Notes under the pieces: generated by a model | The model's database searches: none | What the model was told of the DNA's origin: nothing | Seen by the model: only the letters and a program-made list of their open reading frames with translations | Translations under genes and position numbers: made by a program | Source: Candidatus Obscuribacter phosphatis | GTDB taxonomy: Bacteria; Cyanobacteriota; Vampirovibrionia; Obscuribacterales; Obscuribacteraceae | Length of the DNA stretch: 48,974 nucleotides | NCBI GenBank assembly: GCA_001899315.1 | Contig: MOYA01000003.1 | Coordinates: 37,357 to 86,330, forward strand | Direction of reading: 5' to 3' | Part shown: positions 1-48,974 of the stretch, in pieces | Layout: each line of letters opens with the position of its first letter | How positions within the stretch are numbered: the first letter of the stretch is position 1

Positions 1-964
<964 letters not shown>

Positions 965-1046
965 AACTAATTAGTGAAATACATAAAAACCTCAATATGC
1001 AGACTTCAGGGTATTGGTGATACATCACCAATTACGCCCTAAAAGC

Positions 1047-1165
1047 TTCTTGGTGCCCAAGCGACCGGAACACACCCGTTCCCATCCCGAACACGAAGGT
1101 AAAGACGGTCAGCAGCGACAATACTTGGCGGGAGACTGCCTGGGAAGATAGCCCGGTGCCAGGAG
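1047..1165 (+). rRNA. rrf: 5S ribosomal RNA
   Basis: About 119 nt, placed some 80 nt after the 23S end, as in a normal 16S-23S-5S operon. The ends pair with each other (TGGTGCC at 1051-1057 with GGTGCCA at 1155-1161, including G-U pairs), and the core has the conserved CCCATCCCGAACACG loop. No tRNA lies between 23S and 5S. The boundaries are set by the closing helix and could shift by a few bases. Confidence 0.95.
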
Positions 1166-1170
1166 TTATA

Positions 1171-1200
1171 AAAAGCCCACGTTCATCGCGTGGGCTTTTT
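1171..1200 (+). terminator. Rho-independent terminator of the rRNA operon
   Basis: Perfect 10-bp stem AAAAGCCCAC / GTGGGCTTTT (1171-1180 and 1190-1199) with a 9-nt loop, ending in a run of T. It starts 5 nt after the 5S rRNA. Confidence 0.93.
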
Positions 1201-1223
1201 ATTCAATTATTTGCGAGAACGAC

Positions 1224-2957
1224 ATGCCAGCATCTTTATCAAAACCAGTATTTTTCTCAGTTCTAGCCTTATTTTTCAATTTCGCTATTGCTTGCTCAAA
1301 CCTTGAAGCAGCCCAAGAAAACAAAGAGATCAGATCACTAGGAGAGCAAAGTTGCTCACTTCGCAGTCGCGAAGCAGACAGCTTCTTCTCTGCCTATCAG
1401 AAAGAGCTGAATGAAGCCGGCACTAGTCTCTGCGCCAAGAAATATAATGAAGCGGCAAGCCAAATTAAAAGTCTAATCGAAACTGAAAAGAAGAAAGAAG
1501 CGCCATCTAAGCGAGCTCTCTCTATTTTGCAGTACTGGTTAGCCGACTGCTATTACTTACAAAGCCGTTATACCGAGGCTCGCAAAGAATACATCCTATC
1601 TTTAGAACAAATACCCAACGATAAGCTCGAACCCAAAGAAAAAGCTTTGCGATTGGCTTGTCTTAGAGGATTGCTTGCCACCTCACATCGACTCAATGAT
1701 CCGGACACCGCTGCTTATTACTCAGATGAAGCCATGACACTAACCAAAGAAATCTTTGGTGGCGGAAATGTCAACTACGGCTGGAGCTTGATGCACCGTT
1801 CAGAGAATCTAAGTCGTCTCGGCAAAATCAAAGAAAGCGAAGAAGCTTTTAGGCATGCCATTTATCTATTTAGAAAATGCAATATGGATCGCATAATGCA
1901 AGAGGAAGGCATCAAAGACGCCTACAAAGCCGAAAGCGATGTAGAAAAGGAAGAAAAAAGAAAACGTATCTGGCGTCTGGTTTTTGGTACCACCAATGAA
2001 AAAGCAATGCCGGAAGACCTGGCGGAGAATGTTGTCGATCCGGTGGTGCGCTTTTGTGATGGCGAGTATGGGCTGCCGGAAAGCATAAATGTACACAAAG
2101 AAGCCCCTGGTTATGTCTGGGTCAATCCACGTCGTGACGCCGCCGCCATATTAGTTTGTGTGCACGGTCTTGGTTTACATCACCGCAACTTCGATTCTTT
2201 CGCCAAAGAGATGGTAAAGCAAGGTATCGTGGTAATCGCCTTTGACGTGCGCGGCTTTGGTTCTTACCTATCTAGCCAAGGACAAGAAAAGCTCGACTTA
2301 AAAAACTGTGTCTCGGACCTCAAACATGTAGTAGATGAAATCAGAGATGATTATCGCGACAAGCCTCTGTTTATGCTGGGCGAGTCTATGGGCGGCGCTA
2401 TAGCGCTGCGCTTTGCCGCCCTCTCCCCTGGCACCGTTGACGGTATCATATGCTCAGTCCCTGCCGGCAAGCGCTACAAAGCCGGCACAACTGCCTTGAC
2501 TGTAGCACTGCACTATGTCACCGAACCGAACCGTCCCTTTGCCATCGGCAATAAAGTGGTGGAACAATCGACCTCGAAAGAGCAAGATAGAGAGCGTTGG
2601 AAAAACGACCCTTCTTCGAGGCTTGAACTGACCCCAAAAGAACTTCTTGAGTTTCAGAAATTCATGAACGAAAACTCTAGCTATGCCAAGAAAATCAACC
2701 ATACACCGGTACTGCTCTTTCAGGGAGACGAAGATCGCCTGGTCAAGAAGTCAGGTACTTATGATCTCTTCGAAGCACTAGGGACCAAGAGCAAGACCCT
2801 TGTTATCATCGGCGGCGCCGAGCATTTGATTTTTGAAGCACCAGTCTTCAAAGACGATATTACTTCGGGCGTAGTCGGCTGGATGGAATCGCACGGAGCA
2901 CTCTGCGAGCTCCCAGACCAGAAAGAATCAAGCCCGAAAGAAAAAGAACGACGATAA
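1224..2957 (+). CDS. TPR-containing alpha/beta hydrolase (lysophospholipase / S33-like), exported or lipoprotein
   Basis: 577 aa. A hydrophobic N-terminus ends in AIAC, a possible lipobox with Cys24. Residues about 40-230 form helical TPR-like repeats. The C-terminal half is an alpha/beta hydrolase like monoacylglycerol lipases: oxyanion region VCVHGLGLHHRNF, FDVRGFGSY, nucleophile elbow GESMGG (Ser388), acid Asp504 in QGDEDRLV and His534 in GGAEHLIF. It is likely an ester hydrolase acting on a lipid or envelope substrate; the substrate cannot be read from sequence. The ATG lies only 19-24 nt after the rRNA terminator and has no good ribosome binding site, so its promoter must overlap the 5S/terminator region or it is expressed by read-through. 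TPR plus hydrolase in one chain is uncommon. Confidence 0.85.
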   Translation: MPASLSKPVFFSVLALFFNFAIACSNLEAAQENKEIRSLGEQSCSLRSREADSFFSAYQKELNEAGTSLCAKKYNEAASQIKSLIETEKKKEAPSKRALSILQYWLADCYYLQSRYTEARKEYILSLEQIPNDKLEPKEKALRLACLRGLLATSHRLNDPDTAAYYSDEAMTLTKEIFGGGNVNYGWSLMHRSENLSRLGKIKESEEAFRHAIYLFRKCNMDRIMQEEGIKDAYKAESDVEKEEKRKRIWRLVFGTTNEKAMPEDLAENVVDPVVRFCDGEYGLPESINVHKEAPGYVWVNPRRDAAAILVCVHGLGLHHRNFDSFAKEMVKQGIVVIAFDVRGFGSYLSSQGQEKLDLKNCVSDLKHVVDEIRDDYRDKPLFMLGESMGGAIALRFAALSPGTVDGIICSVPAGKRYKAGTTALTVALHYVTEPNRPFAIGNKVVEQSTSKEQDRERWKNDPSSRLELTPKELLEFQKFMNENSSYAKKINHTPVLLFQGDEDRLVKKSGTYDLFEALGTKSKTLVIIGGAEHLIFEAPVFKDDITSGVVGWMESHGALCELPDQKESSPKEKERR

Positions 2958-3024
2958 GGCTCGGATAAAGCCCTAACTTGCTTCCTAAAAGCAATCTATG
3001 AATGCAATCTGAAAATGCAATTCT

Positions 3025-5181
3025 TCAATATTGACCAAGATCAAAATGCAGCATAGACTGCATGCGCCGCCGACCACGCGGACCACCCAAGGGCATACCG
3101 TTTCTGCCCTTTTGAAGATCTGAAACAATCTCGGTCATCCATTCCATATCATCGGCACGATTGGAAAGGCTATGCAGCCAACCCATCGGATAAGAAACAG
3201 CCACCGGTTGAATAAAGGAGAGACCACCTTCTTTAAGAGTAAAGATAGGAGCAGGGCGCGCCCCAGCTTGGTGTACCGGCGCGAAATATGATCTGAACTC
3301 TGGTCCGGTAAAATTAGCCACATTCAGACCAAAGCTGGTAGAGAAAGCTTTAGAGTTAAACAATACCTCGCTGGCTTTATCATCGACAAAACGCACTGCC
3401 AAAATATACTTGCGGTCAGGGGTCCAGTACGAAAAGACCGAACCAGCCTGATCGCCCGGTTTACCCAAGAGCGAAACTATCTCGGAACGGCTCATACCAA
3501 GTTTTATCTTGGCTATCGACTTACCAGGTACTATCAAATTAGCCTGCGCCGTACTAGATGACTGAGACTGAGACTCAGAGCCAGCCTGCACTTTAGCCGG
3601 CTCTTTTGCCTGGGCAAGCGGACGAGGCACCATATTTAGTGCAGCAGCATTCTCCAAACCAGGCATGAGATCGGCCCACCAACGCAACATATCGGTGGGC
3701 GCTCCCTTATAAACTACGCCGAAAGAGTTGCCTGACTCCCGCCAAGCAAAGCGCAAGCCACCACTGGTCGGCTCAGCTACAGTGAAAGGTCCGTGCTTAA
3801 CGACTACTTTCACACCGCTATCTTTATCAGCGGCCAAGGCAGAAACATTAGCAAGACCGAGACCGGAAGCCGTTTGAAAGGCCGGAGAAGAAAAGGCTAT
3901 TTCGCTCACTTTACCTTCGCTGAAGCGCAAGGAAAGGAAATAACGCCGATCAGCGGTGCGATAAGTGATTGAACCGGCGCCCTCGCTGGTCGGTCGTCCC
4001 AATATGTTCTCTACTTCTTCACGACTCATGCCAAGCCGACTTCTACCCACCGATGTCCCCGGCACGATCAAGATGCCGGGCTTAACATAAGCCGCTGCAG
4101 GTTTCTCGATTTTCTCAGCGGGCTTCTGCGAGATTGGCGGCTGCGAAACTGGCTGTACCGGCTTCTCCTGAATCGGCTTCTCCTGAATTGGCGGCTGCGA
4201 AACTGGCGGCTGCGAAACTGGCGGCTGTGATAAAGCAATAGATGAGCCGACCTTGGTAGAAGCAGATTTCACCTCCGGCAAGCCGGGGCGCCTATTGACC
4301 GGTTGCGCGGCTATACACAGGTCATTGCCTTTCCATTTACTTTCCAGCACCGGCGTTTGCATACGCCCGCGCTCTCGCAATACCTGCTCCTGCACTCGCT
4401 CTTTCAGTTCACTAAACATTTCGCCAATGGTGGTGTCTTTGCCTTTCTTGCGCAAAGCTTCCAAAAGATTGGCGGTAAATACCCCGTTGGCACCATTCTT
4501 ACTTTCCCAAGAAACTTGGTCTTCAGAAGAAGAGGCTATGACCATCTGACCCGAGCCCACAGCCAGCTCGCCGGCATCGATGCCGGTGCGACTAAGCCCT
4601 TTCGACTCGGTACGAGTAGCACCGCTATGGCAGGCATCGAGAAAAATGACTACGCGGTCGCAGTGCACTCTTTCCTTTATGTCTGAAGCCAATTTTTGCA
4701 TGGGAATGCCTGTGGTATACAAATCGTCCACATCTGTATCGTAAGCGATTAGATAGTTCTGCCCGCCCACATCAAGATCGGCACCACTGCCATGGGTTGA
4801 GATGTAAAGCACAACCAAATCATCCGGATGCGCCGTTCTCGGCAAAAACTTATCCCCCAGCTCAGAAAGAATACGCCTTTCAGTTGCTTCCTTATTGAGC
4901 AAAAGTCGCACATGGTCTGGGGCAAAGCCTGCTTCCTTGACCAGATAAGCGGCAAAATCTTGGGCGTCCTTAGCTGAATACTTGAGATTTAGACTAGGAT
5001 TGGCAAACTCGCTAATGCCGACCACCAGAGCCCATTTATCCCGAATAGGCCGATTTAGAGCAGCAGCATCCTGCTCGCTTTTCTCTAAAGGACTTTGCGC
5101 CCTCACTGGCGGCGAAAGAATAAACCCTTCACCGCCGACAAAAACCGCGATACTCAAAAACAAGCCCTTTAGTCTTTTCAT
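3025..5181 (-). CDS. Caspase-like cysteine protease (peptidase C14) with two C-terminal repeated domains
   Basis: 718 aa. A signal peptide (about 1-28, cleavage near VRA-QS) predicts export. The C14 p20 fold spans about 48-290: ALVVGISEF, catalytic His130 in YISTHGSG and catalytic Cys184 in FLDACHSGA. A proline/glutamine-rich linker (about 325-365) is built of short repeats. Two copies of an about 80-residue domain follow, each starting IVPGxSxxxxxLGMSRxEV with LGRP or LGKP; this LGMSxxEVxxLLGxP pattern resembles the SmpA/BamE-like fold. Such orthocaspases and metacaspases cleave after basic residues, but the target here is unknown. The ATG has a GAGCGG upstream. It follows the beta-lactamase-like gene on the same strand by 91 bp, a gap that holds the palindrome ACCGATATCGGT. 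Confidence 0.88.
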   Translation of the reverse strand: MKRLKGLFLSIAVFVGGEGFILSPPVRAQSPLEKSEQDAAALNRPIRDKWALVVGISEFANPSLNLKYSAKDAQDFAAYLVKEAGFAPDHVRLLLNKEATERRILSELGDKFLPRTAHPDDLVVLYISTHGSGADLDVGGQNYLIAYDTDVDDLYTTGIPMQKLASDIKERVHCDRVVIFLDACHSGATRTESKGLSRTGIDAGELAVGSGQMVIASSSEDQVSWESKNGANGVFTANLLEALRKKGKDTTIGEMFSELKERVQEQVLRERGRMQTPVLESKWKGNDLCIAAQPVNRRPGLPEVKSASTKVGSSIALSQPPVSQPPVSQPPIQEKPIQEKPVQPVSQPPISQKPAEKIEKPAAAYVKPGILIVPGTSVGRSRLGMSREEVENILGRPTSEGAGSITYRTADRRYFLSLRFSEGKVSEIAFSSPAFQTASGLGLANVSALAADKDSGVKVVVKHGPFTVAEPTSGGLRFAWRESGNSFGVVYKGAPTDMLRWWADLMPGLENAAALNMVPRPLAQAKEPAKVQAGSESQSQSSSTAQANLIVPGKSIAKIKLGMSRSEIVSLLGKPGDQAGSVFSYWTPDRKYILAVRFVDDKASEVLFNSKAFSTSFGLNVANFTGPEFRSYFAPVHQAGARPAPIFTLKEGGLSFIQPVAVSYPMGWLHSLSNRADDMEWMTEIVSDLQKGRNGMPLGGPRGRRRMQSMLHFDLGQY
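4121..4231 (-). repeat. 15-bp tandem repeats coding the Pro/Gln-rich linker of the caspase-like protein
   Basis: Two 15-bp unit types alternate on the plus strand: GGCGGCTGCGAAACT (several copies, two of them adjacent) and GGCTTCTCCTGAAT[C/T] (two adjacent copies). On the minus strand they encode five-residue units of the types SQPPV and QEKPI. Copy number may vary between strains. Confidence 0.8.
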
Positions 5182-5272
5182 CCGCTCGATTCTTTTACTA
5201 CTGCCATATAACTTCTGACGCCCTTATTTTCCCACCGATATCGGTTCATCTTTAGGATAAAGCTAAAAATAG

Positions 5273-6526
5273 TTAAGTGCCGGGTTCAGACTTTGCCACA
5301 CCATATACAGCATCCCTAATATCACGGGGAAACTTGCCGAGAGTGCCCTCTATGGCAGTATTGGTGAGGATGATGATTATGAGGTTTTTCTTACGATCAA
5401 CCATATAAGAATGCCCATAGGCGCCACCCCATTTTAATGTGCCGTTTTCATGGGGGCTTTTGGCGGCATCGCGGTCTTTCAAGACGGCAAAGCCATAACC
5501 AAAGCCCCAACCGTCCGGTTGCCCTTTCAGCTTAATATCACCTGTCTGAGAAGAGACCATTGCGGCAGCAGAGGCAGCAGAAAGCAAAGGCTTGCCACTA
5601 CCGGCAATACTAGATAGAAATTTCAGATAGTCGTCGCCTGTGCCGATCAAACCGCCACCGCCGGAATAGAAAGAGTTATTATCGAACAGTCGAGCGGGAA
5701 CGAAATGCAAGTTGCCGCCGCCGGGAAAGGGCACATCGCAAGCCGTGCCCATGCGCCGAGGAGGCTTGCCGTCGCGATAAGGAACAACCAGACGATCAAG
5801 CGCATCGCCGCCGAGAGCCGGTGAAATAGAAAAATCAGTGCTCTGCATTTTTAAGGGAGCAGTAACATACTTTTGGATGACGTTCGGCAGACTTTCACCT
5901 GTCACCTTCTCGAGCACTGCCCCAAGCACGTCGGAAGAGACACTATAGCGCCAATCGCTGCCAGGCTGAAATAAAAGAGGCACAGAAGCTATTCTTGCCA
6001 AATTTTCCTGCATCGAGCGTCCAGGAAAATCAAGACCATCGCTGACACCGGCTTTGATATAGGGACCATCTGATTTTTCCAGAAAGCAGTAATCGAGCCC
6101 GGCTGTATGATTCATCAGGTGCCGAATCTTGATTGAAGCAAGACTGCCGTCTGCCAACTTGGGCTGAAAATCAAGCCACTTGCTCACCTCATCGTCAAGC
6201 GATAACTTACCTTCCTCACAAAGGCGCAAGGCAGCCGCAGCCACTATCGGCTTGGTCATCGAAGCCAGACGAAAGATGGCGTGCACGGGCATTTTCTGCC
6301 CGGCTTCACGATCAAGATAGCCCCAGGCTTTGCGATAAACGGGCTTGCCTCCCTCAGCCACGATAACAACGCAGCCCACGATGGTTTGGTCTTCTTTGAT
6401 CGCCTTTTGCACCACTCTATTGACCCGGCCGGCAAAAGCCTTATCAATAGCTAAAGCAGGAGCAGCTAGAAAAGATAAGGAAAGAAATAGGGCGATCAAA
6501 ATAGGCATGATTACTGGCTTTCTCAT
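5273..6526 (-). CDS. Class C beta-lactamase-like serine hydrolase (PBP4*/EstB type)
   Basis: 417 aa with a clear signal peptide (residues 1-26, ending APALA), so periplasmic or secreted. The SxxK motif is Ser89-Met-Thr-Lys92 in RLASMTKP, and Tyr194 in WRYSVSSD stands where YxN is expected (Asn replaced). The third box reads WGGAYGHSYMVD instead of KTG. That pattern fits esterases and peptidases of the beta-lactamase family (EstB, alkaline D-peptidase, PBP4*) more than true AmpC beta-lactamases. No resistance role can be inferred. Divergent from the flavin-reductase-like gene. Confidence 0.88.
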   Translation of the reverse strand: MRKPVIMPILIALFLSLSFLAAPALAIDKAFAGRVNRVVQKAIKEDQTIVGCVVIVAEGGKPVYRKAWGYLDREAGQKMPVHAIFRLASMTKPIVAAAALRLCEEGKLSLDDEVSKWLDFQPKLADGSLASIKIRHLMNHTAGLDYCFLEKSDGPYIKAGVSDGLDFPGRSMQENLARIASVPLLFQPGSDWRYSVSSDVLGAVLEKVTGESLPNVIQKYVTAPLKMQSTDFSISPALGGDALDRLVVPYRDGKPPRRMGTACDVPFPGGGNLHFVPARLFDNNSFYSGGGGLIGTGDDYLKFLSSIAGSGKPLLSAASAAAMVSSQTGDIKLKGQPDGWGFGYGFAVLKDRDAAKSPHENGTLKWGGAYGHSYMVDRKKNLIIIILTNTAIEGTLGKFPRDIRDAVYGVAKSEPGT

Positions 6527-6606
6527 CTGTCTTAATAGTCAAGAATCGCCGCTTGAGAAGACGGCGCTTTTATTCATCGATTGAACCTGTCTAGTATACT
6601 GTCTCA

Positions 6607-7239
6607 ATGCTTTTTGATTTTGCCCAAACTAGTATTGATAAGCGTTACCGCTTGCTTACCGCCACAGTTTTTCCTAGGCCGATAGCCTGGGTCTCCACTG
6701 TTTCGCCCCAAGGCATTTACAACCTGGCGCCATTTTCTTTTTTCAATGTTTTTTCAAACGAGCCGCCTATTCTCATTTTTTCGCCCGGCTTTAAGGTAAT
6801 CGAAGAAGCCGGAGAGTCAGTCTTGGTCGATAAGGACACCCTGGCCAACATTAAGGCAAACGGACAATTCGTCATCAATTTAGTAAACCGTTCATTGGCC
6901 GAGAAAATGAATCTGACCAGCGGAGACTTCGCACCACAAGTAAGTGAATTTGAGAAAGCAGATCTTACGGCGACGCCATCACATTTGGTACTACCGCCAA
7001 GAGTAAAGGAAAGCCCGGTCAGCTTTGAGTGCACTCTATATGAGCATATAGAATTAGCGAGACTGCCAGGTGCCGGCAACCTGGTTTTAGGCGAAATACT
7101 CTGTATGCATATCGATGACGAGCTAATGCAGGGCAACCGTATCGATATGCAGGCTCTCGATCTGGTTGGTCGCATGGGCGGCAATAAATATTGCACAACC
7201 AGAGACACCTTTGATTTGGCCAGGCCGACTGCCGAATAA
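6607..7239 (+). CDS. Flavin reductase-like (DIM6/NTAB family) flavoprotein
   Basis: 210 aa, full length for the family. Residues about 20-165 match the FMN-binding split-barrel: FPRPIAWVSTVSPQGIYNLA, APFSFFNVFSNEPP, then DTLANIKANGQFVINL, the typical order of this family. Members reduce or bind FMN and often work with a partner oxygenase; no partner is adjacent, so the role is open. A possible -10 box TATACT (6595-6600) ends 6 nt before the ATG and there is no Shine-Dalgarno sequence, which suggests a leaderless transcript. A good terminator follows. Confidence 0.88.
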   Translation: MLFDFAQTSIDKRYRLLTATVFPRPIAWVSTVSPQGIYNLAPFSFFNVFSNEPPILIFSPGFKVIEEAGESVLVDKDTLANIKANGQFVINLVNRSLAEKMNLTSGDFAPQVSEFEKADLTATPSHLVLPPRVKESPVSFECTLYEHIELARLPGAGNLVLGEILCMHIDDELMQGNRIDMQALDLVGRMGGNKYCTTRDTFDLARPTAE

Positions 7240-7308
7240 AGAAATTAGCGACTAGTAAGCCTGGCGACCAGCCAAGATAAACATAAAATGCTGACTCTCT
7301 GAAAAACC

Positions 7309-7343
7309 AAAACACCACCCAGAACAAACTGCGGTGGTGTTTT
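7309..7343 (+). terminator. Rho-independent terminator after the flavoprotein gene
   Basis: Perfect 11-bp stem AAAACACCACC / GGTGGTGTTTT (7309-7319 with 7333-7343) and a 13-nt loop, followed by TAGCTATT. The A-run on the 5' side would also serve transcription from the other strand. Confidence 0.85.
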
Positions 7344-7709
7344 AGCTATTGTCTGACAGTCTTTCGAAACTTACGCTTCGCTCGGACTCAATATTTCTTC
7401 TGCAAATAGTCAGCATTTGCAGTAAGCGGACCACAATCTACAGTTTCCGGTCTGCGCAGACCTGCTGTTTCCGATTTGCCCCTCGGCTCAAAGCATTGAA
7501 CTCATCGAGTCAACGCTCACCGTTCGTGCTATTAATTCTACCGAATGCGAGACAAAAGTGAACTACCCCAAAGAATATTTTTTGGATATTTTCGAACACC
7601 CCAAACACAACCAAGAAAGCCATCTTTCGCATAGACAAGACTTGCCAGTAGCCTGAACCAGTCAAGGCTCGGCAACCGAGCCAAACGTATATATAGTTAT
7701 GAACAGCAT
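7344..7709. other. Non-coding, hairpin-rich intergenic stretch
   Basis: No convincing gene seen. It holds several perfect inverted repeats: CTGCAAAT / ATTTGCAG (7400-7407 and 7415-7422), the 14-bp palindrome GGTCTGCGCAGACC (7449-7462) flanked by two copies of TTTCCG, and the hairpin GGCTCGG-CAA-CCGAGCC (7666-7682). The last lies just downstream of the possible minus-strand 56-aa frame. It could be a structured RNA, an untranslated region or decayed sequence. A 70-codon plus-strand frame here begins with TTG and has no protein-like composition. Confidence 0.4.
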
Positions 7710-7880
7710 CTATGGCTTGTTGTAATGGCGCCTCAAAAACATTGCAGCTGCCAAGAAGCCATATAGCACCATCTGTAGTGCCACCTGTATAGGCAGCCCC
7801 AGCACATGAGAGCGCGGCAAATTATAGTTCAGCTTCCTACAATCAAAAACTATGGTTTTCTTTGCTCTGTTTTGAACCAT
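7710..7880 (-). CDS. Possible 56-aa membrane peptide overlapping the 159-aa gene
   Basis: Short ATG frame starting inside the last 31 bp of the upstream 159-aa gene in another frame, an arrangement that permits translational coupling. It has a basic N-terminus, a central hydrophobic segment (about residues 26-49, including QMVLYGFLAAAMFL) and a basic tail RRHYNKP, as expected of a single-span membrane peptide. A hairpin (7666-7682) lies 28 nt after the stop. No family is recognised and no good Shine-Dalgarno is seen. It could equally be a chance frame. Confidence 0.25.
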   Translation of the reverse strand: MVQNRAKKTIVFDCRKLNYNLPRSHVLGLPIQVALQMVLYGFLAAAMFLRRHYNKP

Positions 7881-8329
7881 GATTTAGTATGCCGATATCG
7901 GCCAAGCCCTAGGCTGTCAAACTCGTCATGCTTTCTTTTTGCATGCACACCCAAGTGGAGCAAAACCTTATTGATAGCATCTTCGGCGTGTTCCGGTCCG
8001 AAACTGACGCTACCGTTTATCCATGCTATCGACGACTGTCCACCCGTGCCTCCAAAGAATTCAGCTTCGACATACGCGATCGCACCTGAATTTGACAACT
8101 TCTCTAGTTGCGCAGCAACCGGTTTCGACAATTTACAGAATCCATCCAATAGATCAGGCTGGGCTATGCAATCTGGACCAATAGAATGCAACTCCTCAAA
8201 CAATTCGTCGATGAGAGGCACCAGTCCATAGCCCTGCTCTAAGGATACGGTCCTAACGTACTGACTTGAAGGCGACAGCAAAGCAAGAGTGCTTATCTTT
8301 GCAATTACAGCCTGGATCTCATAGCCCAT
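7850..8329 (-). CDS. Conserved hypothetical protein with FFGGTGGQ motif
   Basis: 159 aa, cytoplasmic, no signal peptide or membrane span. It has a strong ribosome binding site GGAGGG 4 nt before the ATG, which favours it over the antisense frame. The layout recalls a widespread uncharacterised bacterial family: MGYE at the start, LVPL in the middle, AYVEAEFFGGTGGQSSIAW, then a C-terminal DEFDSLGLGRYRHT. Small proteins of this kind often sit alone in sparse regions; an immunity-like role is only a guess. A perfect -10 box TATAAT lies upstream (minus strand, 8421-8426) without a clear -35. Confidence 0.7.
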   Translation of the reverse strand: MGYEIQAVIAKISTLALLSPSSQYVRTVSLEQGYGLVPLIDELFEELHSIGPDCIAQPDLLDGFCKLSKPVAAQLEKLSNSGAIAYVEAEFFGGTGGQSSIAWINGSVSFGPEHAEDAINKVLLHLGVHAKRKHDEFDSLGLGRYRHTKSWFKTEQRKP

Positions 8330-8533
8330 AAGCCCTCCCTAAAGTTGAGCAAATACCTTTGCAGTGAGTTCTCCATCGAAGAGCGTCTCCACGGCGAGGT
8401 GTTGCCTGAATTGAGACCGCATTATAGCGTACAAACCTTAAGGACCTTGCCGCCGAACTTTAGGACTCCAAAGCTAATGTGAATCCTTCACGTTCAATAC
8501 CACGCCAAAAACACCCAAGCAAAGAGGGCTGGT

Positions 8534-9634
8534 CTAGAAAGGCGAATCAGAGATATTCTTTGCCTTCTTAAGGTCGGCCTCAGCATGGGCTTGATCTCCC
8601 ATCTGCTTATAAATCTTGGCTCTTTCCAAATAACTAGTAGATGTCGGCTCTAACTCGATGGTCTGACTGATATCCCTCAGGGCGCCCTGCAAATCTTTGT
8701 TCTTTGCCTTCAGTCGAGCCCGCGTGCGAAAAGCCTCGCCATCACTTGGATTATCTTTGATAAGCACGCTCAAAGTCTCAATTCCCTGAGCATATTTCTT
8801 CTGAGTTTCCAGACACCTTACAATCTGAAAAATCGTCCAGTCTTGGCGCTTTATCTGATAAGCCTTTTTGTAAGCGGCAATGGCCTCATCATAGCGATTG
8901 AGGTTCTCTAAGATTGTCCCTTTATCTCTAAAGACCGAAGCCGAATCGGGGTCGAATTGGGCGGCCTGTTCTATCCAGGGCAAAGCCTCCTTGAATTGCT
9001 TCTTGGTTGCAAGAAGATTAGCCTTCACATGGGCACAGCCTGAATAAGCAGGTTTGCAAGCTAAGGCTCGGTTTATCAGCTTCAAGCCATTGTCGATATC
9101 ACCATCGATCAAAGCCAATTTAGCTTTCTCCATCCACCCCTCACTATAGTTAGGGTCGAGAGCCACGGCTTTGTCTAGGTAGAAGCTAGCCGGGCGGCCC
9201 TTTTCGGTATCACCCATTTCAGACTTATATGTCCGGCTCAGTAAGCGATAATGCCGAGCCGTAACCAATTTAGTGGCACATACGGCCAAAAGCAGTTCTC
9301 GCGCTTCGCCCTCCAAACCCCTATCGATAAGCTCATCTGCTTCATCAAAAAAATCGTTGGCTTGCTGGGGCGTCATTTTATTGCCTAGCACTTTCGCCTT
9401 GACAGTGGACTGCCTAGCATGGACGGCCAACTTATTGAGTTGGACTGTCTGATCTTGACCTTTGCCCTGAGCTGGGCAAAACAAAAGGGGGCAGAGAGTG
9501 AGCAAAAGAGAGAGAGCACAAGCCGGAACGACCGCCAAGCTCTGACAACAAACTAGACTTTGGCGATAAGCCAAGCTAAAGCTGCGCCTTTGAAAAAGCC
9601 GCCTAAAGCCTTGAACAATCGAAACTATATACAT
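8534..9634 (-). CDS. TPR-repeat protein with N-terminal signal/anchor
   Basis: 366 aa. A long basic N-terminus (RRLFQRR) and a hydrophobic stretch about 36-54 suggest a signal peptide or membrane anchor. From about residue 85 to the end run tandem TPRs, for example YDEAIAAYKKAYQIKR and LKDISQTIELEP-like units. TPR proteins act as protein-protein scaffolds; no partner can be named. Its stop is 204 bp from the next gene. A -10 box TATAAT (9643-9648, minus) ends 8 nt before the ATG and no Shine-Dalgarno is seen, so the transcript may be leaderless. Confidence 0.8.
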   Translation of the reverse strand: MYIVSIVQGFRRLFQRRSFSLAYRQSLVCCQSLAVVPACALSLLLTLCPLLFCPAQGKGQDQTVQLNKLAVHARQSTVKAKVLGNKMTPQQANDFFDEADELIDRGLEGEARELLLAVCATKLVTARHYRLLSRTYKSEMGDTEKGRPASFYLDKAVALDPNYSEGWMEKAKLALIDGDIDNGLKLINRALACKPAYSGCAHVKANLLATKKQFKEALPWIEQAAQFDPDSASVFRDKGTILENLNRYDEAIAAYKKAYQIKRQDWTIFQIVRCLETQKKYAQGIETLSVLIKDNPSDGEAFRTRARLKAKNKDLQGALRDISQTIELEPTSTSYLERAKIYKQMGDQAHAEADLKKAKNISDSPF

Positions 9635-9661
9635 GCATTGTTATTATAGATTGACAGGGCG

Positions 9662-11389
9662 CTACTGTCCTGTCTGCCTGCGCCTGGCCAGATCGGCAAA
9701 GATATCATCAGGATTATCGACCATTCGATAGAGATGCCTATCTTGCGGCGATATAGTGCCATTCTTCTCCATCTCTGCCAGCCAATTCTCAAGATGTCTA
9801 TAATTCTGTCTGCCTACAAAATAGACAGGCGCCTCTTTCAACTTACCGGTCTGAATATGGGTTAGTGTATCGAGGGCTTCGGCGGCTGTTCCGATGCCGC
9901 CATCCTCCACCACAAAAACATCGCCCTGCTTCAAGACCTCCATGCGGGTGAAAAAATTACGGTGCTTGAGAGTCATGGTTTGATAGCCATTGCCGCGCTT
10001 CTCATGAGGCAACTTCAAGACCACACCGATCGAATTGCCCCCGGCTTCATATGCACCGCGATTGGCCGCTTCCATAGTACCGGGTCCTCCCCCGGTCATA
10101 ACGTCATAGCCTTCCTGGGCGGCACGACCGCCAATATAGCGAGCTCGCTCATATCTAAAATCGCCTTCTTTGAAGCGCGCCGAACCATAAACCACGACTA
10201 TCGGTTTCTGTGCCGGTCTAGTGTGCAAAGCTTCCAGACCATAAGACAATTCTTGAAAGCCAGAGACAACAAGCTTCTTAGCGTCTACCGGCATCGCACT
10301 GGCGTCAATCTCATTGCGCACAGTCACCGAGGCCCGGTTGTGCCATTCTGGATGCACTTTATTTTCAGCCGCCAAAACCTCTGCCTTAGCAGGAATTCTC
10401 TGGTCAGGCTCAAAGGCATAACGCTCAGGATGTCCAGCCTTAATAGTTGTATCGGCAAGGTGCTTCATATCTTCCGGCGTGCGTACACCTCTGATGCCGC
10501 TTGTCGGTCTAATTGCTTCATAAGCACGGGTGGCGCCGCCCAGCATCAAGCCGCCAAGAGCAAAGGTGCTGGCGGCATGAGCCCTCTCATCGCTACCGGC
10601 AAAATCGCCCTTGAGCAAAAGAGAGCGTGAATCAGCCGCCAGCACTCCCGCTGTCGCACCGCTAGTGGTGGCACTTACCAAATCATTTCGCAAAAGAGCG
10701 TTACCGCTGCGCTTCATGCCCATTGTGCCGGCGGTGAGCATACCAAAAGCAAGAGCAGTGGAGGCAGCGTTGGCAGCCCGCTCATGCCAAAAAGACTGAC
10801 CGCCGCTCTGTTCACCATAAGTGGGAGTAAGCACTCCGCCCCAGAGAGCACCGGCTGCGGAGGCCTTGCCCACAGTAGGCAACGCAGTTTTAAGACCATA
10901 ATTACCCATCAGTTCCATTTTGGTGACAGCCCCGGGTCCGACTGCCCGGTGGAAAAGCAGCATGGGAACGGCTCCCGCTGTTACTGCCGCAGCTACTTCC
11001 ACTGTCCAAGCGGCACTGCCTCTCTCAGCTACAGCTGGGGCATTGAAGATCTGCGATTTGTTTTCAAAACTTGTGCCCAATATCTTATCGCTCAACTGGG
11101 CCGCACCGGTGAGCGGCGCCTGCACCAAGTTATAGGCAAAGACATCTCGAGCATGACCAAGCAGTGATTCGGGCCGGCGAGGTAGCTCCTGACCCTTTAA
11201 GGTCAAGGGCTTGGTCGCACTCTCGGACACCTGCTCTCTAGATACAAGCTCGGCGACCCCCGAAGCAGTCGCCAAACGACCGGCCTGCAATTTCAAATCT
11301 AGCAGGTTTACTTTACTAGCAGGCGCAAGATCAGACTCTTGCGAAGCCCGCTCAGGCGAGGGGCGCTCGTCGCCGACAAACTTATCCAA
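9662..11389 (-). CDS. LOG-family (TIGR00730, Rossmann-fold) protein with long N-terminal extension
   Basis: 575 aa. The C-terminal part (about 370-560) is a LOG or 'lysine decarboxylase-like' domain: VVVYGSARF, MTGGGPGTMEAANRGAYEAG and EDGGIGTAAEALDTLTHIQ. Family members are cytokinin-activating phosphoribohydrolases or nucleotide 5'-monophosphate nucleosidases. The second motif is usually PGGxGTxxE; here the Pro is Asp, while Gly-Thr and Glu remain. The first about 330 residues are unusual: a charged start, then Ala/Gly-rich hydrophobic segments (about 130-150 and 205-285) that could insert in or lie along a membrane. The start is TTG with a purine-rich GGAGCGGAGG upstream; no in-frame ATG lies nearby. 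It is followed after 27 bp by the TPR gene, possibly co-transcribed. Confidence 0.82.
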   Translation of the reverse strand: MDKFVGDERPSPERASQESDLAPASKVNLLDLKLQAGRLATASGVAELVSREQVSESATKPLTLKGQELPRRPESLLGHARDVFAYNLVQAPLTGAAQLSDKILGTSFENKSQIFNAPAVAERGSAAWTVEVAAAVTAGAVPMLLFHRAVGPGAVTKMELMGNYGLKTALPTVGKASAAGALWGGVLTPTYGEQSGGQSFWHERAANAASTALAFGMLTAGTMGMKRSGNALLRNDLVSATTSGATAGVLAADSRSLLLKGDFAGSDERAHAASTFALGGLMLGGATRAYEAIRPTSGIRGVRTPEDMKHLADTTIKAGHPERYAFEPDQRIPAKAEVLAAENKVHPEWHNRASVTVRNEIDASAMPVDAKKLVVSGFQELSYGLEALHTRPAQKPIVVVYGSARFKEGDFRYERARYIGGRAAQEGYDVMTGGGPGTMEAANRGAYEAGGNSIGVVLKLPHEKRGNGYQTMTLKHRNFFTRMEVLKQGDVFVVEDGGIGTAAEALDTLTHIQTGKLKEAPVYFVGRQNYRHLENWLAEMEKNGTISPQDRHLYRMVDNPDDIFADLARRRQTGQ

Positions 11390-11494
11390 GCGTACCGCCT
11401 CCGCTCCAGATAGTGCCTTACTTAAAGCAAACTATCCATCGATACTAGTTATGGCAGACAAAGAAAACAATGGTGAAATCACCATTGGGTACCT

Positions 11495-12739
11495 CTAGTC
11501 AACCTTAACTCCGACCATTTTCCAAAATACCGGCTCGATTAAGACCTGAGTACCCTGTTTTCTAGCGGCCTCGGCTTCCGGTCCATTGAAAGCCGATTGG
11601 TTGCAGACCAAAAAATCTAAAGACTTGCGCAGATCGCGTACCGGCGCCAGACCGGTCTTCTGCGCCGAGGCAAAGGCTTCTTCCAGACTGAGACGACGCC
11701 CTTGCATACTGGCCTCGGGTGCAGAGGCAAACTTGATGGTTTTACCGGCCAGTTTACTCGTCTCTTCATCGTAAATTGACCAGGCAGAGCGAGGAGAATC
11801 TTGGGCTTGATTGATTATTTCTTTCAGCTCCCGGTCGGCAATCCCCAGGCATTTAGCAACTTCGGCAATGCGGGGACTGTCAGGGGCGACATTGACGCCC
11901 CCGGAAAAACAAAGACGAATCATGTCGCGCAGATATTTTTGATGCAAAGATTCGATTTGTAGACGGCTCAAACCCGAGGACAGAGCAATCGACATCAGAG
12001 CGTCGGCTTCATCTAGGGTTATGACACCATCGGCCAAAACTTCATCGAGCTTTTGGTAATAGCTGGCAATGCTGGCGCTGGCAGCAGGAGGCAAGTTATT
12101 GGTAAGAACTTGCAGCCCGCCAGAGACAATACGGTGGGCGCCGCTGCGACTGAGGACCGCTTTCTTTTCACCGCCGCCTAAAGAGGAGAAACCAGATAAA
12201 CGGCAAACCCCGGATACGCCAAGATCGGCAAGGCTTAGACCTTCATAGTCGGCTAACTGCAAATAGCGAGGGGTCAGTTTCTCAATTGCTTGAGCCCTCA
12301 AAATCGGCGCCTGGCGCTCTAAATCTTCTTCCATCTCAGGCTGCCAAAGTCCGAAATGCTTAAGACAGAAAACCAACCGCCTGTCGCTTGGACCAAAGCG
12401 ATAAGCCAAATCAATCAGACCTAAACAAGCAAGATTGTCGATCTTGATTTTGCTCTCAGCCAAGGCCCCAGACAAGAAACCCAACTGAAAGGTAGGATTG
12501 TGGCAAACCAGAATCCGCCCGTCTATGGTTGCAGCAAGCAGGGGGGCAACCACATTGAACGGTGGTGCGTGCTCATACTCAGGCCCCAAACTCAAATCAC
12601 CGAGGGGACGAAGTAAACTATCCAACCGCTCAATTTCTGTACCCTTGTCGTCAAAGACCAATAGGGCGATTTCAACTATCTGGTCACCTTTCTTGCGTAT
12701 ACCAGTGGTGTCGAGGGCAAGAGCAACAAATTCCGGCAT
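11495..12739 (-). CDS. Degenerate DnaQ-like exonuclease, TerB-like and BRCT domain protein
   Basis: 414 aa from ATG at 12739 (an in-frame TTG at 12766 would add 9 residues, but the domain starts right after this ATG). Residues about 1-165 follow the DEDDh exonuclease fold: FVALALDTTG, DQIVEIALLVFDD, ILVCHNPTFQLGFL. The active-site residues are changed: the D-x-E of motif I reads A-L-D, the Asp of HNxxFD is Gln, and no HxAxxD motif III is present. The middle (about 225-310) resembles a TerB-type helical domain (DGVITLDEADALM), and the C-terminus (about 335-414) a BRCT domain (LAGKTIKFA, LDFLVCNQSAF). The same order, exonuclease then TerB/BRCT, is known in DnaQ-like proteins. Here it is probably a non-catalytic DNA-repair or scaffold protein. 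Divergent from the hybrid kinase. Confidence 0.72.
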   Translation of the reverse strand: MPEFVALALDTTGIRKKGDQIVEIALLVFDDKGTEIERLDSLLRPLGDLSLGPEYEHAPPFNVVAPLLAATIDGRILVCHNPTFQLGFLSGALAESKIKIDNLACLGLIDLAYRFGPSDRRLVFCLKHFGLWQPEMEEDLERQAPILRAQAIEKLTPRYLQLADYEGLSLADLGVSGVCRLSGFSSLGGGEKKAVLSRSGAHRIVSGGLQVLTNNLPPAASASIASYYQKLDEVLADGVITLDEADALMSIALSSGLSRLQIESLHQKYLRDMIRLCFSGGVNVAPDSPRIAEVAKCLGIADRELKEIINQAQDSPRSAWSIYDEETSKLAGKTIKFASAPEASMQGRRLSLEEAFASAQKTGLAPVRDLRKSLDFLVCNQSAFNGPEAEAARKQGTQVLIEPVFWKMVGVKVD

Positions 12740-12814
12740 AGAGCACTCGTTATTATCAAAACCCAAAGTCCAAAATAGAGACAGGAGCTAAGATAAATGT
12801 GCCCATAAAAGCTT

Positions 12815-15802
12815 TTGGGAAACATAGATTTTTCTGCAATTGGGCACAACAAAGCTAGACTCCAATCATGGTCCAGCATGGAAGACAGCACCGACCAGAA
12901 GAAAAAGCTCCAGCCCGGGACTTTTGACAAATCTTTTGAAAAGACTTTTGAAAGATCTCTTGAAAGTTCTGGCAAAGCATCTGCCGAAGTACCGGTGCTC
13001 GATTTTAAAACTTTCTGCGAAACAGCACCGATGCCGCTTGCCGTGGTCGACCGAGAAGGTCGGATAATCTTTGCCAACAGAGCTGACCAAGCAATTTTAG
13101 GGCTGTCGGAAGATTCGTATATCGGCTCAAAACTTTCAGATCATTACGGCGAAGCGGCCAGCGAAACTCTGGAGACTATGGAAAGGGAATCAATAGCCGA
13201 AGTCAATCAAGTTTTTCAGGCCAATGACGAGAAGGGAAGCAAGAGATCAATTCTGCTGCGCATATGCAAGCAGCAACAGGGCCGCTTTGTAATCTTTGTA
13301 GCCGATGTCACCGAAGAAAGACGCAGCGCCCTGCTGAGAGATCTGCAATACGAAACCACCATGCTTTTAGTTGGTGCCGGCAGTATCTCACAAGCCCTCA
13401 GCCAGCTGACCGAAAGAATCAAACTGCTGCTCGACTATGACTGCGGCTTGGTTTGGAAAGCCGACGAAAAGAGCAATCGTCTGGACAGAGTCGTTTTCGT
13501 CGCCGATGAGAGGGAAGAGCATGAATATCTGCTTGCCCGTTCGGTTTCTATACCAATGATTATTGGCGCCGGCTTTCCTGCCACCAGTTGGTTTTCAGGC
13601 AAATGTGAAAATCTCAGTCTAAGCCGCAACAGCACAATATTCAATGAAACCGACTCGCGACTGGCACGCAATTATAAAAGCGCCCTGGTTTTTCCTATAA
13701 ACATCGGCAAAAAAAGTTGGGGCTTGATGGCATTTTTCAGCGCCGAGCTAATTAAACAAAACGAAGACGTAATCTCAGTTCTCAATTCCATTGGCTTGCA
13801 AATTGGTCAATTCGTTGACCGCATTGAAGCCAATGAAGCCTATCTAAGAGCCCAGGAGAGATATTATGTGGCCATCACCGGCTCAAACGACGGCATTTGG
13901 GACTGGGATCTGCTCTCTAACGAAGTCTTTTATTCATCGAGATACAAAGAACAACTGGGCTTTGAAGAAACTGAACTGGAAGATAACTTCGACACTTTTC
14001 GCTCTCTTTGCCATCCGGAAGACTACCCGCGGGTCATGGACGAGGTGCAAAATCATATTGAAAGAAAGACACCCTACGACGTCGAATTTCGCATGATGAC
14101 GAAAGCCGGGCAATACAAATGGATATCAGCCCGCGGTCAAGCAATCTGGAATAGTATGGGCAGACCTGTGCGCATGGCTGGTTCACACCGCGACATCGAT
14201 CAGCTAAAGGCAGCCGAACAAGAAAGACTGGACTACGAAAGAAAGATTCAAGCCAGCGAAGCCATGTTTAGACAATTGGCAGAAAATATCAAAGAAGTCT
14301 TTTGGATCTTCGACCTAGAGAGCCGCAGCTTTCTCTATGCCTCCCCTGCCTACGAAGAGTTCTTCAAAGGCACCTGTCAGGACCTCTACAGAGACCCGGA
14401 GACTTTCTACAGTGATGTCCATCCAGAAGATCTAGACCGAGTGCAAGCCACCCTGCAAGACACCAATATTGCCGACACAGGTAAAGATATAGAATTTCGC
14501 ATAAAGGGACGGTCCACCGAGCGCGCCTTGCCCGAAATTGGTCTTGAGAGCCAACGCTGGCTCTGGTCGAGGGTCTTTCCGGTGAAGAGCGAAAACGGCA
14601 AAACAATTAGATTGTGCGGTATCGCCCACGATATCACAGAAAAGAAAGAAGTAGAAAGACGTGTAGGTGAGTTTTACGCCACTGTTTCGCATGAACTGCG
14701 CACACCACTGACGGCTATTCGCGCCGCCCTCGGCTTAATAGAAGGCGGCTTGGAAGGCGGCAACAATCAAGAAACCATCGATTACACCACAGTGGCCAGA
14801 GAAAACTGCGACCGCCTGATCAGGCTAATCAACGACATCTTGGATATTCGCAAACTGGAAGCCAAAAAGCTGGAACTGAAAACTTCGGTGGTCAACGCAG
14901 TCGACACCGTGCTGCATACTATTGAATCACTGAAAGCCTATAGTGAACAAAGAAGTGTCAAAGTTCTATTGGAAAAGGCAGAGCCCGTCGACTGTCTCGC
15001 CGACAAAGATCGTCTCATTCAAATTTTGACCAATCTCATCTCCAACGCCATCAAATTTACCCCCCAAGGCAGCCAAGTCTTAGTAGGGGTCACCGTACTG
15101 CAAGACGAAAACAGCGGCATGCAAAAGGTGAAATTCTCGGTCAAAGACCAGGGACCGGGCATTAAAGAAAACGAGAAAGGCGAACTATTCGGGCTCTTTC
15201 AGCAACTATCGCGACTGGAAAATGAAGAGAATACCGGCTCTGGTCTAGGTTTGGCCATATCAAAAGCCTTGGTAGAAGAAATGCAAGGTGAGATCGGAGT
15301 GGAAAGCAAGACCGGAGAGGGCGCCCATTTCTGGTTCACGATTCCACGACCCGGCTCGATGACGAAAAACCTGCCCGATTTGGTCAAAGAACAGTCAATA
15401 ACGCTTACCAATACCCTACCCTGCGAGCCGGCAAGGTTGCTTATTTTGGAAGACAGCGACTCGATAGCCATGCTACTGAAGGCTTTTCTGGGCAGGAAAG
15501 GCTTCCAAACCAAAAGAGCAGCCTCAGTGGCACAGGCAAAAGACTATGCCACAAGCGAGCATTTCGACCTAATCTTCGCCGACATCCATCTGCCAGACGG
15601 CAATGGTATCGACTTCATCAACTGGCTGCACGCCAGACAGTCTGACCTGGCCACACCGGTGGTGGTGCTGTCCGGGGCAGAAAATCCCGGACACTCGATA
15701 AACAATCCACATCTAATTGACTATGTGCGCAAGCCTTTCGACGGAGAGTCACTGCTTAAGATACTGGCAGCCAGACTCTATCGCGGTGGAAGACTGCGCT
15801 AG
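12815..15802 (+). CDS. Hybrid sensor histidine kinase (PAS-GAF-PAS-PAS-HisKA-HATPase-REC)
   Basis: 995 aa, no membrane span, so a cytoplasmic sensor. Domains in order: PAS (about 65-165), GAF (about 175-340), PAS_3 (about 350-470, with DGIWDWDL), PAS (about 478-615), HisKA with His626 in SHELRTPL, HATPase with N-box (TNLISNAIKF) and G-boxes (DQGPGI, GSGLGLAISK), then a receiver with phospho-acceptor Asp923 in FADIHLPDGNG. It should autophosphorylate and pass phosphate to its own receiver; no output regulator is adjacent. The start is uncertain: TTG at 12815 has no Shine-Dalgarno, ATG at 12878 (residue 22) is an alternative. Upstream, AGGAG (12783-12787) precedes an in-frame ATG-TGC-CCA-TAA mini-frame at 12797. 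Its 3' end faces fabH with a 1-bp gap and no terminator. Confidence 0.93.
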   Translation: MGNIDFSAIGHNKARLQSWSSMEDSTDQKKKLQPGTFDKSFEKTFERSLESSGKASAEVPVLDFKTFCETAPMPLAVVDREGRIIFANRADQAILGLSEDSYIGSKLSDHYGEAASETLETMERESIAEVNQVFQANDEKGSKRSILLRICKQQQGRFVIFVADVTEERRSALLRDLQYETTMLLVGAGSISQALSQLTERIKLLLDYDCGLVWKADEKSNRLDRVVFVADEREEHEYLLARSVSIPMIIGAGFPATSWFSGKCENLSLSRNSTIFNETDSRLARNYKSALVFPINIGKKSWGLMAFFSAELIKQNEDVISVLNSIGLQIGQFVDRIEANEAYLRAQERYYVAITGSNDGIWDWDLLSNEVFYSSRYKEQLGFEETELEDNFDTFRSLCHPEDYPRVMDEVQNHIERKTPYDVEFRMMTKAGQYKWISARGQAIWNSMGRPVRMAGSHRDIDQLKAAEQERLDYERKIQASEAMFRQLAENIKEVFWIFDLESRSFLYASPAYEEFFKGTCQDLYRDPETFYSDVHPEDLDRVQATLQDTNIADTGKDIEFRIKGRSTERALPEIGLESQRWLWSRVFPVKSENGKTIRLCGIAHDITEKKEVERRVGEFYATVSHELRTPLTAIRAALGLIEGGLEGGNNQETIDYTTVARENCDRLIRLINDILDIRKLEAKKLELKTSVVNAVDTVLHTIESLKAYSEQRSVKVLLEKAEPVDCLADKDRLIQILTNLISNAIKFTPQGSQVLVGVTVLQDENSGMQKVKFSVKDQGPGIKENEKGELFGLFQQLSRLENEENTGSGLGLAISKALVEEMQGEIGVESKTGEGAHFWFTIPRPGSMTKNLPDLVKEQSITLTNTLPCEPARLLILEDSDSIAMLLKAFLGRKGFQTKRAASVAQAKDYATSEHFDLIFADIHLPDGNGIDFINWLHARQSDLATPVVVLSGAENPGHSINNPHLIDYVRKPFDGESLLKILAARLYRGGRLR

Positions 15803-15803
15803 C

Positions 15804-16868
15804 CTAATAGGCCCAGCGAATCAGAGAAGCACCGGTGGAAAGTCCGGCGCCCATGGCCGCAAATAAAACCAGATCGCCTTTCTTGAGCCGACCAGAGTCA
15901 AGGGCGGTAGCCAGAGCCAGCGGTATGGTACCAGCAGTGGTATTACCATACTCCTCGATATTGATCACAACTTTTTCCATCGGCATGCCAAGACGCTCAA
16001 CTGCTGACTTAATGATGCGCAAATTGGCCTGGTGGGGCACAAAAACATCTACGTCTTGACCGGTAAGGCTGTTGCGCTCAAGCAGACGCACACAGAGATC
16101 GGGCATGCGTTTAGTGGCAAACTTAAAGACGACGGGACCATCTTGTTTGACGAAGTGATCATGATTCTCTACTGTTTTGTGGCTGGAAGGATGTTTGCTG
16201 CCGCCGCCCGGCACACAAAGGAAATCCCCGCCTGAACCGTCCACTTCATGCAAATAATCGATAAAGCAGCCGTCCTCTTCACTTTCTGAAGGCTGCAATA
16301 GTACAGCACCACCACCGTCGCCAAAAATAATGCAAGTTTGGCGATCTGTATAGTCGACGATACTGGACATGACATCCATACCAATGACCAGAACATTCTT
16401 GTGGCAACCGCTCATAATAAATTGGGCGCCGACCTGCAAAGCATAAAGGAAGCCCGAACAGGCAATGGAAAGATCAAAACCCCAGGCATGGGGAGCACCG
16501 ATCTTATGCTGCACCAGACAGGCGGTGGCAGGCAGCATCATGTCTGGGGTGATGGTGGCGAAGACAATAAGCTCGATATCTTTAGGGTCTACACCCGCTT
16601 TCTTACAAGCTTCAAGGGCAGCCTTGGCACCAAGATCCGAGCAGGTCTCGCCTTCCGAAACGATATAGCGATTTTTGATACCTGTACGTTCGGTGATCCA
16701 CTGGTCTGATGTTTCCACCATTTTTTCCAGGTCAAAATTGGTTAGACGACGCGAAGGCACGGCCGTACCGACTGCGCTTATCTTGACGAGGGCTGGCTTA
16801 CCGCGGTATGCAAGAGCGGGAAAGGGTGCAGTCATAGTCTTTTTTGACTCAGTGCTTGAAGTATTCAA
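15804..16868 (-). CDS. fabH: 3-oxoacyl-[acyl-carrier-protein] synthase III (KAS III)
   Basis: 354 aa; family length is about 320-330, and the extra residues are an N-terminal tail. It condenses acetyl-CoA (or another acyl-CoA) with malonyl-ACP to start fatty acid synthesis. The Cys-His-Asn triad is visible: Cys137 in LSIACSGFLYAL, His279 in FVPHQANLRI and Asn309 in EYGNTTAGTIP. The family signatures TSDQWITERTGI and GDGGGAVLL are also present. The TTG start is supported by GGAG 5 nt upstream; ATG at 16835 (residue 12) is the alternative. It stands alone, not in a fab cluster. One base separates its stop from that of the converging kinase gene. Confidence 0.95.
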   Translation of the reverse strand: MNTSSTESKKTMTAPFPALAYRGKPALVKISAVGTAVPSRRLTNFDLEKMVETSDQWITERTGIKNRYIVSEGETCSDLGAKAALEACKKAGVDPKDIELIVFATITPDMMLPATACLVQHKIGAPHAWGFDLSIACSGFLYALQVGAQFIMSGCHKNVLVIGMDVMSSIVDYTDRQTCIIFGDGGGAVLLQPSESEEDGCFIDYLHEVDGSGGDFLCVPGGGSKHPSSHKTVENHDHFVKQDGPVVFKFATKRMPDLCVRLLERNSLTGQDVDVFVPHQANLRIIKSAVERLGMPMEKVVINIEEYGNTTAGTIPLALATALDSGRLKKGDLVLFAAMGAGLSTGASLIRWAY

Positions 16869-17101
16869 AAGGACTCCAGTTTGATGCAGTATCGCTTTAT
16901 TCTATTTGAATTTAGCGATTTTCCATCAGGTAAATAGTAAGAAGCGCATAAGCATAGAATCGGCAAGAAGCAAGACCGGCCGATACAGCCTCAGCCAGTT
17001 TGCCTTCGATTTATAAATGCATCTCACAAAGCTATAAAGGTTTACTTTGCAAACCTATTCTAAGCGCCGATTCATAATCGCCTCGACTAATTGCTTGCTT
17101 G

Positions 17102-17470
17102 TCACTTGCTCATTGTCGCGGCAAGCATCTGCTGAAATATCTTGGAGTCCATAATAGCCAAGAACTTGCGTCCATCAGAAAGCTCGCACATAGCACAAAC
17201 ATTTTTGCGATTGCCGCCCATTGTGGCACCGGCCAGTAAACCCAGGGGTCCCATGACTAAACTGCCGGCAATTGCCCAGCCCAAGGTCTGGGCGAGATGC
17301 TTGGCCGACTCTTCGGTCTTTACTTCGATTTTGGTCAAATCGCTCGCGATGTTAATCTGGTCAAAACCACCCCAGAGCACACCGCCGTTATATTCCCAGT
17401 CACCTGGAGGAATATCGCCGGCTAGTACTTTCACCTTTTTTGTATCGAAAATTTTGGTCAGACTATCCAT
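17102..17470 (-). CDS. Small conserved hypothetical protein with glycine-rich hydrophobic segment
   Basis: 122 aa from ATG 17470, which has an overlapping AGGAAA ribosome binding site; an in-frame TTG three codons earlier is less likely. The N-terminal half is polar, followed by a glycine-zipper-like stretch GWAIAGSLVMGPLGLLAGA and a soluble end CELSDGRKFLAIMDSKIF. This layout recalls small bacterial proteins with a PH- or SHOCT-like fold plus a glycine-rich loop, but I do not recognise a named family. A 6-bp hairpin AGGTTT/AAACCT (17038-17056) downstream may be a weak terminator. Confidence 0.65.
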   Translation of the reverse strand: MDSLTKIFDTKKVKVLAGDIPPGDWEYNGGVLWGGFDQINIASDLTKIEVKTEESAKHLAQTLGWAIAGSLVMGPLGLLAGATMGGNRKNVCAMCELSDGRKFLAIMDSKIFQQMLAATMSK

Positions 17471-17543
17471 TTTCCTCAACTCTCTTTAGACGGGTGCTCA
17501 CCACAGGCGGTATCACAATAATATAATAGACAACAAACTGTCT

Positions 17544-18011
17544 CTATTTTACGAACGCTTCTACATATTGGCTTAAGTAGGGGAGCCGAACATCTTTACC
17601 TTGATAAGCTTTATAAGCAAGAGCCACGCTCAAAGCCAGATAGCCGAGCGAGGCCAACATATTGACCAACAAAATCAACGTGCCCAAAACCCCACCAATG
17701 ATGGGAATAGGCAAAAGAGTAGAACCAATGCCGCCCACCACCATTGAAATTATGGTGAAGCCGACCGTCAGTGCTAAAGACTGAACAGCATGAAACTTGG
17801 CAAGCCGAGCATTATCAGACGGCGACATATAGACCAGCACACTGGCGGCGATGCCGACAAGGGGCAAGGGTGCATAACAGATAGCCAAGGCCAGATTAGT
17901 AGCGATAGGCTTATCGAAAATGATGGTTCTACTTGGGGACATCACCGGAGGATCGATATCCGAATTATCTATCTCTTTGTTCAATCTGGGTTTTTCATCC
18001 GGCTGAACCAT
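17544..18011 (-). CDS. DUF4870/Tic20-like small membrane protein
   Basis: 155 aa. A polar N-terminal tail (about 1-35) is followed by four hydrophobic segments (about 38-60, 72-95, 98-118 and 120-133). The stretch SDNARLAKFHAVQSLAL matches the 'residues facing the membrane, then HAxQSL' pattern of DUF4870 and related Tic20-like proteins, widespread and of unknown function. ATG start with AGGAG about 10 nt upstream. It lies 73 bp from the next minus-strand gene. Confidence 0.75.
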   Translation of the reverse strand: MVQPDEKPRLNKEIDNSDIDPPVMSPSRTIIFDKPIATNLALAICYAPLPLVGIAASVLVYMSPSDNARLAKFHAVQSLALTVGFTIISMVVGGIGSTLLPIPIIGGVLGTLILLVNMLASLGYLALSVALAYKAYQGKDVRLPYLSQYVEAFVK

Positions 18012-18189
18012 GATTACTAAGCTCCTTTAAGCTGTCTTTGTTAACCATATCCGACAACCTGCATTGTGGCAAATTTAGGAATTTCCAATTGACAGACATA
18101 GACTGGACCAAACGGGGTAAAATCTAAGCTGGCGGCACTTTAGCAGACTAGAGTCTGTATGCCTGGCATTTAGTTTGGATTAAACTAGT

Positions 18190-19095
18190 TTGGTTTGGGT
18201 TGGTTTAGATCGGATTGGAAGTTTGCCAAAGGACACATTAATCGGGACGGTCCTGGACGATCGATATGAAATCCTCGCCGAAGTGGGCAGAGGAGCCTTG
18301 GGCGTTGTCTATAAAGCCCGGCATTTGGTCATGGAAAAAACCGTGGCAGTCAAGATTCTTTTCGGCGAAGTAGACGTCGATAAAGATGAAACCAATTTCC
18401 TCAGGTTTCAAAGAGAAGCCCAGGCGGCCAGTTCGATGAGCCACCCCAACATAGTCACCGTCTATGACTTCGGGTTTTCAAAGCAAAAAACACCCTATCT
18501 GGTTATGGACTACATCGAAGGCGTCAACCTGAAAGAAGTCTTGAGCCGCCACCAACGTCTGCCGGTAGAAAGAGCCGTACAAATCTTTCTGCAAATGTGC
18601 AGCGCCCTAGAACACGCTCACAGTAAGGGCATTCTGCACCGCGATATCAAGCCGGAAAACGTTGTCCTGCTTCGCACCAGCTGGAATCCGGAGTTTGTCA
18701 AACTAGTGGATTTCGGCATTGCCAAATATGTTAACGAGCCCCGCAATAATTCTAAGAAACTGACCATGGACGGACAAGTGCTTGGCACCCCCGCCTATAT
18801 GAGCCCGGAACAAGTAATGGGCGACCGTCTCGACCCCCGTTCCGATGTTTATTGCATGGGAGTGTTGATGTACCATTCGGTGTCCGGACGCCTACCCATA
18901 CTGGGGACAACTTCAGCCGATACAATGAGCCGCCACATATCAGATAAGCCCAAAGAATTCCAAGAAATTTGTCCCAACATACCCATTCCTTTTAAGTTGG
19001 AAAGGACTATTTTCAAGGCCCTGAAAAAGCATCCGCAAGACCGTCACCAATCGATGAAAGAACTCTTTATTGAGTTGGAAAACTACAAAGACTGA
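18190..19095 (+). CDS. Serine/threonine protein kinase (PknB/STPK type)
   Basis: 301 aa holding a complete Hanks-type kinase domain and little else, with no membrane anchor or sensor domain. Seen: GRGALGVVYKAR (P-loop), Lys55 in AVKILF, Asp152 in HRDIKPEN, Asp174 in DFGIAKY, and GTPAYMSPEQ. It should therefore be catalytically active and cytoplasmic. No ATG lies near the domain start: the frame opens with TTG at 18190, or TTG at 18223 with GGAAG just upstream. The leader is a T/G-rich low-complexity stretch (18166-18220). The stop overlaps the ATG of the downstream esterase (TGATG), so the two are translationally coupled. Confidence 0.92.
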   Translation: MVWVGLDRIGSLPKDTLIGTVLDDRYEILAEVGRGALGVVYKARHLVMEKTVAVKILFGEVDVDKDETNFLRFQREAQAASSMSHPNIVTVYDFGFSKQKTPYLVMDYIEGVNLKEVLSRHQRLPVERAVQIFLQMCSALEHAHSKGILHRDIKPENVVLLRTSWNPEFVKLVDFGIAKYVNEPRNNSKKLTMDGQVLGTPAYMSPEQVMGDRLDPRSDVYCMGVLMYHSVSGRLPILGTTSADTMSRHISDKPKEFQEICPNIPIPFKLERTIFKALKKHPQDRHQSMKELFIELENYKD

Positions 19096-19997
19096 TGAAA
19101 ACTCGTACCATTCTCATTATCTTTACAGTCTGCTTGATTGCTGCAATTCCTTTTGTCACCAAAGGTCACGAAGATACAGGACCGGCTTCAGTGCGTATCG
19201 TCAAAGACATCAATTACGAAGGTGGTACAAACCCCGCCCAAAGTCTCGATCTTTACTTGCCGACCGAGACCAAACCAAACAAGCTTTTGCCCCTGATTGT
19301 CTTCATCCATGGCGGCGCCTGGATTCAAGGAGACAAGCAAGATGCCCCTGGAATTTTGATGGCCCAGCACGGCTTCGCCCTGGCCAGCATCAATTACAGA
19401 CTTTCCACCGAAGCAATATTCCCAGCCCAAATAGAAGACTGTCGCAAAGCTATCGCCTATCTGCGCAAAAACGGCGGCAAATGGGGCATAGACACCAACC
19501 GCATCGGTGTTTGGGGAATTTCAGCCGGCGGACATCTAGCTTCACTTCTGGGCACGACCAATAGCGCTGAAAACAAAGAATCTTCGGTGGAAGCAGTCCT
19601 CAACTGGTGCGGACTGAGCGATTTGATGACCGTTTCGGAACAGTCCGGTTCACGCACGAAAATAGACTGGGACGACAAAAACGGTCCGCTGGCTAAGTTT
19701 TTAGGCGGTCGCGAAACCGAGAAACCTGACTTAGCAAAAGCAGCCAGTCCAGTCAATTTCATCACCGCCGACGACCCACCCTTTCTAATCGTGCACGGCG
19801 ATATCGATGATGTCGTACCCTTTGCCCAGAGCCAAGAACTCTACGACAAACTAAAAGAGAAAGGCGTGCCCTGCCGCTTGATCAAAGTAAAAGGCGGCGG
19901 TCACATCTTTGGCAACGATGAAGAATTCAAGCATGCCATGCAGTTCTTTCAAAGCACCATAGTCAAAGGTCGCCGCGAATTTGTATTGGAAGACTGA
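19095..19997 (+). CDS. Secreted alpha/beta hydrolase (esterase/lipase, BD-FAE / HSL-like)
   Basis: 300 aa with a signal peptide (residues 1-24). Motifs: VFIHGGAWIQGDK for the oxyanion hole, nucleophile Ser143 in GISAGGHLAS, Asp238 in VHGDIDDVVPF and His270 in KGGGHIFG. This is the layout of BD-FAE and hormone-sensitive-lipase-like carboxylesterases, which remove short acyl groups, often from carbohydrate. It overlaps the kinase stop codon by one base. The pairing of a cytoplasmic kinase with an exported esterase has no obvious reason beyond shared expression. Confidence 0.9.
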   Translation: MKTRTILIIFTVCLIAAIPFVTKGHEDTGPASVRIVKDINYEGGTNPAQSLDLYLPTETKPNKLLPLIVFIHGGAWIQGDKQDAPGILMAQHGFALASINYRLSTEAIFPAQIEDCRKAIAYLRKNGGKWGIDTNRIGVWGISAGGHLASLLGTTNSAENKESSVEAVLNWCGLSDLMTVSEQSGSRTKIDWDDKNGPLAKFLGGRETEKPDLAKAASPVNFITADDPPFLIVHGDIDDVVPFAQSQELYDKLKEKGVPCRLIKVKGGGHIFGNDEEFKHAMQFFQSTIVKGRREFVLED

Positions 19998-20055
19998 TTA
20001 GTCAAAATTTCCTAGTCTAGTCTGCTCTTAGCTTATTCTTCTATTGGACTCGTCT

Positions 20056-21153
20056 TTAACTGGCGACTTTCTTTGCTGCCTCCTCTCTCAGCTTCCGCAC
20101 AGGCACAGTAAAGGAAGCAGGCTCTTTGCCAATCTTCAGGTCAAAGCGCAGCGCCGGTTCACCATTTACATTTTCTACAGTCATGCGTTCAGGGGTAATC
20201 GACATGGCCGTCTTCAGACCAAAAATTGACTTTTCCACCTGAGCCTTGATGCCGCTGATATTCTCAAGACCGACACTGTTGCCGCTTTTCAGACTAGCAG
20301 AAACGATATTATCCAGTTCCAGGCCACTAACCGTTACTCCCAAATGCTTCAGTTCGGTGTTCAACTGCAACTGTCTTTTCTGACCCGGCTTGCCACCATC
20401 AGTGGTTATATCTAATCTATCTTTGCCTTTTCTATCTATACTCAAACCGAGATTTTCACCACGGTCTTGATAGAGACGCAAAGCCCCGGTCAGATCTTTA
20501 AAATCACCATCTAAAACCTTATGCATAAAGTCATCGGGAGCAAAGACGTCTTTGCCCATGCGCACCGACTTGGTTATCTCTCTGCCCAAGACTCTAGCTG
20601 AGCCGGTCGAATCGACATAGCCGTTCTCACCAGGACGGATGGTCATCGACTGTGTGCGGCTATTGCGCACCCGCCCAAGCGGCCCCTGCACATCGGTGCT
20701 AAGACCATTGATGTTGTACAAACTCAAATTGACACCGTCGTTCTTTACATCAAAACTGACTTTCTCGTCGATGCGGGTGCGCAATGGTCTTTGCCTGCCG
20801 ACCATGACATTGGGCGCCGGGGCAGACAGTCCATGTTCCAAATCAATGGACACATGCCTGCTGCCATCAGGGTTACGACTGACCTTTATCGATTCAATAT
20901 TATCTAGCTTGGCTATGCCTCTGTTTAATTCGCCAATCGGATTGCTAAGTAATTCTTTTGGTAGTAAGTCGGTAGCTTTAGCCAAACCCGGCGGCAAATC
21001 AGACTGACTGCTCGGCTTCACCGGCGGAGTCTCGCGCAAATAAGTAAGGACAGACTCTGAAAATGGATGAGCGGCGCGATCTTGTACAGGCTCAATTTTG
21101 TCTTTGCTGTCGTTCTTAACGTTGTCTCTACCATCTTGAGGCATAAAGTTCAC
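20056..21153 (-). CDS. Hypothetical protein, probably lineage-restricted
   Basis: 365 aa, not recognised. The first about 70 residues are polar and Pro/Ser-rich (likely disordered). The rest is a regular beta-rich sequence with many Val/Leu-alternating strands, such as RHVSIDLEHGLSAP and SLKSGNSVGLENISGIKA. There is no signal peptide or membrane span and no catalytic motif. The repeated strand pattern could form a beta-sheet repeat or lipid-binding surface, but this is a guess. GTG start, with an in-frame ATG at 21144 as the alternative; neither has a clear Shine-Dalgarno. Confidence 0.6.
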   Translation of the reverse strand: MNFMPQDGRDNVKNDSKDKIEPVQDRAAHPFSESVLTYLRETPPVKPSSQSDLPPGLAKATDLLPKELLSNPIGELNRGIAKLDNIESIKVSRNPDGSRHVSIDLEHGLSAPAPNVMVGRQRPLRTRIDEKVSFDVKNDGVNLSLYNINGLSTDVQGPLGRVRNSRTQSMTIRPGENGYVDSTGSARVLGREITKSVRMGKDVFAPDDFMHKVLDGDFKDLTGALRLYQDRGENLGLSIDRKGKDRLDITTDGGKPGQKRQLQLNTELKHLGVTVSGLELDNIVSASLKSGNSVGLENISGIKAQVEKSIFGLKTAMSITPERMTVENVNGEPALRFDLKIGKEPASFTVPVRKLREEAAKKVAS

Positions 21154-21274
21154 CGATACTGAAAGAAAATCATCTTTTGCAGCTTAGGGGGCAATTGTTT
21201 CAAACTGATTGCGCCGGCTCTCTTTTGCTGCTTTATAATTCTTGCTGCTAATCTTATGTGTTTATGCGGTAAAT

Positions 21275-22618
21275 ATGACCAATAGCAGTTTCAATGGCTA
21301 CTTACTAAAATGCTCGGTGGTGGGCGCGCTAGGCGGGCTGCTGTTCGGCTTCGACACGGCGGTTATTTCAGGTGCCACCCACTCTCTCACCGAGACTTTC
21401 AAATTAAGCTCTTTCTGGCTGGGCACGACCGTAGCCAGTGCTCTATGGGGTACGGTTCTGAGCGCCATTTTCGCCGGTATGATTGGCGAAAAGCTTGGTG
21501 CCCGAGAGACCTTACGCCTTACTGCCTTTCTATATGTCGCTTCTGCTTTAGGCTGCGCCTTAGCCTGGGATCTACCTTCTTTGATATTCTTTCGTTTTCT
21601 AGGCGGGCTGGGAATAGGCGGCTCTTCGGTACTAGGTCCGGTCTATATAGCCGAACTAGCCCCGGCAAATTGGCGCGGACGACTGGTGGGACTCTTTCAA
21701 ATCAATATTGTCATCGGCATTTTGCTTGCCTATTTCAGCAATTATATGATTGGTCTTTTGCCCCTAGGCTTAAATGAATGGCGCTGGCAACTAGGCGTTT
21801 CAGGTATACCCGCCCTTTTGTTCCTAGTCATGCTCTGGGGAATCCCCAGAAGCCCCCGCTGGCTGGTGGCCAAAGAGCATATAGAAGAAGCCCGCCAAGT
21901 CTTACAGAAGACCAGCATGGGTGATGCCGAGGCGGAATTGCAAGCGATAGTGGCCGATGTCACGCAAGAGAAAGCCAACCAAGAAGAGCGCCTTTTCACC
22001 AAAAGACATCGCTTTCCCATCTTTCTTGCCATCGCCACCGGTGCTTTCAACCAACTGACAGGCATCAATGCCATTCTCTATTATCTCAACGATATTTTTG
22101 CACTAGCAGGCTATAACAAGCTCAGCGGCGGCATGCAAGCGGTGGTCATCGGCGCCACCAACTTAGTCTTCACCCTTTTGGCCATGGCGGTGATCGACAA
22201 ACTGGGGCGCAAACAGCTTTTGCTAATTGGTTCGGTGGGCATGTGCCTATGCCTGTTGGGAGTGGCGATAAGCATGCAAAACAAAGCGCTTATGCAATCC
22301 CTGGTCTGGTATTTGATTGCTTATATCGGTTTCTTTGCATTCTCGCAAGGCGCAGTAATCTGGGTTTATATCAGCGAAGTTTTCCCCACCATGGTGCGCT
22401 CTCGCGGTCAAAGTCTAGGCTGCTCCACCCACTGGATCATGAACGCCCTTATCTCAGGCACCTTCCCCATGGTGGCGGAAGCCTCCGGCTCTCTTCCCTT
22501 TTATTTCTTCTCGGCAATGATGCTGGTTCAGTTCCTCGTGGTCTTCTTTGTTTTTCCCGAAACCAAGGGCGTTACTTTGGAACAAATGGAAGAGAAGCTG
22601 GCAAAAAACAAATCTTGA
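21275..22618 (+). CDS. Sugar porter family MFS transporter (sugar:H+ symporter)
   Basis: 447 aa from ATG 21275 (an in-frame TTG at 21242 is less likely), 12 hydrophobic segments. Sugar-porter signatures are intact: GGLLFGFDTAVISGA in TM1, GLGIGGSSVLGPVYIAELAP before TM5, the loop residues NWRGR, a DKLGRK motif after TM8, QLTGINAILYY in TM7 and PETKG at the end. This places it with XylE, GalP and AraE-type proton-coupled sugar importers of the inner membrane. The sugar cannot be read from the sequence and no sugar catabolic gene is adjacent. Confidence 0.92.
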   Translation: MTNSSFNGYLLKCSVVGALGGLLFGFDTAVISGATHSLTETFKLSSFWLGTTVASALWGTVLSAIFAGMIGEKLGARETLRLTAFLYVASALGCALAWDLPSLIFFRFLGGLGIGGSSVLGPVYIAELAPANWRGRLVGLFQINIVIGILLAYFSNYMIGLLPLGLNEWRWQLGVSGIPALLFLVMLWGIPRSPRWLVAKEHIEEARQVLQKTSMGDAEAELQAIVADVTQEKANQEERLFTKRHRFPIFLAIATGAFNQLTGINAILYYLNDIFALAGYNKLSGGMQAVVIGATNLVFTLLAMAVIDKLGRKQLLLIGSVGMCLCLLGVAISMQNKALMQSLVWYLIAYIGFFAFSQGAVIWVYISEVFPTMVRSRGQSLGCSTHWIMNALISGTFPMVAEASGSLPFYFFSAMMLVQFLVVFFVFPETKGVTLEQMEEKLAKNKS

Positions 22619-22733
22619 GAGAACTGCTTGGGTATATAGACTCAGCATCAATTTCTCGGTCAGACTGAGCTATTTGACTTTGTGTTCAAAGCCGGCACGG
22701 TCTTGCGCATTTGCTAAAAGAAACTGCAGCACC

Positions 22734-22765
22734 AGCAAAATTCAATAAATAGCAAAATTCAATAA
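22734..22765. repeat. 15-bp direct repeat between convergent genes
   Basis: AGCAAAATTCAATAA occurs twice (22734-22748 and 22751-22765) with 2 bp between the copies. The second copy overlaps the stop codon of the retropepsin-like gene. It may be a replication-slippage product. Confidence 0.6.
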
Positions 22766-24009
22766 CGAGTAAATTTAATAAGACCCAAACTCTCATCAAT
22801 TTCAAAATGCCAATCGCCTAAAAAATCACGCCCAAGCAAACAAGTGCCGCTCTGCACAGCATCGGTGACAGCAACAGGCATAGCAGTTCTTTCAATGGGA
22901 CCAAGTTTCAAGTCGACCTTACTGACGCCCACCGGTGTACTGCCGACCACACCGCTCATCATGGCACCCGACAGTTGCTGCACCGGCAAACCAAGTTGCT
23001 TGGCCATGGTGGCGTTGATAAGTGAAACTTCCGCCCCAGTATCAAAAACGAAGTCGAGGGTACGGCCATTCACTTGCACATTTACTATAAAGGAACGGCC
23101 ACTTCTCTTGAAGGGCACTTGATAGACATAGCGACCGCTCTTATCTACAACCATACTGGCGGCTGTGACAGGCGCTTTAGAAGCGGCAGAAATGGCGGGC
23201 TGTTCTTTTCTAGCTAAGACAATAGCATTACCGGCGGTATCAATTCTATAGACATAACCTTCAAAGAACTGCTGCCCCAGTATGGCTGTATTGACACCGA
23301 CATCAGCCACCATAATTGGAAAATTACTCTTTTCAATGCTGCCCACTTTCAAGCGCCCTTTAAAGACCCAAGCTGGTAGAGCGTCGGCGCCGCCAACTCC
23401 ATACAAAAGCGAATTAGGTTTACCGGTTGGAGCGGACAGCCCGAGTCGCTTGAGAATCTTGAGAGGCAAGAAACAAAGTTCGGCACCGGTATCGACCAAA
23501 AGCGAGCAGGCATGACCATCCACACTGCCTTCTACATACATGCCGCTGCCCTGACGGCGAAAGGGCACCCAAGTTTCCCGAGGCAGACTGCCGGTGCCGG
23601 GCCAGACAATGGCCGCCTGGTTGGCAGCGGTCAGCCTGGAAACTTCACTCAAAGTGGTGCGGGCAAGCTTGCCTACTTCCTCTGAGGGGAAGCGGCTTGC
23701 CGTCAAGCGCAGGTAGGAAAGTGCTCTTTCCTTATCACCCAGCTCTCTATAGCAAATAGCAGTAAAATAATAGGCGTAGGCATTGCCGGGATCATGCTTT
23801 AGCGAGGCTTGAAAGCATTCAAGCGCCTTTTCGTACTTAGACTCTTTCAAGCACTTTATGCCCACCTCCAAGAGGGCATTGGTGCGGCTGCGAGGCAGAA
23901 CAATCTTCTGCGCCGGCGCCGACTCTTGCGCTTGCACAGCCTGGACGGGCATGGCCAGCCACAGTGCGCCAAGCAAGAGTAAAGACGACTTAGTTATGGC
24001 AACCACCAC
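22759..24009 (-). CDS. Retropepsin-like aspartic protease with TPR region and two protease domains
   Basis: 416 aa from a GTG at 24009. The frame is open to a TTG at 24120, but that upstream part reads a low-complexity Ala/Val run from the GGC-rich tail of the preceding gene in another frame, so it is probably not translated. From 24009 the protein has a signal peptide (VVVAITKSSLLLLGALWLA...). Next comes a TPR pair (about 45-115), then two clan AA retropepsin-like domains: Asp173 in VDTGAELCF and Asp323 in FDTGAEVSL. Retropepsins need two DTG copies for one active site, usually as a dimer; two copies in one chain could act as a pepsin-like monomer. It is probably exported and overlaps the preceding 99-aa gene by about 20 nt. 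Confidence 0.78.
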   Translation of the reverse strand: MVVAITKSSLLLLGALWLAMPVQAVQAQESAPAQKIVLPRSRTNALLEVGIKCLKESKYEKALECFQASLKHDPGNAYAYYFTAICYRELGDKERALSYLRLTASRFPSEEVGKLARTTLSEVSRLTAANQAAIVWPGTGSLPRETWVPFRRQGSGMYVEGSVDGHACSLLVDTGAELCFLPLKILKRLGLSAPTGKPNSLLYGVGGADALPAWVFKGRLKVGSIEKSNFPIMVADVGVNTAILGQQFFEGYVYRIDTAGNAIVLARKEQPAISAASKAPVTAASMVVDKSGRYVYQVPFKRSGRSFIVNVQVNGRTLDFVFDTGAEVSLINATMAKQLGLPVQQLSGAMMSGVVGSTPVGVSKVDLKLGPIERTAMPVAVTDAVQSGTCLLGRDFLGDWHFEIDESLGLIKFTRY

Positions 24010-24289
24010 TACCGCAACCGCCGCCGCCGCAGCCGCCTTCTGTCTGTCCTTCCACCGAGAAGGGCAAATCTTGTCCCGATTCTCCGCAGCCAAAGCCATC
24101 TTGTTCATAAGCTTGGGCAACCACTTCTAAACACTCATTCATGGCGCTGCCGTGAGATTGAATTTCATAAGTCAAATCTTCAATCTTGCCTTCAATACCG
24201 GTGAGTTTCTCGCAAATCATTTCAAGCGCCGAAGCAATGCGCTCCATTAGCTCGATGCTTGTGTTCTCACTGATGGTTTTCTCTTTCAT
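23990..24289 (-). CDS. 99-aa protein with Cys/Gly-rich C-terminal tail
   Basis: Small ATG frame with a nearby AAGG. Residues 1-60 look like a helix or coiled coil (MERIASALEMICEKLTGIEG). The end is GGCGGGGCGSGGCHN, with three cysteines in four residues of spacing or so and a final His-Asn. It lies upstream of, and overlaps, the retropepsin-like gene on the same strand. I do not recognise a family. The tail could bind metal, or could be a peptide core of the type found in thiazole-modified peptides; no modifying enzyme is nearby. It overlaps no other coding gene on the plus strand. Confidence 0.6.
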   Translation of the reverse strand: MKEKTISENTSIELMERIASALEMICEKLTGIEGKIEDLTYEIQSHGSAMNECLEVVAQAYEQDGFGCGESGQDLPFSVEGQTEGGCGGGGCGSGGCHN

Positions 24290-24380
24290 CGTTGTACCTT
24301 GTTATCTGACCACATACTATCTAATGACATGTCGCTATTGTGCCATAAAGTCTAAAATAGACAGCATAAAGGTAACAACG

Positions 24381-25211
24381 TTGAGAAAATTCTACGCATA
24401 TCTATTTTCATTCGCCTGCGCGGGTCTGCTCTATTTGGGTCTCGATAGCCCCGGCTTGACCGGCTTTGCCAAGCCGCCCGCCAAGCAGCAAAGCCAAGCC
24501 CAAATTGAAGAACTAACCAAACAGGCTGCTAAGGCCCAAAAAGCAAAAGATTATGCCCTGGCCGAAAAATGCTATCGGCAAGCTTTAGCCAAAGGCGATC
24601 TAAAGAGTGCCACTCGCCTGGGAGCCTTGCTGGAAGAAGGGCTGACCGGCACCTCGGACTTTCAAGCAGCTGAAAAATACTACCGCATGGCGGCGCCCAG
24701 CGATGCCGAGGCGGCCTGCCGATTATCCGGGCTGATTGGCTACAACAGCCGCAACCAACCAAGAAGCGGCCATAATGGCAGAGAAATTCCCCCAGAAGCC
24801 CTATATTGGTTGAAATCGTCAGCAGATCGAGGTTATCTTGAAGCCCAATGCCGGATGGGCACGATCTATTCGAACGATAAGAAAGATCGAGAACGTATGG
24901 CCATCGCCCTCAAATACAGACTAATGGCGGCAGCTCAAGGTGATTGTCGCAATGCCTATCGCGCCGGCAATTATCTTTTGTCCGGCATAGCCGGTCGCAA
25001 AGATCCGGTCAAGGCGGAGGCATTACTAAAAATGGCGGCCCGCACCAATCCCAATGCTTGCAAGCTTTTGGCCAATCTCTATGCCAATGGTGATCAAGGC
25101 GTTCAAGCCGATATGGCTAAGGCGAAAGAGTGGCGAGACAAGGGCATCGCTCTTTCAAAACAAATCAATGCCACCGACACAGATATCATCAAAAGCTTTA
25201 ACCGCGAATAA
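24381..25211 (+). CDS. Sel1-repeat protein with signal peptide
   Basis: 276 aa from TTG 24381, supported by AAAGG 8 nt upstream. The open frame extends back to 24186, but that part overlaps the 99-aa gene on the other strand. The first about 25 residues are a signal peptide (YLFSFACAGLLYLG). The rest is Sel1-like helical repeats, such as KAKDYALAEKCYRQALAKG, AACRLSGLIGY and ANLYANGDQGVQADMAKA. Sel1 proteins act as adaptors in the periplasm or cytoplasm. Its stop is 5 bp from the converging histidine kinase stop; a small hairpin AAAGAG/CTCTTT (25210-25226) lies between. Confidence 0.82.
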   Translation: MRKFYAYLFSFACAGLLYLGLDSPGLTGFAKPPAKQQSQAQIEELTKQAAKAQKAKDYALAEKCYRQALAKGDLKSATRLGALLEEGLTGTSDFQAAEKYYRMAAPSDAEAACRLSGLIGYNSRNQPRSGHNGREIPPEALYWLKSSADRGYLEAQCRMGTIYSNDKKDRERMAIALKYRLMAAAQGDCRNAYRAGNYLLSGIAGRKDPVKAEALLKMAARTNPNACKLLANLYANGDQGVQADMAKAKEWRDKGIALSKQINATDTDIIKSFNRE

Positions 25212-25216
25212 AGAGC

Positions 25217-26542
25217 TTAACTCTTTGCCACAGCCAACTCTACAGTAAAAGTGGCACCGGCGCCTGGCACCGAAGTGAGGCTAATATTGCCGCCGTGACG
25301 CTCCACCGTTGCCTTGACGATACTAAGACCGAGACCGCAACCGCCCAAATTGCGAGAACGCGAACTATCAACCCGATAAAACCGTTCAAAGACGCGCGCC
25401 TGACTCTCGACTGCAATACCGGGACCATCGTCGGCAACAATCAGCTTAACCACAGAACGCCCCTCATCATAGGCAATCTTTAATGTGACATGCCCAGCCG
25501 GTCGCGAATAATTGACTGCATTGGAAAGCAAATTGAGCAACATCCCTTGCAGAGCATCGAGATTGCCGCGCACTTTCAGAGCCAGATACTCCACTTCACA
25601 CTCTACGTTAAAGCTGATACCGCGACTAAGAGCCAACTGCCTAGTGGCATCACAAATCGAATCAATCACCTGACTGATACTGAGCTCTTCTTCTAGATAA
25701 GTATACTGAGGCGATTCCAATCGACTGAGTACAATCAGGCTCTGACCAAGATTTTTCATGCGATTGGTGGAGCGCTCAATAATCTTGAGCAAGCGCGAGA
25801 TCTCGGCAATTTGCAGACTTTGTTGCTCCGTCACTTTCTTATCAGCAGAAGACTCTTCCAACTCAGCCGAGATGGTCTGCAAGCTTGCTTCAATAACCGA
25901 TACCGGTGTATTAATCTCATGAGCTGCGTCCATGACAAACTGCCGCATCAAGCTCATAGCCGCTTCCACCGGCTTGACAGCATTGCCGGCAAACCACGAA
26001 CCGCACATGGCTACAGATAGAGCCAGAAAGGGCGTAAGAGCCAACATGGTCAGCACTATCTGCTTGAGGGCCTCGTCCCGCTGTTTGACTGAGACCTGCA
26101 CTTGTAGGTAGCCAATTGACTTATTGCCTTCATAAAGATCGGTATAGAAAGAGCGCAAAAGCAAAGGCGCAGACTTGGCATCAGTGCCGGACAAAGTCAT
26201 TTTTTCTTGCACATTGCCAAAAACCAGACGCTTCACTCCGGCAGGACCAAACTCTTCAAGCAAGTTCTTCTCTTTATCAAAAACTTGAATGGTAGACAAA
26301 AGCTGGTCATGCCTGAGAGCCACCCGCCTGGACCAGTTCACCAGGGACGGTTTGCCGGCGCTAATCTCTACAGCCGGCAAGGCACCATTGGCCACATCGT
26401 GCAGCTCTTCATCTAAAGAGGCATCAAGTTTATTGGCGAACATAAAGATGGCGACACTGCCACCTAGAAAATATAAGGCAACAAAGAGCAAAACGAACTG
26501 CGCCGTTAGTCTTTTGCGCAGCTTTAGTTCGGTATTAGGCAT
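25217..26542 (-). CDS. Sensor histidine kinase of a two-component pair
   Basis: 441 aa from ATG 26542; the ATG overlaps the stop of the response regulator (ATGCCTAA), so the pair is translationally coupled. Two membrane segments (about 13-35 and 165-185) flank an exported sensor region of about 130 residues. The cytoplasmic part has an H-box with His208 in DAAHEINTPVS (unusual next to the common SHELRTPL), an N-box LLNLLSNAVNYS, and G-boxes DDGPGIAV and GGCGLGLSIVK. It is a membrane sensor for an unknown signal. The pair follows the SulP gene on the same strand and may be co-transcribed with it. Confidence 0.93.
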   Translation of the reverse strand: MPNTELKLRKRLTAQFVLLFVALYFLGGSVAIFMFANKLDASLDEELHDVANGALPAVEISAGKPSLVNWSRRVALRHDQLLSTIQVFDKEKNLLEEFGPAGVKRLVFGNVQEKMTLSGTDAKSAPLLLRSFYTDLYEGNKSIGYLQVQVSVKQRDEALKQIVLTMLALTPFLALSVAMCGSWFAGNAVKPVEAAMSLMRQFVMDAAHEINTPVSVIEASLQTISAELEESSADKKVTEQQSLQIAEISRLLKIIERSTNRMKNLGQSLIVLSRLESPQYTYLEEELSISQVIDSICDATRQLALSRGISFNVECEVEYLALKVRGNLDALQGMLLNLLSNAVNYSRPAGHVTLKIAYDEGRSVVKLIVADDGPGIAVESQARVFERFYRVDSSRSRNLGGCGLGLSIVKATVERHGGNISLTSVPGAGATFTVELAVAKS

Positions 26543-27215
26543 TATCTGGACCAAGCTTATAGCCCACACCATATACAGTGGCGATAATCGAGCTCATGCC
26601 TTCGCTATCAAGCTTTTTGCGCAGACGAGTTACATGACCACGCACTGTATCCAAAAGAGCATCAGTATCCGATTCCCAGACAGAGGCCAATAACTCCTCG
26701 GCTGAAAAAACCTGATTGGGATGACGCACTAAAAACTCTAAAAGTCTAAACTCTTTAGGCAAAAGATGCACTTCCTCGTCACCTTTAAGAACCCGGAATT
26801 CATGCGGATCTATAGTCAAATCTCTAAACTTCAAGACATCAGAAACCGGCGAATGATTGCGGCGCAAAACAGCTCTCACTCTGGCTGCCAGTTCTTTCAG
26901 CTGGAAAGGCTTGGTGAGATAGTCGTCAGCGCCGGCATCAAGACCTACTTCTTTGTCATCGACATGAGAGCGGGCCGTGATCATAATCACCCCTGCCGAG
27001 CCGCCGCCTTTGCGATACTTCTTAAGAATCTCCAGACCATCCATGCTGGGCAACATCAAATCGAGCAATACCACGTCATACTTGCTGGTTTCCATCTTGA
27101 TTAGAGCATCGATACCGTCCGCTGCAATCTCCACCAAATGATGGTCTTTAACCAGCCAACCCTTTACAAGGTCAGCGAGGTCAACTTCGTCTTCGACTAT
27201 GAGTATCTTTGCCAT
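26535..27215 (-). CDS. Response regulator, OmpR/PhoB family
   Basis: 226 aa, the usual length. Receiver domain with phospho-acceptor Asp52 in LLDLMLPSMDG and Lys in YLTKPFQLKEL, then a winged-helix DNA-binding domain (about 130-222) with LLPKEFRLLEFLVRHPNQV and TVYGVGYKLGP. It should control transcription from sites it shares with its partner kinase. ATG start. A possible -10 TAGAAT lies in the 95 bp between it and the SulP gene, so it may have its own promoter as well as read-through. Confidence 0.95.
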   Translation of the reverse strand: MAKILIVEDEVDLADLVKGWLVKDHHLVEIAADGIDALIKMETSKYDVVLLDLMLPSMDGLEILKKYRKGGGSAGVIMITARSHVDDKEVGLDAGADDYLTKPFQLKELAARVRAVLRRNHSPVSDVLKFRDLTIDPHEFRVLKGDEEVHLLPKEFRLLEFLVRHPNQVFSAEELLASVWESDTDALLDTVRGHVTRLRKKLDSEGMSSIIATVYGVGYKLGPDNA

Positions 27216-27310
27216 GGCTCGTCTCTATTCTAACCGATTAGTCGCTAATTCTTACCGACAGGGCAAAGGGTCTCTCTTTCTTAGCTTTTGCCTTTTGTCT
27301 ATTTTGAACT

Positions 27311-28996
27311 CTAGCGCTTGCGCTCCAAACGCCTGCTACCCTGGGGATGGTCCGAGACCGAACTCAATTTCTCCAAAGCGACGAAGCAAACTTTGCCGCC
27401 TTCATGCTCATAATCTTGCCTAAACTCAGCCAAGTGCTCCATGACCGTATGATCAATAAATGTAGTGGCACTAAAATCAATAAAGACCTGACCACCGGTC
27501 TTTATCTGATCGAGAAGATTCTTGATGCAGAAATAATTTGAAAAGACAATAGCACCATCCATATGCAGATAGTGGTCTCCCTCAGCGCCATCTTCCAAAT
27601 AGGCAGTGGCCTTGAAAAGCTCAGAAGGCTTGACGCCGCGGAAGAGATGCAACAATAGCTTGAGGGCGATGCCGCTAAAGACGCCTATTAGAAGGTCGGT
27701 TGCGAGAGTGACAAAGATTGTACTGACAAAAATCACCGTCTGCTCGTAACCAATTGAATGGGTCTCTTTAAAGACCTTAGGAGAGGCCAATCTGAAACCG
27801 GTAAAGATAAGCAGAGCGGCAAGAGCAGCCAATGGAATCTTGTTGAGTAGGGCAGAGGCTAAAGCCACAAACAAGCAAAGAAAAAGACCATGATAGAAAT
27901 TGGAAAAGCGCGTGCGCGCACCACTGGCGATATTAGCGGTGCTTCTGACAATCTCGGCAATAATAGGCAAGCCGCCCAGCCCGGCTGATACCATCGAGCC
28001 CAAACCAACGGCACAGAGGTCTTTACTGAGATTGGCTTTTCGTTTGAACGGATCGAGCTTGTCAACGGCCGCACAAGAAAGCACAGTTTCAACCGACTGC
28101 ACAAAACTGATACTGAGTACGCAAAGCCAAAAGCGCGGCATTCTGATTGCAGAAAAGTCTGGAAAGGCAAAACAATGACTGAGATCTGAAGGCACACGCA
28201 CCAGCAACTTGTCAGGCACAAGCCTAAATGTATGCCCCAAGAGCTCATAAGTCTTAGTATCAGTCAGAAAAGCAGTCATCAAACTAGCAGTCAAAACCAC
28301 CCAGAGCGGTGCCGGTATCGCTTTAAGCGGCGCAAATCGAATATGCGGATGGATAATCAAAATTATCAAACTAACCAAACTGACAAGCAATATAAATGGA
28401 TTGAGATCGGCTAGAAGATGCGGTAACTGATGAAATATCTCAAGCGGTTCTCTTATCTTGATTTGAGAGCCAAGAAAAGTTGGTAGCTGTTTGATGATAA
28501 TGACGATGCCGATGGACGCCAACATGGCATGCACCACAGTAGCTGGAAAGTACTTACCGATTTCAGCCGAACGCATACGTCCAAGCAAAAATAGAATAAA
28601 GCCTGAAACAACTATAGCCGATAGCGTGGAGTGATAGCCTCGACTGCCGCCGCCAAGCGCTTCACAGGCTGAAATTACTACAACAATCAAGCCGGCAGCC
28701 GGCCCATTGATGGTGACAAAGGAGCCACTCAACTGGCTGACCACGACACCACCGATAGCGGCACTAACCAAACCGGCAACAGGAGGCAGCCCGGAAGCCA
28801 TAGCAATGCCAAGAGACAGAGGCAGTGCGATCAGAAAGACAATGAAGCCCGACACTATATCGTATCTAAAATTTTGGATCAGTCCCAGAAAACCATCGCT
28901 TGGAACAGCCCGTTCCGGCGCATCAGGAATAGTGATAGCCTTAAATTGACCTGTGACGCTGGCTTGAATAAATTCCCAGGTTTCTCGCGCAGTCAT
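27311..28996 (-). CDS. SulP family inorganic anion transporter with STAS domain
   Basis: 561 aa from ATG 28996 (an in-frame TTG is at 29023). N-terminal membrane domain of about 10-14 spans with SulP signatures: SGFIVFLIALPLSLGIAMAS, GSFVTINGPAAGLIVVVISA and GLGGLPIIAEIVRSTANIAS. A cytoplasmic STAS domain occupies about 450-555, with VFIDFSATTFIDHTVMEHL. SulP members carry sulfate, bicarbonate or dicarboxylates, often Na+-driven; BicA-type bicarbonate transporters belong here. Which anion is moved cannot be told. It is divergent from the Ehr-type operon, with the four-half-site palindrome between them, and is followed by the two-component pair. Confidence 0.92.
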   Translation of the reverse strand: MTARETWEFIQASVTGQFKAITIPDAPERAVPSDGFLGLIQNFRYDIVSGFIVFLIALPLSLGIAMASGLPPVAGLVSAAIGGVVVSQLSGSFVTINGPAAGLIVVVISACEALGGGSRGYHSTLSAIVVSGFILFLLGRMRSAEIGKYFPATVVHAMLASIGIVIIIKQLPTFLGSQIKIREPLEIFHQLPHLLADLNPFILLVSLVSLIILIIHPHIRFAPLKAIPAPLWVVLTASLMTAFLTDTKTYELLGHTFRLVPDKLLVRVPSDLSHCFAFPDFSAIRMPRFWLCVLSISFVQSVETVLSCAAVDKLDPFKRKANLSKDLCAVGLGSMVSAGLGGLPIIAEIVRSTANIASGARTRFSNFYHGLFLCLFVALASALLNKIPLAALAALLIFTGFRLASPKVFKETHSIGYEQTVIFVSTIFVTLATDLLIGVFSGIALKLLLHLFRGVKPSELFKATAYLEDGAEGDHYLHMDGAIVFSNYFCIKNLLDQIKTGGQVFIDFSATTFIDHTVMEHLAEFRQDYEHEGGKVCFVALEKLSSVSDHPQGSRRLERKR

Positions 28997-29049
28997 TAAT
29001 GCTACCGACTTAGTAAAGAGCAAAGCTATTTACACGTTAGCAAGCAAAA

Positions 29050-29089
29050 GTGATCAAGTTGTGATCGACGTCGATCACAAGTTCATCAC
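29050..29089. promoter_or_regulatory. 40-bp near-perfect palindrome, putative operator with four half-sites
   Basis: Core TGTGATCGACGTCGATCACA (29060-29079) is a perfect palindrome and stays perfect for one more base on each side. Outer arms GTGATCAAG and GTTCATCAC extend it to 40 bp with 18 of 20 base pairs symmetric. GTGATC recurs at 29050 and 29061, and its reverse form at 29073 (GATCAC) and 29084 (CATCAC), so the sites are 11-12 bp apart, one helix turn. It lies between SulP (start 28996) and the hyf-like operon (start 29163). The half-sites resemble CRP/FNR-type TGTGA, but the core spacing of 10 bp between TGTGA and TCACA is not that of CRP (6 bp). Confidence 0.7.
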
Positions 29090-29120
29090 ATTCGGCTGTT
29101 AAGCTCCAAAAGGACGGTCC

Positions 29121-29137
29121 GTGCAATACAATTGCAC
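29121..29137. promoter_or_regulatory. Inverted repeat GTGCAAT-ACA-ATTGCAC before the hyf-like operon
   Basis: A perfect 7-bp inverted repeat with a 3-bp spacer lies 26 bp before the first ATG of the operon. It contains TACAAT (29127-29132), a candidate -10 box. No -35 box at 16-18 bp is obvious, which would fit a promoter that needs an activator. A start near 29139 would put the centre of the 40-bp palindrome about 69 bp upstream, a usual distance for activators. The promoter call is inference. Confidence 0.45.
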
Positions 29138-29162
29138 CAAAGCACCCTGTAAACCTACCTAG

Positions 29163-31181
29163 ATGTTATTCGATTTAATGGCCCCACCAAATTGTATTCT
29201 TCTCTACGGACTTGCCTGCCTTGCCTGGACAATCGGCGTAGCCTTCACAATTATAGCCGACTTACTAAAAACAAAACTTTCCAATCGGTTAGCATTAGCC
29301 CTCACTGCCGGTGGTGCGCTGTCAGCTGGTATGGGCGCCATAGGCAACTATCAAGCGGGCATACCGGTAAATTTCACAGCCCTCAAGCACTTCGGTCTTA
29401 CCACTCTCAGCTTCACCGGCGACAATCTTGCCATTCCCTTTATTCTCTTGCTAACTCTTGTGGCATTGGCATCGACCTTGTCAACAAGAGACTTAATCGA
29501 CAGTACCCACAATAAAGAAGGGCATCGCTTTCAAAGTAATCATTACTATCGACTGATACTGCTCTTGCTCTTAGGCACCTTGCTTGTTCTGCTCAGCGCT
29601 AATGCCATAACTTTTTTGGTTTTCTGGGAAGTGATGAGCGTGGCCGCAGCCAGCCTGATTACCAGCGAGCATGTGAGACACCGCGCCCAGAGAGCCGCTC
29701 TTGCTTATATCACCGCCAGCAGACTAGCAACGGCTCTTTTAACCGGTGCCTTTCTCTGGATGTATCATCAAAGCGGCACCTTCGACTTCGCCAGCTGGCA
29801 ATTTCAAAGCAATTCCACCTTTCCTGCCGCACTCTTAATTTTGCTGGCAGTCTGCATAAAAGCCGGCATATGGCCCGCCCATGGCTATCTGCCCCAGAGT
29901 TATGCCGAAGCACCGGGGCCTGCCGCCGCTCTCATATCGGGCGTGATCGGCAAGACGGCCATCTATTTGCTCTTGCGTCTATTGGTGCTGGGCAATTGTC
30001 AACACAGCTGGGTAATCTACATCGCCTTGGCCCTTGGCACCATATCATGCATTTGGGGCATTCTCTTTGCTCTGGTCGAGCGAGATTTGAAGCGCCTCCT
30101 AGCCTTTAGTTCGGTCGAGAACATGGGGCTCATTATCATCGCCATCTCTCTTTCTATGCTGGCACGCAAAGAAGGTCTGCCTGTCATTGCCGCCATAGCA
30201 GTAACCGGCACACTCTTTCATGCCTTCAACCACGGCGTCTTCAAATCGCTGCTCATGCTTGCCGCCTCGACAATAGACAAAAAGGCGCATACTCGCGACT
30301 TGGCACAATTGGGTGGTCTAGCCAAACGTCTGCCCTGGACCATGCTCGCCTTCTTTATCGGCTCAGTGGCCATCTGCGCCCTGCCTCCATCAAATGGCTT
30401 TGCCAGCAAATGGCTCATTTATCAAGCCTTTTTCCGCATGGCAATTGAATCTGTCCCCTTGCACGACCGGGCTATTTCTTTAGCCATGCTCGGCATCCTC
30501 TCTTTTGTGGGCGCGCTTAGTCTAGCTTGTTATACAAAGGCAATAGGCATTGCCTTTCTGGGACGCCCACGCTCTAAACAGGCGCAGTTCACACCCGAAA
30601 CCGGCTTGAGCGGCTCCGCCATGGCGCTCGTCATTCTCTCAGCCATCTGTGTTTTCTTAGGCACCTCTGCTGGTATCTGCCTGAGAGCAATTACACCGGC
30701 ATTGGCTGAGCTAAACGGCTCCGGAATAGACGCCGCCAATCTCTTTCCTGTGGCAGTTGCCCAGTTGAGCCTGTTCGGACTAATCACCGCCAGTATCATC
30801 TACCTTTGCATTCTCGGCCCCCGTTCAACCGGCATGAAAACCTATATAACCTGGGACTGTGGCTATGGTCCGCTTTCAGCTCGTGCTGAAGAAACCGGCT
30901 CCAGTTTCTCTCATCCAATTGGGCGCATATTCTCGCAAGTTTTGCAATTGAAAGTTGAAACCAATATTACCGGCAGAGACCGTCGACATTTTCCAGAGGG
31001 CATCAAAGTAGAAACCCGCATGACACCCTTTATTGAAACGACTGTCTATAAGCGTTTCATCGAAATGGTCAACTTTTCTTCGCTCACCCTGACGAGACTG
31101 CAAACAGGCAGTATCCACGTGCATTTGCTTTATCTCTTTTTGACCATGATCGTCTTGGTTTATTTGGGCACCGTACTATGA
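29163..31181 (+). CDS. hyfB: Hydrogenase-4 subunit B-like antiporter-type membrane subunit (Ehr complex)
   Basis: 672 aa with many hydrophobic segments; homologous in layout to NuoL/NuoM and HyfB, the H+/Na+-pumping subunits of complex I-like machines. Seen: FLVFWEVMSVAAASLI (conserved Glu of TM5), IKAGIWPAHGYLPQSYAEAPGPAAA (conserved Lys and the PxHxxLP signature) and FKSLLMLAASTI. It should be the main ion-translocating channel. First gene of the operon; its stop overlaps the ATG of the next gene (ATGA). The start is ATG 29163 without a Shine-Dalgarno, and ATG 29178 is also possible. Confidence 0.9.
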   Translation: MLFDLMAPPNCILLYGLACLAWTIGVAFTIIADLLKTKLSNRLALALTAGGALSAGMGAIGNYQAGIPVNFTALKHFGLTTLSFTGDNLAIPFILLLTLVALASTLSTRDLIDSTHNKEGHRFQSNHYYRLILLLLLGTLLVLLSANAITFLVFWEVMSVAAASLITSEHVRHRAQRAALAYITASRLATALLTGAFLWMYHQSGTFDFASWQFQSNSTFPAALLILLAVCIKAGIWPAHGYLPQSYAEAPGPAAALISGVIGKTAIYLLLRLLVLGNCQHSWVIYIALALGTISCIWGILFALVERDLKRLLAFSSVENMGLIIIAISLSMLARKEGLPVIAAIAVTGTLFHAFNHGVFKSLLMLAASTIDKKAHTRDLAQLGGLAKRLPWTMLAFFIGSVAICALPPSNGFASKWLIYQAFFRMAIESVPLHDRAISLAMLGILSFVGALSLACYTKAIGIAFLGRPRSKQAQFTPETGLSGSAMALVILSAICVFLGTSAGICLRAITPALAELNGSGIDAANLFPVAVAQLSLFGLITASIIYLCILGPRSTGMKTYITWDCGYGPLSARAEETGSSFSHPIGRIFSQVLQLKVETNITGRDRRHFPEGIKVETRMTPFIETTVYKRFIEMVNFSSLTLTRLQTGSIHVHLLYLFLTMIVLVYLGTVL

Positions 31182-32134
31182 GCATCGAGACAAATACAGG
31201 CGAAATATTAAAGAACAGCGGCACTTTCCTCGCCAGCCTGATAATCTTGCCGCCGCTCACCATAGGTATTTTGCGCAAGACCAAAGCCCGCTTTCAAAAT
31301 CGTATCGGCGCTCCCTTGCTGCAACCATTCTTCGATCTGGCCAAACTCTTACAAAAAAATGAGACTGTCAGCGAACATGCCAGCTGGCTCTTTCGTATTG
31401 CCCCTTGCATCAATCTCACAGTCATGCTTTTGCTAAGCTTGCTCATTCCATGGACAAGTCTCACGGCTATTCCCCACGGCATAATCTCAGCCGATCTTTT
31501 TCTGATTATCTATCTGCTTGGTCTAGCAAGATTTTTCACAGTCTTAGCCGCCCTCGACACTGGCTCGGCCTTTGGCGGCTTCGGCGCCAGTCGAGAGGTC
31601 ACCCTGGCTCTATTGGTTGAGCCGGCGGTTATGCTCTGCTTGGCTTGCTTGGGCGTGAGAGCGGGAACCAGCGACCTCAGCCAGGTATTCTCATACGAAG
31701 CAACCCGTCTCACTGGACAATATGGACTCTGGTTCTTAGCCGGTTGTGGACTATTTCTATCAAGCCTGGTGGAACTATCGCGCATGCCGGCCGATGACCC
31801 GACCACACACTTAGAATTAACCATGGTGCATGAAGCCATGATCTTAGAAAATTCCGCCGCCAACCTCGCCCTGGCCGAAATAGGACACTATATCAAAGTG
31901 GCTCTGCTGCTTGGTCTATCCTGGCAATGCTTCATGCACTGCTTGCCGAGCCATTTGTTGAGCGACTGGACCGCCCGTGCCATTGCCTCCACCGGCGGTA
32001 TTATATCTTTGGCTCTTTTTATTGCCTTGATCGAAAGCCTGGCAGTCAAGCTCAGATGGACCAAACTACCCGAGTTTATTGCCTACGCAGTAGCCATGGC
32101 AATATTCTCTTACTTAATCGCCCTGTCAGTCTAA
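31178..32134 (+). CDS. hyfC: Hydrogenase-4 subunit C-like membrane subunit (NuoH family)
   Basis: 318 aa, eight or so membrane segments. It matches NuoH/HyfC/EchB: the QNRIGAPLLQPFFDLAKLLQ loop near the N-terminus and MPADDPTTHLELTMVHEAMI in the middle, including the acidic residues thought to couple redox change to ion movement. This subunit forms the junction between the membrane arm and the peripheral redox module. It overlaps hyfB by 4 nt; hyfE follows after 13 bp. Confidence 0.92.
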   Translation: MSIETNTGEILKNSGTFLASLIILPPLTIGILRKTKARFQNRIGAPLLQPFFDLAKLLQKNETVSEHASWLFRIAPCINLTVMLLLSLLIPWTSLTAIPHGIISADLFLIIYLLGLARFFTVLAALDTGSAFGGFGASREVTLALLVEPAVMLCLACLGVRAGTSDLSQVFSYEATRLTGQYGLWFLAGCGLFLSSLVELSRMPADDPTTHLELTMVHEAMILENSAANLALAEIGHYIKVALLLGLSWQCFMHCLPSHLLSDWTARAIASTGGIISLALFIALIESLAVKLRWTKLPEFIAYAVAMAIFSYLIALSV

Positions 32135-32147
32135 TTTAGGTGAAACT

Positions 32148-32804
32148 ATGCAACTAAGTACATTTGAAGCGCTGGCAATGCTCTCGGCAGTACTAGGTAT
32201 TCTTATCTTGGGCACAACCTTACTGCGCACCAATCTTAGCTTTTATCGCTTTCACACTTTAGCCATAGTGGCGCTCACAGTCTGGATTGGTCACATCACC
32301 AAAGAGGCACATCTTTACATAGTGGCGGCGGCAGTTCTGCTTGTCAAAGTACTTTTCATTCCCTCTTTTTTAGGTTGGGTGATGAAAAAGGCTGAAGTAG
32401 GCAGCGATAAACAAGCCTTTATCGCGGCGCCGCTGTCAATGCATCTAGGCGCCATCATGCTTGGCGTTTCCTATCTATTGAGTTCGCGTATACCCGGTCT
32501 TGAGGGCGTGCACCAAGAGGGCTCGCACCTGGGCTCGACGGCAGCCATGTCTATACTCTTTACCGGGGTTCTCTTGATGCTGACAAGACGAGCCGCGCTC
32601 AGTCAGATACTAGGATTTTTGGTAATTGAAAACGGTATCTATCTCTTTGCCGTCACCCAGACCCATGGCATGCCCATGCTGGTGGAAATGGGACTTTTGC
32701 TGGAAGTACTCGTCGGTGTAATGATTTCAGGCTTACTGCTCTTCAACATCAAGAAAAGCTTTGAACATATCGACGTATCACAATTGACCGATCTGAAAGA
32801 CTAG
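32148..32804 (+). CDS. hyfE: Hydrogenase-4 subunit E-like membrane subunit (NuoK-like)
   Basis: 218 aa, about six to seven membrane segments, small for this class but normal for HyfE. Fits the NuoK-related small membrane subunit that bridges NuoH-like and antiporter-like parts. A clear Shine-Dalgarno TAGGTGA lies 6 nt before the ATG, in the 13-bp gap after hyfC. Identification rests on its order in the operon and on the segment LVIENGIYLFAVTQTHGMP, which carries the Glu of NuoK-type proteins. Confidence 0.82.
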   Translation: MQLSTFEALAMLSAVLGILILGTTLLRTNLSFYRFHTLAIVALTVWIGHITKEAHLYIVAAAVLLVKVLFIPSFLGWVMKKAEVGSDKQAFIAAPLSMHLGAIMLGVSYLLSSRIPGLEGVHQEGSHLGSTAAMSILFTGVLLMLTRRAALSQILGFLVIENGIYLFAVTQTHGMPMLVEMGLLLEVLVGVMISGLLLFNIKKSFEHIDVSQLTDLKD

Positions 32805-32812
32805 AACCAATA

Positions 32813-34234
32813 ATGAACGAACTCGGACTACTATTTACCATTCCGTCGCTGACCGCGCTGCTTAGTCTTTTCATCAAAAAGACGGCGATCACAGGCAAGC
32901 TCTGCGCCCTCGCCGCTTGGCTGCAACTGGCTCTAGTAATCTCGGTTCTCTTGCCTATTCTCACCGGACACAGTACCAGCATCAGCTTTGCCCCCGGCCT
33001 CATTGTCGACAAGCTAGGCTCTTATTTTATTTTGCTCACTACCTTTGTTGTAGCTTGCGCCCTCACCCATGCCGACTACTTCTTTCAAGCCCAGGCCGTT
33101 ATCGGAGAACCCTATAAAGACTCACGCCTAAAACTATTCTATGCTGTGGTCAATATATTTCTCATGGCCATGACCTCGGTATTTCTTTGCGATAGCCTCG
33201 GCTATTTATGGATCGCCATAGAAGCCACCACTCTGTCATCAGCACCACTGGTCTACTTCGAACGCAACAAGCATGCCCTGGAAGCCACCTGGAAATATCT
33301 TATCGTCTGCTCGGTGGGCATCGCCTTCGCTCTCTTGGGAACAGTCTTTATCTTTGCCGCCAGCCAGCGTTCAGATCTCGGCTCAGGCACCTTGAACGTC
33401 TCCGAACTGATAGTATCGGCCAAAACCCTGAGTTTCCCCCTCCTGCGCCTGGGCTTCATCTTCTGCCTCTTAGGTTATGGCACCAAAGCCGGTATCTTTC
33501 CTTTACACAGCTGGTTGCCAGACGCCCATTCCGAAGCCCCGGCACCAGCCTCAGCCATGCTCTCCGGCTCACTGCTCAACTGCGCCCTTTTCGGCATCTG
33601 GAAGGCTTCGACGGTGATCACCGCAGCCAAACCGGAAGCCCCTGCCTTTCATTTGGTGGCAGTCATGGGTGCCCTCACCGTTGTGGCGGCGAGCATCTTT
33701 ATTATTCGCCAACACAACCTCAAGCGACTCTGGGCTTATTCGAGCATTGAGAATGTCGGGCTCATGGTCTTCGCTATCGGGCTGGGCTCGGGTCCGCTCT
33801 TTTTCCTACAGGCCCTCAACCACAGCTTAGCCAAGGTCAGTCTCTTCTTGATCTCGGGTAACATAGTGCAAGCAGCCGGCACCAAGAAATTATCAAAGCT
33901 GCATGGACTCTTAGAAAATTCGCCTTTCTGGGCAGGCGCCCTAGCCTTGGCATCACTGGCGGTGGCAGGAGCGCCGCCCTTCGGTTCCTTCATGACCGAA
34001 ATGTCGCTGCTTACTCTTAGTCTTGGTCATAAATACTACATTCTTGCCGCCTTAATCAATGTGGCACTGGCTGTCAGCTTCCTGGGCATACTAGCCCATA
34101 CCGGCAAAGTCATTTTCGGCGCCGGCAAGCCCGATTTCAAAGTCTTCAGCGAAAGAAGAGCGGCGCTAGTACCGATGTTACTTGTCGCCTCCACCCTAGC
34201 CATAGGATTGCTTGTCAATTATGAAAGTAGATAA
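32813..34234 (+). CDS. hyfF: Hydrogenase-4 subunit F-like antiporter-type membrane subunit (Ehr complex)
   Basis: 473 aa, about 14 membrane segments, a second NuoL/M/N-like subunit. Seen: YLWIAIEATTLSSAPLVYF (TM5 Glu), TKAGIFPLHSWLPDAHSEAP (conserved Lys and the PLHSWLPDAH signature, nearly canonical) and NHSLAKVSLFLISGN. It should carry a second proton or sodium path in the membrane arm. It ends 14 nt inside hyfG, so the two are coupled. Confidence 0.92.
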   Translation: MNELGLLFTIPSLTALLSLFIKKTAITGKLCALAAWLQLALVISVLLPILTGHSTSISFAPGLIVDKLGSYFILLTTFVVACALTHADYFFQAQAVIGEPYKDSRLKLFYAVVNIFLMAMTSVFLCDSLGYLWIAIEATTLSSAPLVYFERNKHALEATWKYLIVCSVGIAFALLGTVFIFAASQRSDLGSGTLNVSELIVSAKTLSFPLLRLGFIFCLLGYGTKAGIFPLHSWLPDAHSEAPAPASAMLSGSLLNCALFGIWKASTVITAAKPEAPAFHLVAVMGALTVVAASIFIIRQHNLKRLWAYSSIENVGLMVFAIGLGSGPLFFLQALNHSLAKVSLFLISGNIVQAAGTKKLSKLHGLLENSPFWAGALALASLAVAGAPPFGSFMTEMSLLTLSLGHKYYILAALINVALAVSFLGILAHTGKVIFGAGKPDFKVFSERRAALVPMLLVASTLAIGLLVNYESR

Positions 34235-35711
34235 AGAAAGCATCAGCCTGGCTGACTTAAAGGAAATCCTGGGTAAAGAAACCCACCGCATCGGTCATTT
34301 CACTTCTCTAGACGGGGGGCAGTTGCTCGCCCTTTTGTTAGATCCAAGTCAGGGAGACAAAGGCGTCAAGCTGTACGAAATCGCACTGGAAAACGGGATC
34401 AATTCATATCCCAGCCTGACAATCAAACATCCACAGTTGCACTGGTTCGAAAGAGCCCTCTTTGACATGTTCGGCATCATACCTAGCGGGCATCCTCGCT
34501 TGAAGCATCTCTATCTGCATGAACCTTACGAGCGTAATTTCTTTCCACTCAGAAGGGTTCCCTTGCCCGAGAACTTCAATTCGCCCATCGACCGCCGCTT
34601 TCATTTTCTCGAGGTAAAAGGCGAAGGCATCTATGAACTGCCCGTGGGGCCCATTCATGCCGGGGTGATTGAACCGGGACATTTCCGCTTTAGCTGCCTG
34701 GGTGAGACAATAATCAACCTTGAAATTCAGCTTGGTTATTTGCATCGCGGCGTCGAAAAACGACTAACCGAAGTACCGCTCAAGCACATGCATTTTCTCG
34801 CCGAAGCAGTAGCGAGCGATACATCTACGGCAAATGCCTTGGCGCACGCCGAAGCGATAGAATCGCTGGCAGAAATAGAGGTGAGCGAACGCAGCAAATA
34901 TCTGCGTTCTATTGCCCTTGAGATAGAAAGACTGGCGATGCACATAGTCGATGTCGGCGGCATGTCCACCGATATTGGTCTACTAGGCATAGCCTCGGCC
35001 ATGGGCAGACTGAGAGGCACGGCTTTAGGCATGGGCGATTTATTGACCGGCTCTCGCTTTTTGCGTGGCTTTATTGTGCCGGGCGGTGTAAGACTACCGG
35101 TCAATAACGGTCTATTCAAGCTGAAAGGTCAAGTGGCCAGACTGAGACACGAGCTAAAAGAACCAATCGCCATGTTCTTAGATAATCAGATGGCACTAGA
35201 GCGCATGCGCGAAGTCGGTGTACTAAAAGCCTCGTTGGCAAAAGAATTCGGCATGGTCGGACCAGCCGGGCGGGCGAGCGGCCAAGACTATGATGTCAGA
35301 CGGGCTTTTTCACATGCCGCCTATCCCAATATGGCACCGCCCACGGTGACAGCCCGAGAGGGCGACATCTTGGCGCGCGAAATGGTGCGCATTAAAGAAA
35401 TCTGGTCAACTCTCGATACCATCGACCGCCTCCTCGACAATCTGCCTGAGGGCGAAACCACTGGCGCCGATTTCAGCAAAGTAAGGCTCAAGCCCGACTC
35501 ATTTGCCGTTGGCATTGTCGAAGCTTTTAGAGGCGAGTTGCTGCACTTGGTGGCCACCGATAAAGAGGGCAAAGTGGCGCGCTATGCCGTCAAGCATCCT
35601 AGTTTCAATAATTGGACGGCGCTTGCCATCGCCATCAGAAACAATCTCATAGCCGACTTCCCGCTCTGCAACAAAAGCTTTTCGCTCTCTTACAGCGGCA
35701 ACGACCTATAG
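34221..35711 (+). CDS. hyfG: Hydrogenase large-subunit-like protein without nickel ligands (NuoC/D fold, Ehr type)
   Basis: 496 aa from ATG 34221. The N-terminal about 110 residues resemble NuoC (LHWFERALFDMFGI, SGHPRLKHLYL), the remainder NuoD/HyfG/EchE. True [NiFe] hydrogenases have RxCGxC near the start of the catalytic part and DPCxxC at the end. Here the first place reads AEAVASDTSTANALA (about 194-208) with no Cys, and the C-terminus reads PLCNKSFSLSYSGNDL with no CxxC. A NiFe site therefore cannot form. That matches the described energy-converting-hydrogenase-related (Ehr) complexes, whose electron partners are not known. The HRGVEKR motif and the helical core are retained. Very likely not a hydrogenase. 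Confidence 0.9.
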   Translation: MKVDKESISLADLKEILGKETHRIGHFTSLDGGQLLALLLDPSQGDKGVKLYEIALENGINSYPSLTIKHPQLHWFERALFDMFGIIPSGHPRLKHLYLHEPYERNFFPLRRVPLPENFNSPIDRRFHFLEVKGEGIYELPVGPIHAGVIEPGHFRFSCLGETIINLEIQLGYLHRGVEKRLTEVPLKHMHFLAEAVASDTSTANALAHAEAIESLAEIEVSERSKYLRSIALEIERLAMHIVDVGGMSTDIGLLGIASAMGRLRGTALGMGDLLTGSRFLRGFIVPGGVRLPVNNGLFKLKGQVARLRHELKEPIAMFLDNQMALERMREVGVLKASLAKEFGMVGPAGRASGQDYDVRRAFSHAAYPNMAPPTVTAREGDILAREMVRIKEIWSTLDTIDRLLDNLPEGETTGADFSKVRLKPDSFAVGIVEAFRGELLHLVATDKEGKVARYAVKHPSFNNWTALAIAIRNNLIADFPLCNKSFSLSYSGNDL

Positions 35712-35720
35712 GAAAGAAAT

Positions 35721-36503
35721 ATGCTGGAACTCTTAGGTTATCTTCTTAAACAGGGTGTGGCCACAAGTCGAGAAAACTTTCCCGACTTGCCTGAACATGT
35801 GCGGGGTTTACCTATAGTGACAGACAAAGACTGCGCCGAGACCTGCAACCAAGGCACAGCCCTATGTGCAGACCTTTGTCCCACCCAGGCCATCGACCTG
35901 AGCGAAGCAAACAAGCCCAAACTAGACCTAGGCAAATGTATCGCTTGCGGTCTCTGCACCGATGTCTGCCCCTCGGGCACCCTGGTCAACGATAGACGCA
36001 CCAGAACAGCAAGAGCCAGTCGCGAAGCCTTGATCTCAACAAGAGAAAGCCCGGCACAAACGGCGGCGACAAAAGACTCAAAAGAAACAAAACCTGCCAA
36101 AGCCGGACTTTTTAAGCGGTCTTTGGCAGTAAGAGTGGTTTCCACCGGCTGCAGCGCCTGCGATATGGAAATAGGAGCCAGTCTCAATCCTATTTTTGAC
36201 ATGGAAAGATTTGGTGTGACTGTGGTGGCTTCTCCGCGCTACGCAGACGCACTGGTGGTCACCGGACCAGTGCCCTTAGGCATGCGGGCGGCACTACTGA
36301 GCTGCTACGAGGCCATGTCTAGCCCTCGTTTGGTGGTGGCGCTGGGCACCTGCGCTATATCGGGTGGTCTGCACGGCGGCGGCTACAGTCAGGCAGACGG
36401 CGTCGATAAGATTTTGCCGGTAGATATTTACATCCCCGGCTGCCCACCACATCCATGGAGTATCATTGACGGCATGTTGGCGGCAAAGTCCTTAAAGACT
36501 TGA
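35721..36503 (+). CDS. hyfI: Ferredoxin-fused NuoB/hydrogenase small subunit-like protein (Ehr type)
   Basis: 260 aa joining a two-cluster ferredoxin-like domain (about 35-95) to a NuoB-type domain (about 138-257). The second ferredoxin motif is canonical (CIACGLCTDVCP); the first is irregular, C-x3-C-x6-C-x3-CP in CAETCNQGTALCADLCP. The NuoB part keeps four Cys for the proximal [4Fe-4S] cluster: GCSACDME, GTCAISGG and PGCPPHP. Electrons could therefore pass through this subunit even though the large subunit lacks nickel. In hydrogenase-4 these are separate genes (HyfH and HyfI). Ribosome site AGGAAAG, 9-bp gap after hyfG. Confidence 0.9.
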   Translation: MLELLGYLLKQGVATSRENFPDLPEHVRGLPIVTDKDCAETCNQGTALCADLCPTQAIDLSEANKPKLDLGKCIACGLCTDVCPSGTLVNDRRTRTARASREALISTRESPAQTAATKDSKETKPAKAGLFKRSLAVRVVSTGCSACDMEIGASLNPIFDMERFGVTVVASPRYADALVVTGPVPLGMRAALLSCYEAMSSPRLVVALGTCAISGGLHGGGYSQADGVDKILPVDIYIPGCPPHPWSIIDGMLAAKSLKT

Positions 36504-36510
36504 GGTGTGC

Positions 36511-36828
36511 ATGCGCTTTACCAAACTTTGGTCGACCTTGGCGAGCGGCCCTGGGCTGGCGCCGACCTATGAAAGATTCGGTCCGGTAAGTCGAGAAATG
36601 CTGCCCGAACTGGAGCGGATGAGAGTTGATGAAATTCTCAATGACCAGAGTTTTCATGACATGCTTGATAGCCCGGTCACCAAAATGGTGCGCGACATGG
36701 CGCTCAATAGCTTGACGGTTGAATATGAAGACGGCACAACCAATACTGTGCGTTTCATCAAAGGCGACACCTCAGAGAGCATCGACTTTCTAATCAAGCT
36801 GACTAGACGAGTAGCCTTAGAAAGCTAA
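36511..36828 (+). CDS. Small unknown protein at the end of the Ehr operon
   Basis: 105 aa from ATG 36511 with AGG 5 nt upstream, or GTG at 36505 (107 aa). It lies 7 bp after the hyfI-like stop. It is soluble, with no Cys clusters or membrane spans. The helical N-terminal half has PTYERFGPVSREMLPELERM, and the end has a beta-hairpin-like TVEYEDGTTNTVRFIKGD. I do not recognise a family. Placement in the operon suggests an accessory or assembly role, which is inference. Confidence 0.68.
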   Translation: MRFTKLWSTLASGPGLAPTYERFGPVSREMLPELERMRVDEILNDQSFHDMLDSPVTKMVRDMALNSLTVEYEDGTTNTVRFIKGDTSESIDFLIKLTRRVALES

Positions 36829-36837
36829 TTATTCTCT

Positions 36838-39800
36838 CTAATTCTCACCGGTTCTCTTTATTGGTGCCAAGTCGGCTCCAAAGACCTTAAGCAAGGCTGG
36901 TATAACAATGAGAGTGAGACAGGTAGAGGTTATCATGCCGCCAAGAATAACTATGGACAGGGGCTTCTCCAGTTCTCGCCCGGCGCCCCCCAGCACGGCA
37001 ATCGGCAGGACGCCCAAGGCGGCGGTCAATGCCGTCATAAGCACCGGGCTCAGTCTCTCCAACGCGCTCTGCACAATTACTTCTTCAAAGTCACCCTGAG
37101 ATGTGCTCAGTAAGTGGTTAAAATGCGTCACCAACATAATGCCGTTACGCGTAGAAATGCCAAACAAAGTGATGAAGCCAACAAGCGAGCCCACACTAAT
37201 AATGGCGCCCCCGAAGAGGACGGCCCAAACCCCGCCCACTAATGCAAGCGGCAGGTTAGCCATGATCAAGGCGGCCGCTCTAACCGAATTAAAAGCCAAG
37301 CTAAGCAAAACAAGCATACCCAAAAGCGCCATTGCTGACAATATCAACAACTGTTTGGTGGCGGCTTCTTGCGCCTCAAACTGACCGCCATAAATTATGT
37401 AATAACCGCTCGGCAGTTTCACTGCACCGGCAATTTTAGCGCGGGCTTCTTCTATAACGCCGCCTAGGTCTCGCCCAGAAACATTCGCCTGCACATAGAC
37501 CCGACGCGAAATATTCTCATGGCTAATAGTATTAGGACTCTCACCTTCTTTTACTTCCGCTAAAGAACCCAAGGGCACCTTGGCACCAGAGGGTGTATCG
37601 ATAAGCACAGATTGAATTAGAGTGAGCTTGTTTCTATATTCGGGCTGCAACCAAACATAGATATCAAAGGTCTTCTGCCCTTCTAGTACCTGTGCAACCG
37701 CCACCCCCTTAAATGCTGCTTCGATTGATGCCGAGAGCTGCTTGACTGTGACACCATATCTGGCGGCAGTACCGCGGTCGATCTTGATTGAAATCTGCGG
37801 CACTGGAATAATCGGCTCGACATGAACATCAACGGCGCCTTTTATGGTCTTCATCACTCTTTCGACCTCTTTTGCTTTTTCATGCAAGATATCGAGATCG
37901 GCACCAAAGATTTTGATGGCAATAGCCGCATTTACACCAGATAAAGCATGCTCCATGCGATGCTGTAGATAAGAACCGGAGTCGGCAATGAGACCCGGAA
38001 CATGGGCAAACTCATGCCGTACATGATAGAGAATATCTCTTTTGTTCTTGCTTTCCGGTTGCAAGCGAATATCAAACTCACTAAAATTTCCCGCCCCAAA
38101 GTCTTCACCACCCTCGGCTCGTCCCGCCCGTTGGCTGGCGGCAACGACATCGTGCTGTTTGATAAAGTGACTGATTAACTCTTTACCGATGGCTGTAGTC
38201 GTATGCAAACTCGTACCAGGCATAGAACTGGCCACAACGATCAGATTGTTCTCATCGAACTCTGGCAGAAACTCACTACCCATAACGGTCAAAGGCACCA
38301 GCGAGGCAAAGAAAAGGCAAACAGCACTGAGAATTACCGTTCGGGGGCGAGCCAAACTAAACTTGACCACTGGTAGATAAAGCTGCTTCAAATACTCAAC
38401 CACCTTGGTTTCACCTTTGGCGACATTCTTTGGCAAGCGCAATAACAAATAACAAAGGGCTGGAGTGACAGTCAGAGCAACTGCAAGCGAAGAGAAAAGA
38501 CTGACCAGATAAGCATAGGCCAATGGGCTAAAGATCTTGCCCTCGAGCCCGCCTAACGACAAAACCGGCAAAAAGACCAAGGCAACAATGAACGTAGCAT
38601 AGACTACCGAACTTCTTACTTCGAGCGAGGCCTGATAAACCACCTTAAAGGCATTCTGAGGTGGATTGGCAAGCTTATTTTCACGCAGTCTTCTATAGAT
38701 ATTTTCCACATCGACAATTGCGTCATCAACCACCTCACCAATAGCAATAGCCAAGCCGCCCAGAGTCATTGTATTGATGGTATAACCCTGAAACTTGAGA
38801 ATAATAATGGCTGACAATAGTGACAGAGGAATTGCCGTAAGAGAAACAAAGGCTGTACGCCAATTCTGTAAGAATATAAAGAGAATGAGCACCACCAAAG
38901 CACCACCCAAGATGACTGCCTCGCAGACATTTCTAATCGCCAACTCAATAAAGTCGGCTTGCCTAAAGGTGATCACAGTACGTACGTCGGCAGGAAAACT
39001 GGCCTTGAGCTCGGTCAGCGCCTGCTCAAGATTGCGCGTCAAATCGAGGGTATTCGACCAAGGTTGTTTGAAGACTGTCAAAACCACTCCGGGATGTCCG
39101 TCCACGATACCATCGCCGATCTGAAACTCAGGACCGATCTTGACAGTGGCAACATTCTTGAGTAAAACAGGCAAACCATTGCGACTAGTGATAACACTCT
39201 CGCCAATCTCTAAGGGCGAAGAAACTCGACCCAGCCCCCTAATCAATTGTTCCTTCTCGTCTGTCCTCAATATGCCGCCGGCCGCATTGATACTACTGCC
39301 GCCGGCGGCCTCAAGCACCTGCGCGAGAGTGACATCATATTGTCTGAGTTTGTTTGGATCGACAAGAACCTGATATTGCTTTACTTCACCGCCAATTACA
39401 ACCACATTAGAGACGCCGCCGACAGCTAATAGGCGCATACGAATCGACCAATCAGCCAAGGTGCGCAGTTCCATCGGCGTAGTTGACCCGGTGCTATAGA
39501 GTCCAATTTTGAGAATATCACCGGCAGCAGTGGTAATGGGCGCCAGTACAGGTTCTTTCACCCCGGCAGGCAATTTTCCTCGGGCGCCTTGCAGCTTTTC
39601 TGATACCAACTGCCTGGCAGTAAAAATGTTAGTACCGTCATGAAAAATAATAGTGATCACCGACAAACCGATGGTTGAAATAGACCTAACTACTTTCACA
39701 TTGGCGGTGCCGTTTAAGCCCACCTCAAGAGGTCTGGTCACCACATTCTCCACCTCTTCCGGCGCAAAGCCAGGTGCCTCGGTCAAGACCACAACCTGAA

Positions 39801-39933
39801 TGGGGGCGAAATCAGGAAACACATCGACGGGCATCTGAAAAGTAGAATAAATGCCGAGCAGAAGCCAGATGAGAGCAAGCAAGTTGACTACCCAGCGATT
39901 ACTTATCGACCAACGTATGAGTTGATTGAGCAT
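36838..39933 (-). CDS. Heavy-metal efflux RND transporter (CusA/CzcA family)
   Basis: 1031 aa, full length for HME-RND pumps of the inner membrane. Twelve membrane segments with two large periplasmic loops; FPDFAPIQVVVLTEAPG and SRPxx-type loops are as in CusA/CzcA. The TM4 signature reads GEVVDDAIVDVENI (about residues 397-410), with two acidic residues for proton uptake. It differs from the DFGxxVDG of zinc/cobalt CzcA pumps, so the metal is not assigned. The ATG is 12 bp after the adaptor stop, with AGAGGTGG as Shine-Dalgarno. The adaptor, the pump and a Cys-rich small protein form an operon; no outer-membrane factor (CusC/TolC type) is present here, so one must be encoded elsewhere. Confidence 0.94.
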   Translation of the reverse strand: MLNQLIRWSISNRWVVNLLALIWLLLGIYSTFQMPVDVFPDFAPIQVVVLTEAPGFAPEEVENVVTRPLEVGLNGTANVKVVRSISTIGLSVITIIFHDGTNIFTARQLVSEKLQGARGKLPAGVKEPVLAPITTAAGDILKIGLYSTGSTTPMELRTLADWSIRMRLLAVGGVSNVVVIGGEVKQYQVLVDPNKLRQYDVTLAQVLEAAGGSSINAAGGILRTDEKEQLIRGLGRVSSPLEIGESVITSRNGLPVLLKNVATVKIGPEFQIGDGIVDGHPGVVLTVFKQPWSNTLDLTRNLEQALTELKASFPADVRTVITFRQADFIELAIRNVCEAVILGGALVVLILFIFLQNWRTAFVSLTAIPLSLLSAIIILKFQGYTINTMTLGGLAIAIGEVVDDAIVDVENIYRRLRENKLANPPQNAFKVVYQASLEVRSSVVYATFIVALVFLPVLSLGGLEGKIFSPLAYAYLVSLFSSLAVALTVTPALCYLLLRLPKNVAKGETKVVEYLKQLYLPVVKFSLARPRTVILSAVCLFFASLVPLTVMGSEFLPEFDENNLIVVASSMPGTSLHTTTAIGKELISHFIKQHDVVAASQRAGRAEGGEDFGAGNFSEFDIRLQPESKNKRDILYHVRHEFAHVPGLIADSGSYLQHRMEHALSGVNAAIAIKIFGADLDILHEKAKEVERVMKTIKGAVDVHVEPIIPVPQISIKIDRGTAARYGVTVKQLSASIEAAFKGVAVAQVLEGQKTFDIYVWLQPEYRNKLTLIQSVLIDTPSGAKVPLGSLAEVKEGESPNTISHENISRRVYVQANVSGRDLGGVIEEARAKIAGAVKLPSGYYIIYGGQFEAQEAATKQLLILSAMALLGMLVLLSLAFNSVRAAALIMANLPLALVGGVWAVLFGGAIISVGSLVGFITLFGISTRNGIMLVTHFNHLLSTSQGDFEEVIVQSALERLSPVLMTALTAALGVLPIAVLGGAGRELEKPLSIVILGGMITSTCLTLIVIPALLKVFGADLAPIKRTGEN

Positions 39934-39945
39934 AGATAGCCACCT

Positions 39946-41457
39946 CTATGCCTTACTCTGCATTCTTTTGAAAACCAGCGACGCCACTAAAGCGATAACG
40001 GCAAAAAGAAAGCCCAAAGCAAATCCAATCACTATCTCAGCCCTTGGATTGACCGCAGCAGTCTCCAGTTCTTCATGCTGCTTGTGCGCCTCATGCTTCT
40101 CGCCTTGATGTTTCTGCCCGGCATCCGGTTTGAGAATAGACTGCGCCAGCAACTGACTAGCACCACTAACTACAACCTGCTCGCCTTCATGCAAACCAGA
40201 GAGAATCTCGACTTGCCCAGCGGCCTTGCTCCCCAGCTTCACAGCCAAAGGCTCAAAATGACCTTCTTGGGCGTGGTGAGCATAAAGGTAAGGACGATCT
40301 TTATAGTAAACAATTGCTGCTTCCGGCACCGCCAGTACGCTCTGTGCACCAACACCTTCACCCAGAACTATTTGTGCGGTAACAAACATGCCGGGACGCA
40401 ATACCCCTTGCTTATTTTCAGCCACTATACGCACATGCATGGTCTTGGTAGTTGCATCGACTACCGACCCGACAGATGAGATCCTTCCGGCGATTCGCTC
40501 TTTGGATGGAGTCTCAAGAATGACCGCCTGACCCTCTTTCACCTGGGGAATCTGTTCTTGATAAATATCAACCATGACCCAGATAGGAGAAAGATTGACT
40601 ATGGAATAGACAGTTCGGCTTGGGTCAATTCTCTCTCCTAAACTTATATCTCTTTTGATGACACAACCACTGACAGGAGCCTTGATTGCCAAATCAGATG
40701 TCACCTTGCCTGTGCGCAGAGCTTCATTCACAGCCGCCTCGTCGATGCCCATAATTGACAATTGCCCCTTAGCGGTTTCAATAATGACCGAGCGCTGCTT
40801 CTCAAGCAAAGCCACATCTTGAGCCAACCGCTGGTTCAATGTTTCCAGACGCACAACCGCTGAATCGAAGGCATTCTTAGCTTCTTGATAGCTTTTGCGG
40901 GCACTGATTCCCTCTTGCAAAAGTGAATCTTCTCTCTCAAAGGCAAACTTTGTCAGCTGCACCTGCTTGGTTTGCAACTTAATATCACCTTCGTACTGAG
41001 ACCTTACTTTCGCTATCTCGGCATCGAGCCGAGCCCGGTCATTTAGCAGTTGAGTCAGACTACCAGCCACCTCCATACTGTAGACTACAGCTAAAGTCTG
41101 CCCTCGCCTGACAATATCTCCTTGCTTTGCCAGCACCGATCTAACTACACCGCCAACAGTAGAGGTGACGCTGAAAGCTTGGGTCTCATCAGCCTGCACC
41201 TCACCGGTAGCATTGAGCGCTTCTTTGAGTACACTTTTGCTTGCCAGCGCAGTTCTAATCTCAAGAGCCCTTACTCCTTGCTCGTCAGCACTGACTTCAG
41301 CCGGCTGTAAAGCTGCTGCATCCTCAAGAAAGGCTTCACTTTCGCCGCTATGGGCCAATATCAATGAAGGAAAAGCAAGGAACAAAGCCCAAACTAGACT
41401 AAATAGAAAAAGCAACTTAGATTGATTCACCCCTGAAAGGGGAATGCACTGACGCAT
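39946..41457 (-). CDS. RND efflux periplasmic adaptor subunit (CusB/CzcB-like) with His-rich tail
   Basis: 503 aa from ATG 41457 (an in-frame TTG at 41490 is less likely). N-terminal signal or anchor, then the usual adaptor: barrel-sandwich hybrid (GGVVRSVLAKQGDIVRRGQ), long coiled-coil hairpin (about 150-270) and beta-barrel (VFVTAQIVLGE). It bridges the RND pump to an outer-membrane channel. It has an odd C-terminal end: after the barrel comes a His-rich linker (KHQGEKHEAHKQHEE, about 450-465) and a hydrophobic span (about 477-497, IVIGFALGFLFAVIALVASL). Adaptors are normally anchored only at the N-terminus. The His stretch suggests metal binding. Confidence 0.9.
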   Translation of the reverse strand: MRQCIPLSGVNQSKLLFLFSLVWALFLAFPSLILAHSGESEAFLEDAAALQPAEVSADEQGVRALEIRTALASKSVLKEALNATGEVQADETQAFSVTSTVGGVVRSVLAKQGDIVRRGQTLAVVYSMEVAGSLTQLLNDRARLDAEIAKVRSQYEGDIKLQTKQVQLTKFAFEREDSLLQEGISARKSYQEAKNAFDSAVVRLETLNQRLAQDVALLEKQRSVIIETAKGQLSIMGIDEAAVNEALRTGKVTSDLAIKAPVSGCVIKRDISLGERIDPSRTVYSIVNLSPIWVMVDIYQEQIPQVKEGQAVILETPSKERIAGRISSVGSVVDATTKTMHVRIVAENKQGVLRPGMFVTAQIVLGEGVGAQSVLAVPEAAIVYYKDRPYLYAHHAQEGHFEPLAVKLGSKAAGQVEILSGLHEGEQVVVSGASQLLAQSILKPDAGQKHQGEKHEAHKQHEELETAAVNPRAEIVIGFALGFLFAVIALVASLVFKRMQSKA

Positions 41458-41515
41458 AGAAAGCACCCACCAATAAAAAAACAATGACAAAGCAGTGATA
41501 TGCTGCTTGCAATGT

Positions 41516-41938
41516 CTAAATCAGCAGGGTTCGCTTGGCTAAATAAATCTTGCTTCCAGAACTGCACAAAAGAGGCGGCGCCGGTCCAAAATCATAACGA
41601 GACAGCTCTATCGAATTCGTCGCACGAATGTAATCGAGCAAAGACGAGAGCAGCAGCTGAAAATCACTTAGCTCTAAATACTCAGTAGCACCAGAAATAG
41701 AACCAATTGATTCTAGGGTGATAAAACAGTCGGAACAACAATCGGACTGCTCGCCTGAGCTGAGAACCGAAGAAAACGCGAGAGGGGAGTTCTCTGGAGC
41801 AACGGCAGCTGCGACGACAGAGGCGGCCATCGAAACTATACCATGACATGCATCTCTATCACTGCAGAGGCAGAGGTTTTGTCCTGTGGCGAAAGTCCAC
41901 AGCAAAAGCAGATTAAGTAGACAAACAGTGAATCTCAA
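41516..41938 (-). CDS. Small Cys-rich exported protein upstream of the metal pump
   Basis: 140 aa starting at TTG 41938, with GAGGGA about 7 nt upstream. Signal peptide (about 1-19), then LCLCSDRDACHG and DCCSDC motifs, a Cys-pair pattern seen in small exported proteins of copper/zinc efflux operons. It lies 58 bp upstream of the adaptor, so it is probably co-transcribed. A metal-sensing or metal-binding role is plausible by context, not proven. Confidence 0.65.
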   Translation of the reverse strand: MRFTVCLLNLLLLWTFATGQNLCLCSDRDACHGIVSMAASVVAAAVAPENSPLAFSSVLSSGEQSDCCSDCFITLESIGSISGATEYLELSDFQLLLSSLLDYIRATNSIELSRYDFGPAPPLLCSSGSKIYLAKRTLLI

Positions 41939-42266
41939 TATGCTTCCCTCTTTAGGGATAAATCTCTATCAATAAATAGAAATAAAAGTAGATAGAGATA
42001 AAAACAGCTAAGCAAACTAGCAAAGCAAAAGTACAGTTGCAACCTCGATTATAGATCAATGAGAGCCACTTAGATAGCTTATAAAAACAAAAGAATAGAT
42101 GCAATCACAGGCAATGAAAACCGTTATCGTATTTAGGAAGCTGACTGTTAGCACCTTTTGAGCGCCGCCCCAAACAAAGCCAATCACATCAACGCCCCAC
42201 TCAACGCACCGCCTGCGATACCTTTTACAAAACCCAGACCATCAAACTCCAGCAGCCGGTCAAAGA
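41939..42266. other. 328-bp intergenic region before the metal-efflux operon
   Basis: AT-rich. It holds the ribosome site and promoter area of the metal operon, the inverted repeat at 41962-41999 and a minus-strand -10-like TATAAT (42048-42053) with no clear -35. Near 42184-42282 a 32-codon minus-strand frame (PDPALVFDRL... GALM) reads like protein but has no start codon; it may be a remnant. Nothing else was recognised. Confidence 0.45.
41962..41999. promoter_or_regulatory. Perfect 9-bp inverted repeat upstream of the metal-efflux operon
   Basis: ATCTCTATC (41962-41970) and GATAGAGAT (41991-41999) are exact inverted copies separated by 20 AT-rich bases, about 25-60 bp upstream of the first gene (TTG 41938). 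The spacing makes a stem possible but also fits a dimer operator covering three helix turns. A metal-responsive repressor or two-component regulator is a candidate binder. Confidence 0.5.
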
Positions 42267-42842
42267 CTAATGCCGGATCCGGTCAATATCTATGTCGCAC
42301 TCTAAAGCAGGCTCTTTCTTGACCGAAACTTCCGACACGGTCTCTTCTAAGGGTTCTTGCATTCTTGGACTATTGCCATTCTCAATGGTAATGAAAGACG
42401 GTCCTAAAATAGGCAAAATAGCGAGCAAAAAAGACGAGACATGAAAATTGAGCCAGGCAAGCCAGTTATGTTTCTCGCGCAAACCGCTTGTACCAATAAT
42501 TGACAGACAATCGCGTGTGACTATCTTGCCGTCGCGCCGCCTATAGATGCGAATACAAAGCCCACCCTCATTCTTTGAGATTAAGTCAAGTGCCTCATTC
42601 CTATTCAACTGAGCAATGTTATAGACATTCTGCTTGCACTTTTCACAAAAACGAACTCTTTCATCTCCGTCCATGCTTTGCCATGTCATCGGGCACTTGA
42701 AGCTGAGCTGCAAGCCATAGAGTGAGTCTTCATCTAGGGGCTTATCATCGATCAACTCATGCAATAGTTCGTCGCGCACCCAGACATCCTCAATCCCGTT
42801 CATCAACATCAAACTCTTTAATTTTGCCTTATTCAGGCACAT
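42267..42842 (-). CDS. CPxxW/CxxC-domain hypothetical protein, paralogue 2
   Basis: 191 aa; its ATG overlaps the end of the upstream paralogue by 14 nt, so translation is likely coupled. Shared core: CPMTWQSMDGDERVRFCEKC, KQNVYNIAQLN, CIRIYRRRDGKIVTRDCLSI, followed by one hydrophobic segment (about 135-150). The two Cys-pairs (CP and CxxC) may hold one Zn. It is a widespread bacterial family whose function is not established. The C-terminal tail is acidic and has no match in the paralogue. The N-terminal about 35 residues (MLMNGIEDVWVRDELLHELI) are unique to this copy. Confidence 0.72.
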   Translation of the reverse strand: MCLNKAKLKSLMLMNGIEDVWVRDELLHELIDDKPLDEDSLYGLQLSFKCPMTWQSMDGDERVRFCEKCKQNVYNIAQLNRNEALDLISKNEGGLCIRIYRRRDGKIVTRDCLSIIGTSGLREKHNWLAWLNFHVSSFLLAILPILGPSFITIENGNSPRMQEPLEETVSEVSVKKEPALECDIDIDRIRH

Positions 42843-43266
42843 TCTTCTTCTCCGGCGGAGCCTCTTCCACCATAATCGGTCCGCCTCCTACGACAATCGT
42901 ACAGACTGCTGGTCCCAGAAACGGCACAATAGCAAGTAATGCCGCCGGCAAAGCGAAATTGATCCAAGCCCAGAAATTAAATCTAGCAGTCAGTTCTTGC
43001 CTTCCCAATATAGATACACAGTCGCGTGTGATCAACTTGCCGTCGCGACGCTGATAGAAAGCGACACACTCTTTACCTTCGGTCTCTTTGATAAAACGAT
43101 AAGCTTCTTCGCGAGTCATCATCGAAAGATTGTAAACATTCTGCTTGCACTTTCGGCAATGGCGCACCCGCTCATCTCCGTCCATATCACTCCAACTTAG
43201 TGGACAACTGTAGTCGAGCTTAATCCCGAACAGCGCTTCGCTGTTCTCTACTTGTTTTTCGAGCAT
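42829..43266 (-). CDS. CPxxW/CxxC-domain hypothetical protein, paralogue 1
   Basis: 145 aa with ATG and AGGTG 5 nt upstream. Core: CPLSWSDMDGDERVRHCRKC, KQNVYNLSMMTREEAYRFI, CVAFYQRRDGKLITRDCVSI, then a hydrophobic segment (about 98-125). It is about half identical to its neighbour over the core, so it is a recent tandem duplicate. The conserved CPxxWxxMxGDxRVRxCxxC pattern is typical of this uncharacterised family and may be a Zn-ribbon. Confidence 0.78.
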   Translation of the reverse strand: MLEKQVENSEALFGIKLDYSCPLSWSDMDGDERVRHCRKCKQNVYNLSMMTREEAYRFIKETEGKECVAFYQRRDGKLITRDCVSILGRQELTARFNFWAWINFALPAALLAIVPFLGPAVCTIVVGGGPIMVEEAPPEKKNVPE

Positions 43267-43410
43267 TATTCACCTCAGAAAAGACGGGTGATGCAAACTA
43301 GTAATTCCTAAAACCATAATGACAGAGAGCTAAATGTTGCCTAGAGCAAAACGCAAAGGTGCAGAGCTATTGTTACAAGCCTTAGTTTTCTACTTATCAT
43401 TCTGTAAAAG

Positions 43411-43794
43411 TCAGTCGCGCAATTGGCTGTTCACTAGACCAAGTATGTCGGCTCCAGAAACCAAAGCCGACGGCACATAAGAACCGCTGACAAGCTCGGC
43501 TCCAGCACCAGATCTTCGGTAAAGTCTGAGACTATAAGTGTGGGCAAAACCACCGCTTTCATAGTGCAGCAAAACTTCCCCGGCTGAGTCATCGATATAC
43601 CCGCTCAACAATCTAGAGAGAGGCAAAAGTTCTCCTCTTACCACGCAACCCACCTGATAGGGCGCGCCGATATCGGCCAGAGGCTCCTTCTCAAGCTCAG
43701 GGGCAAGATAACTGGGCAAATCAGCAAGCGAGCGAGCTTCTCTATAGCTAGCTCGCTGCAGGAATTCTTTCACTGGTTGTAGATCATCGGACAT
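43411..43794 (-). CDS. Small hypothetical protein
   Basis: 127 aa, soluble, no known motif. The start codon directly follows the stop codon of the 573-aa gene (TAAATG), so translation is coupled. The middle region (VGCVVRGELLPLSRLLSGY) and end are beta-rich. It may form a complex with its neighbour. Confidence 0.6.
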   Translation of the reverse strand: MSDDLQPVKEFLQRASYREARSLADLPSYLAPELEKEPLADIGAPYQVGCVVRGELLPLSRLLSGYIDDSAGEVLLHYESGGFAHTYSLRLYRRSGAGAELVSGSYVPSALVSGADILGLVNSQLRD

Positions 43795-45516
43795 TTATTT
43801 TATAGGATGACTCTTTGAGCAAGTTTTCAATGAAGTTTCAATTTCATCTAGTGCTTTCAATCTATCACCGAGAACCTGCATGGGCAACTGTCTCTTTTTG
43901 CCCAGCTGATAGCGATTGATCTCATCTTTCAGGCGCAGCCTAATGTTATCGCCCACCGAAACAAAACTACCAACACAATAGGCGATGGTGCCACCCTGCA
44001 AAACAGAGTTGGCTTTGTGATTGTAGTGCTGATAGACAAAACCGGCGCGCATCAGACAGATACCCAGAGACATCTTGGTGGCGCCCACGCCTGTACCGAC
44101 AATGACGTTCTCTGTGGCCGACCGGGTACCCGAGCGAATTTCTCTAGTAGCAAGCTCCAGCTGTCCTTTGCGCAAACCAGACTGTTTCTCATATGACGAC
44201 AGCAAAGCGAGAGTTTGAGCAGAACAAGTATCGGAAGAAATGGCACCTCTAGATTTAACCAACTGCACAAGGGCTTCTTTGTCGCGATCTAAAGTGGCAA
44301 TATCACATTCAGGCACCCCGGCAGTCACGCCGCGCAAAGCGCGGCTGTGCATAGTGCCGACCACTTTGCCGCAAGCCCGCGAGAGAAGCGGTGTAGCAAT
44401 AATCAAACAGCCCGAAATAAAAGTAAGTATTCCACCCGGACCATTAAAGTTCGGATGATTCTCATGCAAGCCCTTTAAATTAATACCGTTTCCAACTGCC
44501 CCCACCGTATTCTTCAATATATCGAGGGCATAAAGCGAGTCTTGGAAGGCTCGAAAGCGCCTGGCACCGACATGGAAAGCAACATATTCATGCAAACCCA
44601 TGGCAGTAATGTCTTTCAATACTTTCTCTTCAGCCAGAGCCAGTTCGCGTTCTTCTGCACTAAGGTCGCCGGATTCCACCAAACGTCGCCTTCTATCAAA
44701 GAGTTCTTCCAATTCAGCCTTCATGGCTAAAACTCTCTTGATGCCTTCCTTTGGCGCAAACCCCGCCTTGCGTGACTGATACTCGTGGAACATATTGATA
44801 GAAAGTTCGACACTAGATCCGGTGGCACCGATTAACTGCCCGATCATCTGGGGCAAAAGCCCATTTTCTAAGCGCGCCCTGATGGGGGTACGTTGTTTGT
44901 AGGTAATTTTGCCGTTTTTATCAAGCACCATATCGTTGGGCACATTGATAATACGTTGTCGCTCTAAAGCCTGATAGAGCAAACCAGAACCAGTTAGGGC
45001 AGCATTAGCCTCTTGCGAAATAAAATAACGCCAGCCGCGCCAGCGTCCCTGTACGTTATTTTTCTTGCGAAAGTTAATGGCATAACGCTCCAGTTCAATC
45101 TCTTTAAGCAGAATATCTCGGTTAAGCGCTTCAATGGCGCCGACCTGCCCTCTTAGCACCACCGGCGATGGCGCCGCCGAGACTGGTGGATCCGACACAG
45201 GCATTTGGCTTGGCTCTACCGAAGCCACCTCAGCTAGAGTCTCTAACGGTGCAGAATCAGGAGCATCATCTGTTTCTAATCTGTTAGCTTTCTCTGAGGG
45301 TTCACTAATCTGGCTTGGCGCGGTCTTCTCTTGCTGAACACTTACTTCGCTCTCTGCCATTGAGTCTTGCGGCAAAGCGGCGGCAACGCCATCGGCACTT
45401 TCTAACAAAGGCGCATCTTCACCTAAAGCCCAAGCCGGTACATTGGCAATAATAAGCAGCGAGAAAAACAGAGCCGAGATCTTCTTCTGCAATGAATTCC
45501 AATCAGCCACCATCAA
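43795..45516 (-). CDS. Large exported hypothetical protein
   Basis: 573 aa, not recognised. Signal peptide (about 1-31), then a 90-residue acidic, Pro/Ser/Glu-rich linker, then a helical domain with hydrophobic stretches near 357-380 (FISGCLIIATPLLS), 465-485 and 505-525 and a long charged helix (about 255-300, including MKAELEELFDRRRRLV). That fits a membrane or envelope protein exposed to the periplasm. It ends with a basic tail. It is coupled to the next 127-aa gene. Confidence 0.65.
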   Translation of the reverse strand: MMVADWNSLQKKISALFFSLLIIANVPAWALGEDAPLLESADGVAAALPQDSMAESEVSVQQEKTAPSQISEPSEKANRLETDDAPDSAPLETLAEVASVEPSQMPVSDPPVSAAPSPVVLRGQVGAIEALNRDILLKEIELERYAINFRKKNNVQGRWRGWRYFISQEANAALTGSGLLYQALERQRIINVPNDMVLDKNGKITYKQRTPIRARLENGLLPQMIGQLIGATGSSVELSINMFHEYQSRKAGFAPKEGIKRVLAMKAELEELFDRRRRLVESGDLSAEERELALAEEKVLKDITAMGLHEYVAFHVGARRFRAFQDSLYALDILKNTVGAVGNGINLKGLHENHPNFNGPGGILTFISGCLIIATPLLSRACGKVVGTMHSRALRGVTAGVPECDIATLDRDKEALVQLVKSRGAISSDTCSAQTLALLSSYEKQSGLRKGQLELATREIRSGTRSATENVIVGTGVGATKMSLGICLMRAGFVYQHYNHKANSVLQGGTIAYCVGSFVSVGDNIRLRLKDEINRYQLGKKRQLPMQVLGDRLKALDEIETSLKTCSKSHPIK

Positions 45517-45555
45517 GAATATTTCAACCTGCGCTACTCTTTTGAAACATTCTGA

Positions 45556-46194
45556 TCAAACTGGTTCTGAGGTGCTGTTTGATGCACTAACTGAGATAAT
45601 CGCTTCAATAGAGCGAAGATTATCACGAGCGCGGGCCACCCCTGATTGAAGAGCCTGCTCGTACCAATAACGCGCCAGTGTTAGATCGATGGGCACACCG
45701 CGACCATGCTCACAAATAGCGCCCATATCGTACTGGGCCCGACCAGAACCGGCTTGGGCAGCTCGCTCGTACCATAGTCTGGCATTTTGCATATCTTGCT
45801 CGCCAAGAAAACCACGGTCGTAGATATAGGCGATATTGAACATGGCATCAAAATCACCAAAAGCGGCAGCCTCTTCAAAGAGCGCCAGCGCCTTGCGATA
45901 GTCCTTAGGCACGGCCAAGCCACTCATATAAAGAGAGCCTAAATTGTACTTAGCCCGGTTAGAACCTGCCTTGCAAGCATCTTGATAGAGTTGCACAGCC
46001 AAACTGAATTGATCTTGCCGTCTCTCTTTGAAAATTTGATGAGCCTTATCGACCATAGCCGCAATCTCTGCTGCATCTTCGCAAGAGCCATTTTGGCTTG
46101 CACTAATTTGGCTTGCATTACTTTGGCTTGCACTAATTTGGCTAACAATAGCGTTGTCTTCCGGCTCGGGCATAATCTCTCGTAAAAGGGGCAT
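45556..46194 (-). CDS. Sel1-like repeat protein
   Basis: 212 aa from ATG 46194, or 205 aa from ATG 46173 (GAGAG 5 nt upstream). The N-terminal about 40 residues are a Ser/Gln/Asn/Ala-rich repeat. Residues about 50-195 hold Sel1/TPR-like repeats: AKYNLGSLYMSGLAVPKDYR, AMFNIAYIYDRGFLGEQDM and AQYDMGAICEHGRGVPID. No signal peptide is seen. Likely an adaptor protein. Confidence 0.85.
   Translation of the reverse strand: MPLLREIMPEPEDNAIVSQISASQSNASQISASQNGSCEDAAEIAAMVDKAHQIFKERRQDQFSLAVQLYQDACKAGSNRAKYNLGSLYMSGLAVPKDYRKALALFEEAAAFGDFDAMFNIAYIYDRGFLGEQDMQNARLWYERAAQAGSGRAQYDMGAICEHGRGVPIDLTLARYWYEQALQSGVARARDNLRSIEAIISVSASNSTSEPV
46092..46146 (-). repeat. 15-bp tandem repeat coding a Ser/Gln-rich stretch
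   Basis: The unit TTTGGCTTGCACTAA occurs three times (one copy with 2 changes) plus a partial fourth. On the minus strand it encodes repeats of the type SQISA or SQSNA near the Sel1 protein N-terminus. Such a unit can change copy number. Confidence 0.8.
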
Positions 46195-46298
46195 AGAAAT
46201 AGAATTCTCTAAATTCTAGGGTAAATACCAGGGTTGGTCGATAGAGTCGATGCTTAAATCAATTATGTTCATCCTCAAGTAAAGAACTAGCTGCATTT

Positions 46299-48062
46299 AT
46301 GAAAACAAGAAAAGCACTGCCTCTCGCCCTCTCTTTCCTCATGCTTGCAGCATTAGGCAGTCCAGTCTGCCCAGCCCCAGCCGCGAGATCGATGGCGAGG
46401 CAAGAGAGTACGCCGGTCAGTCGTCTGCCTGTTAAAGAAGTAACCATCTTCAAAGATGGTCACACACTTGTCATCCAAGAGGGAGATCTGCCCCTCAATG
46501 ATAATGGCGAGCTCTTGCTTGACAATCTTCCGACTCCAGTTCTTGGCACGTTCTTCCCATATAGCGGCGACCAAACTAAGAAATTAGTCAGTGCCGTGGC
46601 CGGAAAGAGAAAAATCACCAGGAAACCAACCGCTCTTTCATTGAGCGAATTGATTGCAGGCAATAAAGGCGCCCGCGTGCATGTGGAAGAACTGGTAGGA
46701 AGCGGCGACGCCACCAAACTGATTGGCTATGATGCAGAAATTGTCGGTTTTCCCGAACGCAGCGCCGAAGAGTTGGCGGCGGCAAACCCTGCCGTCAGCG
46801 CCGACCTTACTCTACCGGAAAGAAGCAATTTGGTTGAACTAAAGACTGAAAGCGGCTTTAACTTTGTGCCGGTTGAACGTATTCAAACACTGACCTTTAA
46901 AGGTGACTATCAAAAGCGGACCAAGCAAGAAGATTTGAAAGATATTCTCAGTCTTAAATTTGACGGCAGCGGCACCAGCAAAGTAGGCATGATGTACCTG
47001 CAAAAAGGCTTGCGCTGGATTCCTAGCTATAAAGTAACGGTTGATGGAAGCGGTCATGCCAAAGTTAAGCTGCAAGCCACACTGGTCAATGACCTTATAG
47101 ACCTGGAAGACGTAAGCGCCAATCTTGTCGTGGGCGTGCCTTCTTTTGCCTTTAAAGAAGACACCGATCCAATTTCACTCAATCAAACCCTTGCTAGAGT
47201 AGCAAACAACATAGGCAGTCAATCCAGACTGGGTTACTTGAGCAACGCCATTATGACGCAACAAGCTTACGGCGCGGCAGAGTCCGACGCACAAGCCCCT
47301 TCTGCTGAACCTATAGTTACCGGAGGAGGCAAGAATGAAGATCTTTTTGTCTTCAATATCAAACACCTCAGTCTCAAGAAGGGCGAAAGAGCAGTCTTAC
47401 CGGTAGCTGAATATCAAGCAGAGTACAAAGACCTTTACAGCGTAGAGATTCCGGTCATGCCACCACCCGAGGTGCAAAATAATAGAGGGGGAGAACAGAT
47501 TCTCGCGAAGCTGGAAGAAGCACTAAAGGTGATGCACAAAATTAGGCTGAAGAATTCAGCCAAGCAGCCTTTTACGACGGCCCCGGCACTTATTTGCTTA
47601 GAGAATGGCAATAAGCAAGAAGTACTAGCTCAGAGCCTGATGACTTATACTTCGCCCGGTGCTTCTAGCGATATGGATCTCACCAATGCAGTCGATATCA
47701 AGGTGAGCAAGAACGAAAGAGAAACCAGCCGCACTCCGGATGCAGTCACCTGGCAAAACGACAAGTTTGCCCGCATCAATATGGAAGGAGAGCTGACTTT
47801 CACCAACTATTCAGGCAAGACAATCAATCTGGAATTCAATCGTAAAGTTCTGGGCAAGCTGGACAAGATCTCGGACGCCGGTCGAGTTGAAATGCTCAAT
47901 CCGATCGATGAATGGTCGAAGCTCGACTGGCATGGATATTTCACCCTGCCTCATTGGTGGCTTAACATAAACGGCATCGGTAAATTCACCGGCGCACCGG
48001 AGATGAAGCCTGGTGAAAGCCTTAAGGTCAATTACTCCTGGCACTACTTCTGGCGCAGTTGA
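46299..48062 (+). CDS. Secreted DUF4139-like protein
   Basis: 587 aa with a signal peptide (about 1-26). The start of the mature part has VKEVTIFKDGHTLVIQEGDL, and the middle GLRWIPSYKVTVDGSG, LQATLVNDLIDLEDV and LVVGVPSFAF, the pattern of DUF4139 proteins (the N-terminal unit and W-P-Y repeat region). The C-terminal part is beta-rich and ends with NYSWHYFW. Function is unknown for the family; it is likely a secreted or periplasmic beta-rich protein. A good terminator follows. Confidence 0.75.
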   Translation: MKTRKALPLALSFLMLAALGSPVCPAPAARSMARQESTPVSRLPVKEVTIFKDGHTLVIQEGDLPLNDNGELLLDNLPTPVLGTFFPYSGDQTKKLVSAVAGKRKITRKPTALSLSELIAGNKGARVHVEELVGSGDATKLIGYDAEIVGFPERSAEELAAANPAVSADLTLPERSNLVELKTESGFNFVPVERIQTLTFKGDYQKRTKQEDLKDILSLKFDGSGTSKVGMMYLQKGLRWIPSYKVTVDGSGHAKVKLQATLVNDLIDLEDVSANLVVGVPSFAFKEDTDPISLNQTLARVANNIGSQSRLGYLSNAIMTQQAYGAAESDAQAPSAEPIVTGGGKNEDLFVFNIKHLSLKKGERAVLPVAEYQAEYKDLYSVEIPVMPPPEVQNNRGGEQILAKLEEALKVMHKIRLKNSAKQPFTTAPALICLENGNKQEVLAQSLMTYTSPGASSDMDLTNAVDIKVSKNERETSRTPDAVTWQNDKFARINMEGELTFTNYSGKTINLEFNRKVLGKLDKISDAGRVEMLNPIDEWSKLDWHGYFTLPHWWLNINGIGKFTGAPEMKPGESLKVNYSWHYFWRS

Positions 48063-48085
48063 TTTCGCACATCACAAACAAAAAA

Positions 48086-48103
48086 GAGCCCCGATTGGGG
48101 CTC
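48086..48103. terminator. Bidirectional rho-independent terminator
   Basis: Stem GAGCCCC / GGGGCTC (48086-48092 and 48097-48103) with loop GATT. It is followed by CTTTCTTTT on the plus side and preceded by an A-run (T-run on the minus side), so it fits both converging genes (ends 48062 and 48127). Confidence 0.88.
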
Positions 48104-48126
48104 CTTTCTTTTAATATTCAACCAAA

Positions 48127-48612
48127 CTAATAGGGCGGCATCATGGACGGACATACATTGGCCTTGCCAATCAGTTCGTTATAAACGGCGCTAAAATTAG
48201 CTCCCAATGAGCTGCCAGGCACCGAACATTTCTCTCTTTCGATAGCCAGGGCGGATGGATCGCTCCAGGTGTCGAAAGGGAAACCTTCCGACTTTGCCCT
48301 TCTAAACCAAATTTCGACCACATCATGTTTATAAACCAGCACTGCCGGTAGTGGCTGCTCGTCGTCGCACTGTTTTTGCAGACCCATGAGCACCGAGCGC
48401 GGCAATTTTACATTCATGCCGCCGGGATAAACTTTGATCTCATGTTCACGAACGGCTTCGATAACTTCACTGGTCAGTTTGTGCACTGCCACCAGTGAAC
48501 CGTTCTCTTGCTTGCACCAGGGCAAGGTCTTGAGATAGTCCAGGAAAGCCAATCCGAAACTTTCGCTCGGGGCGTTGGGGGCTACTGCATCTGATGCGCC
48601 GGGCTCTGTCAT
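48127..48612 (-). CDS. Small hypothetical protein
   Basis: 161 aa with a good ribosome site (GGAGTGA before ATG). No signal peptide or recognised motif; the first about 20 residues are acidic and disordered. Contains MNVKLPRSVLMGLQKQC and KHDVVEIWFRRA. Confidence 0.65.
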   Translation of the reverse strand: MTEPGASDAVAPNAPSESFGLAFLDYLKTLPWCKQENGSLVAVHKLTSEVIEAVREHEIKVYPGGMNVKLPRSVLMGLQKQCDDEQPLPAVLVYKHDVVEIWFRRAKSEGFPFDTWSDPSALAIEREKCSVPGSSLGANFSAVYNELIGKANVCPSMMPPY

Positions 48613-48841
48613 AGCTCACTCCATGGTACTGTCTCTCACAATCCTACAGTGTATTAAGAGCAGCGAATTAGAACAAGCCATTGAAAACCCAACCCACGAA
48701 ATTAGGCAAGCATTGTTAACACTCCTTAATATTGGCAGTCCTTTTCTGATTTGTCCTAAAGTCGACTCATAATATTTACCCTTCGCGTTGACGCTCACAG
48801 ACAGATAGCTTTCAGTAGCACAGACCCAATAAGAGGATGCC

Positions 48842-48974
48842 ATGCTCGCCTTTCAAAACCTAGCCAGACAGACCAGATTGAGCTTTCAAGCGACTTCACT
48901 AGCTTTAGTGATTCTGGCTGGGGCAGTCATGCCCGCCTTGGCCGAAGCAGATAAAGACCGTCTGGTGGTGATGC
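48842..48974 (+). CDS. Start of an exported protein, cut by the window end
   Basis: ATG 48842 with GAGG 5-6 nt upstream. The first 44 codons encode a signal peptide: MLAFQNLARQTRLSFQ, then a hydrophobic stretch (LALVILAGAVMPALA) with likely cleavage at ALA, followed by EADKDRLVVM. The product cannot be identified from this piece. Confidence 0.7.
   Translation, partial: MLAFQNLARQTRLSFQATSLALVILAGAVMPALAEADKDRLVVM

Follow-up and report, generated by a model that had tools for sequence, protein, structure and literature searches.

In Candidatus Obscuribacter phosphatis, a small gene was found directly upstream of, and overlapping with, a gene for a putative aspartic protease, and the same pairing recurs in related genomes. 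Our leading interpretation, which is offered tentatively, is that the small protein forms a coiled-coil oligomer in the cytoplasm, has a tail that binds thiols or metal, and is coupled to the protease as a partner or regulator at the stage of its production or export. The window analysed is the whole stretch of 48,974 nucleotides taken from contig MOYA01000003.1, and the features of interest within it are as follows.

18190 to 19095, plus strand: Ser/Thr protein kinase, a conserved neighbour (neighbour search and locus comparison).
19095 to 19997, plus strand: BD-FAE-type esterase, a convergent and conserved neighbour of the protease group (neighbour search and locus comparison).
22759 to 24009, minus strand: putative TPR and two-lobe DTGA aspartic protease with an N-terminal hydrophobic export signal read by eye (Pfam, TIGR02281, alignment, model, folds and start comparison).
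23990 to 24009, minus strand: overlap of the small gene and the protease gene, 20 nt, or 17 nt with GTG 24006 (start comparison).
23990 to 24289, minus strand: small protein of 99 aa, with a predicted coiled-coil helix (aa 2-63, model) and a disordered Cys/Gly tail (aa 85-99) (ORF, homologues, coding selection, model and heptads).
24186 to 25211, plus strand: divergent Sel1-repeat ORF, whose listed TTG start at 24186 falls within the small gene in antisense orientation (ORF list, neighbour search and locus comparison).
25217 to 26572, minus strand: histidine kinase, the upstream neighbour, with relatives in several homologous loci (neighbour search and locus comparison).
26535 to 27215, minus strand: response regulator (neighbour search).

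The 99-aa frame carries the Cys/Gly ending that was originally predicted (GGCGGGGCGSGGCHN). Judging from the sequence comparisons, it is a real, protein-coding gene; it was counted as more than a chance frame because codon changes are mostly synonymous and because it adjoins the protease in all seven homologues. Compared with L003, the closest homologue, 23 codons differ, of which 19 are synonymous and 4 non-synonymous. The dN/dS, calculated as the quotient of the printed values, was 0.04 with NG86 or 0.10 with YN00. Six of the synonymous changes fall in codons 81-93, beside and within the Gly/Cys tail, and leave the tail unaltered. At this level of comparison, purifying selection acts on the small gene as a protein. 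A scan just upstream of the small gene on its own strand gave no promoter-like site. By eye, AAGG/GGAG-like sites precede several of the small-gene starts among the homologues. No export signal was seen by eye in the small protein, which would be cytoplasmic.

A profile built from the seven homologues, which divergent members may escape, gave a strong match in 7 of the 53 genomes of the order, its own included, with one copy per genome. The genomes searched were metagenome assemblies. The original prediction had hinged on homologues in related genomes, and these do exist. When 382 genomes of the class were searched, the same seven were returned together with nine weak matches (E 3e-4 to 0.01), and among 386 genomes of the phylum the organism's own genome was the only match at E 1e-4. 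Five of the weak matches (L065-L069) were inspected and appeared unrelated by eye, and none has a double-DTG neighbour; we take them to be ORF6N-like, methyltransferase-like, YtxH-like and histidine kinase proteins. A first-pass match, L009 in genome G094 (E 0.005), was dropped because it sits in a 192-aa frame, presumably isochorismatase-like. The small protein had no match by sequence in Pfam, NCBIfam, PHROGs or the PDB sequences, with the Pfam and NCBIfam hits far below cut-off. The family appears to be undescribed and, within the searched genomes, confined to part of one bacterial family. In 7/7 homologues the small gene immediately precedes the protease gene in the same orientation, and the protease is always a TPR and double-DTGA aspartic protease. 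A search for homologues with the same tail beside such proteases had been suggested; the adjacency held, and the tail itself varies. The profile found no second copy near protease paralogues, nor did ORFs read by eye in six stretches upstream of the paralogues in the organism's own genome include one with a coiled coil and a Cys tail.

By sequence, the conserved part of the small protein is a 3-4 heptad coiled coil. The invariant columns of the seven aligned proteins lie mostly within ERIAxAxExxxxKLxxxExKxxxL. Identity to the window protein is 32-56% for five relatives and 96% for the sixth (L003). The a/d positions 15, 18, 22, 25, 29, 32, 36, 39 and 43 read MILILIILI in the window protein, with 3-4 spacing, and its best-heptad score was equalled by 1 of 5000 shuffles. 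AlphaFold gave a single helix at residues 2-63, with a block of pLDDT 92-99 at residues 11-60, and a disordered tail mostly below 50. The small protein thus has an unbroken series of heptads with hydrophobic a/d positions along one long helix, as a coiled coil should, and it may oligomerise through them.

The tail is identical in the window and L003 (EGGCGGGGCGSGGCHN) and reads EGGCGSGGCGSGGCGGSGSN in L004, EGCCDSEECDSPECNAQ and on in L005, MGCGSGCGSGCGSS and on in L006, and EGCGDPQCDECEGDHD in L008. L007 ends in EECDN; most of its tail is lost and one Cys is kept at the end, with the gene retained. Homologues replace the Gly-rich tail by CCDSEECDSPEC, CGDPQCDEC or almost nothing, and richness in Gly is missing from L005, L007 and L008. 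The Cys spacings are 4,4 in the window, L003, L004 and L005, 4,2 in L008 and 3,3 in L006, which gives C-x4-C-x4-C in four of the seven tails and a Cys triple with equal or nearly equal spacing in six. The nominal chance of the Cys count after the helix core was 4e-4 to 0.018 per sequence for six sequences, assuming a background Cys frequency of 1.2% and with the count made after the tails had been seen. Among proteins with 32-56% identity to the window protein (five relatives), the recurrence of Cys in the homologous tails exceeds chance. A metal-binding partner, one of the options in the original prediction, is a candidate that fits the recurring triple; the tail may engage in metal or thiol chemistry. 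The tail was also tried as a genome-wide signature, but the raw DNA pattern C-G-x-G-G-C, with 6 genome matches (two of them in the small gene), hardly differed in frequency from the reversed control pattern, with 5, and was dropped. Long Cys/Gly tails do recur in unrelated proteins. One case in the same genome is the TIGR04222 protein at L064 (around 1501), which shares such a tail with the small protein but is a membrane protein with an unrelated body.

The ten neighbouring genes include the kinase, the esterase, a DUF4870 protein, a sugar transporter and the Sel1 protein, and the remaining five are the two-component pair, a sulfate permease and two genes without a match. The kinase and esterase genes (18190-19997) overlap by one base and are conserved convergent neighbours of the protease group. 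Between this pair and the protease, the window has the sugar transporter and a 365-aa ORF (20056-21153) with no Pfam match at E 0.001. The true start of the Sel1-repeat ORF is probably farther in, since the listed TTG falls inside the small gene.

The small gene belongs to one syntenic protease subgroup of 15 loci (L029-L043), seven with it and eight without. An esterase relative lies within the fetched stretch at 12 of these 15 loci and at 0 of the 15 loci L044-L058. At the window locus the esterase is farther off, behind the transporter and the 365-aa gene, and it is absent from the fetched stretch of L029 and from that of L023, a longer piece of that contig. The stretch fetched for L042, in which no esterase relative was found, is short (2803 bases). 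Within one genus (L035-L037), one genome carries the small gene, its tail mostly lost, between the Sel1 gene and the protease, and in two genomes the Sel1 gene directly precedes the protease and the small gene is absent. A protease tree was built with 27 of the 30 fetched loci. The other three (L052, L054 and L055) were excluded: in two, a second protease copy made the choice of frame ambiguous, and in the third no two-motif frame was present. Carriage of the small gene required 3 changes on this tree, a number as low in 2 of 500 shuffles, and the starred branches force at least 2. The key forks had 85-86% bootstrap support, and L034, a carrier row, is on a long branch with unsure placement. 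The pattern is compatible with one old gain and two losses of the small gene, which it does not prove.

Another possible explanation is that the two genes sit side by side simply because they were inherited together. The small protein would then serve a different purpose, perhaps alongside the histidine kinase, and share just a transcript with the protease. As this explanation would have it, conservation in some of the loci extends to the kinase, the esterase and the histidine kinase. However, the protease alone is adjacent in 7/7, and the histidine-kinase relatives are near six loci (the window, L029/L023, L024, L025, L028/L034 and L040), one of which, L040, lacks the small gene. We consider mere co-inheritance unlikely, at about one chance in a handful.

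The large gene encodes a putative protease of the TIGR02281 / Asp_protease_2 type (clan AA), based on its DTGA motif and a score above the curated cut-off (TIGR02281 in NCBIfam, 75.5 bits versus 57.95). Pfam found TPR repeats in the frame and a match to PF13650 (1.3e-28) in two stretches. As the original prediction had it, there are two DTG motifs in one chain. Both are DTGA, at D173 and D323 in the 416-aa form from 24009, and both are invariant in 7/7 homologues, as are P, E, T and W in the segment that precedes the first lobe. The predicted signal peptide was likewise read by eye (ITKSSLLLLGALWLAMPVQA), and the protease seems to be exported. It models as a single-chain, bilobed, pepsin-like aspartic protease, with a mean pLDDT of 78.8. 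The best fold match was 9iy9, a putative endopeptidase of Bacteroides fragilis (Foldseek E 1.1e-13; VIA-align Z 20.2, 291 aligned, rmsd 5.1), although the two share 15% identity; pepsin-like chains and tethered HIV-protease chains followed. At least one match to the protease at 1e-40 was present in 49 of the 53 genomes of the order, and no relative was found on viral contigs. A literature search found nothing relevant on Obscuribacter aspartic proteases or single-chain TPR retropepsin-like proteases. The window protease shares its DTGA active site with RloA, also of the TIGR02281 / Asp_protease_2 type. RloA enzymes carry signal peptides, and the exported retropepsin-like RloA2 of P. aeruginosa is predicted to share an operon with the two-component genes CreBC (PMC12239564). 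A histidine kinase and a response regulator lie close by at the window locus too, a likeness of neighbourhood only. RloA, in contrast, is a dimer of single domains, whereas the window protease has two lobes in one chain after TPR repeats, and the term "small protein" has 0 occurrences in that paper (PMC12239564).

A helical small protein that is coupled to a pepsin-like bilobed protease and encoded first could be a cytosolic inhibitor, its long amphipathic helix filling the active-site cleft so that the enzyme stays silent until export, in a way that may resemble IA3. Yeast IA3 adopts a helix when bound in saccharopepsin. It is described as a disordered protein that inhibits its enzyme by blocking the cleft (PMC3072359). 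The conserved face of the small protein is a regular 3-4 heptad core, however, which suits self-association, and eight of the 15 syntenic orthologues, along with the paralogues as judged by profile, have no such gene beside them. An inhibitor of this kind is therefore improbable.

The listed protease frame (22759-24120, minus strand) is 453 aa long. It was predicted to be mis-started, and the comparison with L003 supports this. In L003 an in-frame stop interrupts the protease frame 65 nt ahead of the small-gene end, and nothing there corresponds to the window's earlier starts in this frame (TTG at -131, ATG at -119 and -110, and TTG at -104, counted from the small-gene end). Because of this stop, the listed protease starts of L003 are confined to GTG at -32, -20 and -17 and later codons. 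The protease start is likely GTG 24009 (or 24006), and the start at 24120 is not conserved between the two loci. The same-strand overlap, predicted at about 20 nt, is then 20 or 17 nt. Depending on the start chosen, the junction among relatives varies between overlaps of up to 26-29 nt and gaps of up to 11 nt: -20/-17 in the window and L003, +4 or -29 in L004, +11 in L005, +9 in L006, -11 or +4 in L007 and -26 in L008. By eye, the window protease start has no AAGG/GGAG-like site. Translational coupling of the two genes is probable.

Polycysteine short ORFs can act as attenuators. The small gene might accordingly be a regulatory upstream ORF, in which translation of the Cys/Gly tail controls the overlapping protease start in a cysteine-responsive manner and the peptide itself is secondary. 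Its Cys codons are near the junction, and the overlaps or gaps are short in 7/7. Against this, conservation is strongest in the helix, well away from the junction, and purifying selection acts on the protein. Moreover, most tail Cys are lost in L007, and the genes are 11 nt and 9 nt apart in L005 and L006. Attenuation is quite doubtful on these grounds.

Finally, the Gly/Cys-rich C-terminus resembles those of heterocyclised (YcaO) precursors, and a thiazole-like precursor with a processing protease had been proposed. Such precursors differ from the small protein, which has a coiled coil before its tail and no YcaO gene in its genome. Searches of this genome (95% complete) gave 0 matches each for YcaO, SPASM and LanC-like proteins, with positive controls in 5, 10 and 1 of 14 genomes, respectively; the SPASM and LanC searches cover part of the RiPP classes and, of the radical SAM proteins, those with SPASM. 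The lack of a nearby YcaO-type enzyme was correctly noted at the outset, and the ten neighbours hold no RiPP maturation or peptide-export gene. RiPP precursors usually have a conserved N-terminal part and a variable Cys-rich C-terminus, and because the small-protein alignment has this layout, a leader and Cys/Gly core matured by the protease was kept in consideration, but it is very improbable given the absent maturation genes, the coiled-coil nature of the conserved part, the largely retained Cys spacing and the replacement of the Gly-rich tail in homologues. Overall, the original interpretation is partly supported.

The partner or regulator reading is favoured by purifying selection, the 7/7 adjacency, the heptads, the Cys recurrence and the gene overlap, and by a tree that is compatible with an old origin of the small gene. 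In such a scheme, the helical part would assemble into a coiled-coil oligomer in the cytoplasm, which would gather several flexible tails, each with about three regularly spaced Cys, into a thiol or metal-binding cluster. Translational coupling would yield the small protein in step with the downstream TPR and bilobed protease, on which it may act before the cell envelope is reached, for example as a metal- or redox-responsive holdase or regulator. Interaction of the two proteins is inferred, as is this biochemical role. Several points count against the partner reading. L007 keeps the gene with most of the tail lost, and the small protein and protease are probably in different compartments. Also, eight of the 15 syntenic loci hold the protease without the small gene and, therefore, the protease does not strictly need it. 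A more elaborate version, in which the cytosolic Cys-tail oligomer senses metal or thiol state and licenses or restrains the exported protease through coupled synthesis and direct binding, much as a protease pro-region supplied in trans, is a long shot.

These findings add an uncatalogued small-protein family with a fixed protease partner, the protease itself being of a known kind, and correct the protease start from 24120. If the small protein controls the protease, it would offer an entry point to the restraint of bilobed aspartic proteases in bacteria.

Follow-up and report, generated by a model that had tools for sequence, protein, structure and literature searches.

The region between a SulP-family anion transporter gene and a divergent Ehr-type operon carries a striking 40-bp palindrome, and it raises the questions of whether the palindrome is itself a regulatory site and which regulator reads this region. 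We analyzed the whole 48,974-nt stretch of DNA (the window) in which it lies, and at each arm length tried the palindrome is the top dyad of the window. It has 18 symmetric pairs of 20 about a center between 29069 and 29070, with a perfect 22-bp core—the same values as in an earlier, sequence-only reading of this DNA—and the runner-up has 15 of 20. The same reading held the palindrome to be unlikely by chance, and among 100 first-order Markov shuffles no dyad with 20-bp arms has more than 16 symmetric pairs (0/100 reach 18); the 40-mer is a single-copy sequence in the 5.5-Mb genome. Four phased GTGATC units had also been described; the phasing and the spacings of the half-sites (11, 12, and 11 bp) stand, but the fourth unit (29084–29089) is CATCAC, not GATCAC, and matches at five of its six bases. 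The palindrome had been proposed as a regulatory site within a divergent promoter region, and the gene arrangement is as claimed. The features of the locus are listed in Table 1.

Table 1. Features of the SulP–Ehr locus, in positions of the window.
Feature	Position	Strand	Remarks
Sensor histidine kinase (HisKA + HATPase_c)	25217..26572	-	Proposed to pair with the regulator
OmpR/PhoB-family response regulator (Response_reg + Trans_reg_C)	26535..27215	-	Proposed binder of both boxes
SulP-family anion transporter (Sulfate_transp + STAS)	27311..28996	-	Putative target; inferred start ATG 28996
SulP promoter extended -10 (predicted)	29034..29042	-	TGCTAACGT; TA 10 bp past box; conserved in relatives
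40-bp palindrome	29050..29089		GTGATCAAGTTGTGATCGACGTCGATCACAAGTTCATCAC; between divergent SulP and Ehr
SulP-facing box	29050..29065	-	ATCACAACTTGATCAC on the - strand; two direct repeats, 11-bp period
Inter-box spacer (8 bp)	29066..29073	.	Mostly 45–99 bp in relatives; unconserved in sister species G002
Ehr-facing box	29074..29089	+	ATCACAAGTTCATCAC; two direct repeats, 11-bp period
Ehr promoter extended -10 (predicted)	29097..29105	+	TGTTAAGCT; TA 10 bp past box; conserved in relatives
Ehr-type complex I/hydrogenase-4-like operon	29163..36828	+	Putative target

A search of 60 related genomes for the first Ehr subunit gave 40 that have it, and we read the upstream regions of the best 30 of these loci. 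Among these regions the palindrome is present only in the window and in G002, a sister species (Ca. Obscuribacterales MAG JAIETF010000005.1) whose first Ehr subunit has 95% identity. The remaining relatives with divergent SulP and Ehr genes have two separate ATCAC-N6-ATCAC boxes, one toward each gene, and the inter-box distance is 8 bp in both the window and G002, 79 bp in G001, 48 bp in G013, 52 bp in G027, 45 bp in G030, 72 bp in G060, 99 bp in both G061 and G062, and 48 bp in G063 (slightly degenerate boxes being included for G001, G027, and G063). The palindrome arises from the close placement of the two boxes, only 8 bp apart in the window species and its sister. When the 40-mers of these two are compared, 0 of the 20 ATCAC positions are changed as against 7 of the 20 others, the center of symmetry included, so that selection appears to act on the direct repeats and not on the dyad; the functional unit is predicted to be the two direct-repeat boxes, and not the palindrome itself. 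Single boxes with no inverted partner are found elsewhere upstream of SulP, Ehr, universal stress protein (USP), and response regulator genes. G006 has no SulP gene between the regulator and Ehr and retains the Ehr-side box alone, and the boxes of G003 are unlinked: the Ehr contig carries one, and a USP–SulP–permease cluster the other three.

These comparisons bear directly on the idea that the whole palindrome serves as a single operator, read by a CRP/FNR-like, LysR-like, or other protein acting as a symmetric dimer or tetramer; the perfect core and the four phased half-sites speak for it. The inverted halves are 45–99 bp apart in 8 of the 10 genomes with both boxes, however, and the core center is altered in the sister species; we regard the single operator as very improbable and largely refuted. 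CRP/FNR-type sites have inverted half-sites paired at a fixed spacing, and here the spacing ranges from 8 to 99 bp and partnerless boxes exist. The sequence-only reading was correct that this is not a CRP site, but its suggestion that a CRP/FNR-like or tetrameric regulator reads the palindrome is abandoned for these same reasons. It had also named, as an observation that would count against its proposal, the absence of the palindrome from relatives with the same gene pair, and this is what is seen, although the half-sites are strongly conserved.

The box pattern, ATCAC-N6-ATCAC with an 11-bp period, occurs twice in the palindrome, the two copies pointing away from each other, and downstream of each copy comes an extended -10 (TGNTANNNT), exactly 10 bp separating the second ATCAC from the TA (predicted -10 hexamers at 29034–29039 on the minus strand for SulP and 29100–29105 on the plus strand for Ehr). 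Across 55 upstream regions—many of them collected via pattern searches, so that the counts are partly non-independent and the statistical weight is carried by reversed-pattern controls—ATCAC-Nd-ATCAC is found with d = 6 in 23, d = 17 (two periods) in seven, d = 11 in one, and no other value of d, and TGNTANNNT follows the box after 10 bp in 23 regions and after 11 bp in one. Direct repeats at a fixed 10–11-bp period are the arrangement of OmpR/PhoB-family operators, and both spacing and column conservation place each box where a -35 would be, with a predicted -10 at fixed distance, as at class II promoters. From its position relative to the -10, ATG 28996 is more likely to be the SulP start than TTG 29023.

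A near-perfect inverted repeat could also be fortuitous, or have a structural role as a cruciform, terminator, or other RNA hairpin, and we give such readings next to no credence. The palindrome is upstream of both predicted -10s and should therefore be absent from either transcript; the direct repeats are conserved and the symmetry is not, with no compensatory changes seen across relatives; and chance is excluded by the shuffles and by the reversed-pattern controls.

Those controls accompany searches with the combined box and -10 pattern. Two exact matches are present in the 5.5-Mb genome, both in the SulP/Ehr intergenic region; one-mismatch matches in this genome (seven extra, against three in all for the control) were treated as chance. 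The 60 genomes contain 27 exact matches, compared to 5 for the reversed pattern, and 21 of the 27 are upstream of SulP, Ehr, response regulator, USP, or CitMHS/ArsB-like permease genes or of one uncharacterized family, the other six being close to the number expected by chance. With a stricter pattern, the 53 genomes of the order yield 23 matches against 0 for the control. The motif model was trained on the sites that it describes, and the reversed-pattern controls are independent of that training. We propose that these genes make up a small regulon not described before, one that is new but of a known type; nothing relevant to an Obscuribacter regulon or to a SulP–USP–regulator link was found in the literature searched.

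The uncharacterized family (~500–570 aa; the member tested has no Pfam match) repeatedly adjoins SulP, Ehr, or the regulator, as at L097:2242-3897, L113:2343-4070, L042, L127:8558-9976, and L101:15689-16999; it has a box of its own in G015, G021, and G030 and is likely a regulon member. At L105:2682-5363, a SulP transporter carries a fused Usp region in which two stretches match; this gene has a box ~30 bp upstream of its predicted start, adjoins the kinase gene, and is divergent from the regulator gene.

The SulP protein of the window reaches no equivalog cut-off; its score against the BicA bicarbonate transporter equivalog is 122.6 bits, where 880 are required. The Ehr operon encodes two Proton_antipo_M subunits, NuoH-like, 4L-like, and 49/30-kDa-like subunits (the last without CxxC), a NuoB-like plus ferredoxin domain subunit, and a small ORF; its last ORF (36505–36828), of 107 aa, matches nothing in Pfam or NCBIfam. 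The large subunit (34212–35711) contains two cysteines and no CxxC, so that, as judged from its residues, a conventional Ni-Fe site cannot be accommodated. Complex-I/hydrogenase-4-like subunits together with a large subunit lacking the CxxC Ni-Fe ligands are the hallmark of Ehr, and the absence of the ligands agrees with the Ehr complexes of Melainabacteria and Margulisbacteria, which are described as group-4-hydrogenase-like membrane complexes without Ni-Fe ligands (PMC6349859). That paper describes Ehr gene content and proposes an FDH–Ehr link; SulP goes unmentioned in it, and the passages drawn on here give no regulation, whereas here SulP and Ehr share a motif.

Ehr loci of other genera have a different palindrome, about TAGCAATTGCG-N-AATT-CGCAATTGCTA, ~50–300 bp upstream of Ehr (L011, L014, L018, L021, L024, L025, L028, L029, and L031), and at several of these loci the divergent upstream ORF resembles an ArsR-family repressor by eye. 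L031 carries both this palindrome and an ATCAC box, a hint that control of the same operon has been rewired.

The remaining question is which protein reads the boxes. Downstream of SulP, and on its strand, lie the response regulator and then the histidine kinase in an apparent operon, and an OmpR/PhoB-family regulator is in this way genetically linked to the sites. The order SulP–regulator–kinase with a divergent Ehr is kept in G001 (where the regulator was located by protein search at C34:14546-15220), G002, G013, G027, G030, and G060–G063. Orthologous regulator–kinase pairs (57–62%) in other genera are followed by a box and then by SulP in G022, G024, G067, G068, and G069, or by a box and then a USP gene in G034 and G064, and some boxes at such loci consist of 3–4 tandem repeats. 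G020 likewise has an orthologous pair adjoining a box together with a SulP or USP gene. A box in G022 lies upstream of a response regulator gene of the same clade as the 26535–27215 regulator. In a tree, the box-associated regulators that adjoin their targets form one clade with a VRGH recognition helix, which the paralogues from the window genome included in the tree lack. The neighboring response regulator had been listed among the candidates of the sequence-only reading and is now the best predicted one; the proposal of one regulator for both units is supported, at the level of probably.

The association has exceptions. G011 keeps the regulator–kinase pair (73%) with no SulP, Ehr, or box near the regulator, and several genera with a VRGH regulator have no recognizable box at Ehr. 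G003 has four exact boxes, and a VRGH-type regulator was not found in this MAG, which is 89% complete; its SulP cluster is beside a more distant response regulator, and a sister regulator can therefore probably read the box. The VRGH helix was considered as a strict predictor of the box and was ruled out by G003 and by a box beside other response regulators in G024.

The window genome encodes at least 22 OmpR/PhoB-family regulators, and the boxes might be real direct-repeat sites of this family that are read in vivo by another of them, such as a PhoB orthologue. The G003 boxes, and the occurrence of boxes beside more distant regulators in G003 and G024, are in favor of this alternative. We nevertheless think it unlikely: it is the neighboring regulator that shares an apparent operon with SulP, its orthologues adjoin a box together with SulP, USP, or Ehr genes in many genera, and the G022 box precedes a regulator gene of the same clade. 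A PhoB orthologue is disfavored in addition by the motif (ATCAC, as against TGTCA at phoA) and by the PhoB equivalog cut-off, which no response regulator of the genome passes. The 26535–27215 regulator scores 205.7 of the 296.2 bits required, and PhoB itself is ruled out by the same cut-off.

In geometry, the boxes match the Pho box (PhoB site) of E. coli phoA, which in the genome record next to phoA reads TGTCAT-N5-TGTCAC-N10-TATAGT (CTGTCATAAAGTTGTCAC-N10-TATAGT): both have two direct repeats of 11-bp period replacing the -35 and 10 bp from the second repeat to the -10. The E. coli core is TGTCA[TC], whereas here it is ATCACA, and the targets differ; the TGTCA core repeats of an E. coli-type PhoB regulon are replaced by ATCAC. 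According to a study of M. tuberculosis PhoP (PMC4832192), all known OmpR/PhoB-family sites are direct repeats, an arrangement suggestive of binding by tandem dimers; PhoP itself occupies TCACAGC-N4-TCACAGC in this manner, and its binding to tri- and tetra-repeats is stronger in vitro. The PhoP site and the box have in common TCACA, the 11-bp period, and an OmpR/PhoB-family regulator, and the 3–4-repeat arrays of related genera resemble the tri- and tetra-repeat sites of PhoP; PhoP differs in flanking bases, targets, lineage, and recognition-helix residues.

We therefore favor, as quite likely, two divergent activator boxes, each bound by a head-to-tail dimer of the neighboring response regulator and each activating its own promoter. 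The analysis shows the box architecture, conservation, target set, and regulator synteny; what we infer is which regulator binds, that it is phosphorylated, that it activates and does not repress, and the signal. The kinase would activate the regulator by phosphorylation, and each box, with its two ATCAC(A) repeats 11 bp apart, would take a head-to-tail dimer occupying the -35 position, the extended -10 being exactly 10 bp downstream. Each dimer would recruit RNA polymerase to its own promoter, that of SulP–regulator–kinase to the left and that of Ehr to the right. The regulator is most likely encoded in the left operon, and the left promoter would therefore be autoregulated. It is conceivable, though doubtful, that the abutting class II boxes form a symmetric four-site operator that links the promoters of SulP and Ehr in a single switch; two dimers placed upstream end to upstream end would then cooperate or compete, and the switch would be limited to the window species and its sister, relatives with spaced boxes being without it. 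With two independently acting boxes as the preferred reading, the compact divergent layout could have functional effects in its own right, or none.

The palindrome provides a clear case in which a striking inverted repeat is the by-product of two adjacent direct-repeat sites. The analysis gives a predicted binding motif, promoter model, and target set for a two-component system in the Obscuribacterales, an uncultured, non-photosynthetic sister group of the cyanobacteria for which no regulon of this kind is present in the literature searched. One motif is shared by Ehr, the anion transporter, universal stress proteins, and a permease resembling ion transporters, and the role of Ehr may thereby be narrowed to ion, pH, or bicarbonate balance.

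Follow-up and report, generated by a model that had tools for sequence, protein, structure and literature searches.

An Ehr complex without NiFe ligands in Candidatus Obscuribacter phosphatis and a possible link of its family to inorganic carbon

A hyf-like gene cluster of Candidatus Obscuribacter phosphatis, contained in a stretch of 48,974 nucleotides that was analysed as a whole (the window), is on the evidence of its sequence an Ehr complex, a member of a published family, and its large subunit HyfG cannot hold a NiFe centre. Inorganic-carbon (Ci) genes found beside Ehr in relatives, together with relatives that lack Fe-S ligands, suggest a connection with CO2/bicarbonate and not with hydrogen; the reading that we put forward, and to which we give an even chance of being correct, is that Ehr would translocate ions and couple this to the handling of CO2/HCO3-. 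As regards the loss of NiFe ligands, the window is an ordinary member of the family. What is new here is the association with Ci genes and the repeated loss of small-subunit Fe-S ligands, which are not described in the available text of PMC6349859, PMC7304191, PMC10284858 and PMC7894505. No report linking Ehr to SulP, Dab or bicarbonate was found in the open-access literature.

The host belongs to the Obscuribacteraceae (Melainabacteria) and its genome comprises 5.5 Mb in 8 contigs. As listed in Table 1, hyfB-C-E-F-G-I, in the order claimed by the original prediction and recovered from the open reading frames and from Pfam, and a 107-aa orphan all lie on the plus strand with overlaps or short gaps. 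Over this cluster Pfam reports two Proton_antipo_M subunits, one NADHdh and a weak Oxidored_q2 match; the genes found are homologues of HyfB, C, E, F, G and I, the NuoE/F/G NADH module is absent from the cluster and no partner oxidoreductase is encoded in it. The 107-aa protein has no Pfam or NCBIfam match, and its homologues are confined to loci L037 (96%) and L038 (56%). A SulP-family permease gene shares a 139-bp intergenic region with hyfB, and the closest solved structure to its product is 6ki1_A, which we take to be the cyanobacterial bicarbonate transporter BicA. The block that holds the histidine kinase is conserved by tblastn synteny in L037, L038 and L040-L042, and also in L039, where SulP is missing; as its sister L040 has a SulP gene, the linkage is not obligatory.

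Table 1. Positions of the genes and motifs of the Ehr region within the window
Feature	Position	Strand	Basis
Sensor histidine kinase, beside SulP/Ehr in near relatives	25217..26572	-	ORF; tblastn synteny
Response regulator, same block as histidine kinase	26535..27215	-	ORF; synteny
SulP-family anion permease, divergent from hyfB	27311..29023	-	PF00916 E 1.5e-50 + STAS
HyfB-like antiporter-type membrane subunit	29163..31181	+	PF00361 E 7e-48; HyfB model 430 bits
HyfC-like (NuoH-like) membrane subunit	31178..32134	+	PF00146 E 4e-37
HyfE-like (NuoK-like) membrane subunit	32148..32804	+	hydrogenase 4 membrane subunit model E 3.7e-23
HyfF-like antiporter-type membrane subunit	32813..34234	+	PF00361 E 2.2e-44; HyfF models ~300 bits
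HyfG/EhrL: fused 30-kDa-like + large (49-kDa-like) subunit, no Ni ligands	34221..35711	+	PF00346 + PF00329
First Ni motif, replaced: EAVASDTSTA, residues 195-204, invariant Asp200	34803..34832	+	alignment
Second Ni motif, replaced: PLCNKSFSLSYSGNDL, residues 481-496; maturation tail absent	35661..35708	+	alignment
HyfI/EhrS small subunit, N-terminal ferredoxin domain fused	35721..36503	+	PF01058 (Oxidored_q6) E 9.8e-30 + 4Fe-4S models
Ferredoxin domain, two [4Fe-4S] motifs, Cys 38/42/49/53 + 73/76/79/83	35832..35969	+	sequence
Proximal (N2-like) cluster ligands Cys144, 147, 211, 241 of HyfI	36150..36443	+	alignment
107-aa genus-specific protein, directly 3' of hyfI	36505..36828	+	ORF

HyfG is encoded by an intact 496-aa open reading frame (ATG 34221, stop 35711; an alternative start, TTG 34212, is possible). 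In an alignment that includes E. coli HyfG and motif-keeping group-4-type relatives, EAVASDT (residues 195-201) stands where RVCGIC ([ED]RxCGxC) is expected, and LSYSGNDL followed by the stop (residues 489-496) replaces DPCYSCTDR (DPCxxCxxR). Both motifs are replaced in frame, and HyfG is thus without the two CxxC motifs whose four Cys bind Ni in a group-4 [NiFe] hydrogenase, as the original prediction had stated; the alignment with HyfG and Ehr proteins that it proposed bears out the loss across 106 Ehr large subunits. The C-terminal maturation peptide is also absent, the protein ending where mature hydrogenase subunits end. A degenerate or mis-sequenced hydrogenase would account for the loss of the Cys pairs and for nothing else, and it is refuted: the reading frames are intact, and the same loss is seen in about 35 related genomes as well as in the 106 Ehr sequences of many phyla. 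A sibling genome, 95% identical, shows it, and so does the Ehr of all other Obscuribacterales that were examined. Since the sibling and these genomes share the pattern, a sequencing artefact is excluded, and the frameshift that the original prediction had named as its own refutation does not exist.

Among the 106 Ehr large subunits, drawn from many phyla, Asp200, Asn484-Lys485-Ser486, Tyr491 and Asp495 are invariant (106/106) and Ser490 and Gly493 are each present in 105, while the former Ni-Cys positions are now Ala/Ser, Thr/Ser, Ser and Gly. Glu151 and His154, presumably at the Glu-gate (proton-path) position of hydrogenases, are likewise kept in 106/106. Such strict conservation of the replaced site argues for re-purposing rather than decay, so that the Ni site is, as read from the alignments, replaced under constraint and not eroded. 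The AlphaFold model of HyfG (pLDDT 90.5, pTM 0.92) finds its best fold match in HycE of FHL (7z0s_E, TMq 0.89), with complex I next, and is of low confidence at residues 145-156 and 493-496, which line the Ni site in hydrogenases. The expectation that automatic annotation would call the protein a hydrogenase did not hold, as Pfam assigns the complex I 49-kDa family (E 1e-37) and the nickel-hydrogenase model scores 20.6 bits, below its 25.8 cut-off.

The HyfB/C/E/F/G/I set in one cluster and the grouping of the ligand-less large subunit with other Ehr place the complex in this family, as originally proposed. In a tree of 113 large subunits the window sits with its Obscuribacterales relatives, the closest named locus among the matches listed being Candidatus Obscuribacter sp. 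MP5G1 (HyfG 61% identical), and the family is widespread, with at least 580 confirmed relatives. The word novel, which the original prediction had used for the ion pump it envisaged, does not apply to the loss of motifs: according to the available text of the respective papers, Ehr complexes that lack NiFe ligands are known from Melainabacteria and Margulisbacteria (PMC6349859), CPR (PMC7304191), comammox Nitrospira (PMC10284858), ammonia-oxidising archaea (PMC10432482) and Geobacter (PMC7894505), and in these parts its function is either called unknown or made the subject of speculation on formate. The original prediction made its proposal of an ion pump conditional on a genome with neither hyp genes nor another hydrogenase. 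This was not found, since the host encodes two [NiFe] hydrogenases (at C2:336767, RICGIC...DSCLVC, and at C1:2472109, DPCNTC) and HypD at both C2:329638, with the hyp set adjoining, and C1:887302; the maturation genes have two other hydrogenases to serve, and a sole hydrogenase in a hyp-less genome is rejected as an account of the window complex.

Compared with known systems, the window shares its type of subunit set and the absence of both CxxC motifs with Geobacter EhrA-EhrL-EhrS (GSU0739-45) and with the Ehr of CPR, comammox Nitrospira and Melainabacteria, as far as the available text describes them; the HyfI with a fused ferredoxin domain, the divergent SulP and the two-component pair set it apart. 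E. coli hydrogenase-4 and formate hydrogenlyase (HyfB-I, HycB-G) have the same membrane and soluble architecture, with HyfG 29% identical, whereas the window is without the Ni Cys, the maturation peptide, HyfD, and a formate dehydrogenase or FhlA-type regulator in the cluster. Respiratory complex I (NuoB/C/D/H/K/L/M/N) has homologous subunits and, like the window, no NiFe, but possesses the NADH module. The host also encodes a complex I cluster with a canonical NuoD, and in an alignment with it, GPQHPATHG and DRVDYL of NuoD correspond to GPIHAGVIEPGH and EAVASDT of HyfG. Taking the NuoD quinone ligands to be the His of GPQHPSTHG and the Tyr of DxxDY, HyfG lacks both, and we therefore rejected the idea that it reduces quinone at a site like that of complex I.

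In the window, HyfI retains the four Cys originally assigned to it (144, 147, 211 and 241), and carries in addition a fused two-cluster ferredoxin domain that had been overlooked. The first ferredoxin motif is interrupted by a 4-residue insertion relative to the sibling, and is eroded in L052, L055, L056, L064 and L068. Among relatives, the proximal Cys are replaced in CPR bacteria (L086, L107, L124, L128), in the MAG L079, in Planctomycetales (L112, L160, L161, L165; e.g. NAAEEAD / GAEAISGG / IPGWPPHP), in Opitutae (L152, L190, L196) and in the Melainabacterial families f7-f9, and are retained by relatives of the Planctomycetales and Opitutae cases. Counted on the large-subunit tree, there were at least five losses of the proximal ligands while the ion-translocating arm stayed intact, from which it follows that Ehr need not be a redox enzyme. 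Neither a ferredoxin domain nor a ferredoxin gene was seen in the clusters of the four CPR bacteria, and this form is, judging by its residues, left without any redox centre; the Cys of the ferredoxin domain are still present in L079, L112 and L152, which leaves the CPR and f7-f9 forms as the only ones devoid of any cluster.

The f7-f9 form, present in 13 genomes, is a mirror image of the window: its small subunit has no cluster, and its large subunit, encoded in mature length, terminates in NKSFNLCY[AS]C, where both Cys are present, and has CGMC or CGLC as the first Cys pair (read in L065-L067 and L074). HypD was found in none of these 13 genomes, several of them more than 90% complete, and a NiFe(CN)2CO centre is thus not expected. 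SulP adjoins this Fe-S-less Melainabacterial form in L074 and L253, and a beta-carbonic anhydrase (beta-CA) in L253 and L257; most f7-f9 loci have an acetate-transporter-family gene (PF01184) next to the small subunit, and three CPR Ehr loci adjoin ATP synthase genes.

In the Obscuribacterales, the neighbourhoods of Ehr, taken mostly from MAGs, are selectively enriched in Ci genes. Within 9.5 kb around 38 Obscuribacterales HyfG loci we counted 10 SulP genes against 0.43 expected and 8 Pfam beta-CA genes against 0.30 expected, the expectation being calculated from the number of such genes and the size of the genomes. The Poisson figures, by ignoring the shared ancestry of these related loci, overstate significance. 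In the same genomes, the controls gave no SulP and no beta-CA at 38 NuoD loci, and one SulP and no beta-CA at 41 HypD loci. A second, divergent CA-like family was recognised by its profile match to beta-CA (probability 96%) and its retained Cys/His/Cys motif; of the 32 loci read, 21 have either SulP or a beta-CA/beta-CA-like gene, and the two are never found together in any of the 32. At least three different arrangements bring SulP to Ehr loci. Outside the Melainabacteria, about 7 of 79 Ehr loci have a Ci gene within reach and most have none. SulP adjoins Ehr in L112 (Planctomycetales), L134 (Verrucomicrobia) and L142/L153, which are nearly identical to each other, and beta-CA does so in Desulfocapsa L097. 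In L100 (Planctomycetaceae) the order is EhrG-EhrI-DabA-DabB-like-SulP, the last with a P-II domain, and DabA matches PF10070 (E 1.8e-241); the SulP of the sibling is 42% identical to this SulP-PII protein. DAB (DabA-DabB) and cyanobacterial NDH-1MS (CupA/B) couple complex I-type ion-channel subunits to inorganic carbon, and L100 links DAB to Ehr within one operon. The SulP and beta-CA enrichment, set against its controls, is the kind of Ci-gene association that marks this class; the window cluster differs from it in having neither DabA, the zinc CO2-hydrating subunit found beside EhrG/EhrI only in L100, nor a carbonic anhydrase gene.

Taking these observations together, we infer that the six subunits assemble into one complex, that its membrane arm (HyfB, C, E and F) would move ions (H+ or Na+), and that this movement, together with the divergent SulP, would be coupled to CO2/bicarbonate handling by analogy with NDH-1MS and DAB, the direction of coupling being part of the same proposal. 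Translocation is consistent with the conservation of charged membrane-arm residues: E156, K233, K264, K310 and K459 of HyfB are conserved, and in HyfB, HyfF and HyfC the charged residues do not vary between E. coli Hyf, the window and the Fe-S-less forms. The hydrophilic HyfG-HyfI module cannot hold NiFe and is without the quinone ligands of complex I; through the ferredoxin-type and proximal clusters of the window, electrons may still power or gate the complex, while the CPR and Melainabacterial forms that have no Fe-S would draw on the ion gradient, and comparison of these relatives shows that redox drive is optional. Against this carbon reading, Ci genes are scarce at Ehr loci outside the Melainabacteria, and the Obscuribacterales loci that show the enrichment are related to one another; SulP proteins carry many anions, and HCO3- as the putative substrate of the window SulP is drawn from its context and from a distant similarity; no catalytic residue for CO2 hydration was identified; HyfI has here, as in most of the family, all four proximal Cys and the two ferredoxin motifs, which argues for electron transfer in the window; and the PF01184 and ATP synthase neighbours mean that the common theme could be pH/weak-acid homeostasis rather than carbon.

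The redox-driven ion pump of the original prediction is the strongest competitor, and we regard it as possible but doubtful. Here a low-potential donor such as ferredoxin would pass electrons through the HyfI ferredoxin domain and the proximal cluster to an acceptor near the former Ni site, the energy would move ions, and the SulP and CA neighbours would be secondary users of the gradient. The window does retain all 4 proximal and 8 ferredoxin-domain Cys, and Mbx of Pyrococcus, which with Mbs is described in the available text of PMC6349859 as group-4-like, without NiFe and energy-coupled, is a published redox-active relative; the likeness is one of description, and the redox role known for Mbx has no established counterpart in the window Ehr. 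However, the complex is retained despite the recurrent loss of proximal Cys, quinone ligands of the complex I type are absent by alignment, the first ferredoxin motif is eroded or interrupted as described, the cluster supplies no partner oxidoreductase, and the neighbouring genes point to inorganic carbon, which leaves the term redox-driven unsupported. Feeding by formate, in which formate oxidation would supply the electrons of Ehr, has been proposed for Riflemargulisbacteria and Geobacter, the former as a hypothesis in PMC6349859 and the latter with Ehr subunits abundant on formate in PMC7894505, in the available text of each. It is very improbable here, as a tblastn search with E. coli FdhF found a formate dehydrogenase at 0/114 Ehr loci and none in the window, and Fe-S-less Ehr would be unable to accept electrons.

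A gradient-driven, Mrp-like cation/proton antiporter that serves pH homeostasis and is capped by HyfG/HyfI in a structural or sensing role would explain why charged antiporter-type residues are invariant even in redox-free complexes, and CA, SulP, the acetate-transporter family and ATP synthase as neighbours all fit pH control. The former active site (Asp200, Asn484-Ser486 and Tyr491, 106/106) is nevertheless kept more strictly than a cap requires and the enrichment is specific to CA and SulP, and we judge this antiporter distinctly unlikely, if less so than the formate module. In a bolder form of the carbon reading, Ehr complexes, that of the window among them, would be non-redox or optionally redox: ion flow through the complex I-type membrane arm would be coupled to the hydration of CO2 or the movement of bicarbonate, the former NiFe site (Asp200, Glu151/His154) would have become the CO2/HCO3- site, and some lineages would have given up all redox centres. 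We consider it rather unlikely, short of the redox pump and ahead of the antiporter; hydration of CO2 by Ehr is a conjecture.

If Ehr handles inorganic carbon and not H2 or quinones, many annotations as 'hydrogenase' and 'NADH dehydrogenase' would be wrong. The family would then include a complex I relative without the core redox chemistry, offering a natural test of how the hydrophilic arm is coupled to pumping, and the linkage to SulP, carbonic anhydrase and DabAB opens the question to simple CO2-dependence assays.

Relative to its 95%-identical sibling L037, the window's HyfI, the small subunit with a fused ferredoxin domain, carries a 4-residue insertion in its first ferredoxin motif, and in several relatives this motif is eroded. 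No family match was found for the protein encoded immediately past hyfI; the putative efflux genes that come after the Ehr operon lie outside it in relatives.

Features at the window's hyfI and an example regulator
Feature	Position	Remarks
Insertion in HyfI	about 35847-35864	residues 43-48
Genus-specific protein, 107 aa	36505-36828	1 bp past hyfI
Putative genes for an RND-type efflux pump and a membrane-fusion protein	36838-41490	- strand; named by eye
HTH_17 and PTS-EIIA-like regulator	L134:4048-4737	immediately upstream of Ehr

This last regulator holds the same position in 24 named loci, whose hosts include Planctomycetes, Verrucomicrobia and Geobacter relatives; ArsR-type regulators stand directly upstream in Melainabacteria and Rokubacteria.

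The small subunits of Planctomycetales (L112, L160, L161, L165) and Opitutae (L152, L190, L196) have lost the proximal Fe-S cysteines with similar replacements, IPGCPPHP having become IPGWPPHP in both, although the ferredoxin-domain motifs are still intact in L112 and L152. The CPR clusters L086, L124 and L107 lack both the Ni ligands and the proximal Fe-S ligands; F-type ATP synthase genes adjoin them. The Ehr-SulP clusters of L142 and L153, from MAGs named Bacteroidetes and Ignavibacteriales, are almost identical, probably through either a binning error or a recent transfer.

A mirror image of the Ehr Ni-site loss was observed in Melainabacterial families f7-f9 (L065, L066, L067, L074, L249-L257), where the large subunit retains the NiFe-type CxxC and the Fe-S ligands have disappeared from the small subunit. 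No HypD, a [NiFe] hydrogenase maturation protein, was found in these genomes. The complex is adjoined by a PF01184 acetate-transporter-family gene in most of these loci and by beta-carbonic anhydrase or SulP in some.
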